Origin: Actinomyces sp. AC-20-1
Lineage (GTDB): Bacteria; Actinomycetota; Actinomycetes; Actinomycetales; Actinomycetaceae
Assembly (NCBI RefSeq): GCF_023369555.1
Contig: NZ_JACJVC010000011.1
Location: 1-64,000, forward strand
Direction of reading: 5' to 3'
Length of the DNA: 64,000 bases
Below are positions 1-64,000 of this stretch, piece by piece (the stretch's first letter is position 1; the number at the start of each line of letters is the position of its first letter). The position numbers and the translations under genes were made by a program. The notes under the pieces are model-generated. The model ran no database searches, was not told where the DNA came from, and saw only the letters and a program-made list of their open reading frames with translations.

Positions 1-959
1 GGGCGGGGCATGCCGGCCAGGCCGCGCACGCGCTCGGCGGCGACGTCGGCGAGGGCGGAGAAGGACTGGGCGGCGCCGGTCAGCTCCTCCCACACGCCGG
101 TGGCGCGGGCCAGGCGCTGGCCACTGGTGGCCTCGGCCGCGGCGAGCCCGGCCAGGCGGGCGCGGGCGACGCGCTCGCGCTCCTCGGCGGCCTCCCTGCG
201 GCGTCTGAGGAGGGCCTGGTCCTCGTGCCCGGCCTCGAGCAGGGACTGGGTCTGGACGACGTCGTCGGCCAGGAGGCGGGCGGTGGCGTCGCGGACCTCG
301 GCCTGGATGGTGCGCGCCCGGCGGGCGACGGCGGCCTGGCGGGCCAGGGGACCGAGCTGGCGGCGCAGCTCGGTGGTGAGGTCGGTCAGGCGCGTGAGGT
401 CGGCGGCCATGGCGTCGAGCTTGCGCAGGGCGCGCTCCTTGCGGCGCCGGTGCTTGAGGACGCCGGCGGCCTCCTCGATGAAGCCGCGGCGCTCCTCGGG
501 GGTGGCGGTCAGGACGGCGTCGAGCTGGCCCTGGCCGACGATGACGTGCATCTGGCGGCCCAGGCCGGTGTCGCTCAGCAGCTCCTGGACGTCGAGGAGG
601 CGGCAGGGGCTGCCGTTGATCCGGTACTCGGAGCCGCCGCCCCGGAAGAGGGTGCGGGTGAGGGTGACCTCGCTGTAGTCGATGGGCAGGGCGCCGTCGG
701 TGTTGTCGATGGTGAGGGAGACCTCGGCGCGGCCGAGGGCGGGGCGCGAGCCGGCGCCGGCGAAGATGACGTCCGCCATGGTGCCGCCGCGCAGGCTCTT
801 GGCGCCCTGCTCGCCCATGACCCAGGTGAGGGCGTCGACGACGTTGGACTTGCCCGAGCCGTTCGGGCCGACGACGGCGGTGATGCCGGGCTCCAGGCGC
901 AGGGTCGTGGACGAGGCGAAGGACTTGAAGCCCTTGATCGTCAACGTCTTGAGGTGCAC
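1..959 (-). CDS. smc: SMC chromosome-partition ATPase, N-terminal part (gene runs off the left edge)
   Basis: First ~319 residues of SMC, the ring-forming ATPase that with ScpA/ScpB compacts and segregates the nucleoid. The Walker A loop GPNGSGKSN lies at about residues 31-39, the Q-loop-like QGQLD at 143-147, and after about residue 155 an Arg/Glu/Ala-rich region looks like the start of the long coiled coil. The reading starts at a GTG (957-959), giving [14 protein letters not shown], a typical SMC start. There is no Shine-Dalgarno, but a -10-like TATCGT (966-971) ends 6 nt before the start, so a leaderless mRNA is likely. The hinge, C-terminal head and stop lie outside the window. Family assignment is very secure. 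Confidence 0.95.
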
Positions 960-1030
960 GGGCTCACGATAGCCGTCGCGCGCGGCCGGGCGCCCGCCGG
1001 GACGGGTGGGCCCGCCCCGGCGCACGTGGC

Positions 1031-2464
1031 TCACACCCCCAGCCCGGCCTCCCTCAGGACGGCCAGGGCCCGGTGGCGCCACATCTGGGAGACGGCCGAG
1101 CCGGGGTTGAGGTCGAAGACGTGGTCCGTGCAGGGCACGACGTGGGTCTCGTGCGCGGCACCGACCTCGGTCAGCACGGCGTCGAGCGCGAGCGCCCCGG
1201 CGACGGGGACGACGTGGTCGCGCTCCCCGGCGACGACGAGGGTGGGCGGCAGGCCCGCTGCGAGCCCGGCACCGGCCACCTGCCGCAGGAGCCGGACGGG
1301 GTCGATGGCCTCGTAGCGCTCGGGGACCTCGGCGGGGGTGCCGCCGGTGTAGCGCTGGGCCCGTTCGGACACGAAGGGCCCCATGACGAGGTCGGGGTTG
1401 TCGTGGAAGCCGACGGGGTCCGCGATGGGGTACTCGGTGAGGACGGCGTCGATGCCGGGGACCCGGCCCCCGCAGGCGGCGGGGTAGTCGGGCAGGGTCC
1501 CCAGGGCCTGGCGGTAGGTGAGGTTGAGGGCGAGGTGGCCTCCGGCGGAGTCGCCGACGAGGGCGAGGCGCTGGGCGTCGCCCCCGTAGTCGGCGGCGTG
1601 CGCCGCGACCCAGGCCAGGCCGCAGGCGGTGCGGGACTCGGCGAGCTGCCAGGTGGGCTGGGCGGTGGTGGACAGGGGGTAGTCGACGGCGACGGCGAGG
1701 TAGCCCTGGCGGGCGAGCCAGTCGGCCTGGCCCCGGGTCATGGGGTTGAGGCGGTTGCCGTTGGACCAGCCGCCGCCGTGGACGAGGACGACGACGGGCA
1801 CGCCCTCGGGGTGGGCGGCGCGCACCTGGTCCGGGGTGAGGGGGGTGCCGTCGGCGCTGCGGGGGTACCAGACGCCGGCGCGCAGGAGCTGGCCGGTCTC
1901 GGCGTCGTCGAGGACGAGGGGCTCGAGGTCGGGGGCGGAGCCGGCCTGACCGATGCCGGTCAGGGCGAGGAGGTCGACGTCGGTGCCCTGGGCGGTGACG
2001 TAGGAGAGCTGGGCGGTGCCGACGCCCCCGGTGACGGCGGTGGCCAGCGCGAGCAGGGCTGCGGTGGCGGCGCGCAGCCGGGTGCCGGGGGCCATGCGCA
2101 CGCGGCCGGCACGGTGGGCGCTACCGGCACGGACGGCAGGGTCAGCGTGGTGGGCGCTGTCGGGGCGGTGGGAGCGGAGGGCTGCGGCGAGGGCGAGGAG
2201 GGTGAGCAGGAGGAGAGCGACGAGGATGCCGAGGCCCCAGGTGCCGAGCATGAGCGAGTAGGACAGGCCGGGGACCTCAACGAGCTCGGCCAGGGCCGCG
2301 AGCGCGAGGAAGGCGGCCAGGGCGAGGGCGGTGCGTCCCAGCAGGGGCCGACGGCGGGGCCCGCGCGGCCGGGCACCGGCTCGCCTGGCACCGGGGCGCC
2401 TCGGGCTGCGCCGCCGAGGGTCGGGCCGCTCGCTCAGCTGCTGGAGCCCGGGTCTCTCACTCAC
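1031..2464 (-). CDS. Membrane-anchored alpha/beta-hydrolase (esterase/lipase-like)
   Basis: A 477-aa protein. An Arg/Pro-rich N-terminus of ~45 residues is followed by hydrophobic segments ([15 protein letters not shown], then [18 protein letters not shown], then a third near residue 135), and then a C-terminal hydrolase domain with the oxyanion motif HGGGW, nucleophile elbow GDSAGG, an acid-loop candidate GERDH and a late His in CTDHVFDL. This is the layout of BD-FAE/HSL-type carboxylesterases tethered to the membrane; the substrate is unknown. I chose the GTG at 2464 (VSERPG) rather than an upstream ATG at 2641, because the upstream part is repeat-derived low-quality coding and TAGGCT (2472-2477) stands 7 nt before the GTG as a leaderless -10. 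It shares its upstream region with the divergent surface-protein gene and the 19-bp repeats. Confidence 0.8.
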
Positions 2465-2489
2465 GCGCCGCAGCCTAGCGCCCACGCGT

Positions 2490-2603
2490 GGACAACCTGC
2501 CGCTCCCAGGACAACCTCTCCGCCCAAGGACAACCTGCTCCCCCAAGGACCACCTACAGGCGACACACACGTTGTCCAACGACACACACGTTGTCCTTGA
2601 GCG
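2490..2603. repeat. Six tandem 19-bp units with GGACAAC / GTTGTCC cores in opposing orientation
   Basis: GGACAACCT occurs at 2490, 2509 and 2528 with a variant GGACCACCT at 2547, exactly 19 bp apart. CACACGTTGTCC then begins at 2566 and 2585, again 19 bp apart. GTTGTCC is the reverse complement of GGACAAC, so four units face one way and two the other. The array fills the divergent intergenic space between the esterase (-) and the surface-protein gene (+). It could be iterated operator sites or a minisatellite. Confidence 0.8.
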
Positions 2604-2659
2604 ATCGCGTGATCCGCAGGTGCGCGGCGGGTCGGCACCATGCGTCAGCATCACGACAC

Positions 2660-2700
2660 TTGTTTGGTAGTGCTTCTCATTATCGATACTATACGGGTGG
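2660..2700 (+). promoter_or_regulatory. AT-rich promoter candidate of the surface-protein gene with a Zur-box-like sequence
   Basis: This is an AT-rich island in an otherwise very GC-rich region. TTGGTA (2664-2669) and TACTAT (2687-2692) are separated by 17 bp. The bottom strand of 2671-2685 reads CGATAATGAGAAGCA, matching about 11 of 15 positions of an idealised Zur-type palindrome (TGATAATGATTATCA). The promoter is plausible; the Zur reading is only a suggestion. It fits because surface proteins of this domain type often sit with metal-uptake genes. Confidence 0.4.
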
Positions 2701-2770
2701 ACCGGAGCACCCCGCTCCAGGCTGCGCAGGCCCCGCACGGCCCGCGCCGTTCCCGGCTGGAAAGACCGAC

Positions 2771-4516
2771 ATGCGAGCAGCAACCACCACACGGCCACTG
2801 GCCGTACTCACCGCCCTGCTGGCGCTCATCGTCTGCGCGATGGCGCCCGCGGCCCAGGCGGACAACAGGATCCTTCTGGAGAGCGGACACACCGACGCCT
2901 TCTACATCCTCACGGAGGGCGGCGTCCCAGAAGTCGTGGTCGACAACAGGGGCGACCGCTACACCCCGGGCGACACCATCTTCCGCATCCAGGCCTCCAC
3001 CTACAGCACCGAGCACGAGCTCACCGGCCCGTTCGACGGGCCCGTGGAGGGGTACTTCAGTGGCGCCCTGGCCAGCGGGTGGTTCGAGCCCGGGTGGAAC
3101 GCCCCCGGGTTCAGGAGACACTTCGCGTCGATGCGCATCGACTTCACGAAGGTCACCGGCCCGGGCCGAGTGCTTCTCGCCGGCAACTCCTCGATCGATG
3201 ACGAGACTGACCCAAGGCAGGCCTACCTTGCCGACGGCTCCTACGATGTCGTGACGGGCGCCAGTCTGCCCATCACCGGTCACGAGCACGCGCACTGGTT
3301 CTTCACCCACGCCGGCGAGTACCAGCTCACCGGAATGGCCGTCGGCACGCGCGCCGACGGCACGGAGGTCGCCTCCGAGCCCTTCACCGTGGCCTTCCGC
3401 GTCGAGCGCAACGCGCAGGACACGCGCGCCGAGGCACCCTCCCAGCCGACCACGGCCCCGGGCACGGAGCCGACCACGGCCCCCGCTCCGACCGCCCAGC
3501 CCAGCACCCAGCCGGGTACCGAGCCCACCACTGAGCCGACGACGCCCTCCTCGAGCGTCTTCGACACCCACGAGCCCTACCGCCTCACCCACGGCCACGT
3601 CGACCTCTTCAGCGTCATCGCCAAGGACGGCAGGCTCGTCATGGCCGCCAAGGACGAGTCCACCGGCAAGATGGTCGTGCGCCAGCCGGAGGACGTCACC
3701 GTCGTCGTCGGCGAGAGCACGCGTCGCGAGCTCAAGGGGGATCTGGCCTCGGCTCTCGTGCCCTCGGGCTACTTCCTGCCCGAGAGCGGACAGAACCAGC
3801 AGGAGGCCCCCTTCCCCGGCTGGGACACCTTCTCGGCCGAGCCGGACTTCCCCACCGTCGACATCGAGTTCGTGGACGTCACCGGCCCCGGCCGCGTCTT
3901 CCTCTTCACCACCGCCCGTAGCGCTCTGAGCTCTCAGCTGGTCTCAGGAAAGTACGAGCTCAACGACGGCGAGGTCATCCACATGGAGGACCCCGGACAC
4001 GTGCACACCAACTGGCTCTTCGAGAAGCCGGGCACGTACACCATGACGGTGCGGGCCAAGGGCGAGTCCTTGGAGAGCGGCGACACCGTGACCTCCCAGC
4101 CGGCCACGTACACGTGGGTCGTGGGCGAGAGCGCCCCGACCCCGGAGCCGACCGCCACCGCCAGCAGCACGGCCGGCACCGAGCCCACCAGCGCCCCCAG
4201 CACCAGCGCCCCCGCCACCTCGGCGCCCGGCGGTGACCCGAGCGCCACGCCCAGCAGCACGGCCAGCACCGGCCCCAGCCCCACCGGCAGCGCGAGCGCC
4301 ACGCCCAGCGCGAGCGCCACGGCCAGCACCCCGGGAGGCGCCCCCCTGGCAGCGGGTGGCGGCGCAGCGGGCTCGGGCCTCGGCGGAGGCTCCGGCACGG
4401 GCGGCGGCTCGGGCCTGGCCCGCACCGGCGCGGGGACGATGACCCTGGTCGGCATGAGCCTGGCGACCTTCGCCGGGGGATCCGCCTTCCTGGCCGCACG
4501 CCGTCGGCAGGCCTGA
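2771..4516 (+). CDS. LAXTG-anchored actinobacterial surface protein with two repeat domains
   Basis: A 581-aa secreted, wall-anchored protein. It has a signal peptide (residues 1 to ~27, ending AAQA), then two copies of the actinobacterial surface-anchored domain (TIGR03769/'choice-of-anchor M' type as I recognise it). Copy 1 begins LESGHTDAF and copy 2 LTHGHVDLF; both contain VTGPGRV and a His-rich GHEHAHWFF / GHVHTNWLF strand. Thr/Pro/Ala/Ser-rich linkers follow each copy, then a Gly-rich stretch, LARTG, a hydrophobic helix and a basic tail. LARTG fits the LAXTG motif of class E sortases. The ATG at 2771 is chosen because the signal peptide starts there; the frame runs open far upstream without coding character. 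The family often accompanies metal or ABC transporter loci; here there is no such neighbour, so the ligand is unknown. Confidence 0.88.
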   Translation: MRAATTTRPLAVLTALLALIVCAMAPAAQADNRILLESGHTDAFYILTEGGVPEVVVDNRGDRYTPGDTIFRIQASTYSTEHELTGPFDGPVEGYFSGALASGWFEPGWNAPGFRRHFASMRIDFTKVTGPGRVLLAGNSSIDDETDPRQAYLADGSYDVVTGASLPITGHEHAHWFFTHAGEYQLTGMAVGTRADGTEVASEPFTVAFRVERNAQDTRAEAPSQPTTAPGTEPTTAPAPTAQPSTQPGTEPTTEPTTPSSSVFDTHEPYRLTHGHVDLFSVIAKDGRLVMAAKDESTGKMVVRQPEDVTVVVGESTRRELKGDLASALVPSGYFLPESGQNQQEAPFPGWDTFSAEPDFPTVDIEFVDVTGPGRVFLFTTARSALSSQLVSGKYELNDGEVIHMEDPGHVHTNWLFEKPGTYTMTVRAKGESLESGDTVTSQPATYTWVVGESAPTPEPTATASSTAGTEPTSAPSTSAPATSAPGGDPSATPSSTASTGPSPTGSASATPSASATASTPGGAPLAAGGGAAGSGLGGGSGTGGGSGLARTGAGTMTLVGMSLATFAGGSAFLAARRRQA

Positions 4517-4539
4517 CACCGGCCCTGCCCCGGGTGACG

Positions 4540-4587
4540 ACATGAGCCGGTGGCGAGGACACCACAGTCCTCGCCACCGGCTCATGT
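4540..4587. terminator. Bidirectional hairpin between the surface-protein gene and ndk
   Basis: A perfect 21-bp inverted repeat (4540-4560 with 4567-4587) and a 6-nt ACCACA loop lie between convergent genes. No T-tract follows on either strand. The remaining bases to ndk (4588-4658) show nothing else. Confidence 0.8.
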
Positions 4588-4658
4588 GTGAGCGGGACCC
4601 TGCCTGCGGACCGGCCCCGGCGGCCCCGGGCGGTCCCGTCCGAGGCCCGCGGACCGGC

Positions 4659-5153
4659 TCAGGAGGCCGGGGCGGCGAGCTCGGGGAACCAGATGGCGAT
4701 CTCCCGCTCGGCCGAGGCCGGGGAGTCGGAGCCGTGGACGAGGTTCTCGATGGCGGGTCCCGCCCAGTCGCGTCCCAGGTCCCCGCGGATCGTCCCCGGT
4801 GCCGCGGTCGTCGGGTCCGTCGCCCCCATGAGGGAGCGCACGCCCTCGACCACGCGGTCCCCCTCCACGACGGCGGCGACGACCGGCCCGCGGGTCATGT
4901 ACTGCACGATGCCCGGGTAGAAGGGCTTGCTCACGTGCTCGCAGTAGTGCTCCGCCAGCGTCCGGGGGCCGGCCTGGAGCATCCGCAGGGCGGTGACCTC
5001 GTAGCCCTTGGCCTCGATCCGGCGCAGGACCTCGCCGGTCAGGTGCCGTTCGACGGCGTCGGGCTTGAGCAGGACCAGGACCCTGCTGCGGGGCGTGCTC
5101 GGGGCCGCGCCGTCGGCGGCCGGGGTGGTGGACTGGGGTGCGGTGGTGCTCAT
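4659..5153 (-). CDS. ndk: Nucleoside-diphosphate kinase
   Basis: A 164-aa cytoplasmic enzyme transferring the gamma-phosphate of ATP to NDPs through a phospho-His. It has the N-terminal [11 protein letters not shown] strand, [13 protein letters not shown], and the active-site region [17 protein letters not shown] with the catalytic His. The core is about 140 aa, so the first ~22 Thr/Ala/Pro-rich residues are an extension. The ATG at 5153 is preceded by GGAGAG at a good distance; an upstream ATG in frame would add ~40 unsupported residues. In many actinobacteria ndk follows folC; here dhaL and dhaM lie between them. Confidence 0.95.
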
Positions 5154-5229
5154 GGCTCTCCAAGAGTGCGTGTGGTGGACGTCGTCGTCGGACATGGTCG
5201 GGGCTGTGGCGAGGGCTGGGCCCCGTCCC

Positions 5230-6084
5230 TCAGCGGCTGCGGGCCGGCTCAGGGACCTGGGCGGCACCCGCGTGCTCATGGGCGTCCAGGAGGCTCTGGA
5301 CGCGGTCGAGGGTCGTACCGGGGTCTGGACCGACGACCGTCGCCTCGACCCATCCCGCGCGCGTGACGCCGAGGACCAGGAGCTGCGACATCGTCGTGGC
5401 GGGTCGGCCCTCGACCCACAGGTGTGAGCGCTCGGTCTCCAGGAGCACCGCCAACGTGGCCGCGGGCCGGGCGTGCAGGCCGGCGGGGTCGCTCACGTAC
5501 AGGGGGCGTGAGGCGGCCGGCTCCTCCTGCGCGGCGGGTGCGCCCGGCCGGACCTCGTCGCTCCACATCGACACCACCGTGCGGGCCGCCCGCGCGCAGG
5601 CCCTGACGTCCGCGCCGCAGGCGGCCTCCACCGCGGCCGCCAGGGTGCCCTGCGCCACCGGGACGTCGACGACGAGCGCGAGCCCCGTCGCGTCGCTGCC
5701 CGGTGCTCCACCGGGCCCCGTCGCCCCGTCCTCCCCCAGGACCGTCTCGACCGCCATCTGGGCGACCATGAGGGCGCTGCCGAGGTCCGTGGTGACGAGC
5801 ACCTGGTGCCCTGCGGCGAGCAGGTCGCGCACCGCGGCCTCGACGGCCACGGGGTCGGTCCCGACGCCGCCGTCGGGGCCGCCTCCCACACCCCGGACGA
5901 GGACCTGCGGGGTCATCTGGGCGACGATCTCCACCACGCCCTCGGCCAGCCGGCTCGAGTGGGAGACGACGAGGACCGCCGTCAGGGGCCGGCCGTCACC
6001 GGGCGGCGGTGCCGGCGGCACGACGGCCCTACCGCCAGCTGGGGCCGTGCCGGGCCGCTCGGCGCAGGAGGGCAGGGCGCTCAC
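5230..6084 (-). CDS. dhaM: DhaM-type PTS phosphotransfer protein fused to an HPr domain
   Basis: A 284-aa protein. Residues ~35-170 form the EIIA(mannose)-like DhaM domain with the phospho-acceptor His in [13 protein letters not shown]. Residues ~200-280 form an HPr domain with AGLHARPA around the phospho-His. DhaM carries phosphate from PEP via EI and HPr to the ADP bound on DhaL, energising dihydroxyacetone phosphorylation by DhaK. DhaM-HPr fusions are known (E. coli DhaM also carries an EI-like part, absent here). The GTG start at 6084 lies 4 nt after the dhaL stop, so the two are translated together; GAGG is inside the dhaL end. No dhaK is found in the window. Confidence 0.9.
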
Positions 6085-6088
6085 CGTC

Positions 6089-6751
6089 TCAGTCCCTCAC
6101 CTCGCAGGCCCGCCGGGCGCTGAGGGCCGCGGCCGCCAGGATGAGGGAGGTGGACTCAGCGCCCGGGTCCCGGTGCCCGCGCGAGCGCTCACCCAGGTAG
6201 GAGGCGCGTCCCCGGCGCGCCCGCATGGGCTCGGTGGCGCTGGCCCCTGCGGCGGCGGCCTCCGCGGCCGCCTCGAGGACCGCGGCCGGAGCGTCCTCGC
6301 ACTGCCCCACCCGGGTCACGGCCTCCTGGGCGGCGCGGGCGGCAGCGGCCCAGGCGTCCACCATGGTCTTGTCCCCCGCCTCGGCGTGCCCGCGGGCGAG
6401 GACGCCCTCGCAGGCGGCGGACACCATCCGGGCGGCGCCCGGTGCGTCGAGCACGGGCGCGTCGGCCTCCCGGGCGGCGCGCAGGAAGGCCGTGCCGATG
6501 AGGGGGCCGGCGGCACCGCCGACCGTCGAGATGAGGATCGTGGCGGTGAGCTTGAGGACAGCCCCCGGCGTGGGCAGCTCACCCGCGTCCTCCAGGGCGG
6601 CGACGGCGGCGCGCATGCCGCGCTCAAGGTTGGTGCCGTGGTCGCCGTCGCCGATGGCCGTGTCGAGGGCGGTGAGCTCCTCGCGGTGCTCGGCGACGAC
6701 CTGTGCGGACAGGCGGATCCAGGACTCGGCCCAGGAGGCGTCAAGAGGCAT
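6089..6751 (-). CDS. dhaL: Dihydroxyacetone kinase ADP-binding subunit DhaL
   Basis: A 220-aa protein. It has the nucleotide/Mg loop AIGDGDHGTNLERG (~residues 31-44), GGAAGPL, GDKTMVDA and the C-terminal RGRASYLGERSRGHRDPGA motif, in the usual order and length. DhaL keeps a tightly bound ADP that is rephosphorylated by DhaM and then phosphorylates dihydroxyacetone held on DhaK. The ATG at 6751 has GAAGGAAG upstream; an in-frame start 20 codons earlier lacks a site. It is the first gene of a dhaL-dhaM pair. The partner DhaK is not encoded here, so either it is elsewhere or DhaL/DhaM serve another kinase. Confidence 0.92.
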   Translation of the reverse strand: MPLDASWAESWIRLSAQVVAEHREELTALDTAIGDGDHGTNLERGMRAAVAALEDAGELPTPGAVLKLTATILISTVGGAAGPLIGTAFLRAAREADAPVLDAPGAARMVSAACEGVLARGHAEAGDKTMVDAWAAAARAAQEAVTRVGQCEDAPAAVLEAAAEAAAAGASATEPMRARRGRASYLGERSRGHRDPGAESTSLILAAAALSARRACEVRD

Positions 6752-6888
6752 CGTGCTTCCTTCGAGGGGACGGCGTGGCGCTCGCGCGCATGGCTGGGCC
6801 CATTGTTCCACGCCCTCCCCGGCCGGGGCGCGGCCCGCACTGAACCGGACCGGACTCCGACCCGCACCGAGACAGGAGCGGGGCCGGC

Positions 6889-8709
6889 TCAGGACCGGCC
6901 GAAGAGCGCGCGTGCCTCGGCGGCGAGCACCACCGAGCCCAGGACGAGCACCCCGGAGGCCGTCAGGGGCGCCCCGGAGCCCTCCGAGAGCCTGGCGGCC
7001 TGCTCGATGCCGGAGGCCAGGTCGTCGGCGACGACCACCCGGTCCTCGCCGTAGACCTCCCGCGCCACCGCCGCCAGGTCCTCGACCTCCATCGCCCGCG
7101 GGGAGTCGACCGGGACGACCACCACCGCGTCCGTGGCCGGCTCGAGCACGGACAGCACGCCCTCGGCGTCCTTGTCCGCCATGATGCCCATGACGGCCAC
7201 GAGGTGCTGGAAGCCGAAGGCCTCCTCGACCGCGGGCACGAGCGCGCTCACGCCGTGCGGGTTGTGGGCGGCGTCGACCAGGACCGTCGGGGAGGAGCGC
7301 AGCACCTCGAGCCGCCCCGGGCTCGTGACCGAGGCGAAGCCGTCCTCGACCACCTTGGCGGGCAGGGCCCTCCCGGCGAAGACGGCCTCGGCGGCCGCCA
7401 GGGCCAGCAGCGCGTTACGCGCCTGGTAGCTCCCGTGCAGGGGGACGAAGACGTCCTCGTAGACGGCGGCGGGGGTCGCCAGGCTCACCATCTGCCCGCC
7501 GACGGCGAGGGTGCGGTCGAGCACGCGCAGCGTGCCCGCGCCCGGGGCCTCGGGGTCCTCCTCCGGGTCGAGCTCGCGGCGCCACACGACGCCGTGCTCC
7601 CCGGCCGCGGCGGCGATGACCTCCTGGGCCTCGGCCGGCTGCAGGGCGGTGACGAGCGTGGCGCCGTCCTTGATGATGCCGGCCTTGTTCTGGGCGACCT
7701 GGCGCAGGGTGCTGCCCAGCCAGGCACCGTGGTCCAGCCCGATGGGCGTGATGACCTCGACCTCGGAGTCGACGACGTTCGTCGAGTCCCAGGTGCCCCC
7801 CATGCCGACCTCGATGACGGCGACGTCCACCGGGTGGTCGGCGAAGACGGCCAGGGCCATGACGGTGAGGACCTCGAAGAAGCTCAGGCGCGGCCCTCCC
7901 TCGGCCACCGAGCGCTCGTCGACCATGCGCACGTAGGGCTCGACGTCCTCCCAGGCGGCGATGAAGCCCTCCTCGCTGACGGGCTCACCGTCGAGGCTGA
8001 TGCGCTCACGGACCGTGGCCAGGTGGGGGCTGGTGAAGCGACCGGTGCGCATGCCCGTGGCGGCCAGGAGGCGCTCGGTCATGCGGGCGGTGGAGGTCTT
8101 GCCGTTGGTGCCGGTGACGTGGACGACCCGGTAGCTGCGCTCGGGGTGGCCGAGGATGTCGAGGACGGCCTCGACCCGCGACAGGGAGGGCTGGACCTTG
8201 TGCTCGGGCGCGCGCGCCAGGATCTCGGCCTCGACCTGGCGCATGCGCTCGGAGACCTCCACGGCGCGGGCGGCGGCCAGCAGCGAGGCCCGGTGCGCCT
8301 CAAGCTCGTCGGGGGAGTCCGGCAGGACGCTCTCCCACTGCTCCCAGTCGTCGGAGTCGTCCTCGTCGACCTCGGCGAGCAGGGCGTCGAGCTCGTCGAG
8401 GCTGTCAGCGCCGATCATGTTGCGGGCCACGAGCTCGCGCAGGGCCTGCAGGTCCTCGGCCTCCTGGGCGGCCTCGCGCTCGGCGTCCCCGGCACCGGCC
8501 TCGCGCACGTCGGTGACGGACAGGCCGGGGGCGTGAGCGGCCTGGATGTAGGGCAGGAGCTCGGGGTCCACGCCCTCGGTGCCCGTGGCCTGGCGGTGCA
8601 GCGCCGCCAGGCCGCCCTCGTGCAGGCCGTCGCCGAAGACGGCGTCGACGACCTCCTCGCCGGTGGCTCCCTCAGGGATGCCGAACGCGGCGCCCTCGTG
8701 CTTGTGCAT
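6889..8709 (-). CDS. folC: Bifunctional folylpolyglutamate / dihydrofolate synthase with long N-terminal extension
   Basis: 606 aa; FolC adds glutamate to folates (and to dihydropteroate), making ATP-dependent amide bonds in the cytoplasm. It has the P-loop HVTGTNGKTS (~residues 197-206), RFTSPHL, EVGMGGTWDSTN, LDHGAWLGSTL..NKAGIIK, HGSYQARNA and VDAAHNPHG. Homologues have the P-loop near residue 50, so about 150 residues at the front are extra; they are acidic and Ala/Glu-rich with EVDEDDSDDWEQWES. Of two nearby ATGs, 8709 has AAAGG six bases upstream; 8715 (two residues longer) is the alternative. It is downstream of ileS, as in related genomes that have valS or ileS before folC. Confidence 0.93.
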   Translation of the reverse strand: MHKHEGAAFGIPEGATGEEVVDAVFGDGLHEGGLAALHRQATGTEGVDPELLPYIQAAHAPGLSVTDVREAGAGDAEREAAQEAEDLQALRELVARNMIGADSLDELDALLAEVDEDDSDDWEQWESVLPDSPDELEAHRASLLAAARAVEVSERMRQVEAEILARAPEHKVQPSLSRVEAVLDILGHPERSYRVVHVTGTNGKTSTARMTERLLAATGMRTGRFTSPHLATVRERISLDGEPVSEEGFIAAWEDVEPYVRMVDERSVAEGGPRLSFFEVLTVMALAVFADHPVDVAVIEVGMGGTWDSTNVVDSEVEVITPIGLDHGAWLGSTLRQVAQNKAGIIKDGATLVTALQPAEAQEVIAAAAGEHGVVWRRELDPEEDPEAPGAGTLRVLDRTLAVGGQMVSLATPAAVYEDVFVPLHGSYQARNALLALAAAEAVFAGRALPAKVVEDGFASVTSPGRLEVLRSSPTVLVDAAHNPHGVSALVPAVEEAFGFQHLVAVMGIMADKDAEGVLSVLEPATDAVVVVPVDSPRAMEVEDLAAVAREVYGEDRVVVADDLASGIEQAARLSEGSGAPLTASGVLVLGSVVLAAEARALFGRS

Positions 8710-8854
8710 GCTCATCCTTTGCTGTCGTCGGTTGTCACGATCCAGGCCACTGCCCCGCCCCGCCCTCCGGTGGCGCGCCGCCGGCCGCGTGATGACGCGG
8801 CGCGGGGGCCCCGCCCGGAGAATGGGGTTCACGCAATGGCCTGGATCGTGACAC

Positions 8855-11800
8855 TCAGGCCCGGGTCACCACCGCGCTGGCCTCGCCCGGCCCCACGACG
8901 ACCTGCACGGAGCAGAGCGTCTCGGAGGCGATGAGGCTCAGGTGCGCCCCGGTCCAGGCCTGTCGCTCCGCCGGGACCGTGAGGGTCACGGCGCCCGGCT
9001 CACCGATCGTCAGGCCGGAGGCCTTGCGCTCGTCCTGGATGAGGCGGATGAGGTCGCGGGCCCAGCCCTCGGCCTCGAGCGCCTCGTCCAGCGCCGTGTC
9101 GAGCACGACGAAGGCGCCTGAGGGCAGCATCGCGGCGGACAGGGAGTCGTCGTGGACGTCGATGCGGCTGGTGAGGGTGAAGGCGCCCTCCTCGGCCTCG
9201 AGGACCACGGGCACGCCGTCGATCAGCAGGGCGTCGAAGCGCACGTCGCCGTCCTCGGTGAGGGTCCACTCCCCCGCCTTGACGGCGGCGAAGAGCCGGC
9301 TCGTCATCCTGCGGACCTCGGGGGCGAGGGCGCGCGGGTTGAGGGTGAGCTCCTCGTGGACCTCGTAGCCGGCGGTCGCGGCGTCCAGGACGCGCACCTC
9401 CTTGACGTTGACCTCCTCGCCGATGAGGGCGCGGAAGGGGGCCAGGCCGGCCGGGTCGGCGGTGGCGACCGTGAGGGTGCGCAGCGGCTGGCGCACGCGC
9501 AGCCTCTCGGCCTTGCGCAGGCTGAGCGTCGCGGAGACGGCGTCGCGGGCCTCGTCCATCGCGGCCACGAGGGCGGCGTCGGCGACGTGGGCGGGCAGCA
9601 CCGGCCAGTCGGTCAGGTGCACGGAGCGCCCGCCGGTCAGGCCGCGCCAGATCTCCTCGCTCACGAGCGGGGCGAGCGGGGCCATGACCTCGGTGAGCAC
9701 GCGCAGCACGGTGGCCAGCGTGTCGAAGGCCGGTCGGGCCACTCCGGCGTCGTCGCTGGTGAAGCGCGTGCGGGAGGTGCGCAGGTACCAGTTGGTGAGC
9801 ACGTCGATGAACTCGCGGACGGTGGCGGTCGCGCCGGTGATGTCGTAGGCGCTCATCTGGGCGCCGACCGTCTCCGCCAGGTCCTTGACGCGGGCCAGGA
9901 CGTAGCGGTCCATGACGGCCAGGCGCCCTCGCGCCCCGAACAGGGAGGCGTCGTCGAGGTCCACGCCCGGCGTGGTGTGGCCCGTGCCGCCCTCGGCCCG
10001 GCCGGCGTAGAGCGCGAAGAAGTACCAGGTGTTCCACAGGGGCAGGAGGACCTGGCGGACGGTGTCGCGGATCGCCTGGTCGGTGACGGCGAGGTTGCCT
10101 CCGCGCACGACCGGCGAGGCGAGCAGGAACCAGCGCATGGCGTCGGCGCCGTCACGGTCGAAGACCATGTTGACGTCCGGGTAGTTGCGCAGGGACTTGC
10201 TCATCTTCTGCCCGTCCTCTCCCAGGAGGATGCCGTGGGAGATGACGGAGGTGAAGGCGGGCCGGTCGAACAGGGCGGTGGCCAGCACGTGCAGGGTGTA
10301 GAACCAGCCGCGGGTCTGGCCGATGTACTCGACGATGAAGTCGCCGGGGTTGTGGGACTCGAACCAGTCGACGTTCTCGAAGGGGTAGTGGACCTGGGCG
10401 AAGGGCATGGAGCCGGACTCGAACCAGCAGTCGAGGACGTCGGGGATGCGGCGCATCATCGACTGGCCCGTGGGGTCGTCCGGGTTGGGGCGCACGAGGG
10501 TGTCGATGAAGGGGCGGTGCAGGTCCTCGACCTTGACGCCGAAGTCGGCCTCGAGCTCGGCGAAGGAGCCGTAGACGTCGGTGCGCGGGTACTCGGGGTT
10601 GTCACTGACCCACACGGGGATGGGCGCGCCCCAGAAGCGGTTGCGCGAGATGGACCAGTCGCGGGCGCCGGCGAGCCAGTTGCCGAAGATGCCGTCCTTG
10701 ATGTGCTCGGGCGCCCAGGTGATCCGCTGGTTGAGCTCGACCATGCGGTCGCGGATGGCGGTGACGCGCACGAACCAGGAGGAGACGGCCTTGTACATCA
10801 GCGGCTGGCGGCAGCGCCAGCAGTGCGGGTAGCTGTGCACGTAGGACTGCTGGCGCACGAGGACGGCGCGCACGGCCGCGTCACGGCGGGCCAGGGGGCC
10901 GGTGCCGTCGCGCAGGTCGATGGTGATCTGCTTGTTGGCGTCGAGGATCTGGGTGCCGGCGTAGTCGGGGACCTCGGAGGTGAAGACGCCGCCGTCGTCG
11001 ACGGGGATGACGGTGCCGATGCCGTAGGCCTGGCAGATGAGCATGTCGTCCTCACCGAAGGCGGGGGCCTGGTGGACGAGCCCGGTGCCGTCGGTGGTGG
11101 TGACGTAGTCGGCGAGCAGGATCGTCCAGGCGGCGGGGCCGGGGGCGGCGCCCTCGGCCCGGTGGGCGTCGTCGTCGTAGTAGTCGTAGACCGGGTGGTA
11201 GGCGGTGCCCTCGAGCTCGGCGCCGGTGCGGGTGGCGATGACCTCGGGGTCCTCACCGAGCTCGCGGGCGTAGGCGGCCACGAGGTCGCTGGCGATGATG
11301 ACGTCCTCGCCTGCGAGCGGGGAGTCGAGGTCGGCGGCGACGCGCACGACGCTGTACTCGACCTCGGGGCCGACGGCGACGGCGGAGTTCGACGGCAGGG
11401 TCCAGGGGGTGGTGGTCCAGATGAGGGCGAGCTCGGGACGGTCGCTGCCGTCGGCGGCGGGGGTCTCGCTCAGACGCGTCACCAGGCGCAGGCCGACGGT
11501 GACGGTGTTGTCCTGGCGGTCCTGGTAGACGTCGTCGTCCATCTTGAGCTCGTGGTTGCTCAGGGGCGTGCGGTCGTTCCAGCAGTAGGGCAGGACGCGC
11601 CAGCCCTGGTAGGCCAGGCCCTTGTCGTAGAGGCTCTTGAAGGCCCAGATGACCGACTCCATGTAGTCGGGGTTGAGGGTCTTGTAGTCGTTGTCGAAGT
11701 CGACCCAGCGGGCCTGGCGGGTGACGTAGTCCTCCCACTCGCGGGTGTAGCGCAGCACGCTGGTGCGGCAGGCGTCGTTGAAGGCCTGGATGCCCAGGCC

Positions 11801-12223
11801 CCCGGGGCGGGTGATCTCGCCGACGTCGTCGATGCCGAGCTCGCGCTGGGCCTCGAGCTCGGCGGGCAGCCCGTGGGTGTCCCAGCCGAAGCGGCGCTCG
11901 ACGCGCCGGCCCATCTGGGTCTGGAAGCGGCCGACGGCGTCCTTGACGTAGCCGGTCAGGAGGTGGCCGTAGTGGGGTAGGCCGTTGGCGAAGGGCGGGC
12001 CGTCGTAGAAGACGAACTCGTTGGGGTTGCCGTCGGCGTCGTAGGCGGGACGGTGGGCGATGGACTCGGCGAAGGTGCGGTCCTGCTTCCAGTAGGCCAG
12101 GACCTCCTCCTCCAGGGCGGGGAAGGAGGGCGAGGGGTTCACGCCCTGGCCGTCGCGGTGCAGGGGGTAGCCCTGGGGGTGGAAGGAGTCGCCGGCGGGG
12201 GCGGCCGGTGTGGGCTGGGCCAT
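8855..12223 (-). CDS. ileS: Isoleucyl-tRNA synthetase
   Basis: A 1122-aa class Ia synthetase charging tRNA-Ile. The HIGH-type signature is PHYGH (~residues 83-87); the editing domain follows, then [16 protein letters not shown], the KMSKS loop ([10 protein letters not shown]) and the anticodon-binding C-terminal half. HYGH and the length fit the type 2 (eukaryote-like) IleRS common in actinobacteria. The ATG is at 12223, about 48 nt after the last hairpin of a T-box leader (separate entry), so expression should rise when uncharged tRNA-Ile accumulates. folC follows ~145 nt downstream. The enzyme identity is certain; the subtype is inferred. Confidence 0.97.
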
Positions 12224-12267
12224 CGGTGTGTCTCTCTCGTGAACGTCCGTGTGTCACGAGGACGACG

Positions 12268-12480
12268 CCGACCGCCCCGTCCCTCAGGTGGGGCGGCGGT
12301 ACCGCGGTACCACCTCGCTTGCCCCGGGCGCCGCTGGCGCGGCGTTCCGGGACCGCTTCGTTGGGGGCTGTGCGGGCCCCTCCCGCCCGGGTCTAGTGGG
12401 GCGCGTCCGGGGACGGCCTGTTCTTCCGGGAGGCTCGCCGGTGATGCCCGGGTGCGTGGGCGCCCGGCCGGGTCAGTGCC
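12268..12480 (-). promoter_or_regulatory. T-box riboswitch upstream of ileS
   Basis: The bottom strand carries the T-box core GGTGGTACCGCGGT (12301-12314) with TGGT to pair the tRNA acceptor NCCA (U opposite the A73 of tRNA-Ile). Upstream the compact stem I shows the specifier ATC (Ile, 12443-12445) followed by ACCGGCGAGCCTCCCGGAAGAAC, given here only as landmarks ACCGG and CCGGAAGAAC. The core is followed by a hairpin (CCGCCCC / GGGGCGG, 12272-12278 with 12290-12296). Actinobacterial ileS T-boxes with very short stem I are known. No T-tract follows the hairpin, so regulation may be translational. A TAGACT at 12492-12497 is a possible -10. Confidence 0.9.
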
Positions 12481-12502
12481 TGGTTGCGGCGAGTCTAGCC
12501 AG

Positions 12503-12520
12503 GGCCCGCGAGCGCGGGCC
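12503..12520. terminator. Short GC hairpin downstream of the SDR gene
   Basis: GGCCCGC and GCGGGCC face each other around a GAGC loop, between the SDR stop (12707) and the ileS promoter region. No T-tract. Bases 12521-12706 hold only short GTCAGTG-type repeats and no gene. Confidence 0.4.
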
Positions 12521-12706
12521 AGCCGCGGGCGCCGCGGTGGGGAGTCGTCCTGGACACACCGGCCCACCGGTGGGGAGACCGGCAGCGCCGCGGGCGGCTG
12601 TCCCGGCGCGCCCTCGACGGCGGCCGTGCCGACGGCCGTGCCTGCAGGGCGCCGGGGGCTCCGGGCCGCGTCAGTGCCCGTGTCGGAGGCCGTGTCAGTG
12701 GCCGCG

Positions 12707-13471
12707 TCAGTGGCGGGCGACGAGGGTGTTGGTGGCCTGGGCGCGCGGGCGCACGACGAGGCTGTCGATGTTGACGTGGGCGGGGCGCTCGAGGGTCCAG
12801 GCGACGCACTCGGCGACGTCCTCGGCGACGAGGGGCGCCTCGACCCCGGCGTAGACGGCGTCGGCGCGGGCCCGGTCCCCGTGGAAGCGGTTGAGGGAGA
12901 ACTCCTCGGTGGCGACCATGCCGGGGGCGATCTCGATGACGCGCACCGGCTCGCCGACGAGCTCCTGGCGCAGGGTGGTGGCGATGACCCTCTCGGCGTG
13001 CTTGGCGGCGACGTAGCCGCCCCCGCCGGGGTAGGTGTCGTGGGCGGCGGTGGAGGTGAGGAAGAGCAGGTCTCCGCCGTGCTCGCGCAGGGTGGGCAGG
13101 AAGGCCTGGCTCACGCGCAGGGCGGCGAGGGCGTTGCGCTCGTACATGGTGAGCCACTCCTGGACCTTGCCGTGGGCGACGGGGTCGGTGCCCAGGGCCC
13201 CTCCGGCGTTGTTGACGACGGCGTCGAGCCGGCCGCCGTCGAGGACCCGGGCGGCGAGGCGGTCGACGTCGTCCTGGTCCTGGAGGTCGGCGCCCACCCA
13301 CTGGCAGCCGGTCTCGGAGGCCAGTGCCTCCAGGCGCTCGGTGCGGCGGGCGGTGGCGACGACGTCCCAGCCGTGGGCGCGCAGGAGGCGGACGGTGGCG
13401 GCGCCGATGCCGGTGGAGGCTCCGGTGACGAGGGCGCGGCGGGCGGCAGGGGCGGTGGCGCTGGGGGTCAT
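12707..13471 (-). CDS. Short-chain dehydrogenase/reductase (YdfG-like)
   Basis: A 254-aa NAD(P)-dependent SDR. It has the Rossmann motif TGASTGIG (~16-23), an ARR at the end of the second strand favouring NADP, NNAGG (~88-92), the catalytic Ser in LTSTAAH and YVAAK (Tyr/Lys pair). The C-terminal APGMV..TEEFSLNRFHGD resembles 3-hydroxy acid/serine dehydrogenases of the YdfG type. The substrate is not deducible. The start at 13471 is only 17 bp from the divergent GH13 gene, so promoters must overlap; I see no clear -10 for this strand. Confidence 0.88.
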   Translation of the reverse strand: MTPSATAPAARRALVTGASTGIGAATVRLLRAHGWDVVATARRTERLEALASETGCQWVGADLQDQDDVDRLAARVLDGGRLDAVVNNAGGALGTDPVAHGKVQEWLTMYERNALAALRVSQAFLPTLREHGGDLLFLTSTAAHDTYPGGGGYVAAKHAERVIATTLRQELVGEPVRVIEIAPGMVATEEFSLNRFHGDRARADAVYAGVEAPLVAEDVAECVAWTLERPAHVNIDSLVVRPRAQATNTLVARH

Positions 13472-13476
13472 GGTCG

Positions 13477-13482
13477 TATTCT
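13477..13482 (+). promoter_or_regulatory. -10 hexamer TATTCT of the leaderless GH13 gene
   Basis: TATTCT ends 6 nt before the ATG at 13489, so transcription would begin at or next to the start codon. There is no ribosome binding site in the 17-bp intergenic gap. Confidence 0.6.
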
Positions 13483-13488
13483 TGCCCG

Positions 13489-14919
13489 ATGAGTGACGAG
13501 GCTGTCTCCCCCGGTCCGCGCGAGCCCGCCTGGGTGCGGCACGCGATCGCCTGGCACGTGTTCCCGTTGGGGGCGGTGGGGGCTGAGCCCCTGCGTCCCG
13601 ACGGCGACCCCGCTGGCCCGTCGTCGCCCGCCGGCGCGGTGGCCGCCGAGCACCGTCTGCTGCGGCTGGTGCCGTGGCTGGACCACCTCGTGGGGCTGGG
13701 GGCGAACGTGCTCCAGCTGGGGCCGGTGCTGGACTCGATGTCCCACGGCTACGACACGGTGGACTACCTGCGCGTGGACCCGCGGCTGGGCACGGAGGAG
13801 GACCTGGTCACGCTCATCGCCGAGGCGCACGCGCGCGGCGTCAAGGTCATGCTCGACGGCGTCTTCAACCACACGGGTCTGGCCCACCCGGCCTTCGCCC
13901 GGCTGGCGCAGGAGGGGCCGTCCTGCGCGAGCGCCGGGATGTACCGGCTCACCTGGCCGGGCGGCGAGGAGGCGTGGGTGCCGGGCACGGCCCCCGGCTA
14001 TGAGCGCTTCGAGGGCCAGGACTGGCTGCCGGCCCTCAACCACGCCTCACCCGAGGTGGCCGGGCTCGTGGCCGGGGTGATGGAGCACTGGTGCGAGCGC
14101 GGGGTGGACGGCTGGCGCCTGGACGCCGCCTACGCGGTGGACCCGGTGTTCTGGCGCTCGGTGCTGCCGCGGGTGCGCGACCGCTTCCCGCAGGTGTACG
14201 TCTACGGGGAGGTGATCCACGGCGACTACGCGGGCGTGGTGGAGGCCTCGGGGATGGACGCGGTGACGCAGTACGAGCTGCGTCAGGCGGTGTGGCACTC
14301 GCTGGCGGACGCGAACCTCTTCGAGCTGGACTGGACGCTCACGCGCCACGCCGAGATGCTGGGGCGCTTCGTGCCGTGGACCTTCGTCGGCAACCACGAC
14401 ACCACCCGCATCGCCTCCGCGCTGGGCGACCGGCGCCTGCTGGGCCACGCCCTGGCGCTGCTGCTCCTGCTGCCGGGGACGCCGGCGGTGTACTACGGGG
14501 ACGAGGAGGGCCTGGAGGCGGTCAAGGAGGAGCGCCTGGGTGGTGACGACGCGATCCGTGCGCCCCTGCCGCCGGCGCCGTGGGGCGAGGAGAGCCCCGG
14601 TGCGCCCACGCGCCACCTGCACGCCGAGCTCATCGCCCTGCGCCGGCGCCTGCCGTGGCTGCACGACGCCGTGCTCGAGCGCCTGCACCTGGACAACCGC
14701 CTGCTGTCGGTGGCGCTGCGCCCGCGTGAGGCAGGCGTCGCCGGCGAGGGCGCTCAGGCCGAGGGCGTCGTGCTGGCGCTGAGCCTGGAGCAGGAGCCGG
14801 CGTGGCTGCCGACCGGTGGCCGGGGCCGGGTGCTGGCCGGTGCTCACGGCCTGGAGCCGGCGCGTCCGGTGGACGACGGTGTGGCGCTGCCGCCGATGGG
14901 CTGGGCCGTCCTGGGCTGA
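13489..14919 (+). CDS. Cytoplasmic GH13 alpha-amylase-family hydrolase
   Basis: A 476-aa protein without signal peptide. The four GH13 regions are seen: DGVFNHTG, GWRLDAAY (nucleophile Asp), VYGEVIHGDY (acid/base Glu) and FVGNHDTTRI (transition-state Asp), in that order from ~residue 122 to ~306. A (beta/alpha)8 barrel acting on alpha-glucans or oligosaccharides is expected; the exact specificity (alpha-amylase, neopullulanase or glucosidase) cannot be told. The small C-terminal beta domain is Arg/Ala-rich. Together with malQ and the PTS it points to alpha-glucan use. Confidence 0.88.
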   Translation: MSDEAVSPGPREPAWVRHAIAWHVFPLGAVGAEPLRPDGDPAGPSSPAGAVAAEHRLLRLVPWLDHLVGLGANVLQLGPVLDSMSHGYDTVDYLRVDPRLGTEEDLVTLIAEAHARGVKVMLDGVFNHTGLAHPAFARLAQEGPSCASAGMYRLTWPGGEEAWVPGTAPGYERFEGQDWLPALNHASPEVAGLVAGVMEHWCERGVDGWRLDAAYAVDPVFWRSVLPRVRDRFPQVYVYGEVIHGDYAGVVEASGMDAVTQYELRQAVWHSLADANLFELDWTLTRHAEMLGRFVPWTFVGNHDTTRIASALGDRRLLGHALALLLLLPGTPAVYYGDEEGLEAVKEERLGGDDAIRAPLPPAPWGEESPGAPTRHLHAELIALRRRLPWLHDAVLERLHLDNRLLSVALRPREAGVAGEGAQAEGVVLALSLEQEPAWLPTGGRGRVLAGAHGLEPARPVDDGVALPPMGWAVLG

Positions 14920-15018
14920 GCCTCAGCACGCGCTGCGCCCGTCCCCCTTCTGGGCGGACCGGGCGGAACCTCGGGCAGCACGGCAGGGCGCGGGGCCCAG
15001 TGCCTCTAGGCTGGTGCG

Positions 15019-15765
15019 GTGCTGTCCTCCCTGTCCCTGGACGCCTGGGCCCTGCTCGTCGTCGGCGCGGTGGCGATCGGCGTGTCGAAGACGGCCCTGC
15101 CCGGGGCGACGACCCTGTCCGTGGCGCTCTTCGCCGCGGTGCTGCCCGCCCGGGCCTCGACGGGCACGATCCTCGTGCTGCTGCTCGTGGCGGACATGGT
15201 GGCGATCACCACCTACCGGCGCGACGCGGACTGGGGCACCCTGCGCCGGCTCGTGCCCGGGGTCCTCGTCGGGGTGGTGTCCGGCGCCGCCTTCCTCGCG
15301 GTGGCCAGCGACCGGCTGACGAAGGTGTTCATCGGCCTGCTCCTGCTGGTGCTCATCGCGGTGACGCTGGTGCTCATGCGGCGCCCGGAGCCCGCCCGGG
15401 TCCAGGGCCGGGTGGGGCGGGCGGTCTACGGCACGCTGGCGGGCTTCACGACGATGTCGGCCAACGCCGGCGGGCCGGTGATGAGCATGTACCTGCTGGC
15501 CTCCCAGTTCGCGGTGACGTCCTTCCTGGGGACCTCGGCCTGGTTCTTCTTCATCGTCAACGTGGTCAAGCTGCCCTTCTCCATCGCCCTGGGCGTCATC
15601 GAGCCCGAGACCCTGTGGGTCGACGTCGTGCTCGTCCCGGTGGTCCTGGTCTCGGCCTTCGGCGGGCGCTGGCTGGCGGCGCGCATGGACCCGGACCTGT
15701 TCGGCAGGATCGTCACCGTGCTCACGGTGGTCTCCGCGCTCTACCTCGTGGTCTCAGCGCTCTGA
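15019..15765 (+). CDS. TSUP (TauE/SafE) family membrane permease
   Basis: 248 aa with about eight hydrophobic helices in two homologous halves: AIGVSKTALPGATTLSVAL near the front and GFTTMSANAGGPVMSMYLL in the middle, the paired G/N/P-rich signatures of sulfite/organosulfonate exporters. It probably moves sulfite, sulfonate or a small anion. The GTG start at 15019 has TAGGCT (15007-15012) 6 nt upstream and no SD, so it is likely leaderless. Its last 25 nt overlap the tail of the convergent pfkB-family gene. Confidence 0.9.
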   Translation: MLSSLSLDAWALLVVGAVAIGVSKTALPGATTLSVALFAAVLPARASTGTILVLLLVADMVAITTYRRDADWGTLRRLVPGVLVGVVSGAAFLAVASDRLTKVFIGLLLLVLIAVTLVLMRRPEPARVQGRVGRAVYGTLAGFTTMSANAGGPVMSMYLLASQFAVTSFLGTSAWFFFIVNVVKLPFSIALGVIEPETLWVDVVLVPVVLVSAFGGRWLAARMDPDLFGRIVTVLTVVSALYLVVSAL

Positions 15766-16811
15766 GCGTCCTCCTCAGCGCGGGTGCGCGCCTGGGGCAC
15801 GCGCCCGGCGCTGCCGACTGAGGCCCTGGCTCCGGGCCGGTGGCTCACCGGCAGGCCCTGAGGCCCCCGCCCGGCCACAACGCGGGCCGCCGACCGGTTG
15901 GCCAGGGCGAGCACACGCTCGGGCGGCAGGTGCCGGGCCAGGCCCACGACGACGCCTGCGGTGTGGGCGTCCCCGGCCCCGTCGGTGTCGACGACCTCCA
16001 CGGGCACGGCCGGTGCCGTGAGCACCCGGGTGCCGTCGGAGGGGACCCAGGCGGCGCCGCCGGCCCCTTGGCGCAGGACGACATCGGTGCCGGTGGCGGT
16101 GGCCAGGGCCGCGAGCGCGTCCAGGCGGACGGTGGCCGGGTCGCGGGCGAGGAGCGCGTCGGCCTCCTCCTCGTTGGCGGCCAGGACGTCGGCGCGGGCG
16201 AGGACCCGCTGGCGCAGGCGGGCGTCAGCGGCGAGGTCGGCCACGCGCCCTCCGGGGTCGATGACGACGGTGGCGTCCAGGCCCTCGAGCCAGGTCAGGA
16301 GGTGGTGGCCGTCGGCGAGGAGCTGGAAGCCGGAGGCGTAGACGACGGGGCGCTCACCGGACCGCCCGGCCAGGGCGCGCGCCAGGGCGGCGTCGAGGGC
16401 GGTGAGCCTGGGTGCGGACCAGTCCATCTCGCAGCCGGGGGTGGTGACGAAGGTGCGCTCGCCGTCGGGGGTGAGCAGGGTCAGGCAGGTGCCGTTGTCG
16501 GCCGGGTGGAGGGGCAGGAGGGTGGGGGCGCCGTCGGGCAGGGCGGTCCCGAGCGCGTGGAGCTCGTGGGCGATCCGCGCGCCCCTGGGCCCGGAGCCGA
16601 CGGCGAGGGCGCTCAGAGGGGTGCAGCCCAGGGCGGCCGTGGCCCGTAGGACGTTGAGGCCGGTGCCGCCGTTGCCCTGGGCGACGGGCTGGGCCCAGGT
16701 GTGCCCGCCGTGGGCCGGCAGGCCGAGGACCGTGACGAGGACGTCCTCCAGGGCGGAGCCGACGACGAGGACGGGGCGCTCGGGCCGGGGCCCGGTGCGG
16801 GGGCTGCTCAC
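15741..16811 (-). CDS. PfkB-family carbohydrate/nucleoside kinase
   Basis: A 356-aa ribokinase-like kinase. It has the N-terminal VLVVGSALEDV strand, GNGGTGLNVLRATAALG substrate-binding segment, and the C-terminal DTDGAGDAHTAG anion hole with the catalytic Asp. It phosphorylates a sugar or nucleoside; the substrate is not predictable. The GTG at 16811 (MSSPRTGPRPERP) follows TATCCT (16818-16823) by 6 nt, which favours this start over an ATG far upstream at 17192 inside proC. The Arg/Ala-rich last ~35 residues overlap the TSUP 3' end and may be non-functional. Confidence 0.85.
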   Translation of the reverse strand: MSSPRTGPRPERPVLVVGSALEDVLVTVLGLPAHGGHTWAQPVAQGNGGTGLNVLRATAALGCTPLSALAVGSGPRGARIAHELHALGTALPDGAPTLLPLHPADNGTCLTLLTPDGERTFVTTPGCEMDWSAPRLTALDAALARALAGRSGERPVVYASGFQLLADGHHLLTWLEGLDATVVIDPGGRVADLAADARLRQRVLARADVLAANEEEADALLARDPATVRLDALAALATATGTDVVLRQGAGGAAWVPSDGTRVLTAPAVPVEVVDTDGAGDAHTAGVVVGLARHLPPERVLALANRSAARVVAGRGPQGLPVSHRPGARASVGSAGRVPQARTRAEEDAQSAETTR

Positions 16812-16844
16812 GCGGGGAGGATAGCGGCCGGTAGCCTGGCTCTC

Positions 16845-17798
16845 ATGACCTCTCAGGACGCGCAGGCGGCTCAGGAAGCAGCGACAGCCCAGGACGCCCA
16901 GGCGGCGCAGGAGCCACGGCCCTTCCCGGAGGGGCGGTCCTCCGCGGCGGTGCCGCCCGGCACGACCTTCGGCTTCCTCGGTGCGGGCAGCATGGCGGGC
17001 GCGATCGTGCGCGGGGCGGTGGCCGCGGGCCTGACCCGGGGCCCGGGAGCCGCCCGCCTGCTGGTGACGAGCCCGCACGGCTCGGCGGCAGCCCTCGCGG
17101 CCGAGCTGGCCGGGCAGGGCGTCGAGCACGTGGCGCAGGCCCCGGACCTCGTGCGCGCCAGCGACGTCGTGGTCCTGGGGGTCAAGCCGCACGTCGTGGC
17201 GGTGGTGCTCGAGCAGCTGCGCGAGGCGCTGGCCGGGCGCCCGCTGGTGGTGTCCCTGGCCGCGGGCCTGCCCCTGGCCCGCCTGGAGGCGATGCTGCCC
17301 GAGGGCTCGCGCGCGGTGCGGGCGATGCCGAACATGGCGGCGGCCGTGGGGGCGTCGATGACGGCGCTGGCGGCGGGCTCGGGGGCGGGTGAGGAGGACC
17401 TGGCCCTCGTCGAGGGGCTCATGGGGGCGGTGGGGCGCACCACCCGGATCGCCGAGCGGGACTTCCCGGCCTTCGTGGGGCTGGCGGGCTCCTCCCCCGC
17501 CTTCGTCCTCACCTTCATCGAGGCCCTGGCGCGGGCGGGGGTCCTGGCGGGCGTCCCGAAGGCGCAGGCGGTGGACATCGTGGCCCAGGCGGTGCTCGGC
17601 TCGGCGCTGACCGTGCAGGCGGAGGCGGCCTCACGGGCCGGGGGCGGGCGCACGCCGGCGGACCTGGTGGACGCGGTGTGCTCACCGGGGGGCACGACGG
17701 TCGCCGGGCTGGTGGCGATGGAGCGGGCGGGGTTCTCCAGCGCGGTCATCGAGGGCTTCAGGGCGACGGTGGCGCGCGACCGGGAGCTGGGGGCCTGA
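16845..17798 (+). CDS. proC: Pyrroline-5-carboxylate reductase
   Basis: 317 aa; the last step of proline synthesis, reducing 1-pyrroline-5-carboxylate with NAD(P)H. The Rossmann motif GFLGAGSMAGAI begins near residue 43, then VLGVKPHVV, RAMPNMAA and the C-terminal signature DAVCSPGGTTVAGLVAMERAG. The first ~40 residues (Gln/Ala-rich, with the repeated DAQAAQE) are extra compared with the usual ~270-aa enzyme. The start is at 16845: TAGCCT (16832-16837) sits 7 nt ahead, without SD. It is divergent from pfkB with a 33-bp gap. Confidence 0.94.
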   Translation: MTSQDAQAAQEAATAQDAQAAQEPRPFPEGRSSAAVPPGTTFGFLGAGSMAGAIVRGAVAAGLTRGPGAARLLVTSPHGSAAALAAELAGQGVEHVAQAPDLVRASDVVVLGVKPHVVAVVLEQLREALAGRPLVVSLAAGLPLARLEAMLPEGSRAVRAMPNMAAAVGASMTALAAGSGAGEEDLALVEGLMGAVGRTTRIAERDFPAFVGLAGSSPAFVLTFIEALARAGVLAGVPKAQAVDIVAQAVLGSALTVQAEAASRAGGGRTPADLVDAVCSPGGTTVAGLVAMERAGFSSAVIEGFRATVARDRELGA

Positions 17799-17858
17799 CG
17801 CAGGGCCCCTTCTCATGGGGGCCGGCAGCGGGGACGTGATCTCAACCACCGACCCTCA

Positions 17859-17886
17859 TTGCATTACGAAGGAATATTGCTAAACT
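17859..17886 (+). promoter_or_regulatory. Promoter of the ROK/ABC sugar operon
   Basis: TTGCAT (17859-17864) and TAAACT (17881-17886) are 16 bp apart in an AT-rich island between proC and the ROK gene. The autoregulated operator would be expected here; no clear palindrome was found. A weak hairpin (GGCCCC / GGGGGCC) just after proC may terminate it. Confidence 0.6.
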
Positions 17887-17946
17887 CCCTTGCGTCTCGA
17901 GTTCGTGACCTGCGCCACCCCACGCGACCACGAGGAGGGCTCAAGG

Positions 17947-20274
17947 ATGAGCACACAGCACAGCGGCCCCCTGCGCCGCCGCCCCAAGGACCGGTCGGAC
18001 AAGTCCGACGCCGTCCTCGCCGCCCTGCGCACGAGCGCGCCCGTCACCGTCAGCGCGCTGGCCACCGCCACCGGCTACTCCCGCCCCACGGTCACCGAGA
18101 TCCTCTCCGAGTTCGCCTCCGCCGGCGTCACCACCGAGTCCGAGCCCGAGGAGCAGGGCGTCGGCCGTCCCGCCAGCACCTGGGACCTGCGCCAGGACGC
18201 CGGCACCGTCGTCGGCCTCGACCTCCTGCCGGCCTCCGCCCTCGTCGCCGCCGCCGACATGCGCTGCCACGTCCTCGCCGCACGGCACATCGCCCTGCCC
18301 ACGGCCTCCGCGGAGGAGCGCCTGGAGGCCGTCACCACCACCGTCCGCCACCTCACCGCCGGACTGAGCGGCCACGGGCCCCTGCGCGCCGTCGCCGCCT
18401 CCGCCACCGGCCGGGTCAGCGACGACGGCACCGTCCTGCAGGCCGACCTAGCCCCCGCCTGGACCGGCTTCCCCCTCGCCCAGCGCCTGGGCGAGGAGCT
18501 GGGCGTGCCCGCCGTCGTCGACAACGACATCAACGCCGCCGCCCTCGGCGAGTTCCACGCCCGCCGTCAGGAGGGGCGCATCCGCCCCAACGGGGACCTG
18601 CTCTTCGTCCAGCTCGCCCGGGGGCTGCACACCGGCCTCGTCCTGGGCGGCGCCATCCACCGCGGGCACGAGTTCAACGCCGGCGAGATCGCCGACTTCC
18701 TCGACCTGCGCCTGGACGAGCAGACCCTCGTGACCGACACCTGGATCACGCGCGTCGCCCTCACCGTCGCCAGCGTCGGCGCTGTCGTCGACCCCGACGC
18801 CATCGTCCTGTCCTCACCCTCCGAGTCCTCCCGCGCCACCGTCACCCGGGTCCTGCAGGCGCTCAGCGCCCTGAGGACCCCCTCCTCGCCCTCCTTCGCC
18901 GCGGAGGTCAGCGAGCTCGGCTGGGCGGCCGGCGTCGTCGGAGCCCTCCACCGGGCCCTCGCCACCGCCGACCGGGCCCTGACCGGCGCCGCCCTCCCCC
19001 GCCCCGTGGCCCTCACGGGCACCTCACTCATCCAGTCCACGCTCGAGAAAGGCCGGCACTCCACCATGACCACCACCCACCAGACCCCCACCCGCACGCT
19101 GCACGTCGGCGTGGTGGGAGTCGGAGCCCGGTCCACCTTCACGCTGGCCGCCGAGCTGGAGCAGAACAACGGGCGCATCGTCGCCGTCTGCGACCCCCAC
19201 CCGCTCGTCGCCGAGCGCGTGCGCGCACGCCTGCGCCGTGAGCCCGAGGACGTCGTCATCACCTCCACCGTTGACGAGCTCATCGCCACCGGCATCGACG
19301 TCGCCTTCGTCACCTCCCCCGACGACACCCACGCCGCGGTCACCTGCGCCCTGCTCGAGGCCGGCGTGCCCGTCTACCTCGAGAAGCCGCTCGCCACCGA
19401 CCTGGATGACGCCACCCGCGTGCTCACCACCGCCCACCGCACCGGCACGCGGCTCTACGTCGGACACAACATGCGCCACATGAACGTCGTGCGCACCATG
19501 CGCGACATCATCCGCTCCGGGCGCATCGGCGAGGTCAAGGCCATCTGGTGCCGCCACTTCGTCGGCCACGGCGGCGACTTCTACTTCAAGGACTGGCACG
19601 CCGACCGCTCCCGCTCCAACACCCTGCTGCTGCAGAAGGCCGCCCACGACATCGACGTCATGCACTGGCTCGCCGACGCCCACACCACCGAGGTCGTCGC
19701 CATGGGCGGGCTCACCGTCTACGACCGGGTCACCGACCGGGCAGACAACTCCGACCGCCTCATGAGCGACTGGTTCAGCGAGGAGCACTGGCCCCCGCTG
19801 GCGCAGAAGGAGCTCAACCCCGTCATCGACGTCGAGGACCTGTCCATGGTCCTCATGCGCATGAGCTCGGGCGTCTACGCCTCCTACGAGCAGTGCCACT
19901 ACACGCCCGACTACTGGCGCAACTACACCGTCATCGGCACCGAGGGCCGCATCGAGAACTTCGGCGACGGCGAGGGCGGCGTCATCCGCCTGTGGAACCG
20001 CCGCTCCGACTACCGGGCCGAGGGCGACGAGACCTTCCCGATCCTGGGCGACGCCGGTGGCCACGGCGACGCCGACGTCCTGACCATCACCGAGTTCATC
20101 CGCTTCGTGCGCGAGGGGGCCGCCACCGACACCTCCCCGCTGGGCGCCTGGTACGCGGTGGCCGCCGGCATCCAGGCCGCCGGCTCCCTGCGCGACGGCT
20201 CCACCCCGCGCAGCGTCCCCGAGCTCGACCCCGAGCTCGTCGCCTACTTCACCCACAACCAGAACCGGGTCTGA
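17947..20274 (+). CDS. ROK-family regulator fused in frame to a Gfo/Idh/MocA oxidoreductase
   Basis: One uninterrupted 775-aa reading frame. Residues 1 to ~370 are a ROK repressor: winged HTH (VSALATATGYSRPTVTEILSEF), then a degenerate sugar-kinase fold with VVDNDINAAALGEF and NAGEIADF but without a proper DxGGT phosphate motif or the zinc cysteines, so it is a sensor, not a kinase. From ~residue 374 (ATG 19066) comes a Gfo/Idh/MocA dehydrogenase: GVVGVGARSTF, EKPLATDLDDA and GHNMRHMNVV, with HFVGHGGDFYFKDWHA in the substrate domain. Start ATG 17947 has GAGGAGGGCTCAAGG. No stop separates the halves. It heads an ABC sugar operon. It is either a true sensor-enzyme fusion or a repressor that lost its stop, with the enzyme made from its own internal start. 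Confidence 0.85.
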   Translation: MSTQHSGPLRRRPKDRSDKSDAVLAALRTSAPVTVSALATATGYSRPTVTEILSEFASAGVTTESEPEEQGVGRPASTWDLRQDAGTVVGLDLLPASALVAAADMRCHVLAARHIALPTASAEERLEAVTTTVRHLTAGLSGHGPLRAVAASATGRVSDDGTVLQADLAPAWTGFPLAQRLGEELGVPAVVDNDINAAALGEFHARRQEGRIRPNGDLLFVQLARGLHTGLVLGGAIHRGHEFNAGEIADFLDLRLDEQTLVTDTWITRVALTVASVGAVVDPDAIVLSSPSESSRATVTRVLQALSALRTPSSPSFAAEVSELGWAAGVVGALHRALATADRALTGAALPRPVALTGTSLIQSTLEKGRHSTMTTTHQTPTRTLHVGVVGVGARSTFTLAAELEQNNGRIVAVCDPHPLVAERVRARLRREPEDVVITSTVDELIATGIDVAFVTSPDDTHAAVTCALLEAGVPVYLEKPLATDLDDATRVLTTAHRTGTRLYVGHNMRHMNVVRTMRDIIRSGRIGEVKAIWCRHFVGHGGDFYFKDWHADRSRSNTLLLQKAAHDIDVMHWLADAHTTEVVAMGGLTVYDRVTDRADNSDRLMSDWFSEEHWPPLAQKELNPVIDVEDLSMVLMRMSSGVYASYEQCHYTPDYWRNYTVIGTEGRIENFGDGEGGVIRLWNRRSDYRAEGDETFPILGDAGGHGDADVLTITEFIRFVREGAATDTSPLGAWYAVAAGIQAAGSLRDGSTPRSVPELDPELVAYFTHNQNRV
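19043..19068 (+). promoter_or_regulatory. Possible internal translation start for the dehydrogenase half
   Basis: GAGAAAGG lies ~13 nt before an in-frame ATG at 19066 that begins a normal Gfo/Idh/MocA N-terminus (MTTTHQTPTRTLHVGVVG). This could give a free ~402-aa dehydrogenase besides the fusion. The spacing is longer than ideal. Confidence 0.4.
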
Positions 20275-20315
20275 GCCAAGGACGGCCCAGCCCACCCCAC
20301 CCAAGGAGAGACACC

Positions 20316-21611
20316 ATGACCCTCAACCGGAGGCACTTCCTCACCGGCTCGGCGCTGGTCGCCGTCGCCACCACCCTGGCCGCCTGCGGCTCCGGCTCCT
20401 CGTCGGGATCCGGCTCCTCCGACGGCGGCGAGCTCACCGCGGACACCACCGCCGAGCTCACCCTCGCCTACTGGGACAAGAACCAGACGCCCACCGTCGA
20501 GGCCAACATCGCCTCCTTCAAGGAGATGTACCCCAACATCACGGTGACGACCAACCTCACCGTCTACAAGGACTACTGGACCAAGCTGCGCACCCAGGCC
20601 GAGGGCGGGACCATGCCCGACGTCCTGTGGATGAACGGCCCCAACATCCAGCTCTACGCCTCCAACGGCATGCTCGCCCCCGTCGACGGCGACGTCCCGT
20701 GGCACAGCTACCCGGCCTCCCTCGTGGACCTCTACACCTACGACGGCACCCACTACGGCATCCCGAAGGACTACGACACCATCGGCGTCTTCCTCAACAA
20801 GAAGATCTTCGAGGCCGCCGGCGTCGAGCTGCCGCAGTCCGGCTGGACCTGGGACGACTTCCACGCCAAGGCCAAGGCCATCAGCGACTGGGGCAAGGAC
20901 CAGGGCATCTGGGGCTGCGCCACGACGGTCAACGGCGACGGCCAGGGCACCTACTACAACACGATGCTCCAGGCCGGCGGCTTCGTCATCAGGGACGGCA
21001 AGTCCGGCTTCGACGACCCCAAGTCCATCGAGGGCCTCAGGTGCTGGGCCGAGTGGATCGCCGACGGCTCCGTCGCCCCGCCCGCCGTCGTCACCGACAC
21101 CAAGCCGCTGGACATGTTCAACAACGGCAAGTCCGCCATGTTCTGGGCCGGTGACTGGACCTGCCCGGAGGTCGTCGAGTCCTTCTCCGGCGAGACCACC
21201 GACGTCGACGTCATCGACATGCCCTCCAAGGAGAAGCAGGCCACCGTCATCCACGGCCTGGCCTGGACCGCCTCCGCCCAGTCGAAGAACCTGGCGGCCG
21301 CCAAGGCCCTGACCACCCACATGGCCTCGAAGGCCTCACAGGAGGTCGAGGGCAGGAACGGCACGGCGATCCCCGCCTTCACGGGCACGCAGCAGCCGTG
21401 GGTCGACGCCTACCCGGACTGGAACTGCCAGGTCTTCGTCGACGCCGCCGAGAAGTACTCGGTCGCCTACCCCGTCTCGAAGAACACGAGCGTGTGGGCC
21501 GACAAGGAGGTCGAGTACCTCAACCCCGCCTTCGCCGGTGAGACCGACGTGACGACGGCGGCCACCGAGCTCGCCGCCTTCATGAACGAGGCCCTGGCCG
21601 AGGAGGAGTGA
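20316..21611 (+). CDS. ABC sugar transporter substrate-binding lipoprotein (Tat-type signal)
   Basis: A 431-aa extracytoplasmic family 1 binding protein. The signal has NRRHFLTG (twin-arginine-like) and the lipobox LAAC with the acylated Cys near residue 24, then a Ser/Gly linker. The mature part shows ELTLAYWDKNQTPTVEANIASF, MPDVLWMNGPN, YGIPKDYDTIGVFLNKKIFEAAG and FWAGDWTC, the standard sugar-binding pattern. Start ATG 20316 has AAGGAGAG. The stop overlaps the next start (TGATG). The sugar is unknown; neighbouring dehydrogenases hint at a polyol, inositol or amino-sugar derivative. Confidence 0.93.
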   Translation: MTLNRRHFLTGSALVAVATTLAACGSGSSSGSGSSDGGELTADTTAELTLAYWDKNQTPTVEANIASFKEMYPNITVTTNLTVYKDYWTKLRTQAEGGTMPDVLWMNGPNIQLYASNGMLAPVDGDVPWHSYPASLVDLYTYDGTHYGIPKDYDTIGVFLNKKIFEAAGVELPQSGWTWDDFHAKAKAISDWGKDQGIWGCATTVNGDGQGTYYNTMLQAGGFVIRDGKSGFDDPKSIEGLRCWAEWIADGSVAPPAVVTDTKPLDMFNNGKSAMFWAGDWTCPEVVESFSGETTDVDVIDMPSKEKQATVIHGLAWTASAQSKNLAAAKALTTHMASKASQEVEGRNGTAIPAFTGTQQPWVDAYPDWNCQVFVDAAEKYSVAYPVSKNTSVWADKEVEYLNPAFAGETDVTTAATELAAFMNEALAEEE

Positions 21612-22570
21612 TGACCGCCGCCTCCATCACGGCCGCCTCGGCCGGTGGGGGTGCCCGGGCCCGCCGGGAGGGGACGCACGCCGGTCGCGGCCCCTCCCGG
21701 GTCGGGGCGTGGCCGGTGCTCTTCATCGGCCCGCTCATGCTCGGCGTGACGGTCTTCTACTACTGGCCGATCCTCACCAACCTCATCGTCTCCACCCAGC
21801 GGACCAACGCCTTCGGCGGCAACGCCACCTTCGTCGGCCTGGACAACTACACCGACCTGCTCAGCTCGGGCGACCTGCCCTCGGCGATCCGCAACACGCT
21901 CATCTACACCGCGCTGGTGCTCCTGGGCATCCCGCTGTCCCTCGGCATCGCCGCGATGATCGAGCTGCCGGGCCTGCGGCTCAAGAGCCTGTACCGCACC
22001 ATGTACTTCATGCCGTACCTGGCCATGCCCATGGCGGTGGCGCAGGTGTGGAAGATCGTCCTCAACGGCGACTTCGGCCTGCTCAACCAGCTGCTCAAGA
22101 GCGTGGGGGTCGCCAACCCGCCCTACTGGCTCGTCACCCCCGGCTGGGCGCTGGTGGCCGTGGCCATCTTCGGGGTGTGGGCCTCCATCGGCTTCAACGT
22201 CATCATCCTGTCCTCCGGGCTCAAGGCGATCCCGCGCGAGCTCTACGAGGCCGCCTCCATCGACGGCGCCTCCGGGTGGCGCCAGTTCCGCTCCATCACG
22301 GTGCCGCTGCTGAGCCCGCAGATCTTCTTCCTCACGATCATGACGACGATCGGCGGCTTCCAGCTCTTCGACGCCCTGTACGCGATGATCGACCGCGGCA
22401 ACCCCGCCGAGCCGCACACGCGCTCCCTGGTCGCCCTGTTCTACCGGCAGGCCTTCCAGAACTCGGCGCAGGGCGAGGGCGCGGCCATCGCCGTCGTCAT
22501 CCTCCTGTTCGTCGCCGTCGTGACCCTCATCCAGTTCATCGGCCAGAAGAGGTGGGTCCACTATGTCTGA
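21611..22570 (+). CDS. ABC sugar transporter permease (MalF/UgpA type)
   Basis: 319 aa with a ~30-residue cytoplasmic N-terminus and six expected membrane helices. The EAA loop YEAASIDGASGWRQFRSITV that contacts the ATPase is at about residue 215. The start ATG shares a base with the binding-protein stop; a GTG one codon earlier is also possible. It ends 8 nt inside the second permease. No ATPase gene is present in the operon, as is usual where a shared MsiK-like ATPase serves several importers. Confidence 0.93.
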   Translation: MTAASITAASAGGGARARREGTHAGRGPSRVGAWPVLFIGPLMLGVTVFYYWPILTNLIVSTQRTNAFGGNATFVGLDNYTDLLSSGDLPSAIRNTLIYTALVLLGIPLSLGIAAMIELPGLRLKSLYRTMYFMPYLAMPMAVAQVWKIVLNGDFGLLNQLLKSVGVANPPYWLVTPGWALVAVAIFGVWASIGFNVIILSSGLKAIPRELYEAASIDGASGWRQFRSITVPLLSPQIFFLTIMTTIGGFQLFDALYAMIDRGNPAEPHTRSLVALFYRQAFQNSAQGEGAAIAVVILLFVAVVTLIQFIGQKRWVHYV

Positions 22571-23429
22571 GCGCAGCAGGGCCTCCCGCCTGTCCCTGGG
22601 GCGCGTGCTGCGCACCCAGCGGCGCTACTGGCTCGTGCACCTCGTGCTGCTGGCCGGTGGGCTCGTCATGGTCTTCCCCTTCGTGTACCAGCTCCTCATG
22701 AGCGTGGCCACGGACGCCCAGGTGCGCAGCGTGCCCCCGACCCTCGTCCCGGACACCCTGCACTGGGAGAACTACGCGGAGGTCTTCACCAAGCTGCCGT
22801 TCCTCAAGCAGTTCGGCACCTCCGTGCTCATCACGGTGGCGCGCACCGCCGGGCAGGTGGTGCTGGCCTCGATGGCCGGCTACGCCTTCGCCCGGATGCC
22901 CTTCCGGGGCCGCGGGATCCTGTTCGGGGCGCTGCTGCTCATCCTCATGGTGCCCGGCCAGTCCTACCTCATCGGCCAGTACCGCATCGTGCGCGACCTG
23001 GGCCTGCTCGAGACGCCGTGGGGCATCGTCGCCCCGGGCCTGTTCTCCGCCTTCGCCACCTTCCTCATGCGCCAGGCCTTCATGGGCCTGCCCAACGAGA
23101 TGGAGGAGGCGGCGCGCCTGGACGGTGCGAACCAGTGGCAGATCTTCTGGCGGATCATGCTGCCGCTCGTGCGCCCCAGCCTCTTCGCCGTCATGATCAC
23201 GACGGTCCTGTGGTCCTGGAACGACCTGCTGTGGCCGCTCATCGTCACCAGCCGCGAGGAGAACATGCCGCTGAGCGTGGGCATCGCGACCCTGGCGGGC
23301 CAGCACTCGACCGACTACACGCTCATGATGGCGGCCTCGACCATGGCCATGGCGCCGATCTTCCTGCTGTTCTTCACCATGCAGAAGCGCGTCATCGAGG
23401 GCCTGGCCTCCTCGGGCGTCAAGGGCTGA
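22563..23429 (+). CDS. ABC sugar transporter permease (MalG/UgpE type)
   Basis: 288 aa with six predicted helices. The EAA motif is EEAARLDGANQWQIFWRIML near residue 180, and the C-terminus QKRVIEGLASSGVKG is typical of MalG-like permeases. It starts 8 nt before the end of the first permease gene (translational coupling) and pairs with it to form the membrane channel. The next gene begins 5 nt after the stop. Confidence 0.94.
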   Translation: MSERSRASRLSLGRVLRTQRRYWLVHLVLLAGGLVMVFPFVYQLLMSVATDAQVRSVPPTLVPDTLHWENYAEVFTKLPFLKQFGTSVLITVARTAGQVVLASMAGYAFARMPFRGRGILFGALLLILMVPGQSYLIGQYRIVRDLGLLETPWGIVAPGLFSAFATFLMRQAFMGLPNEMEEAARLDGANQWQIFWRIMLPLVRPSLFAVMITTVLWSWNDLLWPLIVTSREENMPLSVGIATLAGQHSTDYTLMMAASTMAMAPIFLLFFTMQKRVIEGLASSGVKG

Positions 23430-23434
23430 GAGGG

Positions 23435-24472
23435 GTGACGACGACGTCCACGAGCCGTGTGCGGGCCCCCGGCGGCGCCCGCGCACGGCTTGTCGTGCTC
23501 GCGGTGGCCCTCGTCATCCTCCTCTCGCTCACGTGGCTGGCGGTGCGCGTGGCCCTGGACGGCACGAGCACCGCCGTCGTGTCCGCCGGGCGGGTGGGCT
23601 TCACGGTGGTGGCGCTATGGCTGCTGAGCGCGCACCACGCGCGCAGCGCCCGCCGCGGTGCCGGAGCCCCGGCCGGGGCGAGCGCCCCGCGGGCTGCCGG
23701 CCCGCTGCGCCCCTGGCAGGCCGCGGTGCTGTCGGTGGCCGGCGTGAGCGGCTACACGGCCCTGTCCACCGTGGCCGTGCGGGTGTCCGGCACGCTCCTG
23801 CCCTCCCTCATCGTGTCCACCGGGCCCCTGTGGGTGCTCGCGCTGGTCTGCCTGCGCCGGCGCAGCGGCCCGGGCCGGATCAGGACCCTGGGCACGCTCA
23901 CCGCCGTGGCCGGCGGCGCGCTCTTCCTGCTCGCCGGCTCCCAGGGGCCGGGCGGCGCCAGCGCTGCCGGCACTGCCAGCCCTGTCAGCACTGTCAGCAC
24001 TGTCAGCGCCCTCGGCGTGCTGCTGGCCGTGGGGGCCGTGCTCCTCATGAGCGTCTACACCGTGGCCTTCGCGGCCCTCACCCGCGGCTACCGCGGGCCC
24101 ATGGCTCCGGTCATCACCCCGGTCTACGCGTGGGGCCTGGTGCCCCTGGCCGCGTGGGCGGTCATCGACCTGCTCCGCGGAGCCCGGCTCACGCCGTCGG
24201 CGCTGGCCGTGCTCGCCGCGCTCGGCCTGCTCGTCTACCTTCCCCTCTATCTCATCCAGCACCGTCTGCTGGCCGAGGTCGGCGCCCACCCCGTGAGCCT
24301 GCTCGGCCTGGCCGTCAGCCCGCTCGTCGCCGTCGAGACCGCCGGCCTGGGGCTGGGGGCCTGGCCCTCGCTGCTGCAGTGGCTCGCCGTCGCCGTCACG
24401 CTGGCGGGCACGGCCGCCGTCATCGGCGCGCCCGGGCCCGCTGACCACTCACCGAAGGAGGATGCCCCGTGA
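23435..24472 (+). CDS. EamA/DMT-family transporter
   Basis: 345 aa with about ten hydrophobic segments in two EamA-like halves (first half LSLTWLAVRVALDG..GFTVVALWLL; a second half after residue ~200). The loops contain a low-complexity stretch with GTASPVSTVSTVSALG. It probably exports a metabolite of the imported sugar pathway. The GTG at 23435 starts 5 nt after the permease stop with AGAGG immediately before it; the end overlaps the next gene by 4 nt (GTGA). A DMT gene inside a sugar-ABC operon is unusual. Confidence 0.85.
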   Translation: MTTTSTSRVRAPGGARARLVVLAVALVILLSLTWLAVRVALDGTSTAVVSAGRVGFTVVALWLLSAHHARSARRGAGAPAGASAPRAAGPLRPWQAAVLSVAGVSGYTALSTVAVRVSGTLLPSLIVSTGPLWVLALVCLRRRSGPGRIRTLGTLTAVAGGALFLLAGSQGPGGASAAGTASPVSTVSTVSALGVLLAVGAVLLMSVYTVAFAALTRGYRGPMAPVITPVYAWGLVPLAAWAVIDLLRGARLTPSALAVLAALGLLVYLPLYLIQHRLLAEVGAHPVSLLGLAVSPLVAVETAGLGLGAWPSLLQWLAVAVTLAGTAAVIGAPGPADHSPKEDAP

Positions 24473-25668
24473 CCCGCCTGCGCACCGCCGTCGTCGGAGC
24501 CGGACAGCGCTTCACCGAGGTCGTCCCGGCAGCCGCCGCTGCCGGGCGGCTCGAGGTCGTCGCCGTCGTCGACCCCTCCCCCGCGGCCCGTGAGCGCGCC
24601 GCCGCCCTGCTGCCCGCGGCGCGCCTGCACGCGGACCTGGACTCCCTGCTGGCCGGGGACGTGCCCGGTGCGGGCGCCGAGGCGGCGCTCGTCCTGACCC
24701 CGGACTGGACGCACGCCGAGGTCGGCACGGCCCTGCTCCGCTCCGGCCTGCACGTCCTTGTGGACAAGCCGCTGGCGACGACCATCGAGGGTGCGGACGC
24801 GCTGCTGGCCGCCGCCGAGGCCTCGGGGCGGCTGCTGTACGCGGGGCACAACATGCGCTTCATGCCCGTGGTCGAGGTCATGCGCCAGGTGGTCGAGGAC
24901 GGCCTCATCGGCACGCCACGCGCCTTCTGGGTGCGTCACTTCGTGGGGCGCGGCGGCGACTACTTCTTCCGCGACTGGCACGCCGAGTCGGCGCTCTCGG
25001 GCGGGCTGCTGGTGCACAAGGCCTGCCACGACCTGGACGCCATGAGCCACGTGCTGGGCACGAGCATCCAGGCGGTCCAGGCCATCGGCACGAACGCCGT
25101 CTACCACGGCTGCGAGCCACGGCCCGAGGGGCGGGCCGTGCCCGAGGTGGTCAACGACGTCACGCACTGGCCGCCGTCGGCGCTGACGGACGTCAACCCG
25201 GCGATGGACGTGGAGGACCTGTCCCTGGTCAACCTCGTGTGCTCGCACGGCGTGCTCGGCGCCTACCAGCAGTGCTGCTTCACCCCGGACTACTGGCGCT
25301 CCTACACGGTCATCGGGGACGCTGGCCGGATGGAGAACGTGGGGGACTCGGCGGGCGAGGGAGAGGTCCTCGTGTGGAACCGGCGGCGCCACGGCTTCGA
25401 CGCCGAGCCGGACCTGCGCCTGCCGCTCGTCGAGGGCCGGGGGGCGACGGCCCCGGTCTGCGAGGGCCGGTCGGGCGCGCACGACGCGGCCGACGCCGCC
25501 ATGCTCGCGGACTTCGCCGCCGCGGTGCTGGACGGCACGGCGCCGCGCACGAGCGCGCGCACGGCCCGCGACGTCGTGGCCGCCGGGGTCCTGGCGCGCC
25601 GCTCCATGCACGGTGGCGGCCTGCTGCCGGTGCCCGAGCCTAGGGTGGGTACGCGTTCCACGACCTGA
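24469..25668 (+). CDS. Gfo/Idh/MocA-family oxidoreductase, paralogue of the operon's first one
   Basis: A 399-aa NAD(P)-dependent sugar/polyol dehydrogenase. It has the Rossmann start TAVVGAGQRFTEV, then DKPLATTIEGA, GHNMRFMPVVEVMRQVV and RHFVGRGGDYFFRDWHAES. These blocks closely match the dehydrogenase half of the ROK fusion (GHNMRHMNVV, RHFVGHGGDFYFKDWHAD, and TPDYWRxYTVIG in both), so the two arose by duplication and may do successive steps on one substrate. GTG 24469 with AAGGAGG upstream; 4-nt overlap with the DMT gene. It is the last gene of the operon. Confidence 0.92.
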   Translation: MTRLRTAVVGAGQRFTEVVPAAAAAGRLEVVAVVDPSPAARERAAALLPAARLHADLDSLLAGDVPGAGAEAALVLTPDWTHAEVGTALLRSGLHVLVDKPLATTIEGADALLAAAEASGRLLYAGHNMRFMPVVEVMRQVVEDGLIGTPRAFWVRHFVGRGGDYFFRDWHAESALSGGLLVHKACHDLDAMSHVLGTSIQAVQAIGTNAVYHGCEPRPEGRAVPEVVNDVTHWPPSALTDVNPAMDVEDLSLVNLVCSHGVLGAYQQCCFTPDYWRSYTVIGDAGRMENVGDSAGEGEVLVWNRRRHGFDAEPDLRLPLVEGRGATAPVCEGRSGAHDAADAAMLADFAAAVLDGTAPRTSARTARDVVAAGVLARRSMHGGGLLPVPEPRVGTRSTT

Positions 25669-25764
25669 CAGCGGTCGCCCGCAGCGTACGACCCTCGGCA
25701 CCAGGTACCCTCGTCCGGCGAGGGTCCTCCTCTACCCGGTCTTCCGCCACCCCCAGGAACTGCG

Positions 25765-26541
25765 TTGTCCTCCAAGAAGAGCCTGCCGCCCAACCACCCG
25801 TGCTCTCTCATCTTCCTCGACGAGACGGGATCGGCCTCTGGCGACCGCTTCTTCGCCATCGGCGCGCTCAAGCTCGTCGTGCCCTCCGAGATGCTGCGCG
25901 CTGTCACGAAGTACCGCTCCCAGAAGCGCTTCTTCGACGAGTTCCATTTCGGAGGGATGCGTCGCATGGACCAGGACCTGTATCGAGGCCTTGCGGACAT
26001 CGTCCTCAGCAAGGGACAGTGCTCGTTCTACATGTTCGTCGCCGATCGCAAGGTGCACGATCCTGTCGAGCGCTTCGGGAACCAGTGGGACGCCTATCTC
26101 AAGATGGCGGAGCAACTCATCGTCGCTCTCATCCGTCCACATGAGATCGCCACGGTTCTCGCTGACAACTACACGACCCCTGATCACGTGTTGTTCGAGG
26201 AACAACTCAAGTACAACGTCAACCACCGACTGCGTCGTCTCGCAGTCGCGAACGTCGCGCGTCTTGACTCTCGGTCCTCTGACGGTATCCAGGCGGTGGA
26301 CCTGCTCACCTCGGCCACTGCCTTCGAGTTCCGTGCGAGCGTCGGACTCGCTTCGACGAGCAACCACAAGGCTCGACTATCCGACTACATACGCACACGT
26401 ATGGGAGCCTCGTCCGTCCTCAACGGGTTTAGGTCATCTGACGGCCGCTTCTCGCTCGCGGTGTACCAGCACAAGGAGGCGCAGACGTCCCCGCCGGGGA
26501 CCGGCGCCGCACTTGAGACCCAAGAAGCCAGTGGACTATGA
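25765..26541 (+). CDS. DUF3800 domain protein
   Basis: A 258-aa protein with the DUF3800 pattern: an acidic FLDETG near residue 18, VLADNYTTPDH mid-protein and a late LDSRSSDGIQAVDLLTSA. These conserved acidic residues suggest an RNase H-like nuclease fold, but the function is unproven. The start is TTG 25765 with AGGAAC ahead; no ATG/GTG fits better. Codon use is visibly less GC-biased than all neighbours, so acquisition by transfer is likely. Such genes are frequent near mobile and defence loci. A hairpin-rich region follows immediately. Confidence 0.8.
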   Translation: MSSKKSLPPNHPCSLIFLDETGSASGDRFFAIGALKLVVPSEMLRAVTKYRSQKRFFDEFHFGGMRRMDQDLYRGLADIVLSKGQCSFYMFVADRKVHDPVERFGNQWDAYLKMAEQLIVALIRPHEIATVLADNYTTPDHVLFEEQLKYNVNHRLRRLAVANVARLDSRSSDGIQAVDLLTSATAFEFRASVGLASTSNHKARLSDYIRTRMGASSVLNGFRSSDGRFSLAVYQHKEAQTSPPGTGAALETQEASGL

Positions 26542-26555
26542 TCCGCTTTGACGCG

Positions 26556-26630
26556 TGGGCCTTGGTGGCCTATAGCCGAAGCACCGATACGGTGTGAGTG
26601 AAAGGGCGGTCCTTGGACCGCCCTTTCTGC
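26556..26630 (+). ncRNA. Three-hairpin structured RNA candidate after the DUF3800 gene
   Basis: Three consecutive hairpins start 16 nt after the stop: GGCC-TTGGT-GGCC (26558-26570), CACCG-ATA-CGGTG (26582-26594) and a strong AAAGGGCGGT-CCTTGG-ACCGCCCTTT (26601-26626), the last followed by a short pyrimidine stretch. Single-stranded joints TAGCCGAAG and TGAGTG lie between them. Candidate structured RNAs named DUF3800 motifs have been described beside such genes (from memory); this could be one, or a terminator with extra structure. Confidence 0.55.
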
Positions 26631-26868
26631 TGGCGCTGCCCGCGCCGGGGGAGGACGGCAGCCTGTCACTCATCCCTAGTCAGAGCGTGTCCCGCCCTCG
26701 CAGGCAGTGACGAGAACACCGGAGCTCCGCGGATCCTCTCAATTGAGAAGCGCTCTTACCAGGAATCCGTGACACCAGCCCCGGCCTCCACCCCCGTAGC
26801 CCACCTCACAGGCCGGTGGCCGGGCCCGCCCGGGGGCTCAGCCACCGGCCCGTGACAGAATCAGGCCC
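26627..26868. other. Gene-free stretch before valS with inverted repeats and a leaderless promoter
   Basis: No convincing ORF. It contains a 12-bp palindrome TCTCAATTGAGA (26737-26748) in a less GC-rich patch, and a 10-bp inverted repeat GGCCGGTGGC / GCCACCGGCC (26811-26820 with 26841-26850, 20-nt loop). CAGAAT (26856-26861) is a -10-like hexamer 7 nt before the valS ATG. Confidence 0.6.
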
Positions 26869-29658
26869 ATGTCTGCACCTGAGCACCCCCGGATCCTGCC
26901 CTCCGAGCTCCACAGCCCCCGCGTGCCCGCGAGGGTCAGCGCCGACGGCCTGGAGGCCACCTGGGGCGAGCGCTGGGAGCAGCAGGGCACCTACGCCTTC
27001 GACCGCACCGCCGAGCGCGCGGAGGTCTACTCCATCGACACGCCCCCGCCGACGGTCTCCGGCTCCCTGCACGTGGGCCACGTCTTCTCCTACACGCACA
27101 CGGACACCGTCGCCCGCTACCAGCGCATGCGCGGCAAGTCCGTCTTCTACCCGATGGGCTGGGACGACAACGGCCTGCCCACCGAGCGCCGCGTCCAGAA
27201 CTACTTCGGTGTGCGCTGCGACCCGACGCTGCCCTACAACCCGGACTTCGAGCCCCCGCACGCCGGCGGCGAGGGCAAGTCCATCAAGGCCGCCGACCAG
27301 GTGCCCGTGTCGCGACGCAACTTCGTCGAGCTGTGCGAGCGCCTGACCATCGAGGACGAGGCCCAGTTCGAGGCCCTGTGGCGCCACCTCGGCCTCTCGG
27401 TCGACTGGCGGCAGAACTACCAGACCATCGGCCCGCGCGCCCGCAAGGTCGCCCAGGCGGCCTTCCTGCGCAACCTTGAGCGCGGCGAGGCCTACCAGGC
27501 GGCCGCCCCCGGCCTGTGGGACGTCACCTTCCAGACGGCCGTCGCCCAGGCCGAGCTCGAGTCGCGCGAGTACCCCGGCCACTACCACCGCCTCGCCTTC
27601 CACATCGTCGACGCCGAGGCCGCGGCGGCCGCCAGGGCTGCCGGGGCGCCTGTCGAGGAGGGCCCGGGGGGCACCGCCGACATCTGCATCGAGACGACCC
27701 GCCCCGAGCTCCTGCCGGCCTGCGTGGCCCTGGTGGCCCACCCCGACGACGAGCGCTTCCATCCGCTGTTCGGCCAGACGGTCGCCTCCCCCGTCTTCGG
27801 TGTCGAGGTGCCCGTCCTGGCGCACCCGGCGGCGGAGAAGGACAAGGGTGCGGGCATCGCCATGTGCTGCACCTTCGGCGACACCACCGACATCGACTGG
27901 TGGCGCGACCTGGGCCTGCCGCTGCGCGCGATCCTGCGCAAGGACGGCCGCCTCGAGGCCGAGACCCCCGAGTGGGTCACCGACGAGGCCGGGCGCGCCA
28001 TGTACGCCGAGATGGCCGGGAGGACCACCTTCTCCGCCCGCGCCGTGCTCGTCGAGCGCCTGGCGGCCACCGGCGAGATGCGCGGTGAGCCGACCAGGAC
28101 CGTGCGCCAGACGAACTTCTTCGAGAAGGGCGACAAGCCCCTGGAGATCGTCACCTCCCGCCAGTGGTACATCCGCAACGGCGGCACCGCGTGGACCAAC
28201 CCGGCCTCCGGCGCGGACCTTCGCACCGAGCTGCTCGGGCGCGGCCAGGACCTGCAGTGGCACCCGGACTTCATGCGCGTGCGCTACGAGAACTGGGTCA
28301 AGGGCCTGAACAACGACTGGCTCATCTCGCGCCAGCGCTTCTTCGGCGTGCCCTTCCCCCTGTGGTACAGGCTCGACGACGAGGGCCAGCCCATGTACGA
28401 CGAGGTCATCGTCCCCGACGAGTCGGCCCTGCCCGTGGACCCCTCCTCGGACACGGCCCCCGGCTACACGGAGGACCAGCGCGGTGTGCCCGGCGGCTTC
28501 GTCGGAGAGCTCGACATCATGGACACCTGGGCGACCTCCTCGCTCTCGCCCCAGCTGGTCTCCGGCTGGCTCGACGACGAGGACCTCTTCTCGCGCGTCT
28601 ACCCCATGGACCTGCGCCCCCAGGGCCAGGACATCATCCGCACCTGGCTCTTCTCCTCCGTCGTGCGCGCCAACCTCGAGTTCGGCGCCCTGCCGTGGAG
28701 GCACGCGGGCATCTCCGGGTGGATCCTCGACAAGGACCACAAGAAGATGAGCAAGTCCAAGGGCAACGTCGTCACCCCCAAGGGCCTGCTGGACACCTAC
28801 GGCTCCGACGCCGTGCGCTACTGGGCGGCCTCGGCCCGCCTGGGCCTGGACCCGGCCTTCGAGGAGACGCAGATCAAGATCGGCCGGCGCCTGGCCATCA
28901 AGGTGCTCAACGCCTCGAAGTTCGCCCTGTCCATGGGGGTGCCCTGGGACGCGGACGAGGCCGCGCTGGCGGCGGTGCCGGCCCCGAGCCTGGACGGCTC
29001 CGAGGTGACCGAGGAGATCGACCGGGCGCTGCTGGCCGCCCTGGCGGACGTGGTGGACACGGCGACGGCCGCCTTCGAGGGCTATGAGCACGCCCGGGCC
29101 CTCGAGGCCACGGAGTCCCTGTTCTGGACCTTCTGCGACGACTACATCGAGCTCGTCAAGGAGCGCGCCAACGACGCCGGCTCCACGCACGGGGCCGCGG
29201 CGGTGCGCTCGGCGCGCACGACGCTGGCGATCGCCGTGGACACCTTCGTGCGCCTGCTGGCCCCCTTCCTGCCCTTCGTCACCGAGGAGGTGTGGTCCTG
29301 GTACCGCACCGGCTCCGTGCACCGCTCGGCGTGGCCGGCCTCCGCGCCCCTGCGCGAGGCCGCCGGCGAGGCCGAGGCCGCGCTGGTGGGCCACGCGGGC
29401 CTGGCGCTGGCCGCGCTGCGCAAGGTCAAGTCGGAGGCGAAGGTCTCGCAGAAGACGCCGCTGGAGTCCGTCACCCTGGCGGTGGCCCAGGACCTGGCGG
29501 CGGCGGTCGAGGCCGTGCGCGCGGACCTGGTCGAGGCCGCGAAGGTCACCGGGCCGCTCACCCTCACCACGGCCGCCCCGGCCGACGGCGAGGCGGGGGG
29601 CGCCGTCGTCGTCACGGAGCACGTCCTGGGCGAGCCCCCGGCCAAGCCGGCGCGCTGA
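26869..29658 (+). CDS. valS: Valyl-tRNA synthetase
   Basis: A 929-aa class Ia synthetase charging tRNA-Val. Signature HVGH in GSLHVGHVFSY (~residues 66-76), GWDDNGLPTERRVQ, a CP1 editing domain (TTRPELLPACVALVAHPDDERF), IMDTWATSSLSPQ and KKMSKSKGNVV, then the helical anticodon domain and a C-terminal coiled-coil-like arm. The length is somewhat above most bacterial ValRS. The ATG at 26869 is likely leaderless (CAGAAT 7 nt before). The gene ends at a cruciform terminator shared with the convergent tetR. Confidence 0.97.
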   Translation: MSAPEHPRILPSELHSPRVPARVSADGLEATWGERWEQQGTYAFDRTAERAEVYSIDTPPPTVSGSLHVGHVFSYTHTDTVARYQRMRGKSVFYPMGWDDNGLPTERRVQNYFGVRCDPTLPYNPDFEPPHAGGEGKSIKAADQVPVSRRNFVELCERLTIEDEAQFEALWRHLGLSVDWRQNYQTIGPRARKVAQAAFLRNLERGEAYQAAAPGLWDVTFQTAVAQAELESREYPGHYHRLAFHIVDAEAAAAARAAGAPVEEGPGGTADICIETTRPELLPACVALVAHPDDERFHPLFGQTVASPVFGVEVPVLAHPAAEKDKGAGIAMCCTFGDTTDIDWWRDLGLPLRAILRKDGRLEAETPEWVTDEAGRAMYAEMAGRTTFSARAVLVERLAATGEMRGEPTRTVRQTNFFEKGDKPLEIVTSRQWYIRNGGTAWTNPASGADLRTELLGRGQDLQWHPDFMRVRYENWVKGLNNDWLISRQRFFGVPFPLWYRLDDEGQPMYDEVIVPDESALPVDPSSDTAPGYTEDQRGVPGGFVGELDIMDTWATSSLSPQLVSGWLDDEDLFSRVYPMDLRPQGQDIIRTWLFSSVVRANLEFGALPWRHAGISGWILDKDHKKMSKSKGNVVTPKGLLDTYGSDAVRYWAASARLGLDPAFEETQIKIGRRLAIKVLNASKFALSMGVPWDADEAALAAVPAPSLDGSEVTEEIDRALLAALADVVDTATAAFEGYEHARALEATESLFWTFCDDYIELVKERANDAGSTHGAAAVRSARTTLAIAVDTFVRLLAPFLPFVTEEVWSWYRTGSVHRSAWPASAPLREAAGEAEAALVGHAGLALAALRKVKSEAKVSQKTPLESVTLAVAQDLAAAVEAVRADLVEAAKVTGPLTLTTAAPADGEAGGAVVVTEHVLGEPPAKPAR

Positions 29659-29691
29659 GCCGTCGCCACCACCGCCGTCGGGCCCTCCTCG

Positions 29692-29757
29692 AGCTCCTCG
29701 GTTTGCGTCCGAGCACCCTGGGTGCTCGCCGTACGTTCGAGCGCAAACCGAGGAGCT
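29692..29757. terminator. Cruciform hairpin between valS and tetR
   Basis: A perfect 16-bp outer stem (29692-29707 with 29742-29757) encloses a second perfect hairpin, GAGCACC / GGTGCTC (711-717 with 721-727 of the 29-kb block). It lies between convergent genes and has no T-tract; it probably stops transcription in both directions. Confidence 0.75.
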
Positions 29758-29767
29758 GGGCGGCGGC

Positions 29768-30325
29768 TCAGAGGCGGATGGGCTCGCCGGCGTCGATCCT
29801 CGCCAGGAGCGCGTCGACGACCTTCTGGCGGGTGGTGGGGTCCAGCCGTTGCGAGCTGAGGTGGTCGTGGACCCACAGGCCGGTGGTGAGGAGCACCAGG
29901 AGCACCTCGCTGAGGTCCTGGCCGTCGTCGGCTCCCGGCTGCGGGTGCATCCAGCGCGACTCCACCTCGTCCCAGCAGGCGGCGTAGTCCGGGTGCTGCT
30001 GGGCGTGGAGGGTCATGAGCAGCTCGATGAGCGGGTCGGTCTTGCCCAGGGAGAGCACGAGGGCGCGCCGTCGCTCAGCGCTCGTGAGCTCCTCGGCCCT
30101 GCGTCCGCCGGCGAGCGACTCGAGCTCGGCCTCCCACCTGGCGGCGCCGTAGCGGTGGCAGTCCACCAGCATCTCGTGGCGGGAGGGGAAGTGGTAGAGG
30201 AGCCCGGACCTCGACATGCCGGTGGCGGCGGCCAGGGACTCGTAGGTGAGCGCCTGGACGCCGTCGGCCTCGATGATGCCCAGGGCCGCCTCGAGGACCT
30301 GGGTCTTCTTACTCGTGCGAGGCAC
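29768..30325 (-). CDS. TetR/AcrR-family repressor of the adjacent MFS pump
   Basis: 185 aa. N-terminal HTH with LTYESLAAATGMSRSGLLYHFPSRHEMLV (given by its ends LTYES and YHFPS), the TetR DNA-recognition helix, followed by a helical ligand-binding domain. The GTG at 30325 overlaps the end of the MFS gene by 17 nt, so both lie on one transcript. The likely target is the 16-bp palindrome over the MFS promoter at 31832-31847, giving autoregulation and drug-inducible efflux. The inducer is unknown. Confidence 0.88.
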   Translation of the reverse strand: MPRTSKKTQVLEAALGIIEADGVQALTYESLAAATGMSRSGLLYHFPSRHEMLVDCHRYGAARWEAELESLAGGRRAEELTSAERRRALVLSLGKTDPLIELLMTLHAQQHPDYAACWDEVESRWMHPQPGADDGQDLSEVLLVLLTTGLWVHDHLSSQRLDPTTRQKVVDALLARIDAGEPIRL

Positions 30326-31820
30326 CGTGTCCCCCTGACCTCGGGTTGTCGCGGAAGCACCAGGCGGTGGCCGCCGCCAGGGTGATGACGACGACGGCGA
30401 GCAGGCCCACCGTGGTGAGGTACCCGGAATCGTACGCGGCGGCCGCGGCCTCGTGCGTGCTGGGAGAGTAGAGGGCCTCCATCCCCTTCTCCCTGAGCCC
30501 GGCGGGCAGCCGGCTCTCCATGAGCACGGAGACCAGGGACCCGGTGAGGGCGATGGACAGCAGGGTCCCGAGCTCGTAGGAGACCTCCTCCACGCCCGCG
30601 GCCATGCCTGCGCGGTGGGCCGGTGCGGCGCCGATGATGGCGGTGGAGGACACGGACATGGTCAGTCCGGCACCGAGGCCGACGAGGACCATGGCGGCGG
30701 TGAAGAGCCCGGAGGCGCCGTTGTGGCCGGACCACCACATCCCGCCCAGTCCGGCGGCGATGAGGGTGAAGCCTCCGCTGATGAGGGGCAGGAACCCGAC
30801 CCGGTGCAGGTTCGCTCCTCCCAGGGCGGAGGTCGGCAGGGCGGCGATGGCCATGGCGGAGATGGTCAGGCCGGCCTGGAGGGGGCTGAGCCCGTTGACG
30901 AGCTGGAGCTTCTGTGTGGTGAGCATCTCCGTGCCGGCGAGGGCGAGCATGGCGCCGCCGGCGGTGATGACGCCTCCGGTGAAGACGCGCGAGCGGAAGA
31001 CGTCGAAGGTGAGCAGAGGCTCGTCCAGGTGCTGCTGGCGGCGCACGAAGAGCCCTGCGGCGGTGGCCGCGACAGCTGCGGCGACCGCCACGAGCCCCCA
31101 GTCGGCACGGGCGGAGGACTTGATGGCCAGGACGAGGCTGGACAGGGCGGCCAGCGCGTAGAGGCTGGACAGGGCGTCCCAGCTCTTGGCGGGGTTGGCG
31201 ACGTTGGGCGGCGCGAGCCGCAGCGTGAGGGCGAGGGCGGCGGCGACGATGGGCACGTTGATGAGGAAGACGGACCCCCACCAGAAGTGCTCGAGGAGGA
31301 GACCGCCGACGGTGGGGCCGGCGGCGGCTCCGACGACGGCGACCGAGCCCCAGATGCCGATGGCGGTGTTGCGCTCGATCTCGTCGTCGAAAGTGAGGCG
31401 GATGAGGGCCAGGGTGGCGGGCATCATGATGGCGGCGCCGAGTCCCAGGAGGGCGCGGGCGGCGACCAGCGCCCAGGCGGTGGGGGCGAGGGCCGCGGCG
31501 AGGGAGGCGAGCCCGAAGGCGCCCAGGCCGAGGACGAACATGCGGCGGTGGCCGATCCTGTCGCCGAGGGTGCCGGTGCCCAGCAGCAGGCCCGCCAGGA
31601 CGAGGGGGTAGGCGTTGACGACCCACAGCTGCTGGGTCTCGGTGGCGTGCAGCTGCTCGTTGAGCTGGGGCAGGGCGGTGTAGAGGATGGAGTTGTCCAG
31701 GCCGATCATGAGCAGGCCCAGGGAGATGATGGTGAAGAAGGTCCACCGCTGCCCGCGGGTGGTCGGGCTCGCGGCCGGGGCGCCCTGCTGGGGCGGTGCG
31801 ACGGTGAGGGTGTTGCTCAT
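30309..31820 (-). CDS. MFS drug-efflux transporter, DHA2 (14-helix) type
   Basis: 503 aa with ~14 hydrophobic helices. Motif A-like GTGTLGDRIGHRRMFVLGLG (loop 2-3), LDNSILYTALPQL in helix 1 and GSVAVVGAAAGPTVGGLLLE (motif C of H+-antiporters) in helix 5. A proton-driven exporter of drugs or cationic compounds is expected. The start is ATG 31820: TACTGT (31828-31833) is 7 nt upstream and there is no SD, so leaderless; the longer ATG at 31952 would read through the promoter. It is first in an operon with tetR. Confidence 0.92.
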   Translation of the reverse strand: MSNTLTVAPPQQGAPAASPTTRGQRWTFFTIISLGLLMIGLDNSILYTALPQLNEQLHATETQQLWVVNAYPLVLAGLLLGTGTLGDRIGHRRMFVLGLGAFGLASLAAALAPTAWALVAARALLGLGAAIMMPATLALIRLTFDDEIERNTAIGIWGSVAVVGAAAGPTVGGLLLEHFWWGSVFLINVPIVAAALALTLRLAPPNVANPAKSWDALSSLYALAALSSLVLAIKSSARADWGLVAVAAAVAATAAGLFVRRQQHLDEPLLTFDVFRSRVFTGGVITAGGAMLALAGTEMLTTQKLQLVNGLSPLQAGLTISAMAIAALPTSALGGANLHRVGFLPLISGGFTLIAAGLGGMWWSGHNGASGLFTAAMVLVGLGAGLTMSVSSTAIIGAAPAHRAGMAAGVEEVSYELGTLLSIALTGSLVSVLMESRLPAGLREKGMEALYSPSTHEAAAAAYDSGYLTTVGLLAVVVITLAAATAWCFRDNPRSGGHGASHE

Positions 31821-31827
31821 GACCCAA

Positions 31828-31860
31828 ACAGTACCGGACATCCGGTATGGTAATAAGATG
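31828..31860 (-). promoter_or_regulatory. MFS/tetR promoter with a perfect palindromic operator
   Basis: On the bottom strand TTATTA and TACTGT (31828-31833) are 17 bp apart. Between and over them lies TACCGGACATCCGGTA (31832-31847), a perfect 7-bp-arm palindrome. A TetR dimer bound there would cover the spacer and the -10 edge. No second copy was seen. Confidence 0.8.
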
Positions 31861-31984
31861 TGACCTTGCCCTCCACGCACTGGCACCCAGGCGCCACGAC
31901 CCCGTGGAATCCTCCAAGACCATGGCGTGCATTTCCTCGGAGCGCCCCTCACACAGCCACCGCGGCGGCTGAGACAATGCGCGG

Positions 31985-33901
31985 ATGACCGACTCCCCCG
32001 CGCTGCGCGCCCCTATGTCCACCGGAACCCCGTCAGTGGCCGGCTTACCCCGGGTCATCGACGGCGTCGCCGTCAGCCCCCTCATCGCGGAGCCCGACGA
32101 CACCTGGACGATCCCATGGCTGCTGGCCGACCGCATCGAGCGCGCCCCCGAGCGCACGGTCATCGAGCGCAAGTCCCCCCTCGGCAACACGTGGGTCCCC
32201 GTCACCGCCCGCTCCTTCGGCGAGGAGGTGGCCCGGATGGCCTCCGGCCTCATCGGCCTGGGCCTCGAGGCCGGGCAGACCGTCGGCCTCATGGCGCACA
32301 CCTCCTACGAGTGGACCCTGCTCGACATGGCCATCGCCCGCGCCGGCCTCGTCTCCGTGCCCATCTACGAGACGGACTCCGCCGAGCAGATCGAGTGGAT
32401 CCTCGAGGACGCGGCCCTGCGCCTGGTCATCACCGAGTCCACCGCCCTGGCCGAGATCGTCCGCCAGGCGGTCGCCGCCTACTCCGCCGCCCACGAGGAC
32501 GCCCACAGCGTCGACGTCCTGTCCCTCGACCGCGACGCCCTCACGGACCTGGTCACCGCCGGCGCGGAGATCAGCCGCGCCGTCCTGGACGCCCGCACCG
32601 CCGCCATCAGCGCCTCGGACGTGTACTCCATCATCTACACCTCCGGCACGACCGGACGCCCCAAGGGCGTCGAGCTCACCCACCGCACCGTGGCGGGACT
32701 GGCGTGGAACGGGGTGAGGTGGATCCCGGACGTCCTGTTCTCCGAGGACACCCGCCTGCTGCTCTTCCTGCCCCTGGCCCACTCCTACGCCCGCTTCCTG
32801 CAGACCCTGGCCCTGGCGGGCAACGGGGTCCTGGGCCACTCCGACCCCAAGACCCTCCTGCCGGACCTCAAGGCCTTCGGCCCCACCTACGTCCTGGCCG
32901 TGCCCCGCGTCCTGGAGAAGATCTACAACGCGGCCGACGCCAAGGCCGGCTCGGGCGCCAGGCTCAAGATCTTCCGCTGGGCGGCCAAGACGGCCATCGC
33001 CTACTCGCGGGCCCTCGACACCCCCCAGGGCCCCTCGGCCGCCCTCAAGGCGCAGCACGCCGCGGCGGACCGTCTCGTCTTCCGCACGATCCGTGCGCTC
33101 CTGGGCCCCAACGCCCGCTACGCGATCTCCGGCGGCGGGCCCCTGGGCGAGCGCCTGGGGCACTTCTACCGGGGCCTGGGCCTCATCATCCTCGAGGGCT
33201 ACGGGCTGACCGAGACCATCGGCCCCACCAGCGTCAACCTCGACATCCGCAACAAGATCGGCACCGTCGGCCCGCCCGTGTGCGGCAACAAGGTGCGCGT
33301 GAGCGCCGACGGCGAGATCGAGGTCACGGGGGTGGGCGTCTTCTCCGGCTACCACAACAACCCGGCCGCCAACGCCGAGGCCTTCACCGAGGACGGATGG
33401 TTCCGCACCGGCGACATCGGCTCCATCGACGAGGACGGCTGGATCCGCATCACCGGCCGCAAGAAGGAGCTCATCGTCACCGCCGGCGGCAAGAACGTCG
33501 CCCCGGCGATCCTCGAGGACCGCCTGCGCGGCCACCCGCTCGTGAGCCAGGTCGTCGTCGTCGGCGACGGCGAGCCCTTCATCGCCGCGCTCGTCACCCT
33601 CGACAAGGAGATGCTGCCGCAGTGGCTGGTCAACCACGGGCTCGCGGAGATGGACGTCGTCGAGGCCTCGCGCCACCCCCAGGTGCTCGCCGCCCTCGAC
33701 CGGGCCGTGGCGCGCGCCAACCGCGCCGTCTCCCGCGCGGAGTCGATCCGCGCCTACCGGGTGCTCACCACGGACTTCACCGAGGCCAACGGGCTGCTCA
33801 CGCCCTCGCTCAAGGTCAAGCGCGCCGCCGTCATGCGTGTGCACGCCGACGCCGTGGCGGACATCTACGCCTCCACCCGCAAGGGCCCGCAGGACGGCTG
33901 A
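31985..33901 (+). CDS. Long-chain acyl-CoA ligase (AMP-forming)
   Basis: 638 aa. Activates fatty acids as acyl-AMP and transfers them to CoA. Seen: YTSGTTGRPKGVELTH (P-loop, ~residues 217-232), EGYGLTET (~400), DGWFRTGDIG and GRKKELIVTAGGKNV hinge motif, then the C-terminal lid with the catalytic Lys region PSLKVKR. This matches FAA1/FadD15-type enzymes. ATG 31985 has GACAAT (31973-31978) 6 nt upstream and no SD. A second, clearly homologous ligase follows at 34051. Confidence 0.93.
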   Translation: MTDSPALRAPMSTGTPSVAGLPRVIDGVAVSPLIAEPDDTWTIPWLLADRIERAPERTVIERKSPLGNTWVPVTARSFGEEVARMASGLIGLGLEAGQTVGLMAHTSYEWTLLDMAIARAGLVSVPIYETDSAEQIEWILEDAALRLVITESTALAEIVRQAVAAYSAAHEDAHSVDVLSLDRDALTDLVTAGAEISRAVLDARTAAISASDVYSIIYTSGTTGRPKGVELTHRTVAGLAWNGVRWIPDVLFSEDTRLLLFLPLAHSYARFLQTLALAGNGVLGHSDPKTLLPDLKAFGPTYVLAVPRVLEKIYNAADAKAGSGARLKIFRWAAKTAIAYSRALDTPQGPSAALKAQHAAADRLVFRTIRALLGPNARYAISGGGPLGERLGHFYRGLGLIILEGYGLTETIGPTSVNLDIRNKIGTVGPPVCGNKVRVSADGEIEVTGVGVFSGYHNNPAANAEAFTEDGWFRTGDIGSIDEDGWIRITGRKKELIVTAGGKNVAPAILEDRLRGHPLVSQVVVVGDGEPFIAALVTLDKEMLPQWLVNHGLAEMDVVEASRHPQVLAALDRAVARANRAVSRAESIRAYRVLTTDFTEANGLLTPSLKVKRAAVMRVHADAVADIYASTRKGPQDG

Positions 33902-33907
33902 GCCTGT

Positions 33908-33948
33908 GCCGGTGTGCGCCGGGAGCGCGTCTCCCGGCGCACACCGGC
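33908..33948 (+). terminator. Hairpin between the two acyl-CoA ligase genes
   Basis: A perfect 18-bp stem (33908-33925 with 33931-33948) and CGCGT loop. No T-tract. It implies the two ligases are transcribed separately, in line with the second gene having its own -10-like element. Confidence 0.75.
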
Positions 33949-34050
33949 GCACCACTTCCCGTGGAGTCCGTGGATTCCACAGGACTCGGGCCCCAGACCT
34001 GGCGGGTTCACCGGCCCCCAAACCGAGGACACGGGCCCACACTTGTCGTT

Positions 34051-35952
34051 ATGACCGAATCCGCTGTCGCCGCCACCCCCGAGACGCCGGGGCGTCGTCC
34101 CACCACGGCCCGGGAGTACTCCACCGAGCTGCTCATCCCCGTCCACGCTGGCATGACCGCCCCCTGGGCGCTGGCGGACCGCGTGCGCCGCAACCCCCGG
34201 GGCACCCTCTTCGCCCGCAAGTCCTCCCTGGGCAGGAGCTGGCGCGACATGAGCGCCACCGCCTTCCGCGCCCAGGTGCGCGAGGTGGCCGCAGGGCTCG
34301 TCGCGCGCGGCCTGAGGCCGGGCGACACCATCGCCATCATGGCGCACACCTGCTTCGAGTGGACGCTCGTGGACTTCGCCGCCTGGGAGGCCGGCCTCGT
34401 CGTCGTGCCCGTCTACGAGACCTCCTCCGCCGAGCAGGCGGAGTGGATCCTGTCCGACGCGCGCGTGCGCCTGGCCGTCGTCGAGAACGAGGCCATGGAG
34501 ACGATGCTGCGGGCCCTGGCCTCGACGGCCCAGCCCGGCACGAGCCTGCACGAGATCGACGTCGTCACCCTGTCGAAGAACGCGGTCACGGACCTCATGG
34601 CCGAGGGCAAGGGCGTGGACCACGCCGAGCTCGACGCGCGCACCGCGCGCCTGACGAGCGAGGACCTGGCCACCATCGTCTACACCTCCGGCACCACGGG
34701 CCGCCCCAAGGGCACCGAGCTCACCCACGGCAACCTCGTGGGCATCGGCTACAACACCTGCGCGCACGTGCCCGAGGTCCTGGGCGGCACGGACGTGCGC
34801 CTGCTGCTCTTCCTGCCCCTGGCGCACGTGCTGGGCCGCTTCATCGAGATCACGGTGGTCTGCTCCGACCACGGCGTCCTGGGTCACTCCCCCGACGTCA
34901 AGAACCTCGTGACGGACCTGGCGACCCTGCGCCCCACCTTCGTCGTGGCCGTGCCCCGCGTCTTCGAGAAGATCTACAACGCGGCCGACGCCCGCGCCCA
35001 GGGCGCCAAGCAGAAGGTCTTCCGCATGGCCGCCAAGACCGCCATCGCCTACTCGCGCGCCCTCGACACCCACGAGGGCCCCAGCCGGGCCCTGCGCGCC
35101 CAGCACGCCGCCTTCGACCGCCTCGTCTACCGCACGCTGCGGGGCCTCATGGGCGGCCGTGTGCGCCACGTCGTCTCCGGCGGCGGCCCGCTGGGCGAGC
35201 GCCTGGGCCACTTCTACCGGGGCGCCGGCGTCGTCGTCCTCGAGGGCTACGGCCTGACCGAGACCACCGCCCCCTGTACGGTCAACCCGCCGGACGACAT
35301 CCTCATCGGCTCCGTCGGCCTGCCGCTGCCGGGCACCCGGATCCGTCTGGACGAGGACGGTGAGATCCTCATCCAGGGCATCGGCCTGTTCCGCGGCTAC
35401 CACCGCAACGAGGAGGCCACCGCCGAGGCCTTCACCGAGGACGGATGGTTCCGCTCCGGAGACATCGGCTCCTTCGCACCTGGCGGGCACCTGCGCATCA
35501 CGGGCCGCAAGAAGGAGCTCATCGTCACCGCCGGCGGCAAGAACGTCGCCCCGGCCCTCCTGGAGGACCGCCTGCGGGCGCACCCCCTGGTGAGCCAGGT
35601 GCTCGTCGTCGGCGACAACCGTCCCTGCATTGGGGCCCTGGTGACCCTGGACGCGGAGATGCTGCCCCTGTGGCTGTCCTCCCACGGCCTGGAGGCGATG
35701 GACCCGGTGGCCGCCGCCACGGACCCGCGTGTGCTCGCCGCCCTGGAGAAGGCGGTCGCCCGCGCCAACGAGGCGGTCTCGCGCGCTGAGTCGATCCGCA
35801 CCTTCACGGTGCTGCCGACGGACTTCACGGTGGAGAACGGGCTGCTGACGCCCTCGCTCAAGGTGCGCCGGGCCGAGGCGGTCTCCCGCTTCGCCCAGGA
35901 GATCGACGAGCTCTACACCAAGGTGCCCTCAGCCCCCGCCGCGCGCGGCTGA
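34051..35952 (+). CDS. Long-chain acyl-CoA ligase (AMP-forming), second copy
   Basis: 633 aa with the same motif order as its upstream neighbour: YTSGTTGRPKGTELTH, EGYGLTET, DGWFRSGDIG, GRKKELIVTAGGKNV and PSLKVRR. Long identical blocks show that the two arose by tandem duplication and then diverged mainly in N-terminal and acyl-tunnel regions, suggesting different chain-length use. The ATG at 34051 begins a normal N-terminus; the frame is open far upstream but without homology. CACACT lies 7 nt before the ATG as a weak leaderless -10. Bases 35953-36083 hold nothing recognisable. Confidence 0.92.
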   Translation: MTESAVAATPETPGRRPTTAREYSTELLIPVHAGMTAPWALADRVRRNPRGTLFARKSSLGRSWRDMSATAFRAQVREVAAGLVARGLRPGDTIAIMAHTCFEWTLVDFAAWEAGLVVVPVYETSSAEQAEWILSDARVRLAVVENEAMETMLRALASTAQPGTSLHEIDVVTLSKNAVTDLMAEGKGVDHAELDARTARLTSEDLATIVYTSGTTGRPKGTELTHGNLVGIGYNTCAHVPEVLGGTDVRLLLFLPLAHVLGRFIEITVVCSDHGVLGHSPDVKNLVTDLATLRPTFVVAVPRVFEKIYNAADARAQGAKQKVFRMAAKTAIAYSRALDTHEGPSRALRAQHAAFDRLVYRTLRGLMGGRVRHVVSGGGPLGERLGHFYRGAGVVVLEGYGLTETTAPCTVNPPDDILIGSVGLPLPGTRIRLDEDGEILIQGIGLFRGYHRNEEATAEAFTEDGWFRSGDIGSFAPGGHLRITGRKKELIVTAGGKNVAPALLEDRLRAHPLVSQVLVVGDNRPCIGALVTLDAEMLPLWLSSHGLEAMDPVAAATDPRVLAALEKAVARANEAVSRAESIRTFTVLPTDFTVENGLLTPSLKVRRAEAVSRFAQEIDELYTKVPSAPAARG

Positions 35953-36083
35953 CACAGGCACCGGGCCTCGGGACGGCGCGCCCGGGGCCCGCTCGCTGCC
36001 CGGCCGGGAGGCTGCGGCCCTTGCAGGGGCAGCCGCGAGCGGTCCCGCCCCCTTCTCGGGCTCGGCCGGGTCCCTGCCCCGTG

Positions 36084-36455
36084 TCAGGCGGGTGTGCGGG
36101 CGTCGCGGATCGCCTCGTGGTGGCGGATGACCTCCGCGACGATGAAGGCGAAGAACTTCTCCGCGAAGACCGGGTCCAGCCCGGAGTCCTCGGCCAGGGC
36201 GCGCAGGCGCCTGACCTGGCGCTCCTCACGCGCCGGGTCCGACGGCGGCAGGTCGAGCTCGGCCTTGAGCAGGCCGACCTGCTGGGTGCAGCGGAAGCGC
36301 TCCGCGAGCAGGTGCACGAGGGCGGCGTCGAGGTTGTCGATGGTGGCGCGGTAGGCGGCCAGCTGGGGCGGCACCCCCGCGGCGGGCGCCTCGACGCGCT
36401 CCGCGCCCCGTGCGGGGCGGGGGTCCTGCGGGTCGGTGTGACGCTCCGCGCTCAT
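36084..36455 (-). CDS. Chorismate mutase (AroQ type)
   Basis: A 123-aa all-helical enzyme converting chorismate to prephenate for Phe/Tyr synthesis. The AroQ pattern is seen from ~residue 34: [20 protein letters not shown] (helix 1 with Asp and Arg), VGLLKAE (catalytic Lys), [12 protein letters not shown] and the C-terminal [10 protein letters not shown]. The first ~30 residues are a Pro/Ala-rich extension. The ATG overlaps the clpX stop by 4 nt (ATGA), so it is translationally coupled to clpX. Confidence 0.9.
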
Positions 36456-37744
36456 GCGGTGCGGCTCCGCTCGCCCTTGCTCGTGGAGGTCAGGGTGCCG
36501 GAGCCCGCCTCGTAGCGCGGTCGCGAGCGCCCGGCGACCGCGTCGGCGTCGACGACGACGCGACCGACCTCCGGCATGGAGGGCACCTCGAACATGGCGT
36601 CGCCGAGCACCTCCTCCACGATGCTCGTCAGCCCGCGGGCGCCCGTCTTGCGCGCCAGGGCCAGGCGGGCGACGGCCTCGATGGCCTCGGGCGTCATCTC
36701 GAGCTCGACGCCGTCGAGGCTGAAGAGGTACTGGTACTGCGAGACGAGGGCGTTCTTCGGCTCGGTCATGACGCGCACGAGCTCGGGCACCCCGAGGTCC
36801 TGGACGGTGGCGATGACGGGCAGGCGGCCGATGAACTCGGGGATGAGGCCGAACTTGTGCAGGTCCTCGGGGCGCACCTGGGAGGTCAGGCCCTCCGTGC
36901 CGCTCTGGGCGAGGACCCCGCCGAAGCCGAGGGAGGAGGCGCCGGACTCCTTGCGCTGGCGCTGGCGGACGATGTCCTCGATGCCGGCGAAGGCGCCGGC
37001 CGCGATGAACAGGATGTTCGTCGTGTCGATCTCCAGGAACTCCTGGTGGGGGTGCTTGCGCCCTCCCCCGGGCGGGACGGAGGCGGTGGTGCCCTCGATG
37101 ATCTTGAGCAGGGCCTGCTGGACGCCCTCACCGGAGACGTCGCGGGTGATCGAGGCGTTCTCGCTCTTGCGCCCGATCTTGTCGATCTCGTCGATGTAGA
37201 TGATGCCCTTCTCGGCCCGCTTGACGTCGCCGTCGGCGGCCTGGATGAGCTTGAGGAGGATGTTCTCCACGTCCTCACCCACGTAGCCGGCCTCGGTCAG
37301 GGCCGTGGCGTCGACGATGGCGAAGGGCACGTCGAGGTAGCGGGCGAGGGTGCGGGCCAGGTGGGTCTTGCCGGTGCCGGTGGGGCCGAGCAGGAGGATG
37401 TTGGACTTGCCGAGCTCGAGGCCGTCGCCCTCGGCGACGGCGCGCTCACGCACCTGGACGCGCTTGTAGTGGTTGTAGACGGCCACGCTCATGGCGCGCT
37501 TGGCGCTCTCCTGGCCGATGACGTACTGGTTGAGGAAGCTGAAGATCTCCTGCGGCTTGGGCAGCTCGAGGGGCACGCCCGCGCCGGACTCGCCCAGCTC
37601 CTCGTCGACGATCTCGTTGCACAGCTCGATGCACTCGTCGCAGATGTAGACGCCGGGCCCGGCGATGAGCTTCTTGACCTGCTTCTGGCTCTTGCCGCAG
37701 AAGGAGCACTTGAGAAGGTCGACGCTCTCAGCGCTGCGTGCCAC
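36452..37744 (-). CDS. clpX: ATP-dependent Clp protease unfoldase subunit ClpX
   Basis: 430 aa. Hexameric AAA+ unfoldase feeding ClpP1P2. Zinc-binding domain [14 protein letters not shown] (residues ~13-42), Walker A GPTGTGKT (~115), Walker [11 protein letters not shown], sensor region and the pore GYVGED loop; the IGF-like ClpP-binding loop appears as LGFGG. GTG 37744 with GGAGGAAAC. The preceding hairpin (37865-37899) separates it from clpP2, so clpX may have its own promoter. It is followed by an overlapping chorismate mutase gene. Confidence 0.97.
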
Positions 37745-37864
37745 GTTTCCTCCGGTTCCGCCCCGCCCTGCGCGGGGACTGTCTCAGCCTACGGGGCGGT
37801 GGCTCCGGCGCGCCCGGGGCACGCCGGTCCTCGTTGGCGCCGGGGCGCTGCGGGCCCCTGTGGT

Positions 37865-37899
37865 GGAGCCCGACGGCGCGGGCTGCGTCGTCGGGCTCC
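37865..37899 (-). terminator. Hairpin between clpP2 and clpX
   Basis: GGAGCCCGACG (37865-37875) pairs with CGTCGGGCTCC (37889-37899) around a 13-nt loop, in the gap between the clpP2 stop and clpX. Without a T-tract it could be a partial terminator setting the P2:X ratio. Confidence 0.5.
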
Positions 37900-37934
37900 C
37901 TCACGTCAGCGGCGGGCCGGGTGCCCGCTGCCGC

Positions 37935-38624
37935 TCAGGCCGAGTGGGGCGAGGGCGGGGTCTTGCGCGAGACGAGGACCTGGTCGACCAGGCCGTACTC
38001 CTGGGCCGCCGCGGCGGTGAGGATCTTGTCGCGCTCGAGGTCCTGGTGGACCTTCTCGATGCTCTGGCCGGTGTGGGCCGCGAGCGTCTGCTCGAGCCAG
38101 GAGCGCATCCGGTCGATCTCGTCGGCGACGATCTCGATGTCGGAGGCCTGGCCCTGCACCCCCTCCATGGCGGGCTGGTGGATGAGGATGCGGGCGTTGG
38201 GCAGCGCCAGGCGCTTGCCCGGGCTGCCCGCGGCGAGCAGGACGGCGGCGGCCGAGGCGGCCTGGCCCAGGCAGACGGTCTGCACCTGCGGCTTGATGTA
38301 CTGCATCGTGTCGTAGATGGCCGTCAGGGCGGTGAAGGAGCCGCCGGGGCTGTTGATGTACATCGTGATGAGGCCGTCGGGGTCCTGGGACTCCAGGACG
38401 AGGAGCTGGGCCATGACGTCGTCGGCGGAGGCGTCGTCGACCTGCACCCCGAGGAAGACGATGCGGTCCTCGAAGAGCTTGGAGTAGGCGTCCTGGCGCT
38501 TGAAGCCGTAGGCGGTGCGCTCCTCGAACTGCGGCATGATGTAGCGCGCCGTCGGCAGGTGCGCGGGGGCGGCGGCCTCGAGCTGGCGGCCCAGGGCGTC
38601 GAAGTAGGGGCGGGAGCCGGTCAT
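37935..38624 (-). CDS. clpP2: ATP-dependent Clp protease proteolytic subunit ClpP2
   Basis: A 229-aa serine peptidase. Oxyanion strand [20 protein letters not shown], nucleophile Ser in [12 protein letters not shown], catalytic His in ARILIHQP and the Asp region in the handle ([11 protein letters not shown]). N-terminal extension ~35 aa. It begins 1 nt after the clpP1 stop. In actinobacteria ClpP1 and ClpP2 form a mixed tetradecamer, and both are needed for activity. Confidence 0.96.
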
Positions 38625-38625
38625 G

Positions 38626-39246
38626 TCAGTTCTCTCCGTTCTGCTGGCCGATCTCCCGGCTGGAGCGCACGATGTGGTCGACGAAGCCGTACTCCAGGGC
38701 CTCCTGGGCGCTGAACCAGTGGTCGCGGTCGGAGTCGCGCAGGATCTCCTCGACCGTGTGGCCGGTGTTGGCGGCCGTGATCTCGGCGAGCTCCTGCTTC
38801 ATCTTGATGATGAGGTCGGCGTTGATGCGGATGTCGGTGGCGGAGCCGCCCGCGCCGCCGGAGGGCTGGTGCATGAGCACGCGGGCGTGCGGGGTGAGGT
38901 AGCGCTTGCCCTTGGCGCCGGCCGAGAGCAGGTGCTGGCCCATGGAGGCGGCCAGGCCTGTGGCGACGGTGGCGACGTCGGGCTCGACGTACTGCATCGT
39001 GTCGTAGATGGCCATGCCGGCGGTGACGGAGCCGCCGGGGCTGTTGATGTAGAGGTAGATGTCGCGCTCGGGGTCCTCGGCGGCCAGCAGCAGCATCTGG
39101 GCGCAGATGGCGTTCGCGTTGTCGTCGCGCACCTCGGAGCCGAGCCAGATGATCCGCTCCTTGAGGAGGCGGTTGTAGATGGAGTCGGTCAGGCCGAGTC
39201 CGGCACCGGGGCCGTCGGCGGCGCTGGGCGTGAAGTGCTCGCTCAC
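38626..39246 (-). CDS. clpP1: ATP-dependent Clp protease proteolytic subunit ClpP1
   Basis: 206 aa. [20 protein letters not shown], nucleophile Ser in [12 protein letters not shown], His in [11 protein letters not shown] and Asp in RDSDRDHWF. Start GTG 39246 with GAGAGGA. It is the first gene of clpP1-clpP2; tig, usually adjacent, lies 1.7 kb upstream beyond an inserted methyltransferase-cupin pair of opposite strand. Confidence 0.96.
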
Positions 39247-39265
39247 GTCAGTCCTCTCGTGTTCG

Positions 39266-39281
39266 TTGACGCCAACGCTAA
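39266..39281 (-). promoter_or_regulatory. Dyad element at the clpP1 promoter
   Basis: TTAGCGTTGGCGTCAA on the bottom strand is a TTNNCG-N4-CGNNAA dyad and contains TAGCGT, a TANNNT-type -10 ~29 nt before the clpP1 start. It may bind a stress regulator; it does not match the ClgR box I know. Confidence 0.35.
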
Positions 39282-39436
39282 CGCCCTGCCGCCCTCCCCC
39301 ATGCCCGCCTCCGGGCCGTTTTCGCTCACGGCCTCACCGCCGGGGGCTGTGCGGGTGCCGGGGACGAGGATCACAGGAGCGGGACGGGGCGGAAGGGTAG
39401 CCTGAGCGCAGATTATTCACGGGCTAAGGAGAACAA

Positions 39437-40360
39437 ATGGAGACGGGGTCGACAGCCTCCGCCAGTCCCGACGGCGCTGCCCAGGACCCCGCCCAGGACC
39501 CCGGTGCCCCGGCACCGCGCGGCAGCCGCCAGGCGCCCGAGGCCACCCGGATGCAGGGTCACTGGCTCCTGGCCGTGCTCGGCAAGCGGGTCCTGCGGCC
39601 GGGCGGCATCGCGCTGACCCGCCGCATGCTGGACGCCTGCGCGCTGCAGCCCGGCCAGCGCCTGGTCGAGCTGGGGCCCGGAGTGGGCCGGACCGCCGAG
39701 CTGCTGCTGGCCACGCGCCCCTCCTCCTACCGGGGTGTGGATCCCCACCCCGAGGGCCGTGAGCAGGTCGCCGCCGTCCTCGACGGACACCCCGAGGCGG
39801 CCTACGTGGTCGCCGATGCCTCGCGGACGGGGCTGCCGGGCGCCAGCGCCGACCTCGTCGTGGGCGAGGCGATGCTCACCATGCAGCCGGATGCCCACAA
39901 GCGCGAGATCGTCGCCGAGGCGACGCGCCTGCTCGCCCCCGGCGGGCGTTACGCCATCCACGAGCTGGCGCTGCGAGGGGACCTGACGGACAGCGAGGTC
40001 GAGGCCACCCGCAAGGAGATCTCCCGCGCCATCAGGGTCGGGGCGCGTCCCCTGACCGTGGCCGGCTGGAGCCGGCTGCTCACGGAGGCCGGCCTGGTCG
40101 TCGAGTGGAGCGGCACCGCCCCCATGCACCTGCTCGAGCCCCGCCGCCTGGTCCAGGACGAGGGCCTGATCGGGGCCGCCCGTTTCGTGGTGCGCATGGT
40201 CCGCACGCCGGGGGCGCGGGAGCGGGTGAGGAGCATGCGCTGGCTGTTCCGCCTGCGGGCCAGGGCGCTGACCGCCGTCGCCCTCGTGGCGCGCAAGCCG
40301 GCCGAGGCCAGCGAGCCCACTGAGACCACTACTGAGACCACTGAGCCCACCGAGGGCTGA
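39437..40360 (+). CDS. Class I SAM-dependent methyltransferase
   Basis: 307 aa. Motif I is LVELGPGVGRTAELLL (~residues 77-92), the acidic motif II VDPHPEG, motif post-I ADASRTGLP and GGRYAIHELAL, all Rossmann-like. The N-terminal 40 residues are Ala/Pro-rich and the tail is a Thr/Glu repeat (TETTTETTEPTEG). The substrate is unknown. ATG 39437 with TAAGGAG. It is followed by a cupin gene; such pairs are often stress-induced, but nothing here proves it. Confidence 0.85.
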   Translation: METGSTASASPDGAAQDPAQDPGAPAPRGSRQAPEATRMQGHWLLAVLGKRVLRPGGIALTRRMLDACALQPGQRLVELGPGVGRTAELLLATRPSSYRGVDPHPEGREQVAAVLDGHPEAAYVVADASRTGLPGASADLVVGEAMLTMQPDAHKREIVAEATRLLAPGGRYAIHELALRGDLTDSEVEATRKEISRAIRVGARPLTVAGWSRLLTEAGLVVEWSGTAPMHLLEPRRLVQDEGLIGAARFVVRMVRTPGARERVRSMRWLFRLRARALTAVALVARKPAEASEPTETTTETTEPTEG

Positions 40361-40480
40361 GCCCCCTCACACGGAGCCCGGCTGGCTCCGCGGACCACGC
40401 CGTCGCCGTCGAACACCCGGGCACCCGGGCCAGTCCCCTCCCCCAGCACACCGAGACCCACCACCCGAGAGGAAACCGAC

Positions 40481-40822
40481 ATGCCCACCACCCCTGTCAC
40501 CGAGTCCCTGTTCCGCCTGGGACTGAACGAGGCCCTGCCGGTCTCCGAGGAGGCGACGACCTCGCGCGTCGTCGTCAACAACGAGGTCCTGCGCACCGTC
40601 GTCTTCACCTTCGACGCGGGCCAGATGCTCACCGAGCACGCCTCCCCCAAGGCCGTCGTCGTCACGCTCCTGGAGGGCGAGATGGACTTCTCCGTCGGGG
40701 AGCGCACCGAGCGGCTGGCCGCCGGCGACGTCGTCTACCTGGCCCCGGGCGAGCGCCACGCCCTGACGGCCGTGACCGCCTGCCGGATGCAGCTCGTCAT
40801 GGTCGAGGTCGGCGGCCGCTGA
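40481..40822 (+). CDS. Small cupin-domain protein
   Basis: A 113-aa single cupin. Motif 1 region AGQMLTEHASPKAVVVTLLEGEMDF and motif 2 LAAGDVVYLAPGERHALTA (His retained) define the double-stranded beta-helix. Metal ligands are partly present (H in TEH, H in ERH). It may be a small sensor or an enzyme; unknown. ATG 40481 has GAGAGGAAACC. It is probably co-transcribed with the methyltransferase 120 nt upstream. Confidence 0.85.
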   Translation: MPTTPVTESLFRLGLNEALPVSEEATTSRVVVNNEVLRTVVFTFDAGQMLTEHASPKAVVVTLLEGEMDFSVGERTERLAAGDVVYLAPGERHALTAVTACRMQLVMVEVGGR

Positions 40823-40912
40823 CGAGCACCCTCCTGCCGCCACCTCCTCCACGCACCCGGGACTGCGGGCGACCAGGAGGCGGGACCCGGGCACGGCCCC
40901 GGCTCAGACGCA

Positions 40913-40950
40913 CGTGAGGGCCCCGCGCCGGCAGGCGCGGGGCCCTCACG
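40913..40950. terminator. Bidirectional hairpin between the cupin gene and tig
   Basis: A perfect 17-bp stem (40913-40929 with 40934-40950) and GGCA loop. It lies between convergent genes and has no T-tract. Confidence 0.8.
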
Positions 40951-40969
40951 GGAGCCTCCTGGGATCAGG

Positions 40970-42382
40970 TCACTCGGCGCTGGCCGCGGAGGCGGAGGAG
41001 GCGCTGGAGGCCGCGCTCGCGGAGGAGGCGGAGCCCGCCGAGTCGGTGTCGGTCGGGGAGGCGAGGCGCTCGACCTCGGAGACGATCTTCTGGGCGTCGC
41101 GCTCGTCGGAGCCGATGAACTCCGTGAGGTCGACGTCGGCGCCGTCGGTGTCCTTGACGCTCACCTGGCGCAGGGCCAGGGCGAGGGACTTGTTGCGGGC
41201 GATCTCGGAGACGAAGGCCGGGATCTGGCCGGCCTGCTGGGCGCCCTGCATGAACTGGGCGGGCTCCATGCCGTACTGCTGGGCCGTCTGGACGAGGAAG
41301 TCGATGAGCTCGTCCTGGGAGACGTTGGCGTCGATCTGCTCGGCGAGGACGTCGAGGATGATCTGGTCGCGCACGCCGGTGGAGATGTCCTCACGGATCT
41401 CGGCGGCGTGCGGGTCGTCGTCCTTCTTGCCCTCGGCCTTGAGGTGGGCGCTGACCTCCTGGTCGACCAGGGCCTCGGGGACGTCGAGGACGACCTTCTC
41501 GCGCAGGACGTCGAGCAGGCCGTCGCGGGCGGCGATGGCCTGGTCGCCGGCCTTGCGCTGGGCAGCCTGCGTGCGCAGGTCCTCGCGCAGCTCGTCGATG
41601 GTGTCGAACTCGGAGGCCATCTGGGCGAAGTCGTCGTCGGCCTCGGGCAGCTCGCGCTGCTTGACGGCGGAGGCGGTGACGGTGACCTCGGCCTCCTCGC
41701 CCTCGTGCTCGCCGCCGGCCAGGGTGGTGGTGAAGGTGGCGGACTCCTCGGCCTTGAGGCCGCGCAGGGCGGTGTCGAGGCCCTTGAGCATGTTGCCCTT
41801 GCCGATCTCGTAGGAGACGCCGGAGGCGGAGTCGACCTCCTCGCCGTCGATGACGGCCTTGAGGTCGATGGTGACGAAGTCGCCGGTCTTGGCCTTGCGC
41901 TTGACGGCCTTGAGGGAGCCGAAGCGGGCGCGCAGGTTCTCGAGCTCGGTCTCGACGTCCTCGTCGGTGACCGTGACGGGGTCGACCGTGATCTCGAGGC
42001 CGTCGAGCTCGGGCAGCTCGATCTCGGGGCGGACGATGACCTCGGCGGTGAAGACGAGCTGTCCGCCCTGGGCGCCGGTGAGGTTGGGCAGCTCGGTGAC
42101 CTCGACCTCGGGCTGGGCCATGGGCACGCGGCCGGTCTCGTTCAGGGCCTCGCGGTAGAAGTCGTTGAGCTTGCCGTTGACGGCCTCCTGGATGACGGAG
42201 GCGCGCCCCACGCGCTGGTCGATGACCTGGTTGGGGACGTGGCCGCGGCGGAAGCCGGGGACCTGGATCTGGGAGCCGATCGACTTGTAGGCGGCGTCGA
42301 GGCTGGGCTTGAGCTCCTCGTAGGGGACCTCCACGGTCAGCTTGAGGCGCGCGGGGTCAAGGTTCTCGACAGTGCTCTTCAC
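40970..42382 (-). CDS. tig: Trigger factor (ribosome-associated chaperone, peptidyl-prolyl isomerase)
   Basis: 470 aa. N-terminal ribosome-binding domain with KSTVENLDPARLKLTVEV and the signature GFRRGHVPNQVI, then the FKBP-like PPIase domain (GDFVTIDLKAVIDGEEV) and a helical C-terminal arm; it ends in a low-complexity Ser/Ala tail (~25 residues). The GTG at 42382 is chosen because GGAG lies at normal distance and MKSTVE is the usual start; ATG 42403 would add 7 residues without an SD. It guides nascent chains and neighbours clpP genes as in many bacteria. Confidence 0.95.
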   Translation of the reverse strand: MKSTVENLDPARLKLTVEVPYEELKPSLDAAYKSIGSQIQVPGFRRGHVPNQVIDQRVGRASVIQEAVNGKLNDFYREALNETGRVPMAQPEVEVTELPNLTGAQGGQLVFTAEVIVRPEIELPELDGLEITVDPVTVTDEDVETELENLRARFGSLKAVKRKAKTGDFVTIDLKAVIDGEEVDSASGVSYEIGKGNMLKGLDTALRGLKAEESATFTTTLAGGEHEGEEAEVTVTASAVKQRELPEADDDFAQMASEFDTIDELREDLRTQAAQRKAGDQAIAARDGLLDVLREKVVLDVPEALVDQEVSAHLKAEGKKDDDPHAAEIREDISTGVRDQIILDVLAEQIDANVSQDELIDFLVQTAQQYGMEPAQFMQGAQQAGQIPAFVSEIARNKSLALALRQVSVKDTDGADVDLTEFIGSDERDAQKIVSEVERLASPTDTDSAGSASSASAASSASSASAASAE

Positions 42383-42538
42383 GGGGTTCTGCTCCGAAGT
42401 CATGGTGCGGTGAGTCGCACGGCTCCTGCTGCGGAGCCGGCGGACGCCGTCGGGAGGCGTCAATCCGTGCCATCTTATGGCAAGGGCGCGTCGCCGCGAA
42501 AAACGGCCCGGAGCCCGGGCCCCGCCCCGTCATCGGCG

Positions 42539-42829
42539 TCAGCCGAGGTAGGCGCTGCGGCCGGAGACCACCACGGCCAGGCGCGAGCGCGGGACCTGGG
42601 CGACGGCCCGGACCGCAGCGGTCGTGCGGGCGTGGACCTCGCGGGCCTCGGCGTCGTCGGTACCGGTGAAGCGGGCGGTGACGCGCGGCTCGCCCCGCAC
42701 GACGTCGACCTGGAGGGCCTCGAGGACGGTGGTGGCCTCGACGGCCCCACGCACGGCGTGCTCGACGTCGTGGGGTGAGCGACCCGGTGCGAGGTCGCCG
42801 ATGCTCAGGACACTGCGGTAGGAGGGCAT
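42539..42829 (-). CDS. Small uncharacterised protein
   Basis: 96 aa; not recognised. It is a compact alpha/beta-looking sequence beginning MPSYRSVLSIGDLAPG and ending VVVSGRSAYLG, with a GTDDAEAREVHARTTAAV helix in the middle. The ATG at 42829 directly follows the tRNA-Pro gene with no room for a promoter, so it is either made from a processed tRNA transcript (GGAGGG is not placed) or is a chance ORF. Codon use looks coding (strong G/C in third positions). Confidence 0.5.
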   Translation of the reverse strand: MPSYRSVLSIGDLAPGRSPHDVEHAVRGAVEATTVLEALQVDVVRGEPRVTARFTGTDDAEAREVHARTTAAVRAVAQVPRSRLAVVVSGRSAYLG

Positions 42830-42831
42830 GG

Positions 42832-42905
42832 TCGGGGTGGCGGGATTTGAACCCGCGGTCTCCTGCCCCCAAAGCAGGCGCGCTACCAAGCTGCGCTACA
42901 CCCCG
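42832..42905 (-). tRNA. tRNA-Pro (anticodon TGG)
   Basis: A 74-nt cloverleaf: acceptor CGGGGTG / CACCCCG plus A73, D-arm with GCGCAGCTTGGTAGCGC, anticodon stem CCTGC-TTTGGGG-GCAGG giving TGG, T-arm GCGGGTTCAAATCCCGC. CCA is not encoded. Confidence 0.95.
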
Positions 42906-42911
42906 TGGGTG

Positions 42912-42953
42912 CGAGTGAGGCCGCCGCCGGGCTACCGACGACGGCCTCACTCG
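42912..42953. terminator. Hairpin between the two tRNA genes
   Basis: CGAGTGAGGCCG (42912-42923) pairs with CGGCCTCACTCG (42942-42953) around an 18-nt loop. It may be a terminator or a processing element. Confidence 0.5.
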
Positions 42954-42960
42954 TCAACCG

Positions 42961-43031
42961 AGCGGGTGACGGGAATCGAACCCGCGCAATCTGCTTGGAA
43001 GGCAGAGGCTCTACCATTGAGCTACACCCGC
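42961..43031 (-). tRNA. tRNA-Gly (anticodon TCC)
   Basis: 71 nt: acceptor GCGGGTG / CACCCGC plus T73, D-arm TAGCTCAATGGTAGAGC, anticodon stem TCTGC-CTTCCAA-GCAGA giving TCC, T-arm GCGGGTTCGATTCCCGT. CCA is not encoded. Confidence 0.95.
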
Positions 43032-43066
43032 GAGGACGTGAGCCGGAGGACCGGCCCGCCCAGGTC

Positions 43067-43231
43067 TCAGTGCTCGATGAGACCGGTCTTGTAGGCCTTC
43101 GCCAGGCGGCGGGGCACGGTGATCTCGCGACCGGCGACGCGGATGGTGTTGAGCTCGGTGAGCTCGGCCTTCCACTGCGAACGGCGGTTACGGGTGTTGC
43201 TGCGGGACATCTTCCGCTTCGGCACTGCCAT
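43067..43231 (-). CDS. rpmF: 50S ribosomal protein bL32 (cysteine-free form)
   Basis: A 54-aa protein starting [20 protein letters not shown], the universal bL32 N-terminus. The C-terminal half lacks all four zinc-ribbon cysteines (ends [14 protein letters not shown]), so this is the zinc-independent form. Start ATG 43231 with GAGAGGAGC. A -10-like TATGGT is at 43292-43297 on the same strand. It is divergent from yigZ. Confidence 0.93.
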
Positions 43232-43410
43232 GAGCCCGCTCCTCTCAAAGTCTGGGGATCCTTCGATCCAACGGAAACTGGACCGAGGGACACCATAACG
43301 ACTCCGAGCAACCCGGTTCCACTCCGGCGACGGCGCCGCCGTGTGAGATCGCTCCCGTGCACAGCGCCCGGGCGCACCCGCCACCCGCTCCGGTCTGCGA
43401 CGATGCCACC

Positions 43411-44088
43411 ATGCCAGCAACCCCCGACGCCCCCGTCCTCACCCTGGCCCGCGGGCGCCAGCCGGAGACGGACCTCGAGGTCAGGCGCTCGCACTTCCTG
43501 GCCCGCGCCGCGCGCACGGACACCGAGGCCGAGGCTCGCGCCCTCATCGCCGAGGTCCGCGCCGAGCACCCCACGGCGCGCCACCACTGCTCGGCCTTCG
43601 TCATCGGCGTCCCCAGTGCCCTGCCCGTCGAGCGCTCCAACGACGACGGCGAGCCCTCGGGCACGGCCGGCCAGCCGATCCTCGAGGTGCTGCGGGGCAC
43701 GGGCCTGGTGGGGGTGAGCGTCGTCGTCACTCGTTACTTCGGCGGCACGCTGCTGGGCACGGGCGGACTCGTGCGGGCCTACTCCCAGGCCGCCGCCCAG
43801 GCGCTGGACGCGGCGCGGCGCGCACGCCTGGTCACCCGGCACCTGTGGGACGTGCGCGTGCCCGTGGGCGAGGCCGGACGGCTCGAGGCCGACCTGCGCG
43901 CCCTCGCCGGCCCCCGGGACGGGGCGCTGTCCGTGGAGGAGACGGTCTGGGGCGCCACCCACGCCGTCCTCATGCTGTCCACCGACTCCCCCGACGCCGA
44001 CGGGCTCTCCGCCCTGCTCGCCTCCGTGAGCCAGGGCTCCGCGGTGCCTCAGGCGGCGGGCAGCCGGGTCGTCGAGCAGCCCTGCTGA
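43411..44088 (+). CDS. YigZ/IMPACT-family protein
   Basis: A 225-aa cytoplasmic protein with the UPF0029 signature: [39 protein letters not shown] and [21 protein letters not shown], followed by the DUF1949-like C-terminal domain. The human relative IMPACT influences translation control; the bacterial role is unclear. ATG 43411 has GACGAT 6 nt upstream with no SD (leaderless). Confidence 0.9.
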
Positions 44089-44215
44089 GGCTCACGCTCC
44101 GGCTCCGGCCGGCCCTCAGCGGGCCGCCGCACCGGTCCCGGTGTCCGGGGCCCGACGGCGGCCGGGTCCCGGACAGGCCGGCGTTCCACCGTCAGCGGAC
44201 CAGGATGCGGTCTTC

Positions 44216-44246
44216 TTGACGCCCTCCCCGGGCCGGGGTCTATGGT
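44216..44246 (+). promoter_or_regulatory. Promoter of the cysteine operon
   Basis: TTGACG (44216-44221) and TATGGT (44241-44246) with a 19-bp spacer lie about 65 nt before the leader peptide. The -35 is one of the best in the window. Confidence 0.5.
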
Positions 44247-44310
44247 CCCCCCAGACCAGCAGGCCGTCGGCTCCACGCCCGGCCGGCCACGCACAGGAAG
44301 GGAGGACCCC

Positions 44311-44367
44311 ATGACCGCCGCCAGCGTCATGCGCGTGATGTCCGCCTCCTGTGGCCGGTGTCTGTAG
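44311..44367 (+). CDS. Cysteine leader peptide of the cysK attenuator
   Basis: A short ORF of 18 codons, MTAASVMRVMSASCGRCL, with a strong SD (AAGGGAGG) 5-7 nt upstream. Two Cys codons (TGT ... TGT) near its end would stall ribosomes when Cys-tRNA is short. It stands 183 nt before cysK with several GC hairpins between. Comparable Cys-containing short ORFs ahead of cysteine genes are known in mycobacteria and other actinobacteria. Confidence 0.75.
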   Translation: MTAASVMRVMSASCGRCL

Positions 44368-44387
44368 GGCGCCAGGCCTCGACACCG

Positions 44388-44480
44388 TGCGCGCGTCGCT
44401 GCGCGCATGCCCGGCGCTCGGGCTCCCAGGAGCCGCCCCGTCCCCCGCCACCGTGCCCACGGCACACCGCGACGGTGGCC
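44388..44480 (+). promoter_or_regulatory. Alternative hairpins between leader peptide and cysK (attenuator candidate)
   Basis: TGCGCGC / GCGCGCA (44388-44394 with 44401-44407) is followed by GCCACCGT / ACGGTGGC (44447-44454 with 44472-44479). The latter competes with an inner GTGCC / GGCAC (44453-44457 with 44461-44465). Ribosome position on the leader peptide could choose among them. No T-tract is seen. Bases 44481-44550 hold only the cysK ribosome binding site. Confidence 0.5.
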
Positions 44481-44550
44481 CCGCCGTCGGGACACCACCC
44501 CCGGCAGCCCCCACCCGGCACCCGCCGGACCCCACCTGAGGAGAAGCATC

Positions 44551-45474
44551 ATGGCCTACCTGTCCAACATCACCGAGGCCGTCGGCGGCACCCCGCTCGT
44601 GCGCATCAACCGCGTGGCCTCCGGCCCGGCCACCGTCCTGGCCAAGGTCGAGGCCTTCGAGCCCGCCAGCAGCGTCAAGGACCGCATTGCCCTGTCCATC
44701 GTCCGCGACGCCGAGGCCTCCGGCGCCCTCAGGCCCGGCGGCACCATCGTCGAGGCCACCAGCGGCAACACCGGGGTCGGCCTGGCGATGGTCGGCGCTG
44801 CCCTGGGCTACAAGGTCATCATCACGATGCCCGAGACCATGTCCAAGGAGCGCCGCGCCCTCATGCGCGCCTTCGGCGCCGAGCTGGTCCTCACCAGCGA
44901 GGGCGGCGTCGCCGGGGCCGTCAAGCGCGCCGAGGAGGTCCAGGCCGCCACCCCCAACTCGATCCTGGCCTCCCAGTTCACCAACCCGGCCAACCCGAGG
45001 GTCCACCGCGAGACCACCGTCCTGGAGATCCTGGAGCAGGCCGGGCAGGTGGACGCCTTCGTGGCCGGCATCGGCACGGGCGGCACCCTCACCGGTGTGG
45101 GCACCGTCCTGCGCGAGAGGGTCCCGGGCGTGCGCGTCTACGGCGTCGAGCCCACCGAGTCCCCGCTGCTGAGCGAGGGCAGCGCCGCGCCCCACAAGAT
45201 CCAGGGCATCGGGCCCAACATCGTCCCCGAGGTCCTTGACCAGGGCATCTGGGACGAGCTGCTGCACATCAGCTCCGAGGACGCCCTGACCTACGCCCGT
45301 CGCGCGGCCCGTGAGGAGGGGCTGCTCGTCGGCATCTCCTCCGGTGCGGCCCTGGCGGCCGCCGACCTGCTCTCGCAGCGGCCCGAGCTCGCCGGCAAGA
45401 CGATCGTCACCGTCCTGCCGGACACGGGTGAGCGCTACCTGTCCACCCCGCTGTACAGCGAGTACCTCAACTGA
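44551..45474 (+). CDS. cysK: Cysteine synthase A (O-acetylserine sulfhydrylase)
   Basis: A 307-aa PLP enzyme joining O-acetylserine and sulfide. GGTPLVRINR at the start, PLP lysine in ASSVKDRIA (~residues 38-46), TSGNTGVGLAMV (asparagine loop), GIGTGGTLTGVG phosphate loop and GISSGAALAAA. Start ATG 44551 with GAGGAGAAG. It is followed by cysE, which makes its substrate, so the two form a cysteine operon under the leader peptide. A 14-bp hairpin follows the stop. Confidence 0.96.
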   Translation: MAYLSNITEAVGGTPLVRINRVASGPATVLAKVEAFEPASSVKDRIALSIVRDAEASGALRPGGTIVEATSGNTGVGLAMVGAALGYKVIITMPETMSKERRALMRAFGAELVLTSEGGVAGAVKRAEEVQAATPNSILASQFTNPANPRVHRETTVLEILEQAGQVDAFVAGIGTGGTLTGVGTVLRERVPGVRVYGVEPTESPLLSEGSAAPHKIQGIGPNIVPEVLDQGIWDELLHISSEDALTYARRAAREEGLLVGISSGAALAAADLLSQRPELAGKTIVTVLPDTGERYLSTPLYSEYLN

Positions 45475-45479
45475 GACCC

Positions 45480-45521
45480 GCCGACGGCGGCCCCACCGGG
45501 AACAGGAGGGCCGCCGTCGGC
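45480..45521 (+). terminator. Hairpin between cysK and cysE
   Basis: GCCGACGGCGGCCC (45480-45493) pairs with GGGCCGCCGTCGGC (45508-45521), 14-nt loop. It may partly stop transcription and make cysK exceed cysE. Confidence 0.6.
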
Positions 45522-45562
45522 GTTGGGTCGGCTGAGAGAGCGCACCCCCACCCAGGAGCACC

Positions 45563-46186
45563 ATGAACTCCACCTCACAGGCCCCCGGCAAGACCCGGCG
45601 CGGCCGCACGGGCTCGGCACGTGCCCACACCCTCATCGACCTGGCCAAGGAGGACCTGGCCACCGCGCGCAGGCAGGACCCGGCCGCCCGCTCCAGCGCC
45701 GAGGTCGCCCTCCTGTACCCCGGGGTCCACGCCGTGTGGGCATACCGCCTCGCCCACCGCCTGTGGGCGCGGGGGCACAAGTTCACGGCCCGGGCCGTCT
45801 CCCAGACGGCCCGCAACCTCACCGGCATCGAGATCCACCCGGCGGCGGTCCTCGGGCGGCGCCTGTTCATCGACCACGGCATGGGTGTCGTCATCGGTGA
45901 GACCGCGCAGGTGGGCGACGACGTCCTCATCTACCACGGGGTCACGCTCGGCGGGGTCTCGACCCGGCCGGGCAAGCGCCACCCCACGATCGGCAACGGT
46001 GTGCAGATCGGGGCGGGGGCGAAGGTCCTGGGCCCGGTGACCGTGGAGGACAACGCGAAGATCGGTGCGAACGCGGTCCTGGTGAAGAACCTGCCGGCCG
46101 ACCACGTGGGTGTGGGGGTGCCGGCCCGGGTGCGCGACCCGCGCACGGACCCCGAGCTCATGATGGACCCGACGATCTACATCTGA
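45563..46186 (+). CDS. cysE: Serine O-acetyltransferase
   Basis: 207 aa. Left-handed beta-helix hexapeptide protein of the short EpsC type: [43 protein letters not shown] with catalytic His/Asp in IDHG and YHGVT (quoted in pieces: [20 protein letters not shown]), then [15 protein letters not shown]. It makes O-acetylserine for CysK. Start ATG 45563 with CAGGAGCACC. Confidence 0.95.
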
Positions 46187-46219
46187 GCCCGGGCCCCGCC
46201 GGGAGCCGGCCCGCCCCGC

Positions 46220-47560
46220 TCAGCGCAGGACGGTGCCCCCGGCGAGGTCGACGAGCCGGCGGAAGACCTCTCCCCCGCTGGCGCGCGAGCCGTTGTGCTC
46301 GTACTCGCTCGTCACCCAGGTGCGCAGGCCCGGGACGAGGGCGGCGGTGGCCAGTGAGGTCTGAACCGGCACGTAGACGTCACGGGCGTAGACGGCGGCA
46401 GCCCCGCTCACCCCGGCCGCGGCGCTGGCGCCGAGGGCCCGCTCGTCGTACAGGCGCGGCCACTCGACGTCGGCCAGGGCCTCGGCGACCCCCGCCCAGG
46501 GGCGCAGGAGCGGGTCGTCCTCGATCATCCGGGGCGTGACGTGCTCGCCGGTGAGCAGGGTCGGGTCGGCGTCGAAGGCGGTGGGGCGCACGCGCTCGGC
46601 GGCCCAGGCGGTGCGGCCGCCGTCGGCCCAGCAGGACTCGTGGATGACGGCGTACAGCGGGTTGCGGGCCGTGAAGGCGAGTGAGTCCACGAGGTCACAG
46701 CGCAGGGCCCAGGAGGCCGGGTCGCGCTCGAGCAGGTGGTGCATGGCGTCCATGCCGCCGCTGGCGCCCAGCAGGGAGCCGAGCGAGCGCACCCGCTGCG
46801 GCCCCACGGGCGCGCCGTGGGGGTCCAGGAGCTCGCCGCGGCGGGCCGCCTGGACGAGGGCGGCCACGCGGTCGCGGTCGCCGGGGTAGCGGGCGTAGTG
46901 CTCCTCGCTCCTGACGCGCATCGACTCGTAGGTCAGGGCGTAGACCTCGTCGATGGTCCGGCCGACGGCGGGCAGTCCGCCGGTGAGGTGGACCCGGTCG
47001 AGCGAGTCCGCGTGGGCGCTGAGGTAGCGCACGCAGCAGAAGCCCCCGAAGGACTGGCCCAGCAGGCTCCAGCGCTCGATGCCCAGCGCCCGGCGCAGGT
47101 CCTCGCAGTCCTCGACGATCTCGTCGGCCCTGAAGTGGGTGAGCAGGCGGGCGGTGCCGGCGTCGTCGCCCCCGGCACCGGGGTGGTCGACGGGGGTGGA
47201 GCGGCCGGTGCCGCGCTGGTCGAGGAGGATGACGCGGTAGTGCTCGAGGACGGTGCCGAGCCAGCCGAGGCCGGCGTCGGGGCTGGGGCGCGGGGCCTCG
47301 CAGCCGGGGCCGCCCTGGAGGAAGACCAGGGGCGGGCGGGCCAGGGGGTCCGACGGCGTCGCCCCGGTCCCGGCGCGGGCGACCTCGCGCGCGTAGACCG
47401 TGAGCGTGGGTGTGCCGTCCGGCCAGGTGTCCCCGCCCCCGGAGCGGTCCAGGGCGACGGTGAGGTGGTGCTCGCGGGTCAGGAGCCCGGCGTTGGCCGT
47501 GGACCAGGGGCCGGAGACCAGGCGCGGGGAGGCCGGTGGGGACGTCTGGGTCGGTGTCAT
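46220..47560 (-). CDS. Alpha/beta-hydrolase, S33 proline-iminopeptidase-like
   Basis: 446 aa, cytoplasmic. FLQGGPGCEAPRP (oxyanion motif GGPG), DQRGTGRSTP, nucleophile elbow GQSFGGF (~residue 176) and a C-terminal EHNGSRASGG with the likely catalytic His. It resembles actinobacterial proline iminopeptidase-like peptidases that remove N-terminal residues from short peptides. The ATG overlaps the nei stop by 4 nt (ATGA), so it is coupled to nei; a TAGCGT 6 nt upstream could also serve a leaderless start. Confidence 0.88.
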   Translation of the reverse strand: MTPTQTSPPASPRLVSGPWSTANAGLLTREHHLTVALDRSGGGDTWPDGTPTLTVYAREVARAGTGATPSDPLARPPLVFLQGGPGCEAPRPSPDAGLGWLGTVLEHYRVILLDQRGTGRSTPVDHPGAGGDDAGTARLLTHFRADEIVEDCEDLRRALGIERWSLLGQSFGGFCCVRYLSAHADSLDRVHLTGGLPAVGRTIDEVYALTYESMRVRSEEHYARYPGDRDRVAALVQAARRGELLDPHGAPVGPQRVRSLGSLLGASGGMDAMHHLLERDPASWALRCDLVDSLAFTARNPLYAVIHESCWADGGRTAWAAERVRPTAFDADPTLLTGEHVTPRMIEDDPLLRPWAGVAEALADVEWPRLYDERALGASAAAGVSGAAAVYARDVYVPVQTSLATAALVPGLRTWVTSEYEHNGSRASGGEVFRRLVDLAGGTVLR

Positions 47561-48579
47561 GGCGCCACGCTACCCACCGGCGCGGGGCCGGCGGGGCAGC
47601 GGGCCTGGCAGGCCGGGCACCAGAACAGGCGCCGCCCGGCCACGTCCTTGCTCCTCACTGGTGCGCCGCAGCGCAGGCAGGGCCGGTCGGCGCGGTGGTA
47701 GACGTACCAGCGGCCGGCCTCCTCGTCGTCCTCGGGCAGGGGGACGGGGACGTCGTCGGGCTCGACGGTCGTGATGAAGCCCGTGGCGACACCGTGCTCC
47801 ATGAGCGGCACGAGGTCGTCCCACACGGCGCGCAGGCGCGCCTCGCTCACGTGCTGGCCGGAGCGGAAGGGGCTGATGCCGCAGCGCAGCAGGGTCTCGG
47901 CCCGGTAGATGTTGCCGACGCCGGAGATGACCGACTGGTCCATGAGCAGCTCGCCCACGGCCTTGCGGCGGCGGCGGACGTTGGCCACGAAGAGCTCGCG
48001 GTCGCCGTCGGCGCGCAGGGGGTCGGGGCCCAGGCGGCGGCGCACGGCCGCGACGCCGTCGGCGTCGAGCAGCTCGCAGGCGGCGGGTCCGGTGAGGTCG
48101 GCGACGCCGTGCTCGCCCAGCAGCCGCAGGCGCACCGCCCCGCGCGGCTCGGGCGCACGCCACTGGCCCGGGGCGGGTGCGGTGGGCGCGTCGTCGGGCC
48201 CACCGGCCAGGCCGGACAGGGCGGAGCCGCCGCCGTGCGCCAGGGCGTGCTCGCCGCGCTCACCGACGCGCCTGCGCGGGGCGCCGATGGCGTGCGGGGC
48301 GGTGAAGGAGGCGTCGCCGTCGAAGGTCCACGAGCCGTACAGGCCCAGGTGGATGCGCAGCCAGGTGACCGCGGTGTCGTCGGCGGGCACGTCCGCCTCG
48401 GGTGCGAAGGGCAGGAAGAGGTGCTTGCCGTGGGCCTGGGCGCCGAGGAGCACCTGGCCGTCGAGGCGCTCGGCCCCGGCGGCGAAGCGCCCCTGGGGGG
48501 AGGTGGCAGCCAGGCGCTGGCCGCCGTAGAGCTCGCTGAGGGCGGCGCTGAGCCGGTGGATGGTGTGGCCTTCGGGCAT
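47557..48579 (-). CDS. Fpg/Nei-family DNA glycosylase (Nei2-like)
   Basis: 340 aa. Begins MPEGHTIHRL: after Met removal Pro is the nucleophile and Glu the acid of Fpg/Nei enzymes, which cut oxidised bases and nick the site. H2TH domain VISGVGNIYRAETLLRCGISPF and C-terminal zinc finger CLRCG..CPACQ. A Gly/Ala/Pro-rich insertion (~residues 100-150) is unusual. ATG 48579 has TACGGT 6 nt upstream without SD. Confidence 0.92.
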   Translation of the reverse strand: MPEGHTIHRLSAALSELYGGQRLAATSPQGRFAAGAERLDGQVLLGAQAHGKHLFLPFAPEADVPADDTAVTWLRIHLGLYGSWTFDGDASFTAPHAIGAPRRRVGERGEHALAHGGGSALSGLAGGPDDAPTAPAPGQWRAPEPRGAVRLRLLGEHGVADLTGPAACELLDADGVAAVRRRLGPDPLRADGDRELFVANVRRRRKAVGELLMDQSVISGVGNIYRAETLLRCGISPFRSGQHVSEARLRAVWDDLVPLMEHGVATGFITTVEPDDVPVPLPEDDEEAGRWYVYHRADRPCLRCGAPVRSKDVAGRRLFWCPACQARCPAGPAPVGSVAP

Positions 48580-48671
48580 GTGAGGACCGTACCCGAGGGC
48601 CTGGGCCCGAGGTCCCACGGTCCGCCGGCGGCCCGTCCCGCTCCGGCGGCCTCCGGGCCCTGGCCGGGTTC

Positions 48672-49133
48672 TCAGGCGCCCTGGTGGGCGCGCCTCTCGT
48701 ACTCGGCGAGCTGGTCGATGCGGCGCTGGTGGCGCTCGTCGCCGCTGAAGGGCTCGGCGATGTAGAGGTCCACCAGGTGCAGGGCCTCCTCGAGGCTGTG
48801 CATGCGGCCGCCGACGGCGATGACGTTGGCGTCGTTGTGCTGGCGGGCCAGGCGGGCCGTGTCCTCGTTCCAGGCCAGGGCCGCGCGCACGCCGTCCACG
48901 CAGTTGGCGGCGATCTGCTCGCCGTTGCCGGAGCCGCCGATGACGACGCCGAGGCTGCCCGGGTCCGCGACGACGGCCTCCGCGGCCTCGATGCAGAAGG
49001 AGGGGTAGTCGTCGAGCGGGTCGTAGGTGCGGGCGCCGTGGTCGATGACCTCGTGGCCCTGCTCGCCCAGGTGCGTGACGAGGGCGGTCTTGAGCTCGAA
49101 GCCGGCGTGGTCGGAGGCGATGTGGATGCGCAT
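48672..49133 (-). CDS. rpiB: Ribose-5-phosphate isomerase B
   Basis: A 153-aa enzyme of the pentose phosphate pathway (ribose-5-P / ribulose-5-P). SDHAGFELK at the start binds the sugar, and GGSGNGEQIAANCVDGVRAA shows Glu where enterobacterial enzymes have the catalytic Cys, as in mycobacterial RpiB. HNDANVIAVGGR follows. ATG 49133, CACAAT (49141-49146) 7 nt upstream, no SD. It is divergent from the M13 peptidase. Confidence 0.96.
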   Translation of the reverse strand: MRIHIASDHAGFELKTALVTHLGEQGHEVIDHGARTYDPLDDYPSFCIEAAEAVVADPGSLGVVIGGSGNGEQIAANCVDGVRAALAWNEDTARLARQHNDANVIAVGGRMHSLEEALHLVDLYIAEPFSGDERHQRRIDQLAEYERRAHQGA

Positions 49134-49230
49134 GGGTGGGATTGTGCCTCACGCGAACACGTCGCGTCAGAGGCGCGGCAGGGCGCTGCGGGCGCCGGTG
49201 GGTACCGGGCCCAGGCGCTACCTTGGCCCC

Positions 49231-51336
49231 ATGACTGAGACCCCCGTGACCGCTGAGGGCCGCGACGTGCTCGCCGGCGTCCTCGAGACCGCCGCCGTCG
49301 ACCCCGCCGTCCGCGTCCAGGACGACCTCTTCCGCCACGTCAACGGCACCTGGCTCAGGCAGGCCGTCATCCCCGCGGACAAGCCCGGCACGGGATCCTT
49401 CACCCTGCTGCGCGACGCGGCGGAGGAGGCCTGCCACGAGATCCTCACCGAGCTGGCCGGCCAGGTCGCCCCGGACGGCTCCGCCGCGGTGCCGACGACG
49501 CCGGCCGGCAAGGTCGCCGCCCTGTACGCGGCCTTCATGGACGAGGAGCGCGTCGAGGCGCTGGGGGCCGCCCCGCTCGAGGGCGAGCTGGCCCCGCTGC
49601 TGGCGGCCGGGGACAAGGAGGCCCTGGCCCGCGCCGTGGGCGCGGGCTCAGCCGCGGGCTTCTCGGGCCCCTTTGCCGCCTACGTCGAGAACGACCTCAA
49701 CGACCCCGCGCGCTACACCACCTTCCTCAGCCAGTCTGGCCTGGCCCTGCCGGATGAGTCCTACTACCGCGAGGAGGCCCAGGAGGGAGTGCGCACGGAC
49801 TACGTGGCGCACGTGGCGCGCGTGCTCGACCTCGCCGGCGCCCCCGCGCTCCTGGGGGCCGGGGCCACGGAGCTCGCCGGGCGTGTCATGGCCCTGGAGA
49901 CGGCGCTCGCCCGCGGCCACTGGGACCGCGTGTCCTGCCGTGACATCGAGCGGATCAACAACCCGCGCCGCTGGGAGGAGCTGGTGGCGAGCGCCCCCGG
50001 CTTCCCCTGGGAGGCCTGGCGCGCGGGCATCGCCGACGCCGCCGCGGCCGCGGGCGCCCCGCTGGGCTCCTTCCTGCAGGAGGTCATCGTCGAGCAGCCG
50101 GACTACCTGCCCCACGTGGCCGAGGTGTGGCAGTCGACGTCCCTGGAGGACCTGCGCGCCTGGGCCGTGTGGCACACGGTCCACGGGCGCACCTCGTTGC
50201 TGTCGAGCAGCTTCGTGGCCGAGACCTTCTCCTTCTACTCCCGGCGCCTGCAGGGCGTGGACGAGCTGCGCCCGCGGTGGAAGCGCGGGGTCGGCCTGGT
50301 CGAGGCCTGCCTGGGCGAGGCCCTGGGCGAGGTCTACGTCGAGCGGCACTTCCCGCCGGCCCACAAGGAGGCGATGGAGGCCCTGGTCGCGGACCTCATC
50401 GAGGCCTACCGCCGCTCCATCGGCGAGCTGACCTGGATGGGCGAGCAGACCCGTCAGCGGGCGCTGGACAAGCTGGCGCTGTTCACCCCGAAGATCGGCT
50501 ACCCGGTGCGCTGGCGCGACTACTCCGACATCGTCATCACCCCCGGGGACCTCATGTCCAGCGTGCGCTCGGTGGAGGCCTTCGACCTGGCCCGCTCGCT
50601 GCGCAAGCTCGCCGGCCCGGTGGACCGTGACGAGTGGCACATGACGCCGCAGACGGTCAACGCCTACTACAACCCGACGATGAACGAGATCGTCTTCCCG
50701 GCCGCGATCCTCCAGCCGCCCTTCTTCGACCCGCGGGCGGACGAGGCCGTCAACTACGCGGGCATCGGCGCGGTCATCGGCCACGAGATCGGCCACGGCT
50801 TCGACGACCAGGGCTCGACCTTCGACGGCACGGGCAGGGTGACGGACTGGTGGACCGAGGAGGACCGTGCGGCCTTCACCGAGCGCACGAGCGCGCTCAT
50901 CGCCCAGTACGACGCCTACGTGCCCGCCGAGCTGGCCGAGCGCGCCGCGGCCGAGGGCACCGCGCCTGAGGAGGTCCCGCACGTCAACGGCTCGCTCACC
51001 ATCGGGGAGAACATCGGCGACCTGGGCGGGCTGGGCATCGCTCTCAAGGCCTACGGCCTGGCCCTGGAGCGTGCGGGAGCCGTCTCCTTCGCCGAGGCGC
51101 CGGTCATCGACGGCCTGACGGCGATGGAGCGCTTCTTCTACTCGTGGGCGCGCATCTGGCGGGGCAAGAACCGGGTGGAGCGCAGCGAGCTGCTGCTGAC
51201 GGTGGACCCGCACTCGCCCAACGAGTTCCGCTGCAACGGGATCGTGCGCAACATGGACGCCTTCCACGAGGCCTTCGGCGTCACCGAGGGCGACGCCCTG
51301 TGGCTGGCCCCCGAGGAGCGCGTGTCCATCTGGTGA
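49231..51336 (+). CDS. M13-family zinc metallopeptidase (neprilysin/PepO-like)
   Basis: 701 aa, no signal peptide or membrane segment, so cytoplasmic unlike the neprilysins. N-terminal M13 domain DDLFRHVNGTWL; catalytic region NAYYNPTMNEIVFPAAILQPPFF, HEIGHGFDDQGSTFDGTG (HExxH) and GENIGDLGGLGIA with the third Zn ligand. It probably trims oligopeptides. ATG 49231 has TACCTT 6 nt upstream and no SD. Confidence 0.94.
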   Translation: MTETPVTAEGRDVLAGVLETAAVDPAVRVQDDLFRHVNGTWLRQAVIPADKPGTGSFTLLRDAAEEACHEILTELAGQVAPDGSAAVPTTPAGKVAALYAAFMDEERVEALGAAPLEGELAPLLAAGDKEALARAVGAGSAAGFSGPFAAYVENDLNDPARYTTFLSQSGLALPDESYYREEAQEGVRTDYVAHVARVLDLAGAPALLGAGATELAGRVMALETALARGHWDRVSCRDIERINNPRRWEELVASAPGFPWEAWRAGIADAAAAAGAPLGSFLQEVIVEQPDYLPHVAEVWQSTSLEDLRAWAVWHTVHGRTSLLSSSFVAETFSFYSRRLQGVDELRPRWKRGVGLVEACLGEALGEVYVERHFPPAHKEAMEALVADLIEAYRRSIGELTWMGEQTRQRALDKLALFTPKIGYPVRWRDYSDIVITPGDLMSSVRSVEAFDLARSLRKLAGPVDRDEWHMTPQTVNAYYNPTMNEIVFPAAILQPPFFDPRADEAVNYAGIGAVIGHEIGHGFDDQGSTFDGTGRVTDWWTEEDRAAFTERTSALIAQYDAYVPAELAERAAAEGTAPEEVPHVNGSLTIGENIGDLGGLGIALKAYGLALERAGAVSFAEAPVIDGLTAMERFFYSWARIWRGKNRVERSELLLTVDPHSPNEFRCNGIVRNMDAFHEAFGVTEGDALWLAPEERVSIW

Positions 51337-51377
51337 GGCCGTGGGCATGGAGCTCACGGCGATGAGGGTGTGGCTGA

Positions 51378-52150
51378 TTGAGATCCACCACGAGGAGCTG
51401 CTCTCACTCGTGCTACCGCTGCGCGCGGTCGCACGATGACACCAGCATCGGCATCGTCTCCGTCGCTCTTCTCCAGGCCGACGGCATCAACGGGTTCTCT
51501 GCCGGGTACACCGAGGTACGTCAGGGACAAGGCAGCTGGTCCGTGACCACCCGCAGTGTCGAGTGGTCCGGGGACGCTCCCACCACAGTCGCGTTGTTCT
51601 GCGGCCTCTACAACGAGGAGGCTCATGCGCCTGTTGTGAAGATCCCGCTGCGTATCACCGGCGCCACCGCTGCTCCGACGCCCACTGCTGCTCCGACGTC
51701 GACCGCTGCGCCCACTGTCGCGCCGACCGGCTCCTCGTCGATCTCGGCGGACGTGACCTCGGTGTCCCCCGGTGGCGAGGTGACGGTCACAGCCACCGGC
51801 TTCACGGCCGGCGAGAACGTCGACGTCTACCTGCGCTCCACCCCCGTGCACCTGACCACCACCACAGCCGACGCCTCCGGCAAGGTCGTCGTCAAGGTCA
51901 CCATCCCCGCAGGCACGGACCCCGGCGCCCACCACCTCGTCCTCACCGGCCAGCGCAGCGGGGTCAGCCTGCGCCAGGCGATCACCGTCAACGCCCCACC
52001 AGCACCACGGCGGCCACCACCGCCACGAAGAAGCCCTCCACAGGCTCGCGCCTGGCCGCCACTGGCGTCACCGTCCTGCCCCTGCTGCTGGCCGGCGGCG
52101 CCGTCCTGGGCGGCAGCGCCCTCGCCGCACGCCGACGCGCCAACGACTGA
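51378..52150 (+). pseudogene. Decayed LAXTG surface protein (truncated and frameshifted)
   Basis: The first frame (from 51378) lacks a signal peptide and begins with poor sequence, then becomes coding-like (VALLQADGINGFSAGYTEV..), passes a Thr/Ala/Pro linker and an Ig-like domain ending SLRQAITVNAPP near 51997. The continuation (TSTTAATTATKKPSTGSRLAATG, hydrophobic helix, RRR tail) is in another frame, so a -1/+2 shift near 52000 breaks it. LAATG is a class E-type sorting motif like the LARTG protein at 2.8 kb. Either a remnant gene or, less likely, a sequencing indel. Confidence 0.75.
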
Positions 52151-52160
52151 CACCCCACCC

Positions 52161-52179
52161 GTGGCGCCCCGGGCGCCAC
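52161..52179 (+). terminator. Small hairpin after the decayed surface gene
   Basis: GTGGCGCC / GGCGCCAC (52161-52168 with 52172-52179) with a 3-nt loop, just before the LCP gene. Confidence 0.45.
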
Positions 52180-52215
52180 GCACCAGGCCTCACGCACAGA
52201 CACAACGATTGAACC

Positions 52216-53202
52216 ATGAGAGCCCGACGCACGGCGGTTGCCGTCACACTCGTGACGGCAACCGCCGCCGCACTTCTCGGAGCCGATGTCCTCACCCTGG
52301 CGCAGCGCCCCGGCACCATGGACGTCGCCCTGCCCACCACCATCTCCCCCGCCGCCCCGGAGGAGACCTGGCTCGTCCTGGGCACCGACTCGCGCGAGAC
52401 CGTCCCCGAGGGCCCTGACTACTACGGCACCGTCGCCCAGGCCGGGCAGGGCTCGCGCGCCGACGTCCTCCTCCTCGTCCAGCCCTCCGCCTCCGGCACC
52501 ACCATTGTCTCCGTCCCCCGCGACCTCGCCCTCCTCACCGACGCCGGCGCCGAGCGCCTGGCGACGAGCCGCCTCGCCGGGCCCGGGAGGACCGTTGACC
52601 TCCTGTGCACGCAGCTCGGGGTGGCCCCCACCCACGTCGTGGCCGTTGACATGGCCCAGTTCGCCGCGGTCGTCGACGCCCTCGGCGGCGTGAGCGTCGC
52701 CATCGACGAGCCCGTGCGCGACGCCGGCTCCGGGCTCGACCTGTCGCATGCCGGTGAGCACACCCTCACCGGTGTCGAGGCCCTCTCGCTCGTCCGGTCC
52801 CGCCACCCCGAGGTCCTGCACGACGGGCAGTGGACCGCCCTGAGCCAGACGGAGGGGGCTCAGCGCCGAAGCCACTACGCGGGCGTCGTCCTCGCCGCCG
52901 TCCTCGCCCAGGCGCGTCACGAGGCCCGCAACCCGCTGGCCGCACGCAACCTGGCCCACACCCTCGCCGGCAACCTCACCGTGGACCCGGGCACCGGCCT
53001 GACCGACCTGCTCGGCCTCGCACGCACCGTCGCCACCGGGGACGGTGCCTCGGTCACCCTGGTCGAGATCCCCGTCGATGAGCCGGAGGGCTCCTTCGTC
53101 GCCTTCCCCACCCAGGAGACCTACGCCGTCCTCGCCGCCCACGGCTACCTCCGCGGCGGCTGCGTGCCGGCCGCCGGGCAAGGGGACCGGGAGGACCCCT
53201 GA
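52216..53202 (+). CDS. LytR-CpsA-Psr (LCP) family protein
   Basis: 328 aa. Single N-terminal membrane anchor (TAVAVTLVTATAAALLGAD) and an extracellular LCP domain: WLVLGTDSRE, SRADVLLLVQ, IVSVPRDLAL (conserved Arg), FAAVVDALGGVSVAI and ALSLVRSRHPE. LCP enzymes attach wall polymers (teichoic acid, glycan) to peptidoglycan or protein. ATG 52216 with AACGAT 6 nt upstream, no SD. Confidence 0.92.
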   Translation: MRARRTAVAVTLVTATAAALLGADVLTLAQRPGTMDVALPTTISPAAPEETWLVLGTDSRETVPEGPDYYGTVAQAGQGSRADVLLLVQPSASGTTIVSVPRDLALLTDAGAERLATSRLAGPGRTVDLLCTQLGVAPTHVVAVDMAQFAAVVDALGGVSVAIDEPVRDAGSGLDLSHAGEHTLTGVEALSLVRSRHPEVLHDGQWTALSQTEGAQRRSHYAGVVLAAVLAQARHEARNPLAARNLAHTLAGNLTVDPGTGLTDLLGLARTVATGDGASVTLVEIPVDEPEGSFVAFPTQETYAVLAAHGYLRGGCVPAAGQGDREDP

Positions 53203-53370
53203 GCAGCCCCTGAGCAGCGCGCGTCCTGCTCCCGGCCCGGCCCCCGCCGTCGGCCCCGATTCCCCTGCCGGCGCACCGGGTGAGACGATGGCCCCCTGCA
53301 CGCGCCGAGACCCGGCGCAGACCGGCAGCGGCCACAAGCCCGCCGGCAGACCGTCCCAGAAGGAGCCCAT

Positions 53371-55947
53371 ATGCCCGGTCAGAACCTGACCCGCGAGGAG
53401 GCCGCCGAGCGCGCGGGCCTCGTGGCCGTCGACACCTACACGATCGACCTCGACCTCACCCGCGGGAAGGAGGTCTTCGGCTCGACGACGACCGTCCGCT
53501 TCAGTGCCACCCCCGGCGCCGCCACCTTCATCGACCTCATCGCCCCCACGGTCCGCTCCGTCACCCTCAACGGCACCGCGCTCGACCCGGCCCGGGTCTA
53601 CGCGGACTCGCGCATCGCGCTGGCGGACCTGGCCGAGGACAACGAGCTCACCGTCGTCGCCGACTGCGCCTACATGCACACGGGCGAGGGCCTGCACCGC
53701 TTCACGGACCCGGCCGACGGACGCACCTACCTCTACAGCCAGTTCGAGGTCCCGGACTCGCGCCGCGTCTTCACCGTCTTCGAGCAGCCCGACCTCAAGG
53801 CCTCCTTCGTCCTCACCGTCACCGCCCCCGAGGGCTGGACCGTCTTCTCCAACTCCCCCACCCCCGAGCCCGTCACCGCCACCGGTGCCGACGGCGAGGC
53901 CGCCAGTGTCTTCTCCTTCGCCCCCACCGAGCGGATGAGTTCCTACATCACCGCGATCGTCGCAGGCCCCTACGAGGGCGTCACCAGCGAGTACCGGGCC
54001 GCCGACGGCCGCGTCATCCCGCTGGGCGTGTACTGCCGGGCCTCCCTGCGCGAGTTCCTCGACGCCGAGGAGGTCCTGGACCTCACGCGCAGGGGCTTCG
54101 CCTACTACGAGGACCTGTTCGCCACCCCCTACGCCTTCAGCAAGTACGACCAGGTCTTCGTCCCCGAGTTCAACGCGGGCGCCATGGAGAACGCCGGGAT
54201 CGTCACCCACCGCGACGACTACGTCTTCCGCTCGCGCCCCGTCGAGGCCCGCGTCGAGCGCCGCGCCGTGACGATCCTGCACGAGCTCGCGCACATGTGG
54301 TTCGGCGACATGGTGACGATGAAGTGGTGGAACGACCTGTGGCTCAACGAGTCCTTCGCCGAGTTCACCTCCACGCTCGCCGTCGCCGAGGCCACCCGCT
54401 TCTCCGACGCCTGGACCACCTTCCAGGCCTCGGAGAAGACCTGGGCCTACAACCAGGACCAGCTCTCCTCCACCCACCCCGTCGCCGCCGAGATCAACGA
54501 CCTGCACGACGTCGAGGTCAACTTCGACGGCATCACCTATGCCAAGGGCGCCTCGGTCCTGTCCGCGCTCGTCGCCTACGTGGGCCGGGAGAACTTCTTC
54601 ACGGGCATCGCCTCCTACCTGGCCGGGCACGCCTACGCCAACGCCACCCTCGCGGACCTGCTGCGCGAGCTCGAGGCCACCAGTGGCCGCGACCTGACCG
54701 AGTGGACCCGCCTGTGGCTCCAGGAGGCCGGTGTCACCGTCCTGCGCACCGAGCTCGCCACGGACGCCGAGGGCGTCATCACCTCCGCGGCCGTCCTCCA
54801 GGAGGTCCCGGAGGGCTCACCCGCCTCCCTGCGCCCGCACCGCCTCGCCCTGGGCTCCTACACCCTCGTCGAGGGCCGCCTCGTGCGCACCGGGCGCGTC
54901 GAGATCGATGTCGACGGCGCGCGCGCCGAGGTGCCCGAGCTTGTGGGGTCCGTGCGTCCGGACGTCCTGCTGGTCAACGACGACGACCTCACCTACGCCA
55001 AGGCTCGCCTGGACGAGGCCTCGCTGGCCGCGGGGCTGGAGCACGTGGCGGCCTTCGAGGCCTCCCTGCCCCGCTCGATCCTCCTGGCCTCCGCCTGGGA
55101 CATGGTGCGCGACGGCGAGCTGCCCGCCTCCCGCTTCCTGGCGGCGGCGCTGGAGGCCCTGGAGGTCGAGCGGCACTCCTCGGTGGTCCAGGTGCTCCTG
55201 TCCCAGGTGGGCACGTGCCTGGGCTACTACCTGCTGCCGGCGCACCGTGCGCAGGCGGCCCCGGGTACTGCCGACGCGCTGCTGAGGCTGGCGCGCGCCG
55301 CCGAGGCCGGCTCCGACACTCAGCTGCAGCTCGTGCGGGCCGTCGCCGCCCACGCCGTGACGCCCGAGCAGACCGCGGCCGTGACCGGTTGGATCAGCGG
55401 CTCCGCGCCGCTCGAGGGGCTGGTCGTGGACCAGGACCTGCGCTGGGAGCTGCTCATCGGGCTCGTCGCCGCGGGCGTGGCCGGTGAGGACGACATCGAG
55501 GCGGAGGCCGAGCGCGACCGCACGACGACGGGCACGGAGCGTGCGGCTCAGGCCCGTGCCGCCATCCCCACGCCCGAGGCGAAGCGGGCGGCCTGGGACG
55601 CGCTCGTCGGGGACGCCACGATGCCCAACGAGACGCTGGTCAAGACCCTGCGCGGCTTCACCGACGTCGACCGCGCGCCGCAGTTGCTGGTGCCCTTCAT
55701 CGAGGAGTACGTGGCCCGGGCGGACGAGATCTGGTCCTCGCGCACCTTCCACATGGCGGAGAACCTGCTGGACGGCCTGTGGTCGCCGGCGACGGTGGGC
55801 CTGGAGGGCTGCGACCCGGTGGGAGCGCTCGAGAGCTGGCTCGCCTCGCACGAGGAGGCCCCGGCGGCCTTCCGCCGCATCGTCGCGGAGAACCTGGACA
55901 CGACGCGCCGTGTGGCGCGCGTGCAGGAGCGCGAGCTGCGGGGCTGA
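53371..55947 (+). CDS. pepN: Aminopeptidase N (M1 family)
   Basis: 858 aa. N-terminal beta domain, GAMENAG exopeptidase loop (~residue 270), HELAHMWFGD (HExxH) and WLNESFAEF with the third Zn ligand 18 residues on, then the helical ERAP-like C-terminal domain. Actinobacterial ~850-aa PepN. It removes N-terminal residues from peptides released by Clp/M13 proteases. ATG 53371 with AGAAGGAG. The last codons fall inside a direct repeat also found 1.02 kb downstream. Confidence 0.97.
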   Translation: MPGQNLTREEAAERAGLVAVDTYTIDLDLTRGKEVFGSTTTVRFSATPGAATFIDLIAPTVRSVTLNGTALDPARVYADSRIALADLAEDNELTVVADCAYMHTGEGLHRFTDPADGRTYLYSQFEVPDSRRVFTVFEQPDLKASFVLTVTAPEGWTVFSNSPTPEPVTATGADGEAASVFSFAPTERMSSYITAIVAGPYEGVTSEYRAADGRVIPLGVYCRASLREFLDAEEVLDLTRRGFAYYEDLFATPYAFSKYDQVFVPEFNAGAMENAGIVTHRDDYVFRSRPVEARVERRAVTILHELAHMWFGDMVTMKWWNDLWLNESFAEFTSTLAVAEATRFSDAWTTFQASEKTWAYNQDQLSSTHPVAAEINDLHDVEVNFDGITYAKGASVLSALVAYVGRENFFTGIASYLAGHAYANATLADLLRELEATSGRDLTEWTRLWLQEAGVTVLRTELATDAEGVITSAAVLQEVPEGSPASLRPHRLALGSYTLVEGRLVRTGRVEIDVDGARAEVPELVGSVRPDVLLVNDDDLTYAKARLDEASLAAGLEHVAAFEASLPRSILLASAWDMVRDGELPASRFLAAALEALEVERHSSVVQVLLSQVGTCLGYYLLPAHRAQAAPGTADALLRLARAAEAGSDTQLQLVRAVAAHAVTPEQTAAVTGWISGSAPLEGLVVDQDLRWELLIGLVAAGVAGEDDIEAEAERDRTTTGTERAAQARAAIPTPEAKRAAWDALVGDATMPNETLVKTLRGFTDVDRAPQLLVPFIEEYVARADEIWSSRTFHMAENLLDGLWSPATVGLEGCDPVGALESWLASHEEAPAAFRRIVAENLDTTRRVARVQERELRG

Positions 55948-56088
55948 GGTCCTTCGGACGAGGAGACAGGGGTGGGGCCCAGCGCCTGTGGTGCTGGGCC
56001 CCACCCCCGTTCGCGCGCCTCAGGACCGGCTGTCGTGGTCCTGGGACGTCGGAAGCCGGGCTAGCGCTTCTTGCGCGCGGCCTCGGCG
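55935..56088. repeat. Direct repeat, copy 1 (left of the toxin-antitoxin cassette)
   Basis: About 154 bp, running from the last codons of pepN (CTGCGGGGCTGAGG) over the terminator hairpin to CTAGCGCTTCTTGCGCGCGG, which is the reverse complement of the 3' end of the EIIC gene. It matches 56956-57108 with roughly a dozen differences. So the pepN/EIIC junction is present twice. Confidence 0.9.
55969..56007. terminator. Hairpin terminator after pepN
   Basis: A perfect 15-bp stem (55969-55983 with 55993-56007) and 9-nt loop. The same structure recurs in the second repeat copy. Confidence 0.8.
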
Positions 56089-56228
56089 TTCTTGCCGGTG
56101 GCCTCAGCGGCGACGCACACTCCACCACTCCGGCCGCTGTCCGACGACCGCCGAGCCACCTCGTCGCTCCAGTCCGTGGTCAACATCCCCGAGAACCCTA
56201 GGGCGGTCCCCATCCCACTCACATCGAC

Positions 56229-56257
56229 TTGAGTCAATATCGTTCAGCACCTATTAT
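56229..56257 (+). promoter_or_regulatory. Promoter and operator candidate of the toxin-antitoxin operon
   Basis: TTGAGT (56229-56234) and TATTAT (56252-56257) with exactly 17 bp between: the best -10/-35 pair in this region. TTGA-G-TCAA (56229-56237) is a small palindrome over the -35, a possible antitoxin binding site. Confidence 0.7.
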
Positions 56258-56263
56258 GTGGAC

Positions 56264-56617
56264 GTGCGCTGGGACATTCGCCTCTGGGAGGATGTGGAGT
56301 CGTGGGTCCTGGATCTCGACGATGACACCTATCACCTGGTCGCGGCTGCGATCAGCCGGCTGGAGTCTGAAGGACCTGCGCTCGGACGTCCCACCGCAGA
56401 CCGGGTCAAGGGCTCTCGCCATCACCATATGAAGGAGCTGCGTCCTGGTTCAGCGGGACGCAGCAAGATCCGGATCCTGTTCGCCTTCGATCCAGAGCGA
56501 AGGGCCATCCTTCTCGTCGCCGGGGACAAGGCCAACAACTGGCAGAAGTGGTACATGCAGAACATCCCGGTAGCCGACGACCGATTCGATGCATGGCTTG
56601 ACAGTGAGGTGGAGTGA
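56264..56617 (+). CDS. RelE/HigB-type (Gp49-like) toxin
   Basis: 117 aa. MRWDIRLWEDVESWVLDLD start, LGRPTADRVKGSRHHHMKELRPG and RILFAFDPERRAILLVAGDKANNWQKWY: the pattern of HigB/Gp49-like ribosome-dependent mRNA-cleaving toxins. The GTG at 56264 is chosen because TATTAT ends 6 nt before it (leaderless); the GTG at 56258 would lie upstream of the expected transcript start. Base composition is less GC-rich than the neighbours. The antitoxin follows at once (toxin first, as in HigBA). Confidence 0.88.
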   Translation: MRWDIRLWEDVESWVLDLDDDTYHLVAAAISRLESEGPALGRPTADRVKGSRHHHMKELRPGSAGRSKIRILFAFDPERRAILLVAGDKANNWQKWYMQNIPVADDRFDAWLDSEVE

Positions 56618-56618
56618 G

Positions 56619-56945
56619 ATGAGCAAGGCCAAGACCGTGTCCTGGAGCGACGTGCGCGCCAAGCGTCCCGCTGACCCCGTCGCCGTAGCCACGCATGTCG
56701 CTCGGATGGAGACCGAGGAGCGCGCCTACAGGCTCCGCGAGATCCGCGAGGAGCAGGGCGTGACCCAGAAGGAGCTCGCCGACCGGTTGTCGCTCACGCA
56801 GCCGACCATCTCAGCGCTCGAGTCCGGCAGTCTTGACCGCTCCGGTCTAGCCACGGTCAAGGCTTACGTCGAGGCTCTCGGCGGCACCGTCGAGGTCACC
56901 GCCACTTTCGGCAACCGAAGGCTTGTGCTCTCATCGCCGGCATAG
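56619..56945 (+). CDS. XRE/HigA-type antitoxin
   Basis: A 108-aa protein. HTH: VTQKELADRLSLTQPTISALESG (by its ends VTQKELA and SALESG) at ~residues 50-72. The N-terminal ~40 residues probably wrap the toxin; the C-terminus (VKAYVEALGGTVEVTATFG) is typical. ATG 56619 one base after the toxin stop, with GGTGGAG upstream. It neutralises the toxin and represses the operon with it. Confidence 0.9.
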   Translation: MSKAKTVSWSDVRAKRPADPVAVATHVARMETEERAYRLREIREEQGVTQKELADRLSLTQPTISALESGSLDRSGLATVKAYVEALGGTVEVTATFGNRRLVLSSPA

Positions 56946-56955
56946 GGAGAAACCG

Positions 56956-57108
56956 GCTGCGGGGCTGAGGCCTCTCGGACGAGGAGACGGGGTGGGGCCC
57001 AGCACCTGTGCTGCTGGGCCCCACCCCTGTTCGCGCGCCTCAGGACCGGTTGTCGTGGTCCTGGCGCAGTGGGAGCTGGGCTAGCGCTTCTTGCGCGCGG
57101 CCTCGGCG
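56956..57108. repeat. Direct repeat, copy 2 (right of the toxin-antitoxin cassette)
   Basis: Second copy of the junction repeat. It includes a 16-bp hairpin (56989-57004 with 57012-57027) that serves as EIIC terminator, and runs into the genuine 3' end of the EIIC gene. The 1.02-kb unit (repeat plus cassette) thus looks inserted by recombination through, or duplication of, this junction. Confidence 0.9.
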
Positions 57109-58409
57109 GCGACGGCCTGCGCCTCGGAGAAGGCGTCGGCCTCGTCCTCCTCGCGTCCCGGGGTGCGGAAGTTGAACTTCGTGATGAGGAAGCGGAAGAG
57201 GAAGTAGTAGATGACGGCGTAGACCAGGCCGATGATGACGAGCATGACCGGGCCCTGGAAGAAGCCGCCGGACAGCTCGGAGGACTTGCCCATGTTGATG
57301 AGGTAGTCGAAGAGGCCGGCGGAGAAGGTGAAGCCGGTCTTGATGCCCAGGGCGTTGACGATGACCAGCGCGAGACCGGTGAGGACGGCGTGGACGGCGT
57401 ACAGCGGGAAGGCGACGTAGGCGAAGGCGTACTCGAGGGGCTCGGTGACACCGGTGAGGAAGGCCGTCAGGGCCACGGAGACCATGAGGGCGCCGGTGAC
57501 CTTGCGCTTGGAGGGCTTGGCGGTGTGCCACATGGCCAGGGCGGCGGCGGGCAGTGCGAACATCATGATCGGGAAGAATCCGGTCATGAAGCTGCCGGAC
57601 CAGGCGTTGGTGCCGTCGACGCCCTGGAAGAAGCAGTTGAGGTCGCCGTGGATGGTCTCACCGGCGGAGTTGGTGCAGGAGCCGAGCTGGAACCAGGGCA
57701 GGGAGTTCCACAGGTGGTGCAGGCCGAAGGGGATGAGCAGACGGTTGATGACGCCGTAGACGAAGTAGGCGATGGAGCCGCCGATGCCTCCGTGGGTGCC
57801 AGCCTCGATGAGCCAGCCACCGAGCTGGCCGTTGATGAGCCAGTTGAAGGCGGGGTAGATCGCGCCCATGACGACGCCGACCAGCACGGCCGCGCAGGAG
57901 GTGACGATCGGAACGAAGCGGCGGCCGCCGAAGAAGGCGAGCCAGTCCGGCAGCTTGACGCGGTAGAACCTCTCCCACAGCTTCGCGGCCACGACACCGA
58001 TGATGATGCCGCCGAGGACACCGTAGTTGATGGTGTTCTCAGCCGGGGTCTCGCCGCCGGCGCCCCAGTAGGGGGCGAGGGCGGAGAGCACGCCCTGCAG
58101 GACGAGGTAGCCAAAGAGGCCGGCGACGCCGGTGGAGCCGTCCGCCTTCTTGGCGAAGCCGATGGCGACGCCGACGGCGAAGATGAGCGCCAGGTTGGCG
58201 AAGACCGCGTTGCCGGCGGCGGCCATGACGTCGGCGACGGGCTGCATCCACGGCAGGGACTTGGACACGCCGTCGGCGCCCAGCATGTCGCCCTGGCCCA
58301 GACGCAGCAGCAGACCCGCTGCGGGAAGTGTGGCGATGGGGAGCATGAGTGAGCGCCCGAGGCGCTGCGCCAGGGCGAACATGCCGCCCGACTTCTTCTT
58401 CTCTGACAC
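57081..58409 (-). CDS. PTS glucose/N-acetylglucosamine-family EIIC permease
   Basis: A 442-aa membrane channel of the glucose superfamily. About ten hydrophobic segments, MLPIATLPAAGLLLRLGQ near the N-terminus and GVTEPLEYAFAYV (the ITEPLEF-type sugar motif). There is no fused EIIB; separate EIIBs lie at 59695 and 62825. A loop with GSCTNSAGETIHGDLNCFF contains two Cys. Start GTG 58409 with GGAGGACCTC. It imports and phosphorylates glucose or GlcNAc; which of the two is open. Upstream is a dre-like, DasR-type site. Confidence 0.93.
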   Translation of the reverse strand: MSEKKKSGGMFALAQRLGRSLMLPIATLPAAGLLLRLGQGDMLGADGVSKSLPWMQPVADVMAAAGNAVFANLALIFAVGVAIGFAKKADGSTGVAGLFGYLVLQGVLSALAPYWGAGGETPAENTINYGVLGGIIIGVVAAKLWERFYRVKLPDWLAFFGGRRFVPIVTSCAAVLVGVVMGAIYPAFNWLINGQLGGWLIEAGTHGGIGGSIAYFVYGVINRLLIPFGLHHLWNSLPWFQLGSCTNSAGETIHGDLNCFFQGVDGTNAWSGSFMTGFFPIMMFALPAAALAMWHTAKPSKRKVTGALMVSVALTAFLTGVTEPLEYAFAYVAFPLYAVHAVLTGLALVIVNALGIKTGFTFSAGLFDYLINMGKSSELSGGFFQGPVMLVIIGLVYAVIYYFLFRFLITKFNFRTPGREEDEADAFSEAQAVAAEAARKKR

Positions 58410-58500
58410 GAGGTCCTCCAGATCCGGGAGCGCGTGGCGGCAGTGCCACGCGGGGGACGCCGCCCGGGGAGGGCGGCTCCGGCCCGACGGGCGCCACTGC

Positions 58501-58551
58501 ACTCGTCTGGACCAGCGGCATCAGCAAAGACCAGACAACAGACGTTGTCAA
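58501..58551 (-). promoter_or_regulatory. EIIC promoter with dre-like site and GACAAC-N4-GTTGTC palindrome
   Basis: Bottom strand: TTGACA (58546-58551), 17 bp, TTTGCT (58523-58528). GCTGGTCCAGACGAGT (58501-58516, bottom strand) matches 12 of 16 of the DasR consensus ACTGGTCTAGACCACT, and a half-site TGGTCT is at 58528-58533. GACAACAGACGTTGTC (58534-58549) is a perfect 6-bp-arm palindrome overlapping the -35. Confidence 0.65.
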
Positions 58552-58693
58552 GCGCCTGCTTCCACCTTCCAATCGGCAGGATCTCAGGAGGTTCCCCCGG
58601 TCTCCCCCGCCGCGCCCCAGCCCAGTCGGCACGGCGGCCGCCCCGGACGGGCACAATGGGCACACCCACCTGTCCGACCGGAAGGAGACCGCC

Positions 58694-59473
58694 GTGCCTC
58701 AGAAACACCCGTCAGGCGCGCGCGAGCGGACCGGCGCGCGCGCCAAGTACGTCATCGTGCGCGAGCACCTGCTCGCCCTCATCTCCGACGGCCTGTCGGC
58801 CGGGGACCCGCTGCCCTCCGAGCGCGAGCTGTGCGAGCGCTTCGGCGTCTCGCGCATGACCGTGCGCCAGGCGGTCGACACCCTCGTCGCCGACGGCGCC
58901 GTCGAGCGTCACCAGGGCCGGGGGACCTTCGTCGCCCCGCCCAAGCTCGACCTCCAGCTGCGCCTGACCTCCTTCAGCGACGAGATGCGGCGCCGCGGCA
59001 TGGAGCCCGGCGCGGTCTTCCTCGTCGCCGAGACCGTCGCCGCCCCGCCCACGGTCACGGCCCAGCTCGAGCTCGCCACGGACGGGCGGGCCCACCACCT
59101 GCGCCGCCTGCTGACGGCCGACAGCGTGCCCATGGCCCTGGAGGAGACCTGGATCCCGCAGCACCTCGCGCCGGACCTGCTCGACGGCGCTCTGCCCTCC
59201 TCCGTGTACGAGGAGCTCACCCGCGCAGGGCTCACGCCCCAGTGGGGCGAGGACGTGCTCGAGGCCCGGGCCGTGACCTCCGAGGAGGCGGCCCTGCTCG
59301 GCGTGCCGGAGCGGGCCCCCGCCCTGGACATCGTGCGGCGGACCTTCCACGAGCACACCGCGGTGATCTACTCGCGCTCCCTCTACCGGGCGGACCGCTA
59401 CACGCTGTGGGTCCCGGTCTCGGCGCCGGGACCGCGCCGCCGGCGCCCCGAGGACCTGCCGACGGGCGCCTGA
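58694..59473 (+). CDS. GntR-family regulator (DasR/NagR-like, UTRA domain)
   Basis: 259 aa. N-terminal winged helix GDPLPSERELCERFGVSRMTVRQAV (ends GDPLPSE..MTVRQAV) followed by a UTRA ligand domain (MALEETWIP, YSRSLYRADRYTLWVPV). It likely senses a phosphosugar (GlcN-6-P in DasR/NagR) and binds dre-like sites at 58501 and 59595, controlling EIIC, EIIB and EIIA. The GTG at 58694 with GAAGGAG. Confidence 0.9.
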   Translation: MPQKHPSGARERTGARAKYVIVREHLLALISDGLSAGDPLPSERELCERFGVSRMTVRQAVDTLVADGAVERHQGRGTFVAPPKLDLQLRLTSFSDEMRRRGMEPGAVFLVAETVAAPPTVTAQLELATDGRAHHLRRLLTADSVPMALEETWIPQHLAPDLLDGALPSSVYEELTRAGLTPQWGEDVLEARAVTSEEAALLGVPERAPALDIVRRTFHEHTAVIYSRSLYRADRYTLWVPVSAPGPRRRRPEDLPTGA

Positions 59474-59545
59474 GCCCCGGCCACGCGGCCCTGCCACCCG
59501 GCGCACCGTGACTCTCCGGGGCGGCCCGCGACGGGACATGGCGGG

Positions 59546-59578
59546 ACTCGGCCGACAGGACCTCGCCATCGGCCGAGT
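59546..59578 (+). terminator. Hairpin after the GntR gene
   Basis: ACTCGGCCGA (59546-59555) and TCGGCCGAGT (59569-59578) with a 13-nt loop, in the gap before the EIIB promoter. Confidence 0.5.
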
Positions 59579-59585
59579 ACCGCGC

Positions 59586-59610
59586 TACCATCGCGCTGGT
59601 ATGGACCACC
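59586..59610 (+). promoter_or_regulatory. -10 and dre-like operator of the EIIB-EIIA operon
   Basis: TACCAT (59586-59591) is a TANNNT -10. GCTGGTATGGACCACC (59595-59610) matches 12 of 16 of the DasR consensus with symmetric TGGT-N4-ACCA, placed over the expected transcript start, a good repression site. Confidence 0.65.
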
Positions 59611-59694
59611 TCCCTGAGGAGCGACGACGCCCGCAGGACCCCCGGTCCGCCCCATCCGCCGGCCCCGCGCCGGCCAGACCCTAGGAGAACCCGC

Positions 59695-59925
59695 ATGTCC
59701 CAGGCCCAGAGCATCGTCGACGCCCTCGGCGGCTTCGACAACATCATCGAGATCGAGCCCTGCATCACCCGCCTGCGCTGCGAGCTGGAGGACTCCTCCC
59801 TCGTGGACGAGGCCGCCCTCAAGGCCGCCGGCGCCCACGGGGTCCTCAAGGCCGGCGACGCCGTCCAGGTGATCGTCGGCCCCAACGCCGACACCATCGC
59901 GGAGGACATCGAGGACCTTCGATGA
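59695..59925 (+). CDS. PTS EIIB component, glucose family (free domain)
   Basis: A 76-aa free EIIB. LGGFDNIIEIEPCITRLRCEL carries the phospho-Cys (C in PCITRLR, ~residue 26). It passes phosphate from EIIA to the sugar in EIIC. ATG 59695 with TAGGAGAAC. It overlaps EIIA by 4 nt. Confidence 0.92.
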   Translation: MSQAQSIVDALGGFDNIIEIEPCITRLRCELEDSSLVDEAALKAAGAHGVLKAGDAVQVIVGPNADTIAEDIEDLR

Positions 59926-60383
59926 CCCTCGACGTCGCCGCCCCGCTGGCCGGCCGCGTCCTGGCCCTCGACGACGTCCCGGACCCCGTCTTCGCCGGCA
60001 GGTTCGTCGGCCCGGGCCTCGCCGTCGACCCCGACCGGACCGAGCGCACCGATGTCACCGCCGTGGCGCCCGTCAGCGGCACCATCGCCAAGGCCCACCC
60101 CCACGCCTTCATCGTCACGACCGAGGGCGGTCCCGCCATCCTCGTCCACCTGGGCCTGGACACCGTGGGGCTGGCGGGCCGGGGCTTCGACGTCCACGTC
60201 CGCGAGGGCGACGCCGTCGCCGCCGGGGACCCCGTGGTCACCTGGAACCCCGCCGGCATCGAGGAGGGCGGGCTCAGCCCGGTCGTGCCCGTCATCGTCC
60301 TCGAGGGCGACGAGGAGTCTCTGGGGCTCACTGCGCCCGGCACCCACCTGGCCGCGGGGGACGTGCTGCTCACCTGCCACTGA
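59922..60383 (+). CDS. PTS EIIA component, glucose (Crr) family
   Basis: A 153-aa EIIA(Glc)-like phosphocarrier. VFAGRFVGPGLAVDP, APVSGTIAKAHPHAFIVTTEGG (first His) and ILVHLGLDTVGL (phospho-His). It takes phosphate from HPr and gives it to EIIB. ATG 59922 inside the EIIB stop (ATGA). It is followed by a strong convergent hairpin. Confidence 0.93.
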   Translation: MTLDVAAPLAGRVLALDDVPDPVFAGRFVGPGLAVDPDRTERTDVTAVAPVSGTIAKAHPHAFIVTTEGGPAILVHLGLDTVGLAGRGFDVHVREGDAVAAGDPVVTWNPAGIEEGGLSPVVPVIVLEGDEESLGLTAPGTHLAAGDVLLTCH

Positions 60384-60405
60384 CGCCACTGAGCCCAGCG
60401 CGACG

Positions 60406-60444
60406 CAGTGGGGCGGTCACCCCGGGAGGGTGACCGCCCCACTG
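60406..60444. terminator. Bidirectional hairpin between EIIA and malQ
   Basis: A perfect 17-bp stem (60406-60422 with 60428-60444) and 5-nt loop between convergent genes. No T-tract. Confidence 0.85.
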
Positions 60445-60472
60445 CCGCAGCCGGCCGGCGCCGGCCGGGCGC

Positions 60473-62614
60473 TCAGGCCCGGCCCAGGGCCTCGCGCACC
60501 ACCGCGAGCAGGCTCGCCAGCCGGGCGTTGCCGGGCAGGTCCTCGACCAGCACCACCTCACCGGAGCCGTCAGCGAGCGGCTGGCGCCAGTTCGGGTACT
60601 CCTGGTCCGTGCCGGGCTGGTTCTGGGCCCGGCGCTCACCGACGCCGTCCACCAGGGAGACGCCCACCAGGCGGGCGGGCGTGCGGGCGACGTAGCGGTG
60701 CAGGGCCTCGACGACCTCCCGCTCGGACGGGTTGTCCCCCAGCAGGCCGTGCTCGCGCAGCCGGGTGAGCATCCGGTCGCGCTCGAGGCGGGCCTCGGCG
60801 CGCACCTGCTCGACCGGCTCGGTGAGCAGGCCCAGGCGCTCGCGCAGGCTCACGTGCTCCTCAGCCAGGTACCCGGCGGTCGGCGGCAGGTCGTGGGTGT
60901 TGACGGTCGCGAGCTGGAGCGAGCGGTAGGCCTCCGGCTGCTTCGGCCAGCCGTCGTCCTGCTTCTCGAACCACAGGACCCCGGTGCCGAGCACCCCGCG
61001 GCTGGCGAGGTAGTCGCGCGCCCACGGCTCGACGGTCCCCAGGTCCTCGCCGATGACGACGGCCCCGGCCAGGTGGGCCTCGAGCAGCAGGACGCTGACC
61101 ATCGCCTCGTGGTCGTAGCGCACGTAGGCGCCCGCGTCCGCACGCATGCCCTCGGGGATCCACCACAGGCGGAACAGGCCGATGACGTGGTCGACCCTCA
61201 GGGCGCCCGCGTGCCGCAGGACCGTGCGGGCCATCTCGCGCAGGGGCCGGTAGGCGTCTGCGGCCAGGCGCACCGGGCTCCACGGCGGCTGGGACCAGTT
61301 CTGGCCGAGCTGGTTGTACATGTCCGGGGGCGCGCCGACGCACACGCCCGGCGCGAAGGACTCGGGGTCGCTCCACACGTCGGCACCGCGCGGGTGGACC
61401 CCGACGGCGAGGTCGTCCATGATGCCCAGCGCCATGCCGGAGGCCTTGGCCACCGCCTGCGCCCGCTCGAGCTGCTCGTCCACGACCCACTGCAGCCAGG
61501 CGTAGTAGTCGATGCGCTCGCTCAGGGTCCTGGCCTCGTTGGCCACGTAGGCGGAGCCCGCGTCGCGCAGGGTCGCGGGCCACTGGGCGAGCGGCCCGTA
61601 CTTCTCCGTCAGGGCGCACCACAGGGCGAAGCGCTCCAGGCCCTCGCCCTGCTCGGCGCGGAAGCGCTCGAAGTCGCGCTGGCGGGCGCGCGAGCGGCCT
61701 GCGGCGAAGATGACCTCCAGGGCCTCGCTCTTGGCCTTCCAGGCGGCGTCGCGGTCGATCGGCTCGGCGCTGTGGTTGGCCGCCTCGACCTCCTCCAGGG
61801 CCCACTGCACCAGTGAGCGGCGCGGGCCCGCCAGGCGGGAGACCTCGAGGATGTTCTCGGGGCGGATGTAGACCGGGTTGACGAAGCGCCTGGTGACCGG
61901 CAGGTAGGGCGAGGCCGTCATGGGCCCCGCGGGCTCGGCGGCGTGCAGCGGGTTGATGAGCAGGAAGTCCGCCCCCTCGTCACCGAGGAGGCTGGCGAGC
62001 TCGGCCAGGTCGTCGGCGTCGCCGATGCCCCAGGAGCCGGCGGAGCGGACCGAGTAGAGCTGGGCCATGACGCCCCAGCCCCGCTCGCCCAGCGCGGAGG
62101 GCATGTCGAGGTGGTCCGGGGCGATGGCGAGGGCGGCACGGGCCTCGGTGGAGCCGTCACCGACCCGGGCGACGAGCTCGTGCCAGCCCAGCGGCAGGTC
62201 GGTGGGCAGGACGAAGGTGGCCTGGCCGGTGAGCACACCGTCGACGTCGCGGGCGGGGGTCCAGTCCTCGACCTGGGTCAGGGGGCGGTGGGTACCGTCG
62301 TCGAGCACCGCCTCGACCCAGACCGGTGCGCCATCAGGCACGTGGACGGCGACGGGTGCGGCCGTCCCCTGGCGCGCGACGACGGTGGGCGGCAGGACCT
62401 GGCGCCACGGGGCCGTCTCCGTCTCCCACAGGGAGCGCTCGATCTCCTCCTCCGTGGAGGCGGCCACGCCGAGGGCGGCAAGGACGGCGACGAGGGTCTC
62501 GCGGGACGGGGAGGCGGGTCGCCCGTGGTAGTCCCAGTAGTCGACGAGGACTCCGTTGGCCTGGGCGAGCTGGATCAGTCGCTCGGATGCGGAGCCGGGG
62601 CGGGGGTCGGTCAT
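60473..62614 (-). CDS. malQ: 4-alpha-glucanotransferase (amylomaltase, GH77)
   Basis: 713 aa. Transfers alpha-1,4-glucan segments and releases glucose from maltodextrins. N-terminal actinobacterial extension ~150 aa, then the GH77 barrel: LLINPLHAAEP, ALRVDHVIGLFRLWWIPEG (nucleophile Asp), VVIGEDLGTVEPW (acid/base Glu) and VNTHDLPPTAGYL. Start ATG 62614 with GAGG ~9 nt upstream. Together with GH13 and the PTS it supports alpha-glucan use. Confidence 0.95.
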   Translation of the reverse strand: MTDPRPGSASERLIQLAQANGVLVDYWDYHGRPASPSRETLVAVLAALGVAASTEEEIERSLWETETAPWRQVLPPTVVARQGTAAPVAVHVPDGAPVWVEAVLDDGTHRPLTQVEDWTPARDVDGVLTGQATFVLPTDLPLGWHELVARVGDGSTEARAALAIAPDHLDMPSALGERGWGVMAQLYSVRSAGSWGIGDADDLAELASLLGDEGADFLLINPLHAAEPAGPMTASPYLPVTRRFVNPVYIRPENILEVSRLAGPRRSLVQWALEEVEAANHSAEPIDRDAAWKAKSEALEVIFAAGRSRARQRDFERFRAEQGEGLERFALWCALTEKYGPLAQWPATLRDAGSAYVANEARTLSERIDYYAWLQWVVDEQLERAQAVAKASGMALGIMDDLAVGVHPRGADVWSDPESFAPGVCVGAPPDMYNQLGQNWSQPPWSPVRLAADAYRPLREMARTVLRHAGALRVDHVIGLFRLWWIPEGMRADAGAYVRYDHEAMVSVLLLEAHLAGAVVIGEDLGTVEPWARDYLASRGVLGTGVLWFEKQDDGWPKQPEAYRSLQLATVNTHDLPPTAGYLAEEHVSLRERLGLLTEPVEQVRAEARLERDRMLTRLREHGLLGDNPSEREVVEALHRYVARTPARLVGVSLVDGVGERRAQNQPGTDQEYPNWRQPLADGSGEVVLVEDLPGNARLASLLAVVREALGRA

Positions 62615-62745
62615 GGCAGGGCCTCAGGGGTTGGGCGCTGGGCGCGCGGTGGCTAAGTGGTTGAGGGCCGGGCGGGTCGCCGTCCTGCCGCGACGGTGCG
62701 GGGACGGGGACGGCTGCTCGTCTTGCTGCAAGGGTTTCACACACG

Positions 62746-62783
62746 TCTGCGCCGCGCCAACAGCAAGTGCGGCGCGGCGCAGA
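62746..62783 (-). terminator. Hairpin between the second EIIB gene and malQ
   Basis: A 13-bp stem (62746-62758 with 62771-62783) around a 12-nt loop. It suggests EIIB and malQ are separate transcripts. The malQ promoter is not obvious in 62615-62745. Confidence 0.6.
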
Positions 62784-62824
62784 GTTACGTGGGCCCTCGT
62801 GCTGCGCGGTGCGGAGCGCGCGGG

Positions 62825-63055
62825 TCAGTCGAGGGCGGCGATGGCGGCGGCCAGGTCGTCAGCGGTCGGTCCGACGACGACCTGGACGACGCGGCCGGAG
62901 CGGACGACGCCGAAGGCACCGGTGGCCCGTAGGGCCTCCTCGTCCACCTTGTCCTGGTCGACGACCTCCACGCGCAGGCGTGTGATGCAGGGCTCGAGGT
63001 CCGTAATGTTCTCGCGGCCACCCAGTCCCTTGACGATGTCAGCGGCGGTGCTCAT
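62825..63055 (-). CDS. Second free PTS EIIB component, glucose family
   Basis: 76 aa, very similar to the first EIIB. Phospho-Cys in DLEPCITRLRVEV, then GVVRSGRVVQVVVGPTADDLA. ATG 63055 with GGGAGGGAC. -10-like TAAAGT at 63091-63096 on the same strand. No EIIC or EIIA accompanies it, so it may serve the EIIC at 57081 or one elsewhere. Confidence 0.9.
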   Translation of the reverse strand: MSTAADIVKGLGGRENITDLEPCITRLRVEVVDQDKVDEEALRATGAFGVVRSGRVVQVVVGPTADDLAAAIAALD

Positions 63056-63262
63056 TCCATGTCCCTCCCGGTCAGTGCGTGTCGCCCGTCACTTTATCCC
63101 AGATCCTCCGCCCAGTCCCGCCGCCCCGGCCCCGTCGGCCCCGGAACTGCCGCCTCCCCCTTGTGTCAATCGTCTTTCACCCTGCGGCGGAATGCTCACC
63201 GGCAGCCCGGGACCGGTGCACAATGGGCGCGACCGGACTCCGTCACCGTCGAGGAGCAGCCC

Positions 63263-64000
63263 ATGACCACCTCCACCGCGCCCGCCCCCGCCCCCGAGCC
63301 GCTGTCGGGGATCGGCGTGAGCCCGGGCCTCGTCGCCGGCCCCGTCGCCCGCATGGCCCCCGGCATCCCCGAGCCCCCCATCGAGACCCTCGACCAGGCC
63401 CGCGACCTCGACAAGGAGTGCGAGCGCATCGCCCTGGCCGCCCAGACCGTCAAGAAGGGCCTCGAGCTCTCCGCCGCCGAGGCCAAGGGCGAGGGCCGCA
63501 CCCTGCTCGAGACCACCGCCCAGATGGCCGCCGACCCCACCCTCACCTCCTCCGCCCAGGCCATGGTCCGCGAGCGCCGCCTCGTGCCCGAGCGCGCCGT
63601 GTGGGAGGCCGCCGGGACCCTGTGCGCGATGCTGGAGTCGCTGGGCGGCTACATGGCCGAGCGCACCCGCGACGTGCAGGACGTGCGCGACCGCATCGTC
63701 GCCGTCCTCACCGGCTCCCCCATGCCCGGCATCCCGCACCTGCCCGAGCCCTTCGTGCTCGTCGCCCAGGACCTCGCCCCCGCGGACACCGCCCTGCTCG
63801 ACCCGGAGAAGGTCGTCGCCTTCGTCACCTCCGAGGGCGGGCCCACCTCACACACGGCGATCCTCGCGCGCGCCCTGGGCATCCCCGCCATCGTCGGCAC
63901 CGGCGCCGCGGTCACCGACACCCTGTCCGACGGCGACATCGTCCTCATCGACGGCACCAAGGGCACCATCACCCGCGACCCCAGCGAGGACGCCCTGCGC
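63263..64000 (+). CDS. ptsI: PTS enzyme I (phosphoenolpyruvate-protein phosphotransferase), N-terminal part
   Basis: First 246 residues. Enzyme I takes phosphate from PEP and gives it to HPr. LSGIGVSPGLVAGPVARM start, a helical HPr-binding region (~residues 50-140) and the phospho-His in GGPTSHTAILARALGIPAIVG (His near residue 197). Start ATG 63263 with GAGGAGCAG. The PEP-binding C-terminal half continues past the right edge. It powers all PTS parts here and the DhaM-HPr. Confidence 0.95.
   Translation, partial: MTTSTAPAPAPEPLSGIGVSPGLVAGPVARMAPGIPEPPIETLDQARDLDKECERIALAAQTVKKGLELSAAEAKGEGRTLLETTAQMAADPTLTSSAQAMVRERRLVPERAVWEAAGTLCAMLESLGGYMAERTRDVQDVRDRIVAVLTGSPMPGIPHLPEPFVLVAQDLAPADTALLDPEKVVAFVTSEGGPTSHTAILARALGIPAIVGTGAAVTDTLSDGDIVLIDGTKGTITRDPSEDALR

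Follow-up and report, generated by a model that had tools for sequence, protein, structure and literature searches.

The window, which is the whole stretch of 64,000 nucleotides analysed here, contains on its forward strand a single open frame of 775 codons that runs from an ATG at 17947 to a TGA at 20274 and encodes a ROK-type repressor followed by a Gfo/Idh/MocA dehydrogenase. A first-pass annotation had described the two proteins as joined without a stop codon, and the frame is indeed open throughout. The repressor half (17947..19065, + strand, 373 codons) has a predicted N-terminal winged helix-turn-helix (HTH) and then a ROK domain without the zinc motif and without the ExGH histidine. 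The dehydrogenase half (19066..20274, +), which is 402 residues long if it starts at ATG 19066, has an EKP motif (residues 479-481) and His567. This internal ATG (19066..19068, +) lies 13 bases downstream of AAAGG (19048..19052, +), a Shine-Dalgarno-like sequence in the joining stretch; such a spacing is longer than usual. The source genome comprises 2.70 Mb in 47 contigs.

Pfam profiles place ROK (PF00480) at residues 98-248 (E 1.5e-15, 58 bits against a cut-off of 22.9), with the match spanning only positions 11-155 of the 294 in the profile. GFO_IDH_MocA (PF01408) covers residues 386-507 (E 6.7e-21, 75.6 bits) and GFO_IDH_MocA_C3 residues 515-670; the C-terminal dehydrogenase domains PF22725 and PF02894 score 71.4 and 46.2 bits. 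At the N-terminus, HTH_Crp_2 reaches 23.4 bits, under its cut-off of 27. The best solved relative of the ROK half is 2hoe (E 4.4e-15), with similarity over residues 17-258, and the alignment takes in the N-terminal part of 2hoe from residue 17 of the fusion. For the dehydrogenase half it is 3moi, a probable dehydrogenase. Judged by domain and motif, the C-terminal half is a member of the Gfo/Idh/MocA family and the N-terminal half is a ROK homologue without the zinc motif of a canonical ROK protein. The earlier description of the ROK protein as complete thus holds for the presence of the domain and not for the zinc motif or the ExGH histidine, which are missing.

Downstream on the same strand are genes with profile matches to an ABC transporter substrate-binding protein (SBP_bac_8 / SBP_bac_1, 20316..21611) and two ABC permeases (BPD_transp_1, 21608..22570 and 22563..23429). 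These are followed by a gene for an EamA-like membrane protein (23426..24472), which is a weak assignment (27.7 bits; Pfam cut-off 28.2), and by one for a second Gfo/Idh/MocA dehydrogenase (24469..25668), 41% identical to the fused one. The fusion heads a sugar-type ABC operon with a dehydrogenase paralogue at its end, as first described. Genes for the substrate-binding protein and both permeases lie downstream of the fusion at 20 of 30 fused loci. The other ten do not have this ABC cassette downstream; in two of them, G247 and G180, transporters of the oligopeptide type are present. Of 11 wide fused loci, four (the window, G021, G008 and G002) were seen to carry a second dehydrogenase like that of the window, and a fifth (L106) carries a more distant one. 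BLAST clusters also place a threonine dehydrogenase downstream in five wide loci, three of them with a glycine C-acetyltransferase, and these neighbours pointed to no substrate. Every NCBIfam model matched by the dehydrogenase half falls far under its curated cut-off, and no substrate was assigned by this route.

A search of other genomes for the full-length architecture, as proposed at the outset, found it in the window's family and in others. Fusions without stops are present in 9 of 213 genomes of the family (window included), and the eight other copies are 54-86% identical to that of the window. The fusion also occurs in 5 of 59 relatives (window included), 6 of 49 genomes of the genus, 2 of 396 genomes of an order sample, 3 of 394 of a class sample, about 24 of 197 genomes of the family of G814 and 1 of 299 genomes of the family of G247; these genome sets overlap. 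Thresholds were 1e-3 for the 59 relatives, 1e-60 for the genus, the window's family and the families of G814 and G247, 1e-100 for the order sample and 1e-120 for the class sample. The best two to five candidates per genome were scored in the family, order, class, G814 and G247 sets. With these settings, distant or additional copies may have escaped notice. For the G814 family, the match crosses both halves in one frame in 23 genomes; in G1109, of the same family, it begins at residue 173 in a frame of 765 residues. Seven genomes of this family carry two fused copies each. Carriers include species of Cutibacterium, Actinomyces and Acidipropionibacterium, bacteria of skin, mucosa and dairy.

A profile search flagged at least 25 of at least 80 loci as fused, and L133 and L148, with broken repressor frames, were then excluded; at least 23 database records hold an uninterrupted fusion. 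The set of 30 fused loci used below consists of 23 of those flagged and seven more. Joins were examined in 36 fused frames, made up of these 30 and six (L208, L210, L212, L213, L216 and L218) from 15 further loci, and they cover part of the G814-family copies. Left out of the 36 were L205, L209, L211, L214, L215 and L217 (repeats of loci already taken), L204 (a broken copy), and L206 and L207 (without a repressor). L208 is a near copy of L127. The rows are related by descent, so the counts that follow are not independent. Among the literature matches listed, there was no description of a ROK-Gfo/Idh/MocA fusion, and two papers mention both the ROK family and MocA, a single time each; subscription literature was mostly outside the search, and this is no proof of unpublished status.

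Of the 36 fused frames, 30 have a start codon at the join (26 ATG, 3 TTG and 1 GTG) behind a Shine-Dalgarno-like stretch, and initiation there would produce a free dehydrogenase of 400-406 residues. ATG 19066, which the first-pass annotation had named as a possible second start, is among these conserved codons. Each of the first nine fused genes examined has an ATG or TTG in frame at this position, preceded by AAAGG, AAGGG, AGGAG or AGGAGG. Leucine at this position is encoded three times by TTG and once, in L134, by CTC. The start is missing in L134, L139, L140, L142, L144 and L145; thus, two products are not needed everywhere.

By raw anti-Shine-Dalgarno energy the joining column ranks 18th of 757 in the first 11 sequences. 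Pairing is better in some other parts of the coding sequence, and for this reason the later controls were internal ATGs and synonymous reshuffling. Pairing at the join has a median of -5.6, compared with -2.3 before 450 other internal ATGs (p 9e-11; 25 loci, counting in the doubtful L144). The lysine of the joining stretch is encoded by AAA in 12 of 14 cases, against 2.9 expected, in genes that overall prefer AAG, and in the window AAAGG holds the sole AAA among the gene's eight lysine codons. Synonymous reshuffling of the joining codons with the peptide fixed gave a mean of -5.08 ± 0.30 versus -5.98 observed, and 2 of 1000 reshuffles were as strong; in a separate run the figure was 0 of 400. 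With L068 removed, the observed value is -5.83 against -5.25 ± 0.30 and 29 of 1000 reshuffles are as strong; removal of L068, L002, L208 and L218 gave 24 of 1000, with other near copies still included. The window's own pairing is -5.2, which 39.5% of its own reshuffles equal, and L003, L212 and L216 pair more weakly than their own reshuffles. Loci without a distinct signal when taken singly are these four and L132, L137, L151, L159 and L090. Part of the pairing signal accompanies the peptide KGxHST. Selection on the RNA at the join is moderately supported by these comparisons. Because one locus (L068) weighs heavily in the synonymous test and the ROK-site argument has only the zinc motif to go on, we put slightly less trust in the preferred reading given below, and slightly more in a plain fusion, than we would otherwise.

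ROK motifs named in PMC5458393 include DxGxT, a catalytic Asp, ExGH and the zinc motif CxCGxxGCx(E/D). The zinc motif CxCGxxGCxE is absent in all 30 fused ROK proteins and in all eight close unfused ROK neighbours (L075, L078, L083, L084, L089, L122, L195 and L202), and is present in 6 of 6 ROK proteins from elsewhere. The close neighbours are ROK frames that match at 1e-15 or better; ten such frames lack the motif, and removal of L148 (a broken fusion) and L192 (cut by the locus end) leaves eight. Among weaker neighbours of the dehydrogenase with a ROK domain only, the zinc motif is present in L171 and L182 and absent from L172, from L181 and from the second such neighbour in L154; L086 and L087 are cut-off frames. 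ExGH is likewise absent in 30/30 fused and 8/8 close unfused ROK proteins, but it says little because it is also missing in three of the six controls, so the zinc motif alone carries the argument about the ROK site.

At the place of ExGH, Glu247 is kept in 30/30, and where the histidine would stand there is D, L, E, M, A or a gap. Asn193 and Asp194 are also kept in 30/30. These three residues correspond to three of the five ROK sugar contacts named in PMC2742894. Of the two other contacts, the histidine is lost, and the last Glu belongs to the missing zinc motif. The kept residues mean that the ROK half may still bind a ligand, and PMC5458393 describes a ROK kinase that has no zinc site and retains its other active-site features. 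A dead ROK pocket was considered and was overturned by the kept Asn, Asp and Glu, which restricted the claim to the missing zinc motif and ExGH histidine. From the alignment, the usual ROK sugar site is altered and not proven dead. That the zinc loss is common to fused and unfused repressor-type partners is the main hint that the enzyme is the sensor. Common descent of these ROK proteins could also account for the shared loss.

The dehydrogenase half has Gly391, Gly393, EKP (479-481), Gln563, Lys564, His567, Asp568 and Asp570 identical in 30/30. The EKP lysine and the His-Asp motif are thus kept in every fused copy, and we take the lysine and the histidine to be catalytic residues. With catalytic-type residues so conserved, the fused dehydrogenase is most likely active. 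Both halves look maintained as protein, with dN/dS below 1 in 8/8 pairs (0.06-0.61 for the ROK half and 0.03-0.31 for the dehydrogenase). Six pairs have the lower dN/dS in the dehydrogenase half, one has equal values and one, L144/L145, has the lower dN/dS in the ROK half. The window compared with G021, its closest relative, gives 0.48 (ROK) and 0.31 (dehydrogenase).

The first-pass annotation had named a stop codon between the halves in relatives as an observation that would refute it, and this check for the most part did not do so. None occurs in the nearest relatives, up to 86% identity; a minority of loci have the two proteins separate or the repressor broken. In two Bowdeniella genomes (L075 and L078) the ROK protein and the dehydrogenase are encoded by separate genes with a four-base ATGA overlap, and further separate pairs were identified in G140, Schaalia georgiae, Nonomuraea and Leucobacter. 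L133, L148 and L204 have a broken repressor frame, as does L205. L204 and L205 still retain the start codon at the join, and so does L206, where the 1.5 kb upstream give no ROK match; this fits a functional internal start. L207 is also without a ROK match, and its dehydrogenase starts elsewhere.

In the ROK tree the fused and adjacent proteins stand apart from the six from elsewhere (support 94). Within this part, fused ROK proteins form three groups with unfused ones interspersed, and the fused label needs as few as one change. In the dehydrogenase tree (94 rows: 30 fused, 6 separate pairs, 2 broken and 56 others), well-supported branches require the label to change six times or more. Both trees come from quick searches and have long branches. 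Either an old fusion has been repeatedly split and lost, or an old gene pair has fused several times.

The region upstream of the fusion (17799..17946, + strand) is a candidate autoregulatory operator. The word TTATGAAA/TTTCATAA was identified in 21 of 30 fused upstream regions (one mismatch allowed, either strand), compared with 11-13 regions for the best word in five shuffled sets. The window has TTACGAAGG at 17864-17872, which resembles this half-site of other fused loci; its own upstream region showed no clear palindrome and no sigma-70-like match. In Microbacterium gorillae a perfect nine-base dyad lies 17 bases before the start. The best inverted repeat has p <0.05 (60 shuffles each) in 4 of 30 upstream regions, and one of these four sits 126 bases from the start. 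Palindromes alone prove nothing, and among operator signals only the shared half-site exceeds the shuffles. It is a suggestive hint only, with which autoregulation of the fusion's own operon is plausible.

Our preferred reading, to which we give a probability a little under one half (roughly 0.47), is that this conserved fusion yields two products and acts as a PutA-like autoregulator, with the enzyme reading at least part of the signal. Translation from ATG 17947 would produce a repressor-dehydrogenase of ~82 kDa, and translation from ATG 19066 a free dehydrogenase of ~43 kDa. The long form would bind the control region of its own operon through the HTH of the ROK half and repress it. The dehydrogenase half would be an active NAD(P)-dependent enzyme that assembles with free enzyme subunits. 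Imported substrate (or reduced cofactor) filling the enzyme sites would release the attached repressor, and the ABC transporter and the enzyme would then be made. DNA binding would in this way be linked to enzyme occupancy or NAD state, much as the first-pass annotation had supposed. Because the ROK half gave up the zinc and histidine part of its sugar site, sensing may have moved at least partly to the enzyme. We infer use of the internal start, repression of the fusion's own operon and a sensing role for the enzyme. We consider rather unlikely a more specific version in which the two products of the one gene form joint assemblies, the dehydrogenase has taken over sensing from the altered ROK sugar site and the ratio of the products sets the induction threshold.

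A simpler account is that loss of a stop codon in an old ROK-dehydrogenase pair produced a plain fusion, whose halves are co-expressed and function independently, with the ROK half binding its own altered ligand and the internal start a fading relic. We regard this as possible, if doubtful. The Bowdeniella gene pairs with their ATGA overlap would represent the earlier arrangement, and the intermixing of fused and separate ROK proteins in one part of the tree, the six fusions without a start at the join, the kept Asn, Asp and Glu of the pocket and the modest synonymous signal without L068 are all consistent with it. A relic should not, however, keep a start codon in 30 of 36 frames and AAA in 12 of 14 across genera, and absence of the zinc motif from all 30 fused and all eight close unfused ROK proteins suggests dependence on the dehydrogenase. 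It is improbable that the free enzyme is what matters most, with the long frame little translated or the repressor half decaying. In line with this, repressor halves of different species resemble each other less, and a few close relatives have a broken one (L133, L148 and L204) or none that could be found (L206 and L207); ROK dN/dS is nevertheless below 1 in 8/8 pairs, and in the six fusions without a start at the join the enzyme probably exists only as part of the fusion.

The second dehydrogenase (24469-25668) had led to the earlier suggestion that the fused copy may be a sensor, and it could be imagined that this paralogue does the chemistry while the fused enzyme is dead or serves only in sensing. 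The paralogue accompanies the fusion in the window, G021, G008 and G002. Its rarity (4 of 11 wide fused loci), together with the EKP and His-Asp motifs intact in 30/30, led us to reject a sensor-only role, and the lower dN/dS of the dehydrogenase than of the ROK half in six of eight pairs also makes a dead or sensor-only copy very improbable. Removal of a stop codon by sequencing or assembly error has a negligible chance, given nine uninterrupted copies in 213 family genomes and more in other families; these homologues rule out such an artefact. Three things go beyond the first-pass annotation: a likely ribosome-binding site inside the gene, the change in the ROK pocket and how widely the fusion is spread.

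If the preferred reading, an autoregulator with two products, is correct, a widespread repressor-enzyme fusion drawn from two very large families joins the few known trigger enzymes, and gene control is tied to the enzyme itself in a number of actinobacteria. A sugar-sensing repressor could then pass its sensing to the enzyme under its control, and because the zinc site is absent alike from fused and from closely related adjacent ROK proteins, such a transfer can be tested directly. With the internal start, one gene would have a simple means of producing both a sensor and free enzyme.

The unfused Bowdeniella pairs consist of the same two families in the same order as the fusion, in two frames with the ATGA overlap where the fusion has one. 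The same ABC genes lie downstream in one of the two genomes (L111), and in the other (L110) the contig ends there. With ROK repressors of the NagC, Mlc and XylR type the fusion shares a predicted HTH-bearing N-terminus and the ROK domain. Unlike them, it lacks CxCGxxGCxE and the ExGH histidine (30/30) and is joined to an enzyme. With other Gfo/Idh/MocA proteins (inositol dehydrogenase, UDP-GlcNAc 3-dehydrogenase and 3moi) it shares the Rossmann and C-terminal domains, EKP and the His-Asp motif; it differs in carrying an N-terminal repressor and in falling under every NCBIfam cut-off. By domain content it resembles PutA and other trigger enzymes (BirA and NadR), in which an enzyme and a DNA-binding repressor are one polypeptide, and it is likewise placed where it may control its own uptake and catabolic genes. 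PutA, which according to PMC8249747 represses the put genes when proline is lacking and works as a dehydrogenase when it is present, is the closest analogy in the proposed working mode. Unlike PutA, the fusion has a ROK repressor as its DNA-binding part and a Gfo/Idh/MocA dehydrogenase as its enzyme, and in 30 of 36 copies has at the join a start codon for a free enzyme.

The repressor half of the fusion is damaged or missing in several close relatives. Its reading frame is broken at the loci L133, L148 and L204 (L133 lies on the same contig as L205), and no ROK match was identified upstream of the dehydrogenase in L206 and L207. Among the relatives with a broken repressor or no ROK match whose joins were inspected, the start codon in the join, from which a free dehydrogenase would be made, is retained in L204, L205 and L206.

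Two differing fused copies per genome were identified in seven genomes of a single family (G1031, G1059, G1072, G1099, G1111, G1114 and G996).

Genes for a PfkB-type carbohydrate kinase (15744-17192, minus strand) and an alpha-amylase-type protein (13489-14919, plus strand) occur upstream of the operon in the window and, as far as seen, are outside it. Genes for threonine 3-dehydrogenase and glycine C-acetyltransferase are located 3' of the fusion operon in the relative's locus L104 (12390-14690), with counterparts in L107 and L108. L040 and L105 encode a threonine dehydrogenase downstream of the operon, without the glycine C-acetyltransferase. These downstream genes may hint that the substrate is an amino-acid-linked sugar.

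The dehydrogenase of the record 'Xylanimonas cellulosilytica 352_XCEL' is nearly identical to that of Schaalia odontolytica (L181 and L172), as is that of 'Actinomyces sp. ph3' to the Trueperella pyogenes protein (L157 and L156). Thus, both record names may be wrong.

A second match to the fusion-type dehydrogenase adjoins the first in Ruania albidiflava (L168; 31%) and Nonomuraea typhae (L195; 50% and 52%), and the gene may have undergone tandem duplication in both. In L171 and L182, where the dehydrogenase is unfused, ROK genes with an intact zinc motif (CxCGxxGCxE, as in canonical ROK proteins) and GEIGH are positioned either downstream of it or opposite to it. Their similarity is confined to the ROK domain, and they look like sugar kinases.
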